From Verrucomicrobiota bacterium (GTDB lineage Bacteria; Verrucomicrobiota; Verrucomicrobiia; Limisphaerales; J093), in contig JAAYVR010000158.1 of NCBI GenBank assembly GCA_012517065.1, positions 1 to 35,377 on the forward strand: DNA of 35,377 nucleotides. The letters run 5' to 3'. Of this stretch, positions 1 to 35,377 are shown piece by piece (within the stretch, counting starts at the first letter, position 1; the number at the start of each line of letters is the position of its first letter). The notes beneath the pieces were generated by a model. That model ran no database searches, was not told where the DNA came from, and saw only the letters and a list, made by a program, of their open reading frames with translations. Both the position numbers and the translations under genes were made by a program.

Positions 1-95
1 CAAAGTTGATCCAGCAGATGCTCCTTGCCGACGATTCTGGACATGCAGTGATACAGAACGGTCTTACCCTGAAGTTTGATTCTGGGCAGTCTCAT
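1..95 (-). CDS. REP-associated (Y1/IS200-like) transposase, N-terminal part, cut by window edge
   Basis: The reverse strand from the ATG at 95-93 reads MRLPRIKL, then LYHCMSRIVGKEHLLD, and runs off the left edge after 31 codons. The YHxxSRxVGKExLL block is typical of the N-terminus of the TnpA_REP / Y1_Tnp family, single-strand DNA transposases that act on short palindromes. The start is well supported: an AAGGAGG ribosome site lies at 101-107 with a 5-base spacer. The catalytic HUH motif and tyrosine would lie outside the window. Upstream are two small hairpins and one copy of the conserved-core hairpin at 207-237. Family assignment is from the motif only; whether the gene is intact cannot be seen. 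Confidence 0.8.
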   Translation of the reverse strand, partial: MRLPRIKLQGKTVLYHCMSRIVGKEHLLDQL

Positions 96-141
96 TACAA
101 CCTCCTTGATTTGTATTGTTGTTCTCCTTGCAACAGAGCGA

Positions 142-202
142 TAGGCACGCAGCTGTGCCTCCCATTGGCCGACTGCTTGGGCAGGTCCGGGTCGGAACCC
201 GG
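142..202. other. two small hairpins upstream of the transposase
   Basis: GGCAC and GTGCC flank GCAGCT at 142-157, and CCGGGT and ACCCGG flank CGGA at 187-202. They lie between the transposase start and the longer hairpin at 207-237. They could be structure in the transposase leader or remnants of palindromic repeats. No function can be assigned. Confidence 0.45.
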
Positions 203-206
203 GGCG

Positions 207-237
207 CCCAAATACCGTGTCTGTCCCTCTATTTGGG
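207..237 (+). repeat. conserved-core hairpin, copy 1
   Basis: Perfect 8-base arms CCCAAATA (207-214) and TATTTGGG (230-237) enclose the 15-base centre CCGTGTCTGTCCCTC. Related cores recur at about 6921, 7036, 15800, 34568, 34695 and 34940, all in the same orientation. It lies 112 bases upstream of the transposase start at 95 and 57 bases before the gene at 294. It is probably a REP-type palindrome acted on by that transposase family; this link is inference. Confidence 0.75.
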
Positions 238-293
238 GGTAAAATTGCACAACACGCTCTGGGAGTCAAACGGGGCCATAATGACGGAATGAT

Positions 294-2456
294 TTGCGAC
301 GGCGACGCAGATTCTCCATTATGATGGCAAGCATGGTCCGGCTCGTAGTCTTTGCTCTTGGAATATCGAGTGTGGTTGCTCAACTGACGCTCCTGCGGGA
401 ATTGTTGGCCGCGTTCCATGGCAACGAACTCGCGCTTGGGGTTTTTCTTGGCAACTGGCTGTTGTTGACGGGAGTTGGCGCTGCGATGGGGCGGCGCGCG
501 AAAGGTGGACGACGAGGTGAAGGGCAGTTGATCCGGGGGCAACTTTGGATCGCAGTTACGCCGGTTTTGGGGTTGCTCGCCCTGCGAGTGTTGCGAGATG
601 TACTATTTATGCGCGGGGCCGACGTCGGAATACCGGCGGCGATGCTTGGCAGCATTGTGGTTTTGGGGCCGTATTGTCTGATGTCGGGTTATGTACTGAC
701 CCTCGGCGTCGCGCTGTTGAGCAACGTCGAAGGCGGCAAGGGGCTGGGGACAGTGTACGTTGCTGACAGTATTGGCAGTGTGGTGGGAGGGCTTGCATTT
801 ACCTTCGTCCTGACACGCTGGCTAGATCATTTCGCGATACTATGGTGCGTTGGGTGGCTGAGCTTAATCGCGGCCGCATATTGTGGCTATGTTTGGAGGA
901 AAGAGAGGACAAGACTGGTTTGGGGGTTGATGGCAGTGGCATGGATTGTGGTGGGCGTTTCAGGCGTGGACGCATGGTCCACGCGCCGTCAGTTTCCGGG
1001 TCAGGAGATTGTTTTTACGGGGAATTCACCTTACGGGCGGGTGGTTCTAACGCGCGCGGACGGACAACTGAATTTGAGCGAGAACGGCGTGGCAACACCG
1101 TTGGCCGCAGATCCGGCACGCGTTGAAGAAACAGTCCTATGCGCTCTAGCACAACGTCCTGATGCGCGGCATGTGCTGTTATTGGGCGGTGGAGTGACGG
1201 GCACGGGACGACTTTTGCTCGAACACGGTGTTGCGCGTGTCACGTATGTTGAACTTGATCCTCTGGTCGTGGAATTGGGCCGGCGGTTTTTGCCCGAGAA
1301 CCTCGACGACCCGAGAATGGAGGTGTTGGCGACTGACGGACGCCGCCATCTACGATCAACCACGAACAGGTACGACATCGTGATAATCGACACTCCGGAC
1401 CCGGTAACATCGCAACTGAACCGGTTATACACAGTTGAGTTCTTTGCTCGAGTCAAGAAAGTGTTGAACCCGAACGGCGTCATCGGATTTGGTCTCAGCA
1501 GGTACGAGAATACCGTGAGTCCTGAACTCGAACGGATTCTGGCCACGGCCCACCGGTCGCTGTGTGAGGTGTTCGGCCGGGTGTTGATGTTACCTCTTGG
1601 CCGCGTGTTTTTTGTCGCCTCGGACGGCGAACTGTACACGGATGTTGCCGAACGGCTGAGCAGGAGCCCGGATCAGATTCAGTGGATGAAAACTTCGTAC
1701 CTGCGCGCAATGCTGAGTGAGGACCGAATGTCCGATATGCAGCGTGCGGTGTCGGCACCTGCCATGCTGAACACCGATTTCCGGCCTGTGCTGTATTTTC
1801 TGAATCTACGGCACTGGCTAAGCCAATTTGGAAAAGTACCGACCGTATTTGTTGTGCTGCTTGTGGTGGCCGTTGCTCTGTATGTCTGGCGGGTGGGAAC
1901 GGTATCGAGGGCTGTGCTGGCGTCGGGGGTGGCGGCATCTTCGTTGGAGGTTGCATTATTATTAGCAGTGCAAGTTGCTTGTGGTGCGTTGTATCAGCAG
2001 TTGGGATTGGTGGTAGCGGTGTTCATGGCCGGACTTGCGATGGGCGGATGGCTTGGCCGCGAAGCGCTGTGGTTGTCTCCGAGGCGAAGCTTGGGTCGGC
2101 TCGTTACAGGCATTGGTCTTTACGCGGTTGTGTTGCCGTGGACACTTCAATGGATAGTGGGCGGGGCGGGTGGCGGGGTTGGAATGGGTGTTGCAATGGC
2201 ATGGATTCTGTTGTTGACCGTTATGCTCGCGGTGCTGGTGGGCGCGGTGTTTCCCATCGCCGGGCGGGCGCTGGCGTCGGAATTTGTGAGTTCAGCTTCA
2301 AGATTATACACAGCGGATTTTGTTGGGGCATGGCTTGGTGCAGTTTTGGCGGGCGAGGTGTTAATACCTGTCATTGGAGTAGCGGGCATGTGCAGGGCGG
2401 TGGCGGCTTTCGTCATTGCATGTGGGATTGCGGTTCTGGCAACGAAGCGGGTGTAA
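294..2456 (+). CDS. membrane-embedded spermidine-synthase-like protein
   Basis: A 720-residue protein with several hydrophobic helices at both ends and a soluble class I methyltransferase-fold domain in the middle (about residues 230-480). The middle carries a glycine-rich cofactor loop, VLLLGGGVTGTG, near residue 293, an acidic residue in VTYVELD, DGRRHL near 350, and YDIVIIDTPDP near 361, all matching the spermidine synthase (SpeE) fold. Membrane-fused SpeE-like proteins are common in this type of bacterium and their true substrate is usually unknown, so aminopropyl transfer is only a possibility. The frame opens with TTG at 294; ATG codons at 321, 324 and 333 are alternative starts, 333 giving a start right at the first helix. 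A small membrane protein follows after 42 bases and a radical SAM gene after that, suggesting one operon. Confidence 0.8.
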   Translation: MRRRRRFSIMMASMVRLVVFALGISSVVAQLTLLRELLAAFHGNELALGVFLGNWLLLTGVGAAMGRRAKGGRRGEGQLIRGQLWIAVTPVLGLLALRVLRDVLFMRGADVGIPAAMLGSIVVLGPYCLMSGYVLTLGVALLSNVEGGKGLGTVYVADSIGSVVGGLAFTFVLTRWLDHFAILWCVGWLSLIAAAYCGYVWRKERTRLVWGLMAVAWIVVGVSGVDAWSTRRQFPGQEIVFTGNSPYGRVVLTRADGQLNLSENGVATPLAADPARVEETVLCALAQRPDARHVLLLGGGVTGTGRLLLEHGVARVTYVELDPLVVELGRRFLPENLDDPRMEVLATDGRRHLRSTTNRYDIVIIDTPDPVTSQLNRLYTVEFFARVKKVLNPNGVIGFGLSRYENTVSPELERILATAHRSLCEVFGRVLMLPLGRVFFVASDGELYTDVAERLSRSPDQIQWMKTSYLRAMLSEDRMSDMQRAVSAPAMLNTDFRPVLYFLNLRHWLSQFGKVPTVFVVLLVVAVALYVWRVGTVSRAVLASGVAASSLEVALLLAVQVACGALYQQLGLVVAVFMAGLAMGGWLGREALWLSPRRSLGRLVTGIGLYAVVLPWTLQWIVGGAGGGVGMGVAMAWILLLTVMLAVLVGAVFPIAGRALASEFVSSASRLYTADFVGAWLGAVLAGEVLIPVIGVAGMCRAVAAFVIACGIAVLATKRV

Positions 2457-2498
2457 TGGTCTTAGTCAGGCCGGGTCGATAAACGGCAAGGGCCTCGA

Positions 2499-2819
2499 AT
2501 GGCAAAGTGGCGAGCGATGTTTGCGCAAATGTTCCAGCGTAGTGGTGCGATAATGCTTAAGACTGTCAGGTGGAGCGGATGGCCGCTGTTCGTAGTTGTG
2601 ATCGGATTCATCGTAACAGGATACGCGACCAGCGGGCGGTACGGCATGGGCAAACTGATTGACGCTCGGACCGCGATGGCGCTGCACAAGCTGTTGCATT
2701 TGCCGCTGTTGGTTCTGTTGCTTGTGCATGCGTTGCCGGCGATGTATCTTGCTGTTCGTCGATGGGGATTGTTTGCGAAGACAAGCCGCATCAAATGCAA
2801 TCCAAAGAGTCAGAACTGA
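2499..2819 (+). CDS. small two-helix membrane protein, possible cytochrome b-like fragment
   Basis: A 106-residue protein with two predicted membrane helices, at about residues 28-45 (WPLFVVVIGFIVTGYA) and 65-85 (LPLLVLLLVHALPAMYLAV). The second helix region carries three histidines in the order LHKLLH and LLVH, a layout seen in b-type cytochromes and DUF4405-like proteins. Haem binding is inference, because two helices are fewer than in known cytochromes b. The start is supported by AAGGG six bases upstream. It sits between the SpeE-like membrane protein and the radical SAM enzyme on the same strand with short gaps, so it may be an electron-transfer or anchoring partner of the latter. Confidence 0.65.
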   Translation: MAKWRAMFAQMFQRSGAIMLKTVRWSGWPLFVVVIGFIVTGYATSGRYGMGKLIDARTAMALHKLLHLPLLVLLLVHALPAMYLAVRRWGLFAKTSRIKCNPKSQN

Positions 2820-2845
2820 TCGCGGATGCCCGAGGACGGCACCTG

Positions 2846-4099
2846 ATGAGCCGACGCAACGCGCTTCGGGTGGGGGGCGTGACCTGTGGCGGATTGGTTG
2901 GCGCAGCGTCCATTTGGTCCCTGCTTCGGAGGGTAGCCCGTGACACAGAGCCGGCGGATGTTTTCCGGGGCGACGCCCCGAGCGACGAAGTATGGGCGCT
3001 ATGGCAAAAGCGCGGATGGGTCAAGGAAGCAAGGCACTACATCAAACTCGAACGCAACGTCCAGTGCAAGGTTTGCCCAAACAACTGCGTGCTCGAGCCC
3101 GGCGATAGAAGTCACTGCAGGAACAAGGTGAATCGCGATGGCACACTCTGGACAATGGCGTACGCAAACCCTTGCACTTTTCACGTGGATCCGGTCGAGA
3201 AAAAGCCATTGTTTCATTTCCTGCCGGGCACGATGACCTTTTCTCTGGCGACGTCTGGCTGTGTGTTCAGATGCCTGAACTGCCAGAACTGGGAAATCTC
3301 ACAAAAGAAACCCGAGGAAACCAAAGACCCGCGCGGTCCGGAGTACCGGCTTAAAACGCCTGTTCCTACATCTCTAACGCTCGGGCAATTGCGTGCCCTG
3401 AGCTTGTTTCCCGAGGATGTAGCGTCGGTTGCGGATGAGTTGGGATGTCCATCCGTTTCTTACACCTACTCAGAGCCGACGGCGTATTACGAATATACGC
3501 AGGATTGTTCGAGGGCAGTGCGGGAGAGGAAGCTCAAGAACATTCTTGTGAGCTGCGGATCGATTGAAGAACGCCCGTTGCGCGATCTTGCGCAGTACAT
3601 CGACGCCGCGCACATCGATTTGAAGGGTTTCGACGACGAGACTTACCGGAAGCTGAACTCGGGCAGGCTCGAGCCGATTTTGAATACACTCAAGACCCTG
3701 AAATCAATGGGGGTGTGGGTCGAGGTCATCAATCTGATGGTTCCGACCTATACGGACAATATCGAGGTCGTGAAACGGATGTGCGGTTGGCTGGTCGAGA
3801 ACGTCGGCCCGGACACGCCCCTGCATTTCTCGAGGTTTCATCCGCAACACAAGCTCACACACCTGCCGCCGACGCCGATCAACACCCTGCTGCGTGCTCG
3901 TGAGGTTGCCAGGGCTGCGGGGCTTCATTTTGTGTACATAGGGAATGTTCTCGGAGTGCCCGAGGCAGAAACAACGTTTTGTCCGAACTGCAAACGCGCA
4001 ATAATCGAGCGCGACATCTACGCGATAAAATCTTTGAAAATCGACAACGGCAAGTGCGGTTATTGCCAAAGCCCGGTGGCGGGTGTGTGGAAAGCATAA
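2846..4099 (+). CDS. amrS: AmmeMemoRadiSam-type radical SAM enzyme with Tat-like N-terminus
   Basis: A radical SAM enzyme of the AmrS family (related to pyruvate formate-lyase activases). An N-terminal Cys cluster CKVCPNNC (about residues 74-81) plus a Cys at 91 is followed by the family signature HVDPVEKKPLFHFLPGT and the 4Fe-4S motif CVFRCLNC at about 139-146. A zinc-ribbon-like tail has CPNC and CGYC. The start at ATG 2846 is chosen because GAGGA lies nine bases upstream; the frame is open back to ATG 2762, overlapping the previous gene. From this start the protein begins MSRRNALRVGG followed by a hydrophobic stretch, resembling a Tat signal or membrane anchor without a clear AxA cleavage site. 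That is odd for an enzyme needing cytoplasmic SAM. The usual partners, AMMECR1 and MEMO1 proteins, are not in the window. Confidence 0.85.
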   Translation: MSRRNALRVGGVTCGGLVGAASIWSLLRRVARDTEPADVFRGDAPSDEVWALWQKRGWVKEARHYIKLERNVQCKVCPNNCVLEPGDRSHCRNKVNRDGTLWTMAYANPCTFHVDPVEKKPLFHFLPGTMTFSLATSGCVFRCLNCQNWEISQKKPEETKDPRGPEYRLKTPVPTSLTLGQLRALSLFPEDVASVADELGCPSVSYTYSEPTAYYEYTQDCSRAVRERKLKNILVSCGSIEERPLRDLAQYIDAAHIDLKGFDDETYRKLNSGRLEPILNTLKTLKSMGVWVEVINLMVPTYTDNIEVVKRMCGWLVENVGPDTPLHFSRFHPQHKLTHLPPTPINTLLRAREVARAAGLHFVYIGNVLGVPEAETTFCPNCKRAIIERDIYAIKSLKIDNGKCGYCQSPVAGVWKA

Positions 4100-4200
4100 C
4101 CCGGGAACATCGCCTGAGTCAGAGCTTTGTTTGCTTCTGGCCAATCGGCCTGTGAGGTTTGGGGTTTGGAGCATTTTCGCAATCCGGGGCATTTTCTTTT

Positions 4201-4229
4201 TTGCCTGCACGGCCGCAGAGTTCTGTTAT
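4201..4229 (+). promoter_or_regulatory. possible sigma70-like promoter
   Basis: TTGCCT at 4201-4206 and TGTTAT at 4224-4229 are 17 bases apart, after a T-rich tract. They precede ATG 4241 of a decayed reading frame and lie 300 bases before the propeller gene at 4529, which they might now serve. This rests on pattern only. Confidence 0.3.
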
Positions 4230-4240
4230 CTTACATATAT

Positions 4241-4531
4241 ATGAGCAAGATCCTGCATCTCGCCCGCCTCTCAACAGTTGCCTTGCGCCAGGCGCTGGTC
4301 AGCGTCAACAAGCAACTCAAGCACAACAAGGAGTTCCAGGGGCACGGATGGGGTTTTGTCTTGTGGAGGTGGGTGCCAGGGCGTTTTTCGATTCGGCAGT
4401 GTGATTCGGCAGAAAAAAAGAGCCCTCCGCGAAAAATGCCAGGAATCAGCTTACCTTGCGGAATTGCTGCTGTCCCACTTGTCGGCTTTACAAAGTGGCG
4501 GGTTCGTTCAAACGTTCCGGGAATTGGTATG
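4241..4531 (+). pseudogene. possible frameshifted gene remnant of unknown family
   Basis: From ATG 4241 about 37 codons read MSKILHLARLSTVALRQALV and onward with strong G/C preference at third positions, as in the real genes nearby. The frame then loses coding character near 4350. Plausible continuations appear in a second frame (LVEVGARAFFDSAV, ending at 4404) and a third (KKRALREKCQESAYLAELLL, ending at 4532). This looks like one helical protein broken by two frameshifts just upstream of the propeller gene. I do not recognise the family, and chance open frames cannot be excluded. The first frame is continuous with the propeller gene, which could mislead gene callers into an N-terminal extension. 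Confidence 0.3.
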
Positions 4532-6235
4532 AAGCAAACCTTTTTGCGCCCGTTGATCTGTTTCAGCCTTTTCCTGGTCGGTTTGCCGCTTTCCGCTGCG
4601 GAGCGTTACTTCGGCGAGCCGGTGGTCCTCAGGGGCCGCGGGATGTATTTCACGAGTTGGAAATACGTTCGCCAAGGCAGTTTCAACTGGCGCGTACAGG
4701 TGGACGCCAACGCCAGCGAAGCGGAGCGCAACGTCGGCGCGTGGCTCAAGGGCGATGGCAACCGGCCGGCAATCTTCGAGACGTTCGATATGCCGCGCGG
4801 CGTCCGCCTCGTGGCACAGCCGGCCCAGAAAGTGCCGTTCCAAGAGGGCCAACTCGCGGCGCAGGTGTTTGACGAGGGGAAATACAAGGCCTGGTACGTC
4901 GTTGATCCGTGTTCCGAGCCGGAGCCGTTCAGCACCAAGGACAAGATTCTCCCAGGGCACAACGGCCACGTGGCCTATGCGGAGTCGGTGGACGGCGTGA
5001 ACTGGATGCGGCCCAATCTCGGCCTCTACGAATACGCCGGGAGCCGGAGCAACAACCTCGTCTGGCGCGGCGATCTCAACGGCTCGACGCGCGGTTTCCA
5101 CGGCGGGAGTGTGTTCATAGACCCGTCCTCAACCGGGGAACGGTACAAAATGGTTTATCTGGGCCTCATCACGGACGAGGAGTGGGCGGCGTTCGAGCGC
5201 AAGTATCCGGGCGAGGCGGACACCATGGCGCGGCGGCCGGACGTGGGCGGGTTTCGATGCGTGTTCGGGTTCTTCGGGGCGGTGTCGCCGGACGGCCTGC
5301 ATTGGCGGTCGCTGCCCGAGCCGTTGATGATCCAGCATGCGGACACGTTGAACACGTGTTACTACGACGTGGACCGCAAGCTTTACGTCGCCTACGTGCG
5401 GGCGTGGCAGGTCAACGAGCGTATTGCGGACGACCAGCCGGCCAACTCGACGTCTTGGATCGCTGTGGGGCGGCGCTCGATTGGGAGGGCGGTGAGCAAA
5501 GACTTCCGGCACTTCAGCCCGCCGGAAATTGTAGTCGCCACCGCCGCGGACATGCCGCCCAGTCATGTCTTTTACACCAATGGCAAGACGACCCTGCCCG
5601 GCGCACCGGACAATCACGTGATGTTTCCGTGGGTGTGGGAACTGGAAAACGACGGCGGCGATGTCTGGCTGCTGTCGAGCGCGGACGGCTGGACGTGGTC
5701 GCGCGTGCCGGGCGGGCCAGTGGTTTCGCGGGGCAAATGGGGCGAGCCGGATGGTGCGTTTGTAACCTGCAGCGGCAACCTGCTCGAGTATCCAAGCGAC
5801 AAATGGGGCATCGGTTACAGTGGCAGTCCCATTCCGCACAAGTATCCGGGCCGCGACTTGGCGCAACGTAAGGGGCTGTTCCCCGGCGTGCCGGGCGTGT
5901 CCGGGCTGGCGACGTGGTCGAAGGGCCGACTGGTGGCGTTGCAGGCGGATGGGGAAGGCGAGTTTGCCACGGTGTATATCGTGCCACCGGGCGAACGATT
6001 GCGCGCAAACGCGGACGTTGCGCCCAGCGGTTACTTGAAGGTGGCTATCCGGACCTGGGGCAACCGCGAGGATTTGCCGGGGCGCACCTTTGCCGAGAGC
6101 GACCGCATCATCGGCAACTCACTGGCCCACCGCGTGACGTGGAAGGGCGAGGAAAAGATCGGCCATCAGTGCCGGCCCATCATGCTGCGCGTGCAGATGA
6201 AGCAGGCGAAGCTGTTCGCCTTCGACTTTGACTGA
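4529..6235 (+). CDS. secreted beta-propeller protein, glycosyl-hydrolase-32/43-like
   Basis: A 568-residue protein with a clear signal peptide (MKQTFLRPLICFSLFLVGLP, cleavage near LSAAE). Asp-box-like repeats ESVDGVNW (about residue 151), SPDGLHW (253) and SSADGWTW (383) point to a propeller fold as in families GH32, GH43 and sialidases. Such proteins in Verrucomicrobiota are usually annotated as putative glycosidases of unknown substrate. Catalytic residues could not be identified with confidence. ATG 4529 is chosen because it begins the signal peptide; the frame is open further upstream (to 4127), but that part overlaps a decayed gene. The Tat-signal remnant at 6268 follows closely. Confidence 0.7.
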   Translation: MKQTFLRPLICFSLFLVGLPLSAAERYFGEPVVLRGRGMYFTSWKYVRQGSFNWRVQVDANASEAERNVGAWLKGDGNRPAIFETFDMPRGVRLVAQPAQKVPFQEGQLAAQVFDEGKYKAWYVVDPCSEPEPFSTKDKILPGHNGHVAYAESVDGVNWMRPNLGLYEYAGSRSNNLVWRGDLNGSTRGFHGGSVFIDPSSTGERYKMVYLGLITDEEWAAFERKYPGEADTMARRPDVGGFRCVFGFFGAVSPDGLHWRSLPEPLMIQHADTLNTCYYDVDRKLYVAYVRAWQVNERIADDQPANSTSWIAVGRRSIGRAVSKDFRHFSPPEIVVATAADMPPSHVFYTNGKTTLPGAPDNHVMFPWVWELENDGGDVWLLSSADGWTWSRVPGGPVVSRGKWGEPDGAFVTCSGNLLEYPSDKWGIGYSGSPIPHKYPGRDLAQRKGLFPGVPGVSGLATWSKGRLVALQADGEGEFATVYIVPPGERLRANADVAPSGYLKVAIRTWGNREDLPGRTFAESDRIIGNSLAHRVTWKGEEKIGHQCRPIMLRVQMKQAKLFAFDFD

Positions 6236-6267
6236 GGCGTAAGGCCGATTCGCCACCACGAGATATT

Positions 6268-6366
6268 ATGGAAACAGAAAAGTCCGCCGGCGTAACCCGA
6301 CGCAACTTCATCACGTCCACCGGCCCGGATGCGGGCGGCCTGGTTGCGACCGCGCCGCCTTGTTGA
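6268..6366 (+). pseudogene. orphan Tat-signal N-terminus, truncated
   Basis: ATG 6268 opens a 32-codon frame, METEKSAGVTRRNFITSTG and onward, ending at TGA 6366. The RRNFITSTG segment with a following Gly/Ala/Leu stretch is a standard twin-arginine signal, as found on Gfo/Idh/MocA oxidoreductases and sugar isomerases of this group. No mature domain follows, so this is the front end of a lost gene. The gap to the next fragment at 6394 is only 27 bases, implying a large deletion. Confidence 0.6.
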
Positions 6367-6393
6367 CAGCTTTGACGCGAACAGGCACGCCAG

Positions 6394-6561
6394 ATGTTCC
6401 CGCAGCGCAGCGGCCCGGCCCGCCTGCTGCGCCGGCTCTGCGGGCCAACCACGTGCGAAGTGGTCGCGCATCCGGCGGTGGAGGCCACACTGTTTCATCA
6501 ACCGACCCGGCGGCAGTATGTGCTCAGCCTCAGACCCATGACGTCGCGGAATCAGCGCTGA
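6394..6561 (+). pseudogene. possible C-terminal remnant of a secreted glycosidase-like protein
   Basis: A 55-codon frame ends at TGA 6559-6561 and contains CEVVAHPAVEATLFHQPTRR followed by QYVLSL. This resembles the C-terminal beta-domain of some glycoside hydrolases (pattern V-HPAVE-TL-RQ, then a short strand). It joins the Tat-signal stump at 6268-6366 as the probable two ends of one or two deleted genes. Assignment to a glycosidase is from memory of the pattern and is weak. Confidence 0.35.
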
Positions 6562-6718
6562 ACCTTTCCTGGCCCACCACGACGAGTTTTCCGCGCATAA
6601 ACCGTTGGTAATAATACAAAGTTTTGGGGAATAGGTATCAGCCCAAATTCTGGTTCGAGGACCTCTGTGCGGCGAGATCAGTAAGTCTGGCCTGATAACC
6701 GATGGTACGGCCTGTTTC

Positions 6719-6911
6719 GATCAAGCAAATCCGACGACCGAACACCCACCGGCTGGGTGCGGCCAAGAATGGCCGCGCTCCTGCACGCGCTGGAAAAGGC
6801 AACGGCGCCGGGAGCGCGGCCGTCCTCGGCCGCATCAACGTGACGACCGACCCTACGACCAGCTTGGATCACGCAAATCCTGCGCCCGAACATTCCCCGG
6901 CTGGGGATGCA
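6719..6911 (+). repeat. two diverged copies of a ~45-base hairpin repeat
   Basis: Copies start at 6719 and 6867, 148 bases apart. Both begin GATCA, then GCAAATCC, then CCGAACA, and end in a hairpin: CACCCA / TGGGTG around CCGGC at 6743-6759, and TCCCC / GGGGA around GGCT at 6894-6907. The stems differ in sequence but keep pairing, which suggests selection or targeting at the structure level. Confidence 0.6.
6759..6833. repeat. pair of GC-rich tetraloop hairpins
   Basis: GCGGCCA-AGAA-TGGCCGC at 6759-6776 and GCGGCCG-TCCT-CGGCCGC at 6816-6833 each have a perfect 7-base stem and 4-base loop, with a paired change at the seventh stem position. They fit the general form of short REP palindromes. 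Confidence 0.6.
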
Positions 6912-6943
6912 CAAACAACGTGCCTGTCCCCATATCGGCATCC
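6905..6943 (+). repeat. conserved-core hairpin, copy 2
   Basis: Arms GGATGC (6905-6910) and GCATCC (6938-6943) flank a 27-base loop containing ACGTGCCTGTCCCC. The core matches copy 1 while the arms are unrelated in sequence but still complementary. Confidence 0.55.
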
Positions 6944-7025
6944 GAGGGGTGCCTTCACAGACCTCGGCAACCGCGGATTGAAACAAGGGATGATTTGCGG
7001 TCCATGCCGCAATCCGGGGGCAAGA

Positions 7026-7060
7026 CCCAAATAACGAGCCTGTCACTTTATCCAACTCAC
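7026..7060 (+). repeat. conserved-core element, copy 3, right arm decayed
   Basis: CCCAAATA, identical to the left arm of copy 1, is followed by ACGAGCCTGTCACTT and then TATCCAAC in place of TATTTGGG. Arm spacing is the same as in copy 1 (15 bases), so this is a homologous copy whose right arm has drifted. Confidence 0.55.
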
Positions 7061-7375
7061 CCCCAAAGATCGTGCTGTTGGGACCGCCTTAGTTTTTGCC
7101 AGAGAAAGAGATACGGAGAAGCCGACTGAACTCGCGGCGTGAGAATCTTCGCGAATATGAATGATTTTAACAATGCAGATCACTCGGGTGTAATTTTGAG
7201 TCAATTCGTAAGGCGTGCGGGCCAGACGCAAGCTTTGACAGTCGTCAAATACTTCGTCATGCTCGCGCGCATGAGCAAAGAAGCTGAACGTTACCTGGCC
7301 AGCACATCCCACCAGCCAACACCCAAGACACCCCAATACGTTCAATCCGATGAGGTGCCCGGGCTGGGAAAGAAA

Positions 7376-8278
7376 ATGCAAGCCTCCAGACGCAGTTTTA
7401 TCCGGCAAGCCGCGATTTCCGCCGGGGCATTGGGATTGGGAGGTTCCGTCGCTAAATCAGCTGAACAAACGGTTGGCATCGGCAAGCCAATGGCTTCCAA
7501 AATGCGGCTGGGTCTTGTGACCTACAACCTCGCCAAGGATTGGGATGTCGCCACAATAATTCGCAATTGCGAGCAAACAGGGTTCGAAGGGGTTGAATTG
7601 CGCACAACACACGCGCATGGTGTAGAAGTAACACTGACCAAGGTCCAGCGCGACGAAGTTCGGCGCCGATTCCAAGATTCGAAGGTTGTGCTGATGGGGC
7701 TGGGAAGCGCCTTTGATTACCACACGCCGGATCAGGCAAAGCTGAAGAAAGACATCGAGGCCACCAAGGAATACATCATCCTTGCCCATGACGTCGGTGC
7801 GTCAGGCATCAAAGTCCGTCCAAACGCTCTGCCGCGTGAAGTCCCCGTCGAAAAGACATTGGAACAGATCGGACGCGCGTTGCGCGAGCTTGGCGAATTC
7901 GCCGACGGGTACGGCCAGCAAATCAGGCTCGAGGTTCACGGGAGCGGCACTTCGCTTCTGCCCCGGATCAGAACGATAATTGACGTGGCAGACCACAAGA
8001 ACGTCGGCGTTTGTTGGAACTCGAACCAGACCGATCTCGAGGGCCAGGGGTTCGATTACAACTTTGATCTGGTGAGACACAAGATTTTCGAAGTCCACAT
8101 GCGCGACCTTTATCTGGAAGAGTATCCGTGGCGGAAACTCATGACCCGGCTCAACGAGATCGGCTACACCGGGTTTTGCCTTGCGGAAATCTCTGAGAGC
8201 AACGATCCGATCCGCGTAATGCGATACTACCGTGCGTTGTGGTTGGCTTTGCAACAGCCAGGAGGTCGAGCCGCGTGA
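7376..8278 (+). CDS. Tat-exported sugar phosphate isomerase/epimerase-like TIM barrel
   Basis: A 300-residue protein of the xylose-isomerase-like / AP-endonuclease-2 TIM-barrel superfamily. It starts with a twin-arginine signal (SRRSFIRQAAISAGALGLGG), so the mature enzyme is probably periplasmic. Likely metal ligands are the Glu of RLEVHGSG (about residue 183), the Asn/Asp of WNSNQTD, the His of EVHMRD (about 239) and the Glu of CLAEI (about 267). ATG 7376 is chosen because the signal begins there and GGGAAAG lies just upstream. The specific sugar is unknown. The sialidase-like propeller gene follows 68 bases later on the same strand. Confidence 0.8.
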   Translation: MQASRRSFIRQAAISAGALGLGGSVAKSAEQTVGIGKPMASKMRLGLVTYNLAKDWDVATIIRNCEQTGFEGVELRTTHAHGVEVTLTKVQRDEVRRRFQDSKVVLMGLGSAFDYHTPDQAKLKKDIEATKEYIILAHDVGASGIKVRPNALPREVPVEKTLEQIGRALRELGEFADGYGQQIRLEVHGSGTSLLPRIRTIIDVADHKNVGVCWNSNQTDLEGQGFDYNFDLVRHKIFEVHMRDLYLEEYPWRKLMTRLNEIGYTGFCLAEISESNDPIRVMRYYRALWLALQQPGGRAA

Positions 8279-8346
8279 AAACGCCAATTCCGATCTTGTT
8301 GAAAGGGCCTGCCCCGCGCCAGCATCGCCGCTCAATCCATTGACTC

Positions 8347-9486
8347 GTGAGAGAACCGTTGAAGTCGATCCATCGCCACTCGATGACCCGCGCTTGTCTC
8401 CCGCTGATAGTGTCACTTGTGATGGGCTTGCTTGTGTCGCAACCCGCCGCAGTAGGTGCTGAGCGCGCGAATAACGCCGGTTTCGCGCCAAGACTCACTG
8501 TGACCAACCTGACACGTGTTTTTCACAATGGCGAGCATAACGCGTTCACGGATTTGATCAGGTTCCGTGACAGGTTTTATTTGGCATTTCGCAGTTGTCC
8601 CGACGGCCACTCCGTCCATTCCACGGCGTCAATTATCGTTCTTTCCAGTGCGAACGGCAGAGAGTGGCAACAAGTTCATCGGTTCAGCGTGAAAAACCGT
8701 GACACTCGCGACCCCCATTTTCTCGTGTTCAAAGACAGACTCTTTGTGTACACAGGCACCTGGTACGCCGGCCCGACCGCACCGGCGGCAACAGACCTGG
8801 ACCTGAACCTTCACCTTGGCTACGCGGCATGGTCTGAAGACGGCGTCAAGTGGAACGGCCCAGTCATGTTGGAAGGGACCTTTGGGCATTACGTCTGGCG
8901 CGCGACCAGCTTCCGCGGGAAGGCCTACCTGTGTGGCCGGCGCAAAATCGAGTTCGCAGTTGGCCCCAAAGGCGAAGGAAGGGAAGTGGAATCACTGATG
9001 CTCGAAAGCGACGATGGTTTGACATGGCGCAAGCGGGCCGTGTTCCAGGAAATTGACGGCGATGAAACGGCGTTTGTTTTCGAGCCCGACGGAACCGTGG
9101 TTGGCGTGGGTCGGCGCCCCGGAACAGCCCAGCTTCTGCGATCCAGTCCGCCTTACGACAAATGGACGCGGTTGGACCTCGGCTGTTCGATTGGTGGGCC
9201 GCTGCTTGTCAGGTGGGGCGACAGATACCTTGTCGGCGGGCGTCACACGACGCGGGACCGTGGCCCGAAAACTGTTTTTTGGTGGCTGGTTGGCGACCGG
9301 CTCGAACAATGCGCCGAATTGCCCAGTGGCGGTGACAATTCTTATCCCGGGTTTGTGGAGTTGGGACAGAACAGCGCTCTGATCTCGTACTACTCGAGCC
9401 ATGAACTCGACTCGGCAGGTAGACCAATGACCGCGATTTACCTGGCGAATATTCATTTGAGCCCCGGCCCGCCTGTAGCCCCATGA
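8347..9486 (+). CDS. secreted sialidase-like Asp-box beta-propeller protein
   Basis: A 379-residue protein with a signal peptide around TRACLPLIVSLVMGLLV, ending near AVGAE. Three Asp-box motifs are visible: SANGREW (about residue 100), SEDGVKW (163) and SDDGLTW (221), typical of sialidase/BNR propellers. The mid-part HYVWRATSFRGKAYL repeats the propeller style. An arginine triad for true sialidase activity could not be confirmed, so exo-alpha-sialidase is only a fold-level call. The frame opens with GTG 8347; ATG 8383 is an alternative start giving a more usual signal peptide length, and neither has a clear ribosome site. A long inverted repeat begins eight bases after the stop. Confidence 0.7.
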   Translation: MREPLKSIHRHSMTRACLPLIVSLVMGLLVSQPAAVGAERANNAGFAPRLTVTNLTRVFHNGEHNAFTDLIRFRDRFYLAFRSCPDGHSVHSTASIIVLSSANGREWQQVHRFSVKNRDTRDPHFLVFKDRLFVYTGTWYAGPTAPAATDLDLNLHLGYAAWSEDGVKWNGPVMLEGTFGHYVWRATSFRGKAYLCGRRKIEFAVGPKGEGREVESLMLESDDGLTWRKRAVFQEIDGDETAFVFEPDGTVVGVGRRPGTAQLLRSSPPYDKWTRLDLGCSIGGPLLVRWGDRYLVGGRHTTRDRGPKTVFWWLVGDRLEQCAELPSGGDNSYPGFVELGQNSALISYYSSHELDSAGRPMTAIYLANIHLSPGPPVAP

Positions 9487-9493
9487 TGTTTTG

Positions 9494-9597
9494 CCCGGAA
9501 ATCTCACCGGGCTCAAGGAACAGACGAATCCGAGGGGTTGGCCGGTGAGATTTCCGGGCTGGGATGTCTTGGGCCTGTAAGCGGTGAGATTTCCGGG
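9494..9597. repeat. triplicated 16-17-base inverted/direct repeat
   Basis: CCCGGAAATCTCACCGG at 9494-9510 is the exact reverse complement of 9542-9558, and CGGTGAGATTTCCGGG recurs at 9582-9597. The first pair can form a 17-base perfect stem with a 31-base loop directly after the propeller gene stop. No T-run follows, so it is a poor intrinsic terminator and looks more like a palindromic repeat family. Confidence 0.75.
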
Positions 9598-9669
9598 GCG
9601 GGTGGTTCATGCGCGGCGGAGATCGGGGTAGTTGAGACGTAGCTGCTCCGATCGTGGGTAAAGGAACTT

Positions 9670-9703
9670 CAAAAAGAATGGGCCGAGGTTGGTCCCTCGG
9701 CCC
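9670..9703 (-). terminator. intrinsic terminator of the LamG gene
   Basis: On the minus strand GGGCCGAGG and CCTCGGCCC form a perfect 9-base stem with a 6-base loop, followed by ATTCTTTTT. It lies 117 bases beyond the stop of the LamG gene, on its strand. Confidence 0.75.
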
Positions 9704-9820
9704 TTCGTGATTTAGCTGTGTCTCAGTCTGTTATCACCGGCTGGCACGCAGCGGCGTGCTGACCCTTCCTGGAATGGGGTCGTGAGGCGCGCCTCTGGGC
9801 CGACGCCGGTGCTGCATTCG

Positions 9821-12754
9821 TTACTTCTTCATCCGGTAGAACGTTGCGGATTGGGACGGCGACACACTCAGTTTCTTCACATTCCCTTCAACAACTGCGC
9901 CGGATGTATCGACCGCGGACCAATTTGCTGCCGGACCGAGCGCGGTGGTTTGTTCGAGTGTGAACGGGCTGGTCGCAGGCCACGAGATCACGACGTTTCC
10001 TGCCGCCATTGAGACGGACAGCGTGGGTTTGGCTTCCAGCGAGTCGGGACCGGCGGCGTAGTGAGCTGCCACTTGATCAGGCAGCAAAACGCCGTCCCAG
10101 ATTCTGAACTCGTTGTACTTGCCCCTGAACATTGCGTCGTTCCATTGCGATCGGCCGAGCCAGTTGTTCACGTAGGTGATGGTCGTGAGGTCCACCGGGG
10201 CGGGGCCACTTGCGACCAACACTGCGTTGCTGTACAACCGCGCCACGTTTGCGGTGTGACTGTACACCACAGTCAGCAGGATTTCCTGATCCGTGGCCAA
10301 CGGCCTCGCAGCAGTCAACGGAGCGGGCTCGGCGTTTGTTTCCGGATCACGAACGGAAAACCGCAGGTTTGTGCCACCTGCCGGCGACAGGAACATATAG
10401 TTGCCATTGCCATTAGAGACATCTTCGCCACCTGCAGAGGTGCCGAAATCGAAGATGCGCTGCCATGCGCCCGAGCCCTGCCAAGTTACCCATGCCTCGA
10501 ATGAGATGTCTGTCAAAGTGCCAAGCAGATCATTCGGCAGGTCCACGTAACCGGCGATCACGTCCGGGGCGGCGGCTGAGCCTGTGCCACCGGGCAGGAA
10601 CAGTTGTCCATTTCCGTCAAACGCGGCGCCGACGCCCTTGATCTCGCCGTCTGCGGTGCCGACCGAGTCTTTTACGGTGGTGCTGCCAACCGGTTCGCTG
10701 AAGCTGTAGCGGTGTACCAGGACAGGCGTCTTGTAACCTTCTGGCGTCTTGGTGGTTATGGTGATGCTCGCGCTCTTGCCACCATAGCTGCCCGTGATGG
10801 TGACCGTGCCGAGGCCCGTGGCTTCGACAATGCCGGAGGCGCTAACGGTGGCGATATTGGGATCGCTCGACTGGAAGGTTGTGCCTTCGACACTGGTAAG
10901 GTTCACGCCCGCTATGTTGGCGAAGTCACCCAGCAATGTTGCTTGGACTGGGAAACCGCCAAACACAACATCCGGCGAAACCAACGTGAGTTGGAGAGAT
11001 TGGAGCGCGCCGGGGTCGGTGACGACATTGTCTGGTCCGGCGGCAGCGTTCAGTGCGATTTGGAATGGTGAGATCGGCCCGTTCCAGATACGGAATTCAT
11101 CAATGACACCGTTGAACATGGCATCCCCACCGTACTGTGACCGGCCCAGCCAAACGTTCTCCATCGGTCCAATATCAGCCGGTGTGAGGCTCATGCTTGT
11201 GTTCACACCAACGCGAGTCCCGTCCACGTACAATGCACCCATCAGATTAGCGATGTCTGTCATCCACACAATGTGTGATTTCTTTCCCACTGGCGGGCGA
11301 CCGAGATTGGCCCACCCGATTCCCAGGTCGCCACCGGCGCGGTCGCTGATGTGGATTGCTCCGTACAGGTCGCCGCCGCCGGCAGGCAATGAGAGGAACA
11401 TGTAACGGCTGCCACTGCCGGCGTAACCCTCTCCGCCGGTGCTGTTGCCAAAGTCCCATATGCGCGCCCATGCCGCACTGCCGTTGTCAGTAACCCATGC
11501 TTCGATCGTGACGGTTGTGAGGCTGCTCAGGAGATCGTTGGGGAGGTCAACATAAGACGAGCCTTCGAACGAATTGCCAGAGCCTGTGAGAACGACTGCG
11601 TTGTTTTCGATATAGGCGCCTACCAACGTTCCGTCCGCGTTGCCGACCGAATCTTTAGCCAGGGTGGGATCAGCGGCTTCGGTGAAGCTATAGCGGTGAA
11701 CGAGCTCTGCAGGTGTTACTTGGACAACCACTTCCTTTTTCTGTCCTCCGTAAGAGGCGGTGACTGTTGCCGTGCCAGTCGCCATTGCAAAGAGCTGCCC
11801 ACGGGAGTTGACTCTTACGATTGCTGGGTTGCTGGACGAGTAAGTTGCCTCGGTTGATTCAGTGACCGTGATGCTGCCGTAGCTGGCGGTGTTGAATGTG
11901 ACGGACGTCGATTGGCGGGATCCAACTGTCATCTTGGGATTGGCGGTCCAGTCAATCGAGGTGACTGCAATGTCAGTCACAACCGTGTCCGGCCCTGCGC
12001 GGTGGTCCACGGCAATTCGGAGCGGGCCGAGAGCCGAGTTGTGGATGCGGAATTCATCGATAGTGCCGTTGTACGAGGCATCGCCGTTGTACAGCGACCG
12101 GCCCAGCCACGAGTATGTGTTTCGCACTTTTGAAAGCGAAAAGCCTGCTGAAGCCGGCGGCGACAACGATGCGACAAGCGCGCCGTCCTTGTACAGTGAA
12201 AGAACGTTATTTGGCGGATCGTAAACGCAAGCGATAAAGCAGGGACCGAGTCCGTCGAGGGTCCCCGTGCCGTTGACGACGTATTCATCGTTGAATCCCG
12301 GGTCGGCTTGCGCGTAGCTCATCCGGAAGTCGTTTGGAGTTGACCCCGAGTGCGGGCAAAACATGACCATGTTGGCGCCCTGGCCAGCGGCGTTCTGATG
12401 GCCAAACGCGAAAAGCTCTGGCCAGATGCCGTTCATTCCAACATCGATCCACAGCTCGAACGTAACAGTCTCAAAGCCTGTAATCATGTTGGGCGGCAAC
12501 TCGATGTAATCGCAGTCCGGTCCTGATGTCCCGCCGTTGAAGTAGGCTGCCCCACCATAGACCATTGCATTGTTCATCAGCGTGCCGTTTGCACCGCCGA
12601 CCGAATCGATTACTTCGTTATCAGTGTTGAAGCTGTAACGGTGCTTGAGGTCCGCCGAAGCGTTCTGAGCCAATGCCAACGCCAAAGCACCAGCCAAAAG
12701 GACTTGTGCACCTGCCCGTTTGCATCGGTGTAATGAGGAAAGAATGGTTCTCAT
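9821..12754 (-). CDS. exported protein with three LamG domains and two Big2 domains
   Basis: A 977-residue secreted protein. A signal peptide (about residues 1-34, ending NASAD) is followed by LamG domain 1 (about 35-260), a Big2-like Ig domain (260-350), LamG 2 (353-575), Big2 (585-670), LamG 3 (680-905) and a C-terminal segment ending TFYRMKK, a style common on Verrucomicrobiota surface proteins. Each LamG repeat starts with HRYSF, has a DSVG turn, a DLPNDLL strand in the second and third, and ends with AGPD. LamG folds usually bind carbohydrate or calcium; the ligand here is unknown. ATG 12754 is chosen because it begins the signal peptide and GAAGA is just upstream; the frame is open to 12835. 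A strong terminator lies downstream. No catalytic domain is visible. Confidence 0.8.
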   Translation of the reverse strand: MRTILSSLHRCKRAGAQVLLAGALALALAQNASADLKHRYSFNTDNEVIDSVGGANGTLMNNAMVYGGAAYFNGGTSGPDCDYIELPPNMITGFETVTFELWIDVGMNGIWPELFAFGHQNAAGQGANMVMFCPHSGSTPNDFRMSYAQADPGFNDEYVVNGTGTLDGLGPCFIACVYDPPNNVLSLYKDGALVASLSPPASAGFSLSKVRNTYSWLGRSLYNGDASYNGTIDEFRIHNSALGPLRIAVDHRAGPDTVVTDIAVTSIDWTANPKMTVGSRQSTSVTFNTASYGSITVTESTEATYSSSNPAIVRVNSRGQLFAMATGTATVTASYGGQKKEVVVQVTPAELVHRYSFTEAADPTLAKDSVGNADGTLVGAYIENNAVVLTGSGNSFEGSSYVDLPNDLLSSLTTVTIEAWVTDNGSAAWARIWDFGNSTGGEGYAGSGSRYMFLSLPAGGGDLYGAIHISDRAGGDLGIGWANLGRPPVGKKSHIVWMTDIANLMGALYVDGTRVGVNTSMSLTPADIGPMENVWLGRSQYGGDAMFNGVIDEFRIWNGPISPFQIALNAAAGPDNVVTDPGALQSLQLTLVSPDVVFGGFPVQATLLGDFANIAGVNLTSVEGTTFQSSDPNIATVSASGIVEATGLGTVTITGSYGGKSASITITTKTPEGYKTPVLVHRYSFSEPVGSTTVKDSVGTADGEIKGVGAAFDGNGQLFLPGGTGSAAAPDVIAGYVDLPNDLLGTLTDISFEAWVTWQGSGAWQRIFDFGTSAGGEDVSNGNGNYMFLSPAGGTNLRFSVRDPETNAEPAPLTAARPLATDQEILLTVVYSHTANVARLYSNAVLVASGPAPVDLTTITYVNNWLGRSQWNDAMFRGKYNEFRIWDGVLLPDQVAAHYAAGPDSLEAKPTLSVSMAAGNVVISWPATSPFTLEQTTALGPAANWSAVDTSGAVVEGNVKKLSVSPSQSATFYRMKK

Positions 12755-13056
12755 AATACATCTTCTTCGAGTCGATTGATTTGACGTAGCTCTGTTGACC
12801 TGGTGCGGCGAGGCACGACTCCTACCTCGCTGCAAACAGGTGTTTCAGTTTGCTGCTTGTTTCTATGCCTTTATGCGGTCGAGTGTCAATCATGCATTTT
12901 GCTGCCATAACGAACCCGAAAGTCTCACCGACCGACTGGCCAGGCGCGGACCAACCGTGATTCCTGTGACATTCCCGGGCTGGCATGCGTGTAGTTGTCA
13001 TGACGGCCAGTAAGGGGCCACCTTTTTCCGTCAAAGCTTCAGTCCCTGGTTCCAAC
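12755..13056. other. 302-base gap between LamG and SGNH-TPR genes
   Basis: It holds the leader of the LamG gene and the 3' side of the SGNH-TPR gene, both on the minus strand. A GCGAGG / CCTCGC inverted pair lies near 12808-12831. No gene and no convincing promoter or terminator was seen. Confidence 0.4.
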
Positions 13057-15498
13057 TTACTGCTGCTGTGGGCGACGGAACTCCAGAGCTTCGAGGTACT
13101 TTCGAGCGACCATGTTTGTGGGGTCCAGTCGAAGGACCTCCTGAAACTGTTGAAAAGCCTCGTTGATCCTCTGCTGTCTGTTCAGTGCGATTCCGAGATT
13201 CAGGCGTGCTTCGATGAGGTTTGGCCTGAGTCGAACTGCTTCCGCAAAATGCTGGATCGCCTTCAAATCGCGGCCTTGGCGGCCGAGTTCGATGCCGAGA
13301 CCCAAGTGTGCTTCGGCCAGTTCCGGGTCCAGACGTACTGCTTCCGCGTAATGCTCCTGGGCCTCAGCTCGCCGCCCCGCAGAGGCCAACACGCCACCGA
13401 GATAAAAATGCGCGGGGGCATGGGTGGGATCGAGGCGCAGGGCGTCGGTGAAATTGGTTATTGCTTCATTTATCCAGCCAAGGCTGAAGCACATCTTGCC
13501 AAGCGTAACCATTGCGTCGGCCTTCAAGATTCGCCGTTCGAGTGCCTTTCGGAAATGCCTCTTGGCTTCTTCGTGTTTTCCCTGAGCGCTGAGCGCCATG
13601 CCGATGTTCAAGTGGGTTTCGCCCGATGCCGGATCAAGCTTCAACGCTCTTTGATACTCGCGGATAGCGGCGTCGTAGAGACCGGTACGCGCCATGGCCA
13701 GTCCGCGTCCGTTGATTGCCGCGACCGATCCAGGGTCGATTCGCAGAGCAATGGCGAATCGCCGGATGGCTTCATCGAATTGCCCTTGGCGGGCAAGAAG
13801 CACGCCAAGCTGGGCATGGACTTCGCTGCAGTGCGGCAGCAGGCGAACAACCTGTCGGCACGACTCTGCCGCGCCGGCGAAATCTCCCAGCTTCTGCTGC
13901 AACCGGGCAAGGTTGTAATGCAGCACCCAGTCATCTGGCGCATCGGCGAGCGCGCGTTGGTAAGCCGACAGGGTTTCGCGCAAGGCAATTGCGCTGAGCG
14001 CCGGCCGGAGTTGTTCCATTTGTTTCTGGACGCGACTGCGTCTCTCCGCGTTGTCGAGCTGGTGTGTAAACGGTGCATCACTGAAACGCTGAAGCATCGA
14101 CTCTGCCGCTTCATACCGATTCCAATCTGTCCATGCCAGCTTCTGTGCGCAGTCGGAGGCCGACAACCACTGTCGGGGAGTTTTGGCGCGCTGCTTTACA
14201 TTCTCTGGCAACAGTTGGTCGATTTGTTCGGCAAGAGTTCGCGCCAGCAGATAATTGCCCTGGAAATTCAGGTGCACGTGCTCATAGAGGAGTTCGTCTC
14301 CGGGAATTCCGTGCGGACTTTGACGGGCGAGCGATTGCTCCGCGTCAACAAGAAATATCCCTTCACGCTCTCTGCTTTTTGCAGTCTGGCGGATCAGATC
14401 GTTGAGTCGGCTGTCCACTCTGAATCGGAGGGCGTCGGCGTCGCGTGCGGCGCGAAAGTGGCGGTGCGCTTCGTCGTCTTTTCCCAAAGCCAGACAACAG
14501 CGTCCCCAGCGAAACTGCAGATCGGCAAACTTGTCGTCGATGCGTCCGGCATCTGCAAACGCGCCGATTGCCTCCGCAAATCGGCCGGCTTCTTCGGCTT
14601 TCACGCCGATCTCATAGAGTCGGGTCCACTCTGCAAGCTGGGTGTCCGTCAAGCCCTCCCGATGCGCAGATGCAAAGGGGGCGCAGTCCTTGAGATTGGC
14701 GAGGACGGTGCTGACGACCACCTTGACGCGGTGGTTTCGTCCGAGGGCAAGAATGTCAGCGAGGTTCCGAGCAAAATGATCATAAACCCTTGTCATGCGA
14801 GGATCGTCTTGCGCCACTTGATGCTGCAAAAACATCTTCAGCCCTCCCCAGTAACTCGAATCGGGCGTTTGGCCGTGCCAACGTTGCCCAAGGTCCGCAA
14901 GAAGTTGGCCGGTCCGCATTCGTTTTGACGCCATGCTGGCCCGAATCAAAGCAATGGGCGGCACCTGAGGTCCGAACACGGTGCCGCTGCCAAACGGTCC
15001 CACGACCTCGTTATTGCCCATGTAAATAACCCAAAGATCGCCGTTTTCGTCGGCGCAGTCCTGCGCAATCTGCCGCACGACATGTGAGTTGATGCCCGTC
15101 ATTGCTGCGTTGACGACCTGGAACTTGGTTCCCGGCCATCGTTCGCGCATCAGGACTTCAAGCATCCGCGGCAGACCGAATTCGGGCTGTGGATCCCCGT
15201 ACGCCGCTGATTCTCCCAACACGAAAATACGGCATGTCTCCGGAGATTTGACTGCAGGCAAAGCAAACTGGCGCGGCTTGCGAGCCAGTGCAGAACCGAA
15301 GAATCGATAGCCGTATTTCTCGTTCTCGGTGATGAGATTCTGGCTGCCGACGTTTCTTCGCAGGAAAAAACATGTCGGATAACCGTATCCGGCGAGTCTC
15401 AGGCCCCCTTCAAGCAACCCGAGGACAAGCAGCGGCGACAGCACCAGACTGGCCAGCCTGAAAAGCCATTTGCGTTTCTGGTCGGCTGCCGCCGGCAT
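13057..15498 (-). CDS. membrane-anchored SGNH-hydrolase-like protein with C-terminal TPR repeats
   Basis: An 813-residue protein. One N-terminal membrane helix (about residues 12-30) precedes an SGNH/GDSL-type domain: the nucleophile block FVLGESAAYG (Ser about 97), an oxyanion block IYMGNNEVVG, and a late ExxH block YEHVHLNFQGN. A helical insert with TPR-like sequence lies between the second and third blocks. From about residue 540 to the end are at least seven TPR units with W/Y-G-F/A spacing such as AEAHLGLGIELGRQGRDLKA. Proteins of this architecture are frequent in Verrucomicrobiota and Planctomycetota; a role in acyl-group removal from surface polymers is possible but untested. ATG 15498 is chosen as it leads straight into the membrane anchor; the frame is open to 15639 through a low-complexity basic stretch made by an 18-base tandem repeat. 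Confidence 0.75.
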   Translation of the reverse strand: MPAAADQKRKWLFRLASLVLSPLLVLGLLEGGLRLAGYGYPTCFFLRRNVGSQNLITENEKYGYRFFGSALARKPRQFALPAVKSPETCRIFVLGESAAYGDPQPEFGLPRMLEVLMRERWPGTKFQVVNAAMTGINSHVVRQIAQDCADENGDLWVIYMGNNEVVGPFGSGTVFGPQVPPIALIRASMASKRMRTGQLLADLGQRWHGQTPDSSYWGGLKMFLQHQVAQDDPRMTRVYDHFARNLADILALGRNHRVKVVVSTVLANLKDCAPFASAHREGLTDTQLAEWTRLYEIGVKAEEAGRFAEAIGAFADAGRIDDKFADLQFRWGRCCLALGKDDEAHRHFRAARDADALRFRVDSRLNDLIRQTAKSREREGIFLVDAEQSLARQSPHGIPGDELLYEHVHLNFQGNYLLARTLAEQIDQLLPENVKQRAKTPRQWLSASDCAQKLAWTDWNRYEAAESMLQRFSDAPFTHQLDNAERRSRVQKQMEQLRPALSAIALRETLSAYQRALADAPDDWVLHYNLARLQQKLGDFAGAAESCRQVVRLLPHCSEVHAQLGVLLARQGQFDEAIRRFAIALRIDPGSVAAINGRGLAMARTGLYDAAIREYQRALKLDPASGETHLNIGMALSAQGKHEEAKRHFRKALERRILKADAMVTLGKMCFSLGWINEAITNFTDALRLDPTHAPAHFYLGGVLASAGRRAEAQEHYAEAVRLDPELAEAHLGLGIELGRQGRDLKAIQHFAEAVRLRPNLIEARLNLGIALNRQQRINEAFQQFQEVLRLDPTNMVARKYLEALEFRRPQQQ

Positions 15499-15569
15499 GG
15501 CACTGCGCTGCCGCGCCGCCGCAGAATGATTGTTTGGCGGTGCGGTGCCTCGGCGATTCCGCAACTTGT

Positions 15570-15605
15570 TTCGATCTTTCAACCGTCTTCGATCTTTCAA
15601 CCGTC
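15570..15605. repeat. exact 18-base tandem duplication
   Basis: TTCGATCTTTCAACCGTC occurs twice head to tail at 15570-15587 and 15588-15605. It lies in the upstream frame of the SGNH-TPR gene, where it would encode a repeated RRLKD peptide if translated. A slipped-strand duplication is the simplest reading. Confidence 0.8.
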
Positions 15606-15776
15606 GGATTCCAGTCCCGCCAATGTGCAACCGCAACACAGGCCGGGATCATTTGGCCGGACGCCTCGCTGCCGTCGGTCTTCGCAAGACCTGACTCAAC
15701 GGGCAATCGCCCTTCGGCCGTGAGCGGAGCCTATTTGACCGAGACACACAATTCAAGGAAAGGGATTACAGCTCCA

Positions 15777-15818
15777 CAGATAGACTTTGTGCAAACCATG
15801 TGCCTGTCACTCTATCTG
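15777..15818 (+). repeat. conserved-core hairpin, copy 4
   Basis: Perfect 8-base arms CAGATAGA (15777-15784) and TCTATCTG (15811-15818) flank a 26-base loop holding ATGTGCCTGTCAC. The right side aligns with copy 1 (core followed by CTC and TAT), while the left arm lies 11 bases further out and matches the new right-arm sequence. Confidence 0.7.
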
Positions 15819-16202
15819 CGTTCTTGTTGGACGCGGGTGGGTGGCAGGCAGGATGTACTGAAGCAACCCGATTGTGGCCGCGCCGCGGCCGGACGGCGAC
15901 GTAATAGCAAAGAAGACTTGCCGCGCCGCTGAAATGCAGCAATTCTGTTTGCTCAATTGCAGTCTGCTCAGCGCAGCGCAGCGGCAATCGAAGGCGCCGC
16001 TTGAAACAAGCGGTCCGAGTGTAGAAGCATTGCTCTGCAGCGCCGTGCCGGCCGACGCGGCATGATCGGCCGCGAGCAGGAGCAAGTTGGGATCGCTGAC
16101 TGAACAGTCTGAAGCCGAGAGTGCTTAACCATCTGAGAATCTGCGAATGCTCCGCAGGTTTTCAAAGATAACAGTGCAGACAACCATACGGAGAAGGATC
16201 AA

Positions 16203-17630
16203 ATGAACAACACATGGACACGCAGAGACTTCTTGGCCGCGACAGCCCTGACCGGCAGCGCATTACTCGCAACACGGCTTTCTTCCTACACCGCGCTTGC
16301 GGCTTCACAATCTTCATGGCCCAAACTGCCACCAGTAAAGGTCCACGTCGTGTTCGCAGGACGAACCGGCGATGCTTATCTGACCCGCCCGACCGAAGAG
16401 CTCGACAAGTTCAAGAACTACTTTGCAGAGCTGGAAAAGAAACTCGGCGACATCCGGTTCGTCGGTGGCGATGAAATCCCGCCGGCCGAGCCACCCGCCG
16501 TGGCGGCTAAACTCAAGGACGCAGACGCGCTCTTGATCGTGCATCTTTCGGGGCACGGTGGCGACGCGCCCGTCCTTTCACAGCTCATCGATGTTGGTTT
16601 GCCAACCGCGCTGTTTTCACAACCGTTCAGCGGCCATGGCTGGATGTACTTCCCGCAATGGCACAAAGCCCGCAAACCCGTCGTCTTGCTGCCGTCGAGC
16701 AATTGGGATGACATCGAAAAAGTCGTGACCCTTTTCCGTGCGCCGGCATGGATGAAACAGACACGCATCCTGGCTGTTGGTGGTCCGCATGGCACCGCCT
16801 CTGCATGCTCTGCTGAGGCTGTGAAAGCAAAGTTCGGTGCTGACCTCGTTGCCATCCCCAACGAACGCGTCATGGAAGCAATGAAGGCGGTTGATCCGAA
16901 GGATGCCGAAGCTGAAGCCGAGGAATACTGGATTCGGCCGGCACGAAAAATTGTTGAGCCTACGCGGGAAGAAATCATCGAATCAGCCCGAATGTTTCTT
17001 GGCGTGCGAAACCTGATGATCCAGGAGAACGCGCAGGCAATCTGCAGTGTGCACTGCATGGGCAACCCGCGGGGTTGCCTCACGTTCAGCAAACTGAATG
17101 ATCTCGGATTGGTTGGCGCTTGCGAGGGCGACATTGATTCCACCCTCACCATGCTCTTGTTCGCTTACGCGTTCCGTGTGCCCGGGTTTATCACCGATCC
17201 GGTGATCGACATCGCAAAGAACGCCATGATCCATTTCCATTGCACGTCTGCGACGAAGATGGACGGCCCGAACGGCCCGCGCCTCCCGTTCACCATCCGC
17301 ACCCAGACAGACACCCGCGGCGGTGTCGCACTCGAGGTCGAAAACCGTGTCGGTCAGCCTGTCACTTGCGCCAAACTGGTCGATCTCAACACAATGCTCG
17401 TAGTGACCGGCAAAATCACCGGGACAAGCACAAGCCCCCTGGCGTGCCGGACGCAGTTCGCTCAGAGTGTCCCGGACGCAAGACGGCTCTTCTTGAACTG
17501 GGGCGCCGATGCAATTAAGGGCGATGTCATGACGCTGCTGCATCGTGTTGTGTTCTACGGCGATTACCGAAAGCAACTCGAAGACCTCGGCGACCTTATG
17601 GGGTTCAAGGTCATTGAAGAAGGCGCCTAA
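16203..17630 (+). CDS. Tat-exported L-fucose-isomerase-like protein
   Basis: A 475-residue protein starting with a twin-arginine signal (TRRDFLAATALTGSALLATR). The remainder resembles the L-fucose/L-arabinose isomerase fold (COG2407-like): an N-terminal Rossmann-type half with LLIVHLSGHGGDAP, and a later ACEGDIDSTLTMLLFAYAFR segment in which the Glu/Asp are likely metal ligands, followed by IHFHCTSATKM. Export of an isomerase-fold protein is unusual elsewhere but common in Verrucomicrobiota and Planctomycetota; true activity and sugar are unknown. The start is well supported by GGAGAAGGA just upstream of ATG 16203. It is convergent with the MFS transporter gene, 77 bases between stops. Confidence 0.75.
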   Translation: MNNTWTRRDFLAATALTGSALLATRLSSYTALAASQSSWPKLPPVKVHVVFAGRTGDAYLTRPTEELDKFKNYFAELEKKLGDIRFVGGDEIPPAEPPAVAAKLKDADALLIVHLSGHGGDAPVLSQLIDVGLPTALFSQPFSGHGWMYFPQWHKARKPVVLLPSSNWDDIEKVVTLFRAPAWMKQTRILAVGGPHGTASACSAEAVKAKFGADLVAIPNERVMEAMKAVDPKDAEAEAEEYWIRPARKIVEPTREEIIESARMFLGVRNLMIQENAQAICSVHCMGNPRGCLTFSKLNDLGLVGACEGDIDSTLTMLLFAYAFRVPGFITDPVIDIAKNAMIHFHCTSATKMDGPNGPRLPFTIRTQTDTRGGVALEVENRVGQPVTCAKLVDLNTMLVVTGKITGTSTSPLACRTQFAQSVPDARRLFLNWGADAIKGDVMTLLHRVVFYGDYRKQLEDLGDLMGFKVIEEGA

Positions 17631-17707
17631 TCGGGCAATCTCATAGCCTGACCAGGCCAAGACAGCCAGAGTTTCATATTCCGGTGTGATTCCCAGGGCA
17701 GAGCGTA

Positions 17708-19030
17708 TCAAGTCTCAGGTTCGGGCAGCAACAACGCCGCAAATAACGCCAGCGGAAACAGGAATCCAGCATACAAAAGCGCCAGCCTGAAATCTCCAAC
17801 CTGCGAAAAAAGGCCGAAAATCACCGTGCCAGCCGCCGACACTAGTCGGCCAATATTGTAGCAAAAGCCTGCGCCTGTGGTCCTCAGCAGTGTCGGAAAC
17901 AGCGGCGGCAGGTACATCGTGAACAAACCAAATACGCCCGAGAAAAACCCCACCAGCGGGAACCAAAACCATACAAGACCGCGGTAATCATGAGGCTCGA
18001 AAAACGCGCCTGTCATGGCGAGGAACATTCCGCCAAACATGACGACCATGCCCCGCCTGAAACCAAGCCGGCGCGCCAGCCATCCGCCAAAGAAATTCCC
18101 TGCCATCGAAACGGCGATGACCAGAAAGAAAGCCTTGCTTACGAGTTGTTCCCGGGCTGTTCCGGTCCACGATGCAAGTTCGGGAAGGTTTCGCAAATGT
18201 TGGGCATGCCAAAACAAGAACGCCCACCAGCCGGTCAACGACGTTGCGCACACGAAGATTGCCTTGATGGTCGTGCCCAAGACTCCCCCGCGGAAAAGGT
18301 CGATCAACCGCGGCGTGTCTTCTCCGGCTCTTGCGCGTGCCGACTGCCATTCCTCGGGTTCGGGCACGTGCCGTCTGATCCAGAAAACCATCAAGGCTGG
18401 CAAGATACCGGCGAGAAACACAAAGCGCGGCTGGTAACTAACCCCCAGGCGCCCCGTAATGGTGGCCAACATATAGACAGTCAAACAGGCGCCCAACACT
18501 CCGATGTTGACGCCGGTTTGCAGCACGGCTGCTATCCATGGGCGCCATCGGCGTGGCCATGTTTCAGCAAGCAACGACGAGCCAATTGCCCATTCGCCCC
18601 CGATCCCGAGCGCTGCAAGAAACCTGAAGATCAGCAATTGCCACCATGTTTGGGCTACAAATGACAATCCAGTGAACGCTGCGTACGTCAGAATCGTCAG
18701 GCTCAGCGCTCTGCTCCGCCCCAGCAAATCTCCAATCCGGCCGTAAAAACCGCCACCCAGCGCCCACCCGACAAGGAAGGCGGCTTGGATCCATGAACTC
18801 TTGCTCTTTACCGCGGGGTCTGCGGGGCTGCTGGCTTGCAACAGTTGCATCACAAAAGGCGCCGCCACCAGCGTGTAAAGATGCATGTCGAGCCCGTCAA
18901 ACATCCAACCCAGCCACGCAGCAATGCCGGACCTGATTTGTGCGGGGCTCAAATCCCGCAACGTGCGAACATCCCGGCCGTGTGCATCAGGCGTGCATTG
19001 CGATGCCTTCCGACTTTCAGGGGTTTTCAT
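17708..19030 (-). CDS. MFS transporter, sialate/organic acid symporter-like
   Basis: A 440-residue inner-membrane transporter with about twelve hydrophobic helices. It has the MFS motif GRIGDLLGRSRAL after helix 2, and an N-terminal WLGWMFDGLDMHLYTL segment like that of the SHS/AAHS families (sialic acid NanT, lactate and aromatic acid carriers). Conserved Asp residues in the first helix fit proton symport. The length is normal for the family. The substrate cannot be deduced; the nearby sialidase-like and sugar isomerase-like proteins make a sugar acid attractive but not shown. ATG 19030 has no clear ribosome site. The gene is followed by a convergent Tat isomerase-like gene. Confidence 0.8.
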   Translation of the reverse strand: MKTPESRKASQCTPDAHGRDVRTLRDLSPAQIRSGIAAWLGWMFDGLDMHLYTLVAAPFVMQLLQASSPADPAVKSKSSWIQAAFLVGWALGGGFYGRIGDLLGRSRALSLTILTYAAFTGLSFVAQTWWQLLIFRFLAALGIGGEWAIGSSLLAETWPRRWRPWIAAVLQTGVNIGVLGACLTVYMLATITGRLGVSYQPRFVFLAGILPALMVFWIRRHVPEPEEWQSARARAGEDTPRLIDLFRGGVLGTTIKAIFVCATSLTGWWAFLFWHAQHLRNLPELASWTGTAREQLVSKAFFLVIAVSMAGNFFGGWLARRLGFRRGMVVMFGGMFLAMTGAFFEPHDYRGLVWFWFPLVGFFSGVFGLFTMYLPPLFPTLLRTTGAGFCYNIGRLVSAAGTVIFGLFSQVGDFRLALLYAGFLFPLALFAALLLPEPET

Positions 19031-19266
19031 TGACAGCAGCGGTCGTCAGCCGCATGCCCGCGAATTGTGCATTGCGATCCCGATTCAAACAACGCCATTT
19101 TGGGTAGGGAACAACACCTGTGCCATGCCGAATCCAATGCTTTCTGTCCCCATTCCGACACGCCCGAGCCCCGACAGGCAATCTTCAGATTTCCGCCCAA
19201 AGGTGGAACAGGTCCGACAGCGGTCGGTTGCCAGGCGCGTACGGCGATGCCGCGCCCGCGGCCGTT

Positions 19267-19498
19267 AGAGTCCCGCCTTTAGGCGGCCTTGAAACGAGCA
19301 TTCATCGAGCAGTGATACCTCTGAACGTTGTACGTTGAGCGTTGCACGTTGAACGTTCTCAAGAAGACGACCATGCTGATCAGCCCATAAGAACTTTCAA
19401 CGTACAACGTTCAACTCACAACGTTCAACTGGGCCGCGGGTTTGCCAACCGAGTGGCGTTATCCCCCACGGCGGGTCAGAGTCCCGCCTTTAGGCGGC
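19267..19498. repeat. two exact copies of a 21-base palindrome-bearing repeat
   Basis: The same 21 bases (AGAGTCC, then CGCC-TTTA-GGCGGC) occur at 19267-19287 and 19478-19498, 211 bases apart. Each has CCGCC and GGCGG arms around TTTA (19273-19286 and 19484-19497). They bracket the long inverted repeat at 19322-19427. Confidence 0.7.
19322..19427. repeat. long imperfect inverted repeat built of ACGTTGAACGTT units
   Basis: Arms of 38 bases at 19322-19359 and 19390-19427 pair at most positions around a 30-base loop. Each arm is itself a string of roughly 10-base GTTGAACGTT-like units in which ACGTT recurs. The structure could be a cruciform, a protein-binding array or a mobile palindrome; no gene touches it. 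Confidence 0.75.
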
Positions 19499-20053
19499 AT
19501 TGAATGGAGAGCCTGTCACCTGGGCCGCTGGCCCAGACTGGTATGTGGCCGGGCCTTCGGCCCTCGAGTTACTGGTCCACGAACACCAACGGTCTCTCTA
19601 ACGCAGTGAGGGATTTTCATGCCTGAAACATCCAACTACGCTGTTTCGCATGCACCACCCGGTGGTCTCGCGCGGTCATGTAAGCGCCAACGGCGCGGTC
19701 CATACCAGCGTGGGGCGAAGCAACACGACAAGGGCCATCTCGAGATCGCTTTCCACAATCCAAGGGCTGAAAGCCCGGACTATCACATCAAAGTTTTCGT
19801 GTGTTTGGTGTATTTCGTGGTTGGGACAAGGTCCATCCAAGCCCACTGGCCCGAAACTCTCATCGGAATGAAGCTTTGTGTGTCTTGGTCCGGTGAGGCG
19901 GTGGGATCGGCGGGCTGGGCGCAACAGTGCAGACGTGCCATTCTGTGCCTTATGTAGAGGCATATCAGTAGCTGACAATGCCGCAGATTGCTTGTAACCT
20001 TTTTTGAGGCTGCGGATCAAGATTTGCGAACCGTTAATGAAACAACAGACGAC

Positions 20054-20383
20054 ATGAGCAACATCAACGAAATAACAAAAGATCAGTTTCAAACCGAAGT
20101 ATTGAATGCGAATCAACCGGTCCTTGTGGATTTTTACGCGCCGTGGTGCGGACCGTGCCGCGCGATGGGGCCGGTACTTGACGCGCTGTCAACCGAATTC
20201 GCCGGCCGCGCGAAGCTCGTCAAGGTAAACGTCGATGACGCTCCGGAACTGGCCGCGGAGTATGGGATTACGGGGGTTCCCACGCTCATCTTCTTCAACA
20301 AGGGTAACATAGTGGACAGCATCGTCGGAATGGCGCCGCAGAGGCTGCTGCGTGCCAAACTCGAATCGTTGGCAACTGCGTAG
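20054..20383 (+). CDS. trxA: thioredoxin
   Basis: A 109-residue thioredoxin, the standard length, with DFYAPWCGPCRAMGPVL carrying the redox-active WCGPC near residues 30-34 and the cis-proline loop GVPTLIFF near 74. It has no signal peptide and should act in the cytoplasm reducing protein disulfides. ATG 20054 fits the family N-terminus; upstream frame to 19988 is non-conserved and no strong ribosome site is visible. It is the first gene of a plus-strand run with a small membrane protein and a TolC/MFP/RND pump, which suggests a role tied to thiol or metal stress rather than general housekeeping. Confidence 0.93.
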   Translation: MSNINEITKDQFQTEVLNANQPVLVDFYAPWCGPCRAMGPVLDALSTEFAGRAKLVKVNVDDAPELAAEYGITGVPTLIFFNKGNIVDSIVGMAPQRLLRAKLESLATA

Positions 20384-20438
20384 CTGGCCGACGATTTATG
20401 TTCGTTCGAATCTTGGCACGAAAGAATCCTCATTGCTT

Positions 20439-20660
20439 ATGAGAACAGAGATGGCTATTCGAGTGCTCGCAGGCACGATGGTGTTGATCAGCGTTGTGCT
20501 CGGTCACTTTGTAAGCCACTGGTGGTTGCTCCTTGCAGTGTTCGTTGGCATCAACCTGATTCAGTCCGCTTTCACAGGCTTTTGCCCGGCGGAGAACATT
20601 CTGTCGCGAATTGGCGTGGGCAACTCGAAAGCGAGCTGCTGCTGCAACAGACCTGATTAA
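20439..20660 (+). CDS. small DUF2892-like (YgaP-type) membrane protein
   Basis: A 73-residue protein with two short membrane helices (about residues 6-20 and 27-45) and the motif FTGFCPAENILSRIG, matching the DUF2892 / YgaP transmembrane family, in which a Cys-Pro follows the second helix. The tail SKASCCCNRPD adds three neighbouring cysteines, which is unusual and could bind metal or sulfane sulfur. ATG 20439 or ATG 20451 could start it. It follows the thioredoxin by 55 bases and precedes the efflux genes, an arrangement known for sulfur or metal stress loci. The function is inferred from context. Confidence 0.7.
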   Translation: MRTEMAIRVLAGTMVLISVVLGHFVSHWWLLLAVFVGINLIQSAFTGFCPAENILSRIGVGNSKASCCCNRPD

Positions 20661-20700
20661 TGGCAAGGATAGGAAAAACCGGATTGGTTTGATCTCAGCT

Positions 20701-20759
20701 CTCGCCTGCGATGTGGAAGCTCGTAAGAGGCGCGAGACTGACGCCGGACCGCGGGCGAG
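20701..20759. other. inverted repeat inside the efflux operon
   Basis: CTCGCCTGCG (20701-20710) and CGCGGGCGAG (20750-20759) pair at nine of ten positions, in the 125-base gap between the DUF2892-like gene and tolC. There is no T-run. It might be mRNA structure tuning expression between the two parts of the operon. Confidence 0.35.
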
Positions 20760-20785
20760 ACCCTCAAGAAACCTTGTAACAAATC

Positions 20786-22117
20786 ATGCTGGCGATTTCA
20801 GACATTCGGAAGGCTGTTACATCCCTTGCAATACTTGGGGCGATGCTTGCCAACGTTGAGGCTGAGCAGTGGACTTTGCAGCGAGCATTGTCGCACGCTC
20901 TTACGAACAGTCCCGACGCCCGGATCGCCCAGCAACGAATCACAGCCGCCAGAGCTGTAATTGACCAAGCCAACTCGGCCCTCTGGCCCCAACTGCAGTT
21001 CAAGTCAACGTACGTTCGGACCGACAATCCCGTCATGGTGTTCGGGTCGCTCCTGAACCAGAGATCGATCGATCTTGGCACCCTTGACTTCAACAATGTG
21101 CCCGACGTTGACAACCTGAACGTTCGTGGCGTCGTGAGCATGCCGATTTACACGGGAGGCCAGATCACCGCGGCCCGAAAAGGAGCAACTGCAAATGCCG
21201 AGTCCATAAAACAGGATGCCCGCGCGGTTCGAAACACGCTCGGATTCGAAGTGGCTCGAGCGTTTCACACGATAATGAAGGCGCGCGGGTTCGTTCGTGC
21301 TACCGAAGCCGCTGTCGCATCTTACGAGAACAATGTGGCCATTGCGCGAAAACGCCACGAGGCAGGAACAATGCTGAAGTCGGATGTGCTCGCGGTCGAG
21401 GTCCGCCTCGCCCAAGCCAGAGAAGACCTTGTGCGCGCCCGGAACGGGCTTGCCCTTGCGACGAGGGCGCTTCGCAGTCTGATCGGAGTTGACGATGAGT
21501 CATTTGAGGTTGCTGAAGACGCGCCGTCGGTTGAAGTGCCGTCAGAGTTGGACTTCTCCGGGCGACCGGAACTGGCAAGTCTCGAACAAAAACGGCGGGC
21601 TGCCGAAGCCGCCGTCCAGGGCGCCAAGTCGGGTTATCTGCCCAAGGTCGGGGTTTTCGGAAGTCTCGATTACGATCATGGCTGGCGATTCAATGGCGAC
21701 GGCGGCAGTTGGACAGCGGGGGCAATGTTGGAATGGAACCTTTGGGACGGCAAAGCCACTCGCGCCCGTGTCAACGAAGCCAGAGCCAACCTCGAGATGA
21801 TCGATGAGCACGACCGCAAACTTCGGCTGGGTCTGGACCTCGAGGTTGAACAGGCGCGACTCGGCCTCAAGGAAGCCGATGAGCGGCTTGAAGTCACCTC
21901 AACTGTAATTGCTCAGGCGGAAGAAAGCGTTCAACTCACGCGCGCCCGTTTCGAGCAGGGGCTTGCTTTGGCAACGCAATTGATCGATGCAGAAACGGCA
22001 CTGACTGCCGCGCGCGTGCGCCGCGCCGAGGCCGAAGCCGATCGCAACATTGCAATAGCCGCCTTGCGCAAGGCGCTTGGCCTGCCTCAACTTGACCTGC
22101 CAGATCTCAACCCATGA
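20786..22117 (+). CDS. TolC-like outer membrane efflux protein
   Basis: A 443-residue outer membrane channel of the TolC/OEP family. A signal peptide (ending near VEAEQ) is followed by two similar halves rich in coiled-coil helices, for example AREDLVRARNGLALATRALRS and RARVNEARANLEMIDEHDRK. The starting TLQRALSHALTNSPDARIAQ and the Gly/Pro turn VSMPIYTGG are typical of the family. It should form the trimeric exit duct for the pump encoded by the next two genes. Its stop overlaps the start of the adaptor gene by four bases (ATGA), strong evidence for an operon with translational coupling. Confidence 0.88.
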   Translation: MLAISDIRKAVTSLAILGAMLANVEAEQWTLQRALSHALTNSPDARIAQQRITAARAVIDQANSALWPQLQFKSTYVRTDNPVMVFGSLLNQRSIDLGTLDFNNVPDVDNLNVRGVVSMPIYTGGQITAARKGATANAESIKQDARAVRNTLGFEVARAFHTIMKARGFVRATEAAVASYENNVAIARKRHEAGTMLKSDVLAVEVRLAQAREDLVRARNGLALATRALRSLIGVDDESFEVAEDAPSVEVPSELDFSGRPELASLEQKRRAAEAAVQGAKSGYLPKVGVFGSLDYDHGWRFNGDGGSWTAGAMLEWNLWDGKATRARVNEARANLEMIDEHDRKLRLGLDLEVEQARLGLKEADERLEVTSTVIAQAEESVQLTRARFEQGLALATQLIDAETALTAARVRRAEAEADRNIAIAALRKALGLPQLDLPDLNP

Positions 22118-23280
22118 ACACAACCGACACCAACAGTTTGCTCCCTACAGAATCGCCGGTGAAAAAGCAGATTGATTTTGTTTCAACTGCAACCTCGCAT
22201 CACATCACGGCTATGAGGAGAAACAAGTTGCCTGACACAATTCCAACGGGAAGAACCAATATCAAAGCGTGGTTTGGTTTTGGATCACTGATTCTGTCTT
22301 TGGCCATTGCCGGATGCAGCAAACACCAGCCCGCTGCGCAACGCGCTCCACTCCCAACAGCTTCCGTCAGTGTCGCCAAGGTAGAGACTGGCAAGTCCAT
22401 CGCACGCGAGGAAGTGGTGGGCACGGTTCGAGCGCGGGAGCGCGCGACTGTGGAGCCAAAAGTGAGCGGGCGAATCGCCCGCCTGAATGCAGTGCTGGGT
22501 CAAGCCGTTGCGGCAGGCGATGTGCTGTGCGAACTCGACGTGCGCGAAATCAAAGCCCGCCTTGACCAGGCACTCGCACAAAGCGAGCAGGCCGCCAAAG
22601 ACCTCGAACGATACGCCAACCTGCTGAAGCAGGAAGCAGTAACACGCGCTGAATATGACGCCATGGAAGCCCGCAGCCGGATGGCCGCAGCAGCCGTTGC
22701 AGAAGCCGAGACAATGCTCGGGTACGCGAAAGTTACGGCACCGTTCTCGGGCGTTATCACGCGCAAACTGGCCGATGTAGGCGAGCTCGCGTCGCCAGGC
22801 CGTCCGCTGGTTGAGATCGAGAATCCGAACGATTTGCGGGTCGAGGTTGATCTGCCTGAAAGCCTCCTGAAGCAAGTCCGGATCGGCGCCAAGCTGCAGA
22901 TAACGCAGGAAGAATCGCCTTCGGCAGTCGAAGGTACTGTGGGTGAAGTCGGGCCGTCGGCTGATCCCATGAGCAGAACCTACCGCGTCAAGATCGATCT
23001 TCCCAGAGAAAGCGGTTTTCGCCCGGGACAATTTGTGCGTGTTGCGGTGCCCGCCGGCGAATCGCCAAGGTTGCTGGTGCCATCCCGAGCGGTCATTGAA
23101 AGAGGCCAGCTCGAGTTCGTCTTCGTGGTTACGAACAACGTCGCACAACTGCGCCTTGTCCGTACCGCAAAGCGCACCGGTGATTCTGTTGAGATTGTCT
23201 CCGGCGTAAGCGTCGGGGAGACGGTGGTGACTGACGGTGCAAACACGCTCACCGACGGGCAGCCTGTTCAGATCAAATAA
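22114..23280 (+). CDS. RND efflux periplasmic adaptor lipoprotein (membrane fusion protein)
   Basis: A 388-residue HlyD/AcrA-type adaptor. A hydrophobic segment ends in a lipobox, [13 protein letters not shown], predicting lipid attachment at the Cys near residue 69. Then come the lipoyl half-motif [20 protein letters not shown], a helical hairpin with [20 protein letters not shown], the second lipoyl half [20 protein letters not shown], and a beta-barrel domain ending in [20 protein letters not shown]. The ATG overlaps the tolC stop by four bases. It gives an N-terminal extension of about 50 residues before the lipobox, so a later in-frame ATG (22213) is a possible true start. Confidence 0.88.
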
Positions 23281-23323
23281 TGCCCGCGGTTTTCCCGTGG
23301 GAAATGATCATTCTCCAGCCGCC

Positions 23324-26300
23324 ATGAGTTCGAGCAATCAACACAGTGTGCAATCGGAAGGCATCGCAGGCCGAGTAGCGGGTGCGTTCATAAACTCGAA
23401 ACTTACGCCGCTCGTTGTACTGGCGTCGATTTTGCTTGGGGTGTTGGCCGTGGTCATGCTGCCGCGCGAAGAGGAACCGCAGATCAAGGTTCCCATGATA
23501 GATGTGATGGTGGCCATGCCGGGCTTCACTGCCAAAGAGGTCGAAGAACGCGCCACCCGCCCGATGGAAAAACTCCTTTGGGAAATCTCTGGGGTTGAAT
23601 ACATCTACACAACTTCACGGCCCGGTGAAAGCCTCGCAATCGTCAGATTCAAGGTCGGCGAAGACCCCGAGGAAAGCCTCGTCAAACTCACGCACAAGTT
23701 GCAGGCGAACTTCGACCGAATTCCACATGGCGTGTCGTTCCCGCTCATCAAACTCAAGTCAATAGACGATGTTCCGATTCTCGCTCTGACTTTGCACAGC
23801 CGGACTCAAGATCACTACGCTTTGCGAAGGCTGGCTGCACAAGTGGACGACGCCGTCAAGCAGGTTCCGCTGGTCGCCGAGACCGCAATCATCGGCGGCG
23901 CACGACGCCAGGTGCGCGTTCTGTTTGATCCGGCGCGATTGGCCGCGAGAAACTTGAGTCCCGCAGCTCTTGTTCCCGTTCTGACTCAGGCGAACCGGCA
24001 GTTCGTCGTGGGCAACCTCGCATCCAACAACCGGGATATTATTGTTGAGACAGGTGCTTTTCTCACCGACGCCGAGCAAGTGGGGAATGTTGTGGTTGGG
24101 GTTTTCGGTGGCAAACCGGTTTACCTGCGCGACGTGGCTGAAATCAAAGATGGTCCGGAGGAACTCTCGCAGTACGTTCTCTTTGGCCGGGGCGGGGCCG
24201 TTGGCGGCCATGAGCACGGCGAAGAACCTGCAGTAACGATCAGCGTGGCAAAACGGCCCGGCGCCAACGCCATCGCAGTCGCAAACGCGGTTCTCGCAAA
24301 GGTGGATGCGCTGAAAGGGCGGATCATACCGGCGGACGTCGAGGTGAGCATCACGCGTCATTACGGCGAAACTGCCGCTGAGAAATCCAATGAACTGCTC
24401 CTTCACATGGGCATTGCGGTGGTGAGCGTATCGTTTCTCATTTTCCTTGCGCTTGGGTGGCGGGAAGCCGGGGTGGTGGCAGTGGCAATTCCCTCCACAC
24501 TGGCACTGACGTTGCTGGTTTTTCATCTGCTGGGTTTCACGCTGAACCGGATCACGCTTTTTGCGCTAATATTCTCGATAGGTATTCTCGTGGACGACGC
24601 AATAGTTGTGGTCGAGAACATCGTTCGCCACTTCCATTTGCCCGAGAACAAGGGCCGCCCGTTTGCCAAGGTTGCAGTCGAAGCTGTGGCCGAGGTTGGC
24701 AACCCGACAATACTGGCGACGTTCGCGGTCATTGCAGCAGTGCTGCCCATGGCGACAGTTGGCGGAATGATGGGACCGTACATGCGACCGATCCCGGTTG
24801 GCGCCAGCGCAGCCATGCTGTTCTCGCTCATCATATCGTTTGTGGTCACTCCGTGGGCTGCGATTCGGATTCTCCGTTGGGGCCGAAAAGGACAGGGCGT
24901 CGGGGGCCATCACTCCGGCGGACCTGAAGGTTCGGGCGGTGGAGAAGGGCTTTTCAGTCGCATTTATCGCCGAAGCATGCGGCTGTTGGTTGAGAGCAGG
25001 GCCATACGATGGGGTTTTCTCGCGGCACTCACCGGCCTTCTGGTGATTGCAATGGCCACAGTGGCGATTGAATGGGTCAAAGTCAAAATGTTGCCCTTCG
25101 ATAACAAGAGCGAGTTTCAGGTCATCTTGAACATGCCCGAGGGCAGCGCGCTCGAGATGACCGCTCGCGCTGCACGCGAGATTGCAGCCGCTGTTCGTGA
25201 CGAACCCGAGGTGACGGATTACCAAGTCTATGTGGGCACGGCAGCGCCGTTCAATTTCAACGGTCTTGTGCGGCACTATTTCATGCGCCGGGGCGCAAGT
25301 GTGGCCGACCTGCAGGTCAATCTGGTCAACAAACACGATCGCAGCGCCCAAAGCCACGACATTGCCAAGCGCGTCCGGCCACGCGTTGCTGCAATCGCCG
25401 AAAAATACGGGGCGCGAGTTGCGGTGGCGGAAGTGCCGCCCGGCCCGCCGGTTTTGCAAACTCTTGTCGCTGAAATCTATGGTCCAGACGAATCCAGCCG
25501 CAGAGCTCTGGCGCGTGAAATCACCGCCATCTTCAAGAACACGGAAGGCGTCGTTGATACTGACTGGTACATCGAAGACGACCAGCCAAAAGCAACGTTC
25601 GTCATCGACAAAGAAAAAGCGGCGCTGCACGGTGTCTCCGCCGAGATAATCTCAACCACCCTGAGATTGGCCGCCGGCGGCATGTCGATTGACCTCTTGC
25701 ATAAACCAACCGAAAAGGAAGATGTGCCAATAGTTCTGCAATTGCCCTTGGCAAACCGAACCACGCCTGAAGAGTTGCTTTCAATCCGGGTCCAAGGAGA
25801 CCCGCGCGCGGCAGCGGCTGCGGGCGGGATGCCCCCTTTGGTGCCACTCCGTGAATTGGTGAAGATAGAGTACTCGATCGCCGACAAGAGCATTTATCAC
25901 AAGAACCTGATGCCTGTGACCTATGTGATAGGCGACGTTGCTGGCAAGATCGAGAGCCCCGTCTATGCGATCCTGAAGATGAACAAGGAACTCAGGAAGC
26001 TTGATGCCAGGAAGTTCGGCGGCGGCAATGCAACAATCGGAATCTACAATGCACAAATGCCCTTCACAGATGTTGCCCCGGCGATCAAATGGGATGGGGA
26101 GTGGCAGATCACAATCGAGGTGTTCCGCGATCTCGGAATGTCATTTGCAGCCGTGCTCATTCTCATCTACGTCCTTATGGTTGGCTGGTTCAGGTCGTTC
26201 CTGACGCCGTTGATCGTCATGATTGTCATACCGTTCTCGCTGCTGGGCATTCTGCCAGCGCACGGCGCTTTGGGGGCTTTCTTCACCGCGACCTCCATGA

Positions 26301-26635
26301 TCGGGTTCATGGCCGGCGCCGGCATTGTTGTCCGTAATTCAATCATTCTCGTGGATTTCATCGAGCTGCGCCTTGGCGAAGGCAAGACACTGGCGGACGC
26401 CGTCATCGAGGCCGGTCTCATAAGATTTCGGCCGATCATGCTAACGGCGATGGCGGTTGTCGTGGGCGCAGCAGTGATACTGTTCGATCCGATTTTCCAA
26501 GGTTTGGCGATTTCCCTGATGGCTGGCGGCATCGTATCGATGCTGATCAGTCCGGTGGTCGTTCCGATTCTTTACTACATGACTCAATCGGCGCGCCACA
26601 AGCCGGTCACTGACAGCGCACCTGTTCAGCAATAG
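23324..26635 (+). CDS. RND family efflux transporter permease
   Basis: A 1103-residue inner-membrane pump of the AcrB/CzcA superfamily, of normal length. Helix 1 is near residues 23-40; the large porter loop contains [20 protein letters not shown]; helix 4 carries [14 protein letters not shown] with the two Asp residues of the proton relay; a second duplicated half begins near 560. Histidine-rich stretches GGHEHGEEP (about 303) and [16 protein letters not shown] (about 526) are notable and might bind metal, but could simply be linkers. Substrate is unknown; the thioredoxin and cysteine-rich small protein upstream hint at metals or reactive sulfur. ATG 23324 is chosen; the frame is open to 23237, inside the adaptor gene. 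Confidence 0.9.
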
Positions 26636-26793
26636 GAAATGCGTGGTTGATGGTCTTCCGAGACGGCACGTCAAGCGTCTGGAAGTAAGACCACCCCAGA
26701 GGCAATTACAATTCAGGTGCGATGAAACGCACCGGAGAATCGAGGTTATCCCTTGCCGCGCTTACTTCTTTGCCGTCGGGCCGAACTTTTCTC

Positions 26794-26822
26794 TTGCACA
26801 GCCCAGCGACTGGAATAATGTG
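26794..26822 (+). promoter_or_regulatory. possible sigma70-like promoter of the pseudopilin gene
   Basis: TTGCAC at 26794-26799 and TAATGT at 26817-26822 are spaced 17 bases. Transcription would begin only about ten bases before ATG 26840, which lacks a ribosome site, so the message may be nearly leaderless. Confidence 0.35.
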
Positions 26823-26839
26823 TTTTCAGTCGCTCGGCC

Positions 26840-27589
26840 ATGAAAAAAACACTTCACCGCGGCGGCAGGGTTCCAACCGCGTTGCGCAAACGGGCTTTTA
26901 CCCTGATCGAGCTTCTTGTTGTCATCGCCATTATCGCAATCCTCGCAGGTTTGTTGTTGCCTGCTCTCGCAAAGGCGAAGGAACAGGGAAACCGTGCGAA
27001 ATGCCTTAGCAACATAAAGCAAATCCTGACGGCAACGCACATGTACGTTAACGACAACCGCGACTATATGCCGTACACATCATGGAGCTCGGACACATTT
27101 GACGTGCCAAACTGGATGTACACGCGCGTTAGAACCAATCGCCCCCAGCACATGGTCGAGCTCGGCCAGCTCTGGCCTTATATGAACGCAAAGCAAGTGT
27201 ATTGGTGCCCGATGGACAAGACCAATACCCCCATGTTCAAACTCCGTGAAATGCAGGTGGGCAGCTATGTCATGAACGGCGCCGTGTCAGCGTATTCCAC
27301 CGGCCCGCGCGGGCCTTACACAACATATACCATGTCGGCTTTCATGCCGGACCGGATGCTTTACTGGGAAGCCGACGAAAAACAGCCGTCGAATTGGGAC
27401 AACGTCGCAAGCCGCCCCGACGAAGGCGTCACCTCGAGACATAACAACGGGTCCGTCATGGGAATGTTTGGGGGACATACCGAGTTTATGAAGTTCAAGC
27501 AGTATTGCCAGGAGGCCGGCATCGGCGGATACCCGGGAATCAGACCCGGCCGGTTCTGGTGCAACCCTGGCTCGACCAGAGGCGATTGA
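26840..27589 (+). CDS. prepilin-type N-terminal cleavage/methylation domain protein
   Basis: A 249-residue pseudopilin-like protein. The N-terminal [20 protein letters not shown] is a class III signal: a basic leader, cleavage before Phe, Glu at +5, then a long hydrophobic helix; here the residue before Phe is Ala rather than Gly. After it, [21 protein letters not shown] is the form seen in the very numerous type II secretion G-like / DUF1559-like proteins of Verrucomicrobiota and Planctomycetota. The C-terminal half, with [18 protein letters not shown], matches the H-x-DG-like tail of that group. Its role is unknown. A small lipoprotein gene follows 60 bases downstream. Confidence 0.88.
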
Positions 27590-27649
27590 CCTTCGCTTGC
27601 CGCGTGCACCGCGGGTTTTGTCCTGAATCGAACCGATTTGCCAGTGAAC

Positions 27650-28048
27650 ATGCGAACAACCAAAACAACCCGAGCGACCGTCATTTGCATGGTCTTGAGC
27701 GGATGTGTGGCTCTTACGGCGTGCAAACGCGCTTCCGATGAACCACGCCTCGAAACCAAGAATCCAAAGGTCGCAGCGTCCCAGCTCGAACAAGCGTTTG
27801 CAAGCGCACCATCCGATGTTGCAGAACAAGCAAAGGCCGCCGCCCAAGCCATGCAGGCCGGTGAGTATGAACGTGCCATAACGTCTTTGGAAGCCGTCCG
27901 CGGTCAGGAGAACCTCACGCTTGAACAGGGCATGGCAGTCCACAGTTCGGTCGTAAGCATGGAGGCCAAACTTATTCAGGCAATACAAGCTGGCGATCCC
28001 AACGCCAAACGTGCTTACGAGCTCCTCAAAGCTCTCAAACGAAATTAG
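27650..28048 (+). CDS. small lipoprotein of unknown function
   Basis: A 132-residue protein with a lipoprotein signal ending CVALTACKR, the Cys near residue 25. The mature part is helical and rich in Ala and Gln, for example AEQAKAAAQAMQAGEYERAI, reminiscent of one TPR-like helical pair. ATG 27650 is chosen; TTG 27638 and GTG 27644 are in frame. It follows the pseudopilin-like gene on the same strand, an arrangement I think recurs in related genomes, though I cannot check this here. No enzymatic motif is visible. Confidence 0.65.
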   Translation: MRTTKTTRATVICMVLSGCVALTACKRASDEPRLETKNPKVAASQLEQAFASAPSDVAEQAKAAAQAMQAGEYERAITSLEAVRGQENLTLEQGMAVHSSVVSMEAKLIQAIQAGDPNAKRAYELLKALKRN

Positions 28049-28183
28049 CCGGGCCGAACATCCGTGTTATCCGTTCGTCCGCGATAAACCTGCGGTCAGC
28101 CAACTGCGTTCTACTTGTCCCCACTCCATCGTCCGCCGAACAACTTGCCACTCCCAAAAAGCAAGACATCTGCTACCATCCCA

Positions 28184-28273
28184 TTTTTCTGCCATCGATT
28201 TTTCTGCCCACGATTTTTCTGCCATCAATTTTTCTGCCAATGATGTTTCTGCCCTCTTTCGTCTGTTTCTGCT
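28184..28273. repeat. 15-base tandem repeat, TTTTTCTGCC units
   Basis: TTTTTCTGCC or TGTTTCTGCC begins at 28184, 28199, 28214, 28229 and 28244, exactly 15 bases apart, with 5-base variable spacers; a weaker unit is at 28264. On the minus strand it would read as AEK repeats, but there is no convincing gene. It lies between convergent genes. Confidence 0.85.
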
Positions 28274-28280
28274 GTCACCA

Positions 28281-28304
28281 AAAACTGCGTGCAGTTTCTT
28301 TTTG
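28281..28304 (+). terminator. possible weak intrinsic terminator
   Basis: AAACTG and CAGTTT around a 4-base loop, followed by CTTTTTG, lie downstream of the pseudopilin and lipoprotein genes, beyond the 15-base repeats. The stem is short and A/T-rich. Confidence 0.35.
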
Positions 28305-28317
28305 TAGCCGGGAGTAA

Positions 28318-28373
28318 CAAGAAGAGCGGTGCGTGATGTATATGCGGACCGAGGATTGATCCCGCTCTTGTTG
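28318..28373. other. inverted repeat between convergent genes
   Basis: CAAGAAGAGCGG (28318-28329) and CCGCTCTTGTTG (28362-28373) pair at 11 of 12 positions, ending right at the stop codon of the minus-strand gene. It may help end transcription from either side, but there is no strong T-run. Confidence 0.45.
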
Positions 28374-30743
28374 TCATTGCTGACCAAGCGACGGTGCGGA
28401 ATCCGTTATCTCAAACGGGACGGCCGGTAAATATCCAATTGGAGACCGGCGTTGGGCTGTCTGCCCACTGCGGGTACCTTGCCCGCCAACGGAAACGACC
28501 TTGAAGATAAGGTTTCCCTTCAAATCCGTTTTCGTCTTTGACCCGTCACATTTCAAGCTGACTTCTGCGGTCCCATCTGAAATGGCGAAAGAAGCCAGTT
28601 CAACGCCCTCAGGGGGATCGTCGAGTTCCAGTTCGAATCGCCCGCCCGGATTGCGCGAACCAAGGTCAAACCGTGTCCGTGTTGTTCCACCCGGTGCAAT
28701 TCGCACCGGCTCGGAGCTGAGCCTCAGTGAAGGCAGCCGCATCGCTTGTCTGCCGATCACTGCCACTTTGAGTTCTTGTGCCGGGACAAGGTGGTGATAA
28801 GCGAACGCCTGCATCATGTCGTCTGCGGGCACTACGGCCCGCGCAACCGGTTTACCCCCGACGATCGCAAGGCCCTCGATTGTGAGATTGATCGGCTCTG
28901 TGAATGGCTTCTGGGGCGCGGTCAATGTGATGCGGACCCGATCGCTTCCCGGAGGGATGCGCCCGCCGCCGAGGCTGAACCCGTGTGTTTCTCCGCCAAG
29001 CCTCAGCGTGATCTCTCCATCAAACCCGTCTTTTCGCAGGGCGTAAACCGCCAGCGGAAAAGTCGCCCCAGCGCGCATGTTCACCGAAGAAGGAACAACA
29101 CGCACGCTGAAGTCCGGTCTGGGTGAGCTGACGCGCAGGCGGTAACAGTACTCGGCGCCGCCTTTCTGCTGAGCATCTGTAATGCAGACCAGATAATCGC
29201 CGTCCGAAGGCAATGCTGTGATGATATATGAATCTGCCTGATGCGTTATGAGTGGCGCGCTTCTGTCTGGGAAATCATCGTTGCGGGCAACCACCGCTCC
29301 GGACAACGCGCGAAGCTCCACAACCGAGTCAAGCGGCGAATTCAACCGGCGTGCGCGGACTTCAACGACCACCTTGTCACCCGCTTTTCCACGGAATCGG
29401 AACACATCCCTGTCGCCGGGCGTGCCGATCCTGCCGTTGACAATGACCGGCTGCACAATTTCTTGGGCAATGTTTGAAATGTCGTTTGGTTCAACCTCGA
29501 GGCATTCCGGGAGGTCGGAAACATCAAACGGCATGCCGTTGGACGGGCACTTCTCCGTATCCAGCCGAACGGTTTCCAAAACAGCAAGCGCACTGGAATT
29601 TGTGCGCGTCAGCGTTTTCGCCGGAAGATTCCAGCCATCCAATTGGATTGTGGTTTGTTCACCTGATCTTCCGCCAAGTGGGAAAACGCTGGTTATGAAC
29701 GGGAGTTCGCCTGCAGTGATCCGATAGACAAAATCTTCACGCCCTCTGTAGAGCGCGTCCTTGACTTCAAGGTAGTAATCGCCTGTGGCCGGGACCTCAA
29801 AATGCAAAACCGGATCCGGATTGAATCGGAAATCGTCACAGTACGCCAGTTCGCGTCCCTTTGTGTCGTACACGGCGAGCGTGGATTGGAACCAGCCGGG
29901 CACAGCGTCAGCCAAATATGGAATGAGGGCTCGCGCCTGCGCCACAAACACAAAGCGTTGCCCCCGGCGCGCACTAAATCGGAATCTGTCAACACCGCCT
30001 GCCAGAATCTGACCGTTCAACACCGTCGGAAGCGCAATCCGAATCTCAGTGTTTGTTTGGGCCAGTGCTGGCGCCTTTGTGAACCGCTCGCGAAAACGGT
30101 CCAGAGCCGGATTCGGCGGCGTCGCGTGCGGCTTCGAAGTTTCATCCAAAACCCCGACGCAGAACTTCAACGGGTTCGTGAGACCACCGCGGGTGCCCAA
30201 ACGAATCTCGCGATCGCCGAGCTCGGCATCTTGCTGGATGGTCACCTCGACCTTCACGGCTTCTGCAAGAGCCGGAGTTGCCTGCCGGTTTGGCGCGTAT
30301 TTCAGGATTTGCTCCCTGATCTCTGCCAGTGTTTTCTCATCCTCGGCGGTCCATTGATTTGTAGAAGACACCTGAGCGCCGGTTTGACGCTGGCCTCTGC
30401 GCATTGCCGCCTGCTTGCGCTGTTGAAGCTCGAGAAACTTGTCGCGCAATGTGTTGAACTGTCCCATCGACATTGGTTTGATGAGCTCGATGACCTTCGC
30501 CGAGATTCCAGAGCCCGACACGTACGCGTTCGTTGCACCATCCAAAAACTGGCCTCCCACAGTCACCAAGGTCGTCTTCCCCCGTTGTCCGCCTGCCGGA
30601 TAAACGTAACCTATGCGGGGTTGAGGAGTTTGAGCGAGCGGTGTGCAGACGCACAACAAGGCAACAGCAGGAATTGCCAACCATGTGCCCATCCTGAATC
30701 TGCCGGAACCCTCGCGTGGCTGATTCATGGAATCGATCTTCAT
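28374..30743 (-). CDS. exported protein with pre-peptidase C-terminal-like domains
   Basis: A 789-residue exported protein with a signal peptide (about residues 15-37, ending PLAQT). An IPT/TIG-like start, PRIGYVYPAGGQRGKTTLVT, is followed by a helical insert and then two PPC-type beta-sandwich modules near residues 230-350 (with ATGDYYLEVKDALYRGREDF) and 410-540 (with EPNDISNIAQEI and DRDVFRFRGKAGDKV). Beta-rich C-terminal domains follow. Proteins of this type are regularly encoded next to DUF1501 genes, as here: ten bases separate its ATG 30743 from the DUF1501 stop. An earlier in-frame ATG at 30785 would overlap that gene. Its biochemical role is not known. Confidence 0.75.
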   Translation of the reverse strand: MKIDSMNQPREGSGRFRMGTWLAIPAVALLCVCTPLAQTPQPRIGYVYPAGGQRGKTTLVTVGGQFLDGATNAYVSGSGISAKVIELIKPMSMGQFNTLRDKFLELQQRKQAAMRRGQRQTGAQVSSTNQWTAEDEKTLAEIREQILKYAPNRQATPALAEAVKVEVTIQQDAELGDREIRLGTRGGLTNPLKFCVGVLDETSKPHATPPNPALDRFRERFTKAPALAQTNTEIRIALPTVLNGQILAGGVDRFRFSARRGQRFVFVAQARALIPYLADAVPGWFQSTLAVYDTKGRELAYCDDFRFNPDPVLHFEVPATGDYYLEVKDALYRGREDFVYRITAGELPFITSVFPLGGRSGEQTTIQLDGWNLPAKTLTRTNSSALAVLETVRLDTEKCPSNGMPFDVSDLPECLEVEPNDISNIAQEIVQPVIVNGRIGTPGDRDVFRFRGKAGDKVVVEVRARRLNSPLDSVVELRALSGAVVARNDDFPDRSAPLITHQADSYIITALPSDGDYLVCITDAQQKGGAEYCYRLRVSSPRPDFSVRVVPSSVNMRAGATFPLAVYALRKDGFDGEITLRLGGETHGFSLGGGRIPPGSDRVRITLTAPQKPFTEPINLTIEGLAIVGGKPVARAVVPADDMMQAFAYHHLVPAQELKVAVIGRQAMRLPSLRLSSEPVRIAPGGTTRTRFDLGSRNPGGRFELELDDPPEGVELASFAISDGTAEVSLKCDGSKTKTDLKGNLIFKVVSVGGQGTRSGQTAQRRSPIGYLPAVPFEITDSAPSLGQQ

Positions 30744-30753
30744 GAGCTGGTTT

Positions 30754-32190
30754 TCAGACTGACATGATTTCTTTGAGCAATCCACCCGACTGAACCCCGT
30801 CTGATTTACCTGGAATCACTCTGGCCGCCAATCCCTGCGGATGTGGAAGTGCCGCGTCCAAGTCAATCCCGAGCAATTCATACATGCTCGCCAAAAGGTC
30901 CATCGGATACACAGGACGCTCTTTGACCTCTTCGCCACGCGCATCCGACGCCCCAACCACACATCCGCCCTTGAATCCGCCACCAGCCACAAGCGCAGAG
31001 AATACCTTGCCGTAGTGGTTGCGCCCCCCGCTCCACGGCGGTTCCCACTGGATCTTCGGAGTTCGGCCAAACTCGCCACAGCACCAAATTATTGTGCTCG
31101 CAAGAAGACCGCGATCGGACAAATCCTGGATTAGCGATGCAAGTCCCTTGTCGAGTTCGGGCAACTTGCGACGCATCGCTTGGAAATGCTGCTTGTGAGT
31201 GTCCCACCCCTCGTAGTTGATCGTCACATATGGCACACCGCGTTCGACCAGCCGCCGCGCCATAAGACAAGACTGGCCAAATGTGTTGCGCCCGTAACGC
31301 TCGCGGACATCGTCGCCCTCTTGTGTCAAATCGAACACTTTTGCGCCCTCGCCCAGAATAAGGTCGTAGGCCTCCTCTTCAGCCTTGGCCAAAGCCGTCA
31401 TGGCGGGTGTGCCGGCCAAAGCGCGCTCGAGCGTGTTCAGTTCCCCGAGCAGAGCACGGCGGTTCTGCTGTCGTTCGCGCGAAATCCCAGGGGCAACCAC
31501 GCCTTCGACCGCGAACGGAGTTTTGGCAGGGTCGCCGCCCGTTGCGAAGGGCTTGTACCGCTGGCCGAGAAACCCGGACTCTGAAAACCGCCCTTGCAGC
31601 CGGGTCAGTACTATGTAAGGCGGAATGAGCCCCGTGTATCCCGCGTCGTAGCCCTTGAACAGCGACACGACTGCGCCAATGCACGGATACACATCACGCC
31701 CACCCGGCGGCCTGCCAGTCTGGACAAGATAAGCCGCTGTTTCATGCGCATTCACGCCGTGGGTGAGGCTGCGAATGATCGAGTACTTGTCAGCCTGTTT
31801 GGCCAGCAACGGCAGCAACTCGCAAATGCGGATTCCATCAACGTTTGTTGTCACCGGATTGTTGAACGGACCGCAGTAATCGTTTCCCGCCTCTGGTTTG
31901 GGATCAAAAGTGTCAAGGTGCGATGCGCCGCCCCAGAGCCATATTTGGATTACGGCCTTTGCTTTTGCGCCTGCTCTGACCTTCAACTGCCTCGAGGCCG
32001 CAATAGCAGGCAGAGTTAATCCGCCCGCCATCAACAGGCCTGCTGTCCCCGCAATTCCGCGTTTGATGGCTTGTCTTCGAGAGAGTCGCTCGCCATGGGT
32101 ACCCGCATCATTGCCTTGCGTAATCGCGCTCATGCCAAAATGCCTTGCCAAATCGTGAGCCACTATGCCTTTCAATGTCTCGAAGGTCAA
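30754..32190 (-). CDS. DUF1501 protein with Tat signal
   Basis: A 478-residue member of the DUF1501 family, an alkaline-phosphatase-superfamily-like (sulfatase-type) fold abundant in Planctomycetota and Verrucomicrobiota. A twin-arginine signal, LSRRQAIKRGIAGTAGLLMA, is near residues 36-55. Family landmarks are IQIWLWGGASHLDTFDPKPE, SLTHGVNAHETAAYL, and WCCGEFGRTPKIQWEPPWSG followed by GRNHYGKVFSALVAGGG. The function is unestablished; these genes usually follow a DUF1549/DUF1553 cytochrome-type gene, which is missing here. TTG 32190, with AGGA five bases upstream, is used; ATG 32133 is an alternative. It is co-transcribed with the pre-peptidase-domain gene and divergent from the universal stress gene. 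Confidence 0.85.
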   Translation of the reverse strand: MTFETLKGIVAHDLARHFGMSAITQGNDAGTHGERLSRRQAIKRGIAGTAGLLMAGGLTLPAIAASRQLKVRAGAKAKAVIQIWLWGGASHLDTFDPKPEAGNDYCGPFNNPVTTNVDGIRICELLPLLAKQADKYSIIRSLTHGVNAHETAAYLVQTGRPPGGRDVYPCIGAVVSLFKGYDAGYTGLIPPYIVLTRLQGRFSESGFLGQRYKPFATGGDPAKTPFAVEGVVAPGISRERQQNRRALLGELNTLERALAGTPAMTALAKAEEEAYDLILGEGAKVFDLTQEGDDVRERYGRNTFGQSCLMARRLVERGVPYVTINYEGWDTHKQHFQAMRRKLPELDKGLASLIQDLSDRGLLASTIIWCCGEFGRTPKIQWEPPWSGGRNHYGKVFSALVAGGGFKGGCVVGASDARGEEVKERPVYPMDLLASMYELLGIDLDAALPHPQGLAARVIPGKSDGVQSGGLLKEIMSV

Positions 32191-32355
32191 AAAGATCCTG
32201 ACTTGGTACGTTCCCTGCTATTTCTAGCTCCCACAGCCGGTTACGCCTGACTATGCGACTGATGAAAAGCGCTGGCAGTCCAGAGCCGGACGGTGTCAAA
32301 TAGCGCTCAGGGAACGCCGGAAAAGCCTAAGCATTCAGAAGAAGGAACAACTAGT

Positions 32356-33216
32356 ATGCAATCAAGTCGGGAAACAACAAGATGGCAGATCAAGAATGTT
32401 TTCCATCCCTCAGATTTCAGCGAAGCCAGTGAAATCGCCTTTGCACACGCACTCAAGTTCGCGCTTGTCAGCCGGGCAAGACTGAGCATGCTCCACGTCG
32501 CCACAGAATCCGAGGAGTCCGGCCGTTTCCCGCGTGTTCGCGAAACACTGGAAAAGTGGGGAATTATTCCCCCGGGCAGCGGCAAGGACGCCGTCTCAGC
32601 CCTTGGAATGGACGTCAGAAAAGTTGTCGAAAAACATGGCGATCCTGTCCACGTGGTGCTCTCGTACCTCCGAAGGCATCCGGCCGATTTGATCGTCCTT
32701 GCCACTCACCAGTACCAGGGCAAGGAACGGTGGTTCAAAAGATCAGTGTCCGAACCAATAGCACGGCGTTCCCGTCAAATGACGCTGTTTGTGCCGCACG
32801 GTGTGGTTGGTTTCGTGTCACGTGACACCGGCGCATTGTCACTCGGCAAGGTGCTCATTCCAGTAACCGAAAACCCATCTCCGGTCCCGGCCATAGACGC
32901 GGCTGTTCGAACAGCCCAGAGCCTCAAATGCTCAAAAATGTCATTCACTTTGCTTCATGTGGGCGGTCAATCGAGCATGCCGGATTGCCCGGTAAAGCGC
33001 GAGGAAGGATGGCAGTGGGACCAGACCATCCGCGAAGGCGAAGTCGTCGAACAAATTCTGCAAACTGCTGCGGATATCTCTGCCGACATGATCGTCATGT
33101 CCACCAAGGGCCGCAGTGGTTTCCTCGATGCTCTGCGCGGCAGCACAACCGAACAGGTGCTGCGTCGCGCCAGATGCCCACTGCTCGCAGTGCCAGTGGC
33201 CGCCGAAGAAGACTGA
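32356..33216 (+). CDS. tandem universal stress protein (two UspA domains)
   Basis: A 286-residue cytoplasmic protein of two UspA domains. The first (about residues 12-145) starts IKNVFHPSDFSEASEIAFAH and has a degenerate nucleotide site. The second (about 165-280) keeps the full ATP-binding motif G-x2-G-x9-G-S/T in STKGRSGFLDALRGST, then CPLLAVP. Such tandem forms bind ATP and take part in stress responses, details varying. ATG 32356 is preferred since GAAGGA lies nine bases upstream; the frame is open to 32293. It diverges from the DUF1501 gene and is convergent with ferrochelatase. Confidence 0.9.
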   Translation: MQSSRETTRWQIKNVFHPSDFSEASEIAFAHALKFALVSRARLSMLHVATESEESGRFPRVRETLEKWGIIPPGSGKDAVSALGMDVRKVVEKHGDPVHVVLSYLRRHPADLIVLATHQYQGKERWFKRSVSEPIARRSRQMTLFVPHGVVGFVSRDTGALSLGKVLIPVTENPSPVPAIDAAVRTAQSLKCSKMSFTLLHVGGQSSMPDCPVKREEGWQWDQTIREGEVVEQILQTAADISADMIVMSTKGRSGFLDALRGSTTEQVLRRARCPLLAVPVAAEED

Positions 33217-33228
33217 CTGCCGAGACAT

Positions 33229-33240
33229 AGGCATATGCCT
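33229..33240. other. 12-base perfect palindrome between convergent genes
   Basis: AGGCATATGCCT lies in the 71-base gap between the universal stress and ferrochelatase stops. It may be a remnant or a chance palindrome; no T-run follows. Confidence 0.35.
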
Positions 33241-33287
33241 CGCGCACCGCTGAGGGCATGAAGAATGTGGGCTCGACCAGAGAATCC

Positions 33288-34301
33288 TTACCACGGTTCT
33301 TTTAACATCTGCGTGAGCGCATCAAGCCATGCCGGATGATCGTTCAGGCATGGAACCATGACAAATTCTCCGCCGCCAGCATTCTGGTACAATTCCTTTG
33401 CGCGCACGCCGATTTCTTCCAAGGTTTCAAGACAATCGGCAACGAAAGAAGGGCAAATCACCACCAACCGCTTGCAGCCCTGGTGCCCCAAGTGTTTGAT
33501 CGTGTCGAAAGTCTCCGGCTGAAGCCAACGGCAGGGACCGAAACGCGATTGAAATGCAAAAGAAAAACTGCACTCCCCCAAACCGGCTTTCGCAACGAAC
33601 GCTTTCATCGTTCGCACACACTGGGCCCGATAGCATGTCGGCGTTGCCGGACCATCGATTTCACAGCAGTCTGATCGGACAAGGCACTGTTTCTTGCTCG
33701 GGTCAGCCTTGCGAATGTGCCGTTCAGGTAAACCGTGGAAACTGAAAAGCAAATGGTCAAAACCACGACGCAACTCAGGTTCGGCCGTGGCCACCAGCGC
33801 TCCTATATACGCCGGATGATCGTAAAAAGGCGGCTGCACCCTCATGCTCAGGGTCGGTGCCATCTCCTGTATCAACTCGCGCATTCGTGCCACGGCTGTT
33901 TCGTAGCTCGAGATCGCGTAATGCGGGAAAAGGGGGACCGCAACAAGCTCGTCGATGTTGTGACCGAGCAAACGTTCGAGCGCGCTGGCGATGCTTGGCT
34001 TCCCGTAACGCATTCCTAGTTCGACCGGCAGGCCAAGGCGATCCTCGAGAAGGCCTTGAACCCGCCGACAGGTCGTCACCAAGGGCGATCCATTCGGTGT
34101 CCAAATCTTTGCGTATGCAGCGGCGGAGAATCGCGCCCGGAACGGCAAAACCGCAAAGTTAACTATCAATGCTCGCAGCAGCCACGGCACGTCCATTACC
34201 CGCGCGTCCATGAGAAACTCGCGCAGGTACTGCCGCACATGCTGGACATCCGGCGAATCCGGCGATCCAGTGTTCAACAGGATTACGCCTCGGGCGTTCA
34301 C
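33288..34301 (-). CDS. hemH: ferrochelatase
   Basis: A 337-residue ferrochelatase, the last enzyme of protohaem synthesis, inserting Fe2+ into protoporphyrin IX. The N-terminus MNARGVILLNTGSPDSP is the family start, and GTG 34301 is firm because an in-frame stop lies three codons upstream. The catalytic His is in LLFSFHGLPERH and the conserved Glu in VADCLETLEEIG. The loop CLVRSDCCEIDGPATPTC has four cysteines plus a fifth at YRAQC, as in Bacteroidota-like enzymes; an iron-sulfur cluster is not established for these. Length is normal. The gene stands alone, convergent with the stress gene. Confidence 0.95.
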   Translation of the reverse strand: MNARGVILLNTGSPDSPDVQHVRQYLREFLMDARVMDVPWLLRALIVNFAVLPFRARFSAAAYAKIWTPNGSPLVTTCRRVQGLLEDRLGLPVELGMRYGKPSIASALERLLGHNIDELVAVPLFPHYAISSYETAVARMRELIQEMAPTLSMRVQPPFYDHPAYIGALVATAEPELRRGFDHLLFSFHGLPERHIRKADPSKKQCLVRSDCCEIDGPATPTCYRAQCVRTMKAFVAKAGLGECSFSFAFQSRFGPCRWLQPETFDTIKHLGHQGCKRLVVICPSFVADCLETLEEIGVRAKELYQNAGGGEFVMVPCLNDHPAWLDALTQMLKEPW

Positions 34302-34467
34302 AAGCCATTACGCTACCCACAGCCTGAACCACGGCCGAAGCCGCGCCTGCCACGTTGCATTACCAACCTGTGCAGAACCACCAACCCACAAGACCACAAA
34401 TCCTTTCGTCTGCCAATACTGATGTCGCGATGAGACCATCATCGCAAACTTTGTCGGCTCACCGGTC

Positions 34468-34488
34468 AAACTCTGGGACCCAGAGTTT
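34468..34488. other. 21-base perfect palindrome with central A
   Basis: AAACTCTGGG (34468-34477) and CCCAGAGTTT (34479-34488) are exact complements around one base. As RNA it could form a 9-base stem with loop GAC. It lies about 170 bases upstream of hemH; an operator or a mobile-element scar are both possible. Confidence 0.5.
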
Positions 34489-34563
34489 CTTCCCTGCTTA
34501 AGTAACAAAGGTATCGACAAACATGACGACAAAGGCAGACGGATCACCACCAATGAATGCAGG

Positions 34564-34800
34564 AATACCGTGTCTGTCACTCTATTTGCTCACCCAGCGC
34601 CAAACCCTCACAATTCCCTCACGACGATCCCCGGAAACGTCACTCATTACACCACAATGCCCGCCCAGCCCGGCCCGACCCGGCCACCACAATATCGTGT
34701 CTGTCACTCTATTTGTTCGCCCAGCGCCAAACCCCTGCCAACCCCTCAAAACAGTCCCCGGAAACTTCAGCTCTGACGCAACAATGCCCTTTCAGCCCGG
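34564..34800 (+). repeat. two tandem 110-base units, each starting with the conserved core
   Basis: Units at 34564-34673 and 34691-34800 align without net gaps. Both start AATA, then CGTGTCTGTCACTC and TATTTG, continue through CCCAGCGCCAAACC and TCCCCGGAAAC, and end ACAATGCCC, then CAGCCCGG. Divergence is spread along the unit. These are conserved-core copies 5 and 6, lying 3' of the second transposase. Confidence 0.8.
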
Positions 34801-34933
34801 TTCAACACTCCTCCCACTGCGGATCTCACCCTGATCACCAAGCCAACCAAGCCGGCAATCACAACACGTGAAAACAATCCCCCATCGCCGATCACCTTCA
34901 CCAGGGCTTCGGCATCCCTCAACTACGATCTCT

Positions 34934-34956
34934 GAAAACGTCCCTGTCCCCTTTTC
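34934..34956 (+). repeat. conserved-core hairpin, copy 7
   Basis: GAAAA (34934-34938) and TTTTC (34952-34956) flank CGTCCCTGTCCCC, 24 bases beyond the transposase stop. Core shared with the other copies, arms different yet complementary. It could also serve as a minus-strand terminator, since GAAAA follows on that strand as TTTTC. Confidence 0.55.
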
Positions 34957-34980
34957 CTCGACTTACTCCTCCGAGCCCGC

Positions 34981-35377
34981 TTACTCGATCGCTCTCACCT
35001 TCAGATCACGCAAAACATAGACCTCTCCCAACAACATCCCAGGTATCTTCCTCGCTCCACTCTTCCGCTTCGGACCAAACAGCGGCCGATGCCTCGTGAA
35101 CACCTCCTCAACAAACGCCCTGCTCCCCAACGCCACTCCGTCTGTTATGTGCCTGATCTTCAACATCAGTGCAGCCCCAAAACTCAGTCTCCCACCTTCC
35201 TTTATCACCTTCCTGATCTCCTCGTCGCTCAATACCGCCTTGCCGCTCTCTCCGGCCCTCCCTGCCCTCGTATAGAGCAGTTGCCTGTACAACCTCGCCG
35301 CCTCATTCCATTCACTCACTCCCAATAGCTTCATCAACGCCTCCCGCGCTCGCTTGTCCCCACGCATCGCAGCTCCG
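34981..35377 (-). CDS. REP-associated (Y1/IS200-like) transposase, C-terminal part, cut by window edge
   Basis: The reverse strand is open from the right edge to TAA at 34983-34981, about 131 codons; an internal Met lies at 35367, but codons before it are also open. The tail IRHITDGVALGSRAFVEEVF followed by RHRPLFGPKRKSGARKIPG is characteristic of the C-terminus of REP-associated transposases in Verrucomicrobiota and related groups. The middle (WNEAARLYRQLLYTRAG) matches their helical accessory region. The catalytic N-terminal half is outside the window. Three conserved-core hairpins lie directly downstream. It need not be the same gene as the one at 1-95, 35 kb away. Confidence 0.85.
   Translation of the reverse strand, partial: GAAMRGDKRAREALMKLLGVSEWNEAARLYRQLLYTRAGRAGESGKAVLSDEEIRKVIKEGGRLSFGAALMLKIRHITDGVALGSRAFVEEVFTRHRPLFGPKRKSGARKIPGMLLGEVYVLRDLKVRAIE

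Follow-up and report, generated by a model that had tools for sequence, protein, structure and literature searches.

Three linked genes in a Verrucomicrobiota genome as part of a probable extracytoplasmic AmmeMemoRadiSam system

Three co-directional genes at the left end of the stretch of DNA analysed here (the window, 35,377 nucleotides; reading frames at 294–4099) probably form part of an extracytoplasmic AmmeMemoRadiSam system, in which the radical SAM enzyme AmrS would be exported by the Tat translocase, with an electron route and possibly a SAM supply of its own. This reading draws on operon conservation, signal sequences, predicted topology, and co-occurrence and linkage with tatC; from these we infer actual export, haem, the direction of electron flow and SAM transport. 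The window takes up the whole of contig C4 in a MAG of 5.26 Mb, fragmented into 298 contigs and 95% complete, whose closest named relatives belong to Verrucomicrobiota; the window's open reading frames and family matches bear out a preliminary description of an operon for a SpeE-like membrane protein (gene A), a two-helix histidine protein (gene B) and a Tat-like AmrS (gene C; Table 1). For gene A, ATG 321 is a likelier start than TTG 294, with a sister genome backing a start at MMASMVRL; for gene C, conservation favours ATG 2846 over ATG 2795.

Table 1. Positions of the three genes and their main features in the window.
Feature	Position	Strand	Remarks
Gene A, MFS-SpeE membrane protein, 711 aa	321..2456	+	14 TM helices predicted, of which linkers TM7 and TM8 flank the SpeE domain
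SpeE-like Rossmann domain, residues 214-500 of gene A product	960..1820	+	phmmer, Foldseek; extracytoplasmic by predicted topology
Gene B, candidate b-haem electron carrier with two membrane helices and conserved histidines	2499..2819	+	106 aa; no family match
H63-x13-H77 pair, second helix of B	2685..2729	+	conserved in B homologues
Gene C, exported-type (predicted) AmrS radical SAM enzyme	2846..4099	+	alternative start ATG 2795; TIGR04337
Putative twin-arginine signal/anchor helix of AmrS (MSRRNALRVGGVTCGGLVGAASIWSLLRRV...)	2846..2947	+	twin-basic motif conserved; single helix 3-34 in model
Radical SAM CX3CX2C motif of AmrS (C139, C143, C146)	3260..3283	+	invariant in 40 homologues

In the mechanism that we propose, AmrS would fold in the cytoplasm, where it would probably also gain its [4Fe-4S] cluster(s), and after export by Tat would act on the outer face of the cytoplasmic membrane with a Memo-AMMECR1 fusion that is exported by Sec and is sometimes a lipoprotein. 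Reductive SAM cleavage would draw its electrons across the membrane via the b-haem-like product of gene B, or in several archaea via a NapH-type iron–sulphur membrane protein instead, and the MFS-SpeE product of gene A would supply SAM outside, or handle a SAM-derived product there, via an outward SAM-type domain. More tentatively, radical SAM catalysis outside the cytoplasm may take place in many anaerobic bacteria and archaea, with Tat-exported AmrS and exported Memo-AMMECR1, electrons via a minimal haem (or NapH-type) protein and SAM via an MFS transporter with an outward SAM-type domain, a generalization that we regard as quite possible while stopping short of expecting it. Radical SAM enzymes depend on SAM, a strong reductant and an oxygen-sensitive cluster, and for this reason are to our knowledge treated as cytoplasmic. 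We know of no established source of SAM outside the cytoplasm, which counts against exported radical SAM chemistry; a conserved exported enzyme of this kind, if real, would need SAM as well as low-potential electrons beyond the membrane. The uncharacterised pair of Memo and AMMECR1, to which human MEMO1 and AMMECR1 are related, would also gain a new, testable setting. Our literature search found no paper on a radical SAM enzyme that is exported, periplasmic or anchored in a membrane, nor on AmmeMemoRadiSam with SpeE; a prior description is possible in the chief earlier study of Memo contexts, that of Burroughs from 2019 cited in PMC7159879, which lay outside this search.

The three genes travel together well beyond the host. 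A same-genus relative encodes all three products at 90–95% identity, as the triplet only, and the AmrS proteins of 58 relatives fall into two groups, at 63–95% and about 30–44% identity to the window protein; in the closer group the conservation extends into the twin-arginine region and, where there is enough flanking sequence, the gene order is Memo-AMMECR1 fusion, A, B, AmrS. A contig scan of genomes gave 80 loci, chosen by AmrS similarity and not by neighbours or signal region, with an A homologue in 61 (directly upstream in 58 by our position rule), AMMECR1 in 50 and Memo in 39, the latter two mostly as one fusion protein. Almost all of the loci come from MAGs. The loci are both bacterial (Verrucomicrobiota, Planctomycetota, Desulfobacterota-type ‘Deltaproteobacteria’, Bacteroidota, Chlorobiota, Acidobacteriota, Sumerlaeota) and archaeal (Woesearchaeota, Aenigmatarchaeota, Nanoarchaeota, Theionarchaea; DPANN included). 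The search of other genomes for the three-gene order, which had been put forward as a check together with the view that a triplet conserved in no relative would count against the system, found the order recurring across phyla, as befits a conserved membrane-associated radical SAM set of these three products. Conservation in the same-genus relative and across phyla excludes a chance arrangement of A, B and AmrS. The module, bacterial and archaeal, is widespread and apparently undescribed.

The preliminary description had AmrS occurring without AMMECR1 and MEMO1, which does not hold: a Memo-AMMECR1 fusion lies in or beside the operon in most relatives, and on contig C49 in the host genome. AMMECR1 is the top anaerobe marker (PMC13386939). 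The host's Memo-AMMECR1 and AmrS components score over the NCBIfam cut-offs of TIGR04335 (protein A/AMMECR1), TIGR04336 (protein B/Memo) and TIGR04337 (AmrS), so that all three components of the AmmeMemoRadiSam system are represented, with the same cysteine motifs; the present set differs in the Tat-type signal on AmrS, in the fused, putatively exported Memo-AMMECR1 and in the two membrane proteins of the operon, whereas the cytoplasmic version is a separate paralogue in the host genome, adjoining Memo on contig C203. AMMECR1 and MEMO1 alongside another, cytoplasmic AmrS had been named in advance as grounds for abandoning the finding, and to the letter this is what the genome contains, but the finding survives because the sole AMMECR1 detected in the host-genome search is the C49 fusion, whose exported type is the partner of this AmrS type elsewhere. 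The fusion is unlinked to the triplet in the host genus, which counts against a joint system.

The window AmrS begins with a Tat-like N-terminus (MSRRNALRVGG), and the earlier suspicion of a Tat-type signal is upheld by the conservation of the twin-basic motif in its clade: this pattern followed by a hydrophobic stretch occurs in 74 of the 80 AmrS proteins (47 RR, 14 KR, 13 RK), while the six missed by the pattern comprise three that carry the motif by eye (L081, L083, L127) and three that are truncated or frameshifted. Neither motif nor stretch was found in AmrS of the cytoplasmic clade (0/20). On a tree of the catalytic part, built without the N-terminus, the signal label changes four times, against 29.5 times for shuffled labels, with uncertain placements near the DPANN cytoplasmic AmrS. 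Counting against export, Bacteroidota AmrS carry KR and many Desulfobacterota AmrS carry RK instead of RR, both being weaker Tat signals than RR. The partner proteins carry signals of their own: a signal-peptide-like stretch starts 38 of 39 Memo-containing proteins (the exception is 5′-truncated), ten of which have a lipobox, and the N-terminus of the C49 fusion (SKLTAVLLTAALLCGSAC) resembles an export or lipoprotein signal.

The distribution of the Tat translocase follows that of this AmrS type. TatC is encoded in 25 of 26 tested genomes, in the host on contig C263; a Bacteroidota MAG with KR-type AmrS in which TatC was not detected counts against Tat export. In one DPANN order (that of a Woesearchaeota-named genome) only 10 of 145 genomes have TatC, and all ten carry exported-type AmrS, as against two MAGs among the TatC-negative genomes (Fisher p 8e-14, relatedness not corrected); these two archaeal MAGs count against Tat export but may be incomplete. 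Genomes of the same order that lack the exported type mostly have a free-standing AMMECR1 without a signal stretch (G040 is an exception). Furthermore, seven archaeal genomes (L176–L181, L194) have tatC a few kilobases or less from AmrS, the fusion or A. AmrS has what is looked for in the sequence of a Tat substrate, namely a twin-basic motif, a hydrophobic stretch and tatC in the genome, and the co-occurrence and linkage with tatC provide the strongest evidence for AmrS as a putative Tat client. DPANN archaea with ~1-Mb genomes may retain a Tat translocase mainly for the sake of this module.

These same data bear on the interpretation that the preliminary description preferred, that of an inward-facing complex tethered to the membrane, in which the helix at the N-terminus of AmrS serves only as an anchor. 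This interpretation ranks second among the readings, and we consider it unlikely. Such an arrangement is chemically the easiest, SAM and reductants being cytoplasmic, and it has a precedent in viperin, a radical SAM enzyme whose N-terminal helix ties it to the ER membrane on the cytosolic side. It is also in line with the single N-terminal helix of the window AmrS, which has no clear signal-peptidase site and so is probably membrane-anchored, judging from its sequence. However, viperin faces the cytosol and is without a Tat signal, whereas the twin-basic residues ahead of the AmrS helix predict an N-in/C-out orientation; Ala-X-Ala sites lie past this helix in several Desulfobacterota AmrS, and the Tat signal, the Sec/lipoprotein signals of the partner fusion, the predicted outside location of the SpeE domain, and the tatC co-occurrence and linkage all point outward.

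The outward SpeE domain is predicted from the charge of the loops in the gene A product (K+R inside 1.5/3.5/2.8/1.5, outside 0/0/0.5), which would place both termini inside and this domain outside. The product matches SpeE-like PF01564 (2.6e-23) and, at 69.9 bits against a subfamily cut-off of 40, the MFS_SpdSyn family NF037959; its SpeE domain aligns with SpeE structures 1uir/3anx (phmmer, E 3.6e-22), the best structural match being Thermus thermophilus SpeE at 29% identity (phmmer, Foldseek). In an AlphaFold2 model (43 homologues; pLDDT 86.5, pTM 0.87), helices 1–6 and 9–14 make up an MFS fold (VMAT2, Z 27.9 over 340 residues, rmsd 3.6; MHAS2168, Z 21.2), while linker helices 7 and 8 flank the inserted SpeE domain. 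Like the fused MFS/spermidine synthases (NF037959; COG4262-like PRK03612), the protein has N-terminal membrane helices and then a SpeE domain, but a second MFS half follows, completing a 14-helix MFS fold, and it strictly accompanies exported-type AmrS.

It is on account of this family membership and of the spermidine synthase fold that gene A might encode a polyamine synthase/transporter merely sharing the operon, which seems to us a shade less probable still than inward anchoring. The protein falls well short of the spermidine synthase equivalog cut-offs (TIGR00417, 88 vs 249.55 bits; PRK00811, 101 vs 260; PRK03612, 159 vs 472), and the residues that correspond to the catalytic Asp pair of SpeE, D357 and D360, vary as D/N and D/E. 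By alignment, E311 and D339 fall in the adenosine pocket; of 43 sequences, 42 keep E311 and all keep D339, from which we infer that the domain binds a SAM-type ligand and does not serve polyamine synthesis. SAM transport by the MFS part is a guess in keeping with what the system would need. Among 20 close relatives, moreover, A orthologues occur in all six with exported-type AmrS and in none of the 14 without it, whereas other MFS-SpeE paralogues, many in frames of 850–1150 aa, do not track this AmrS.

Gene C scores 335.3 bits against TIGR04337 (curated cut-off 220), and its model combines one N-terminal helix with a well-predicted body (pLDDT mostly >90). Its eleven cysteines (four N-terminal, three radical SAM, four C-terminal) are all invariant in 40 sequences. 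The nearest fold is that of SAM-bound pyruvate formate-lyase activating enzyme (Foldseek), and AmrS shares the CX3CX2C motif with such glycyl radical activases; it nevertheless falls below every cut-off for them (best 52 vs 250 bits), has extra four-cysteine sites at both ends, is predicted to be exported, and has no glycyl radical enzyme noticed adjoining it. That the exported protein serves only in a structural or electron-transfer role, without SAM radical chemistry outside, would sit well with the want of a known SAM source there and with the variable Asp pair of the SpeE domain, but is made very improbable by the SAM-bound nearest fold and by the radical SAM cysteines and the residues flanking them (CX3CX2CQNW), which are invariant in 40 homologues, as the Glu of Y-x-EP nearly is.

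An electron route is suggested by the membrane neighbours of AmrS. The two hydrophobic helices of B gave nothing significant against Pfam, NCBIfam and PDB, the only matches of its homologues being sub-threshold ones to CopD (0.023) and DUF2427 (0.09), one member each. The H-x13-H pair in helix 2 is kept in all bacterial and archaeal homologues found, bar two rows of one sequence with a spacing of 16, so that the earlier proposal of a haem-binding small protein is plausible. This places paired histidines within a membrane helix at a fourteen-residue spacing, which we take to be that of the haem ligands on one cytochrome b helix, and by analogy a B dimer could hold haem across the membrane. Bacteroidota and most Desulfobacterota lack B, which counts against it as a general electron route. 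A NapH-type Fer4_5 membrane iron–sulphur protein adjoins AmrS in place of B in six archaeal genomes; this protein and the histidine pair of B together suggest delivery of electrons to AmrS. The archaeal neighbour resembles the NapH/MauN ferredoxin-type quinol dehydrogenase subunits in its Fer4_5 domain and CxxxCP motifs, but matches NapH models only weakly and sits by AmrS, not by nitrate reductase.

In archaea lacking gene B (the two-helix histidine protein), a NapH-type membrane 4Fe-4S protein adjoins exported AmrS, the predicted Tat-signalled clade of this radical SAM enzyme, at six loci. Among DPANN archaea with ~1 Mb genomes, tatC is rare and clusters with exported AmrS genes (genome-contig loci L176-L181, L194), as if this system were the main reason for keeping Tat in these genomes. 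TatC was not detected in two archaeal MAGs carrying exported-type AmrS, G096 (L190) and G168 (L191), which may be due to MAG incompleteness or to another export route.

The source genome of the window, G000, contains a dispersed repeat of ~149 bp (110 matches), frequently in short tandem arrays and with many copies at contig ends, which is probably one cause of its fragmented assembly. Just before the A-B-AmrS operon, where the contig ends, lies a truncated ORF, MRLPRIKLQGKTVLYHCMSRIVGKEHLLDQL, which looks like the N-terminal part of a REP-associated transposase; a Pfam search with this truncated piece gave no match. In the sister genome, a same-genus relative that keeps the triplet, the contig likewise stops close upstream of the operon. 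G000 also encodes longer MFS-SpeE paralogues (open frames of ~1065-1153 aa) that have no tie to AmrS.

Coordinates of repeats, truncated ORF, MFS-SpeE paralogues and AmrS-adjoining NapH-type proteins
Feature	Location	Strand
~149-bp repeat	window 6690-6850	
~149-bp repeat	G000:C49:22303-22982 (L009:10272-10983)	
Truncated ORF	window 3-128	-
Longer MFS-SpeE paralogue	G000:C10:10433-10819	
Longer MFS-SpeE paralogue	G000:C2:14613-15320	
NapH-type protein	L176:6404-7114	-
NapH-type protein	L178:4930-5667	+
NapH-type protein	L181:6863-7534	-
NapH-type protein	L182:4900-5718	+
NapH-type protein	L186:5491-6222	-
NapH-type protein	L191:1266-2015	-
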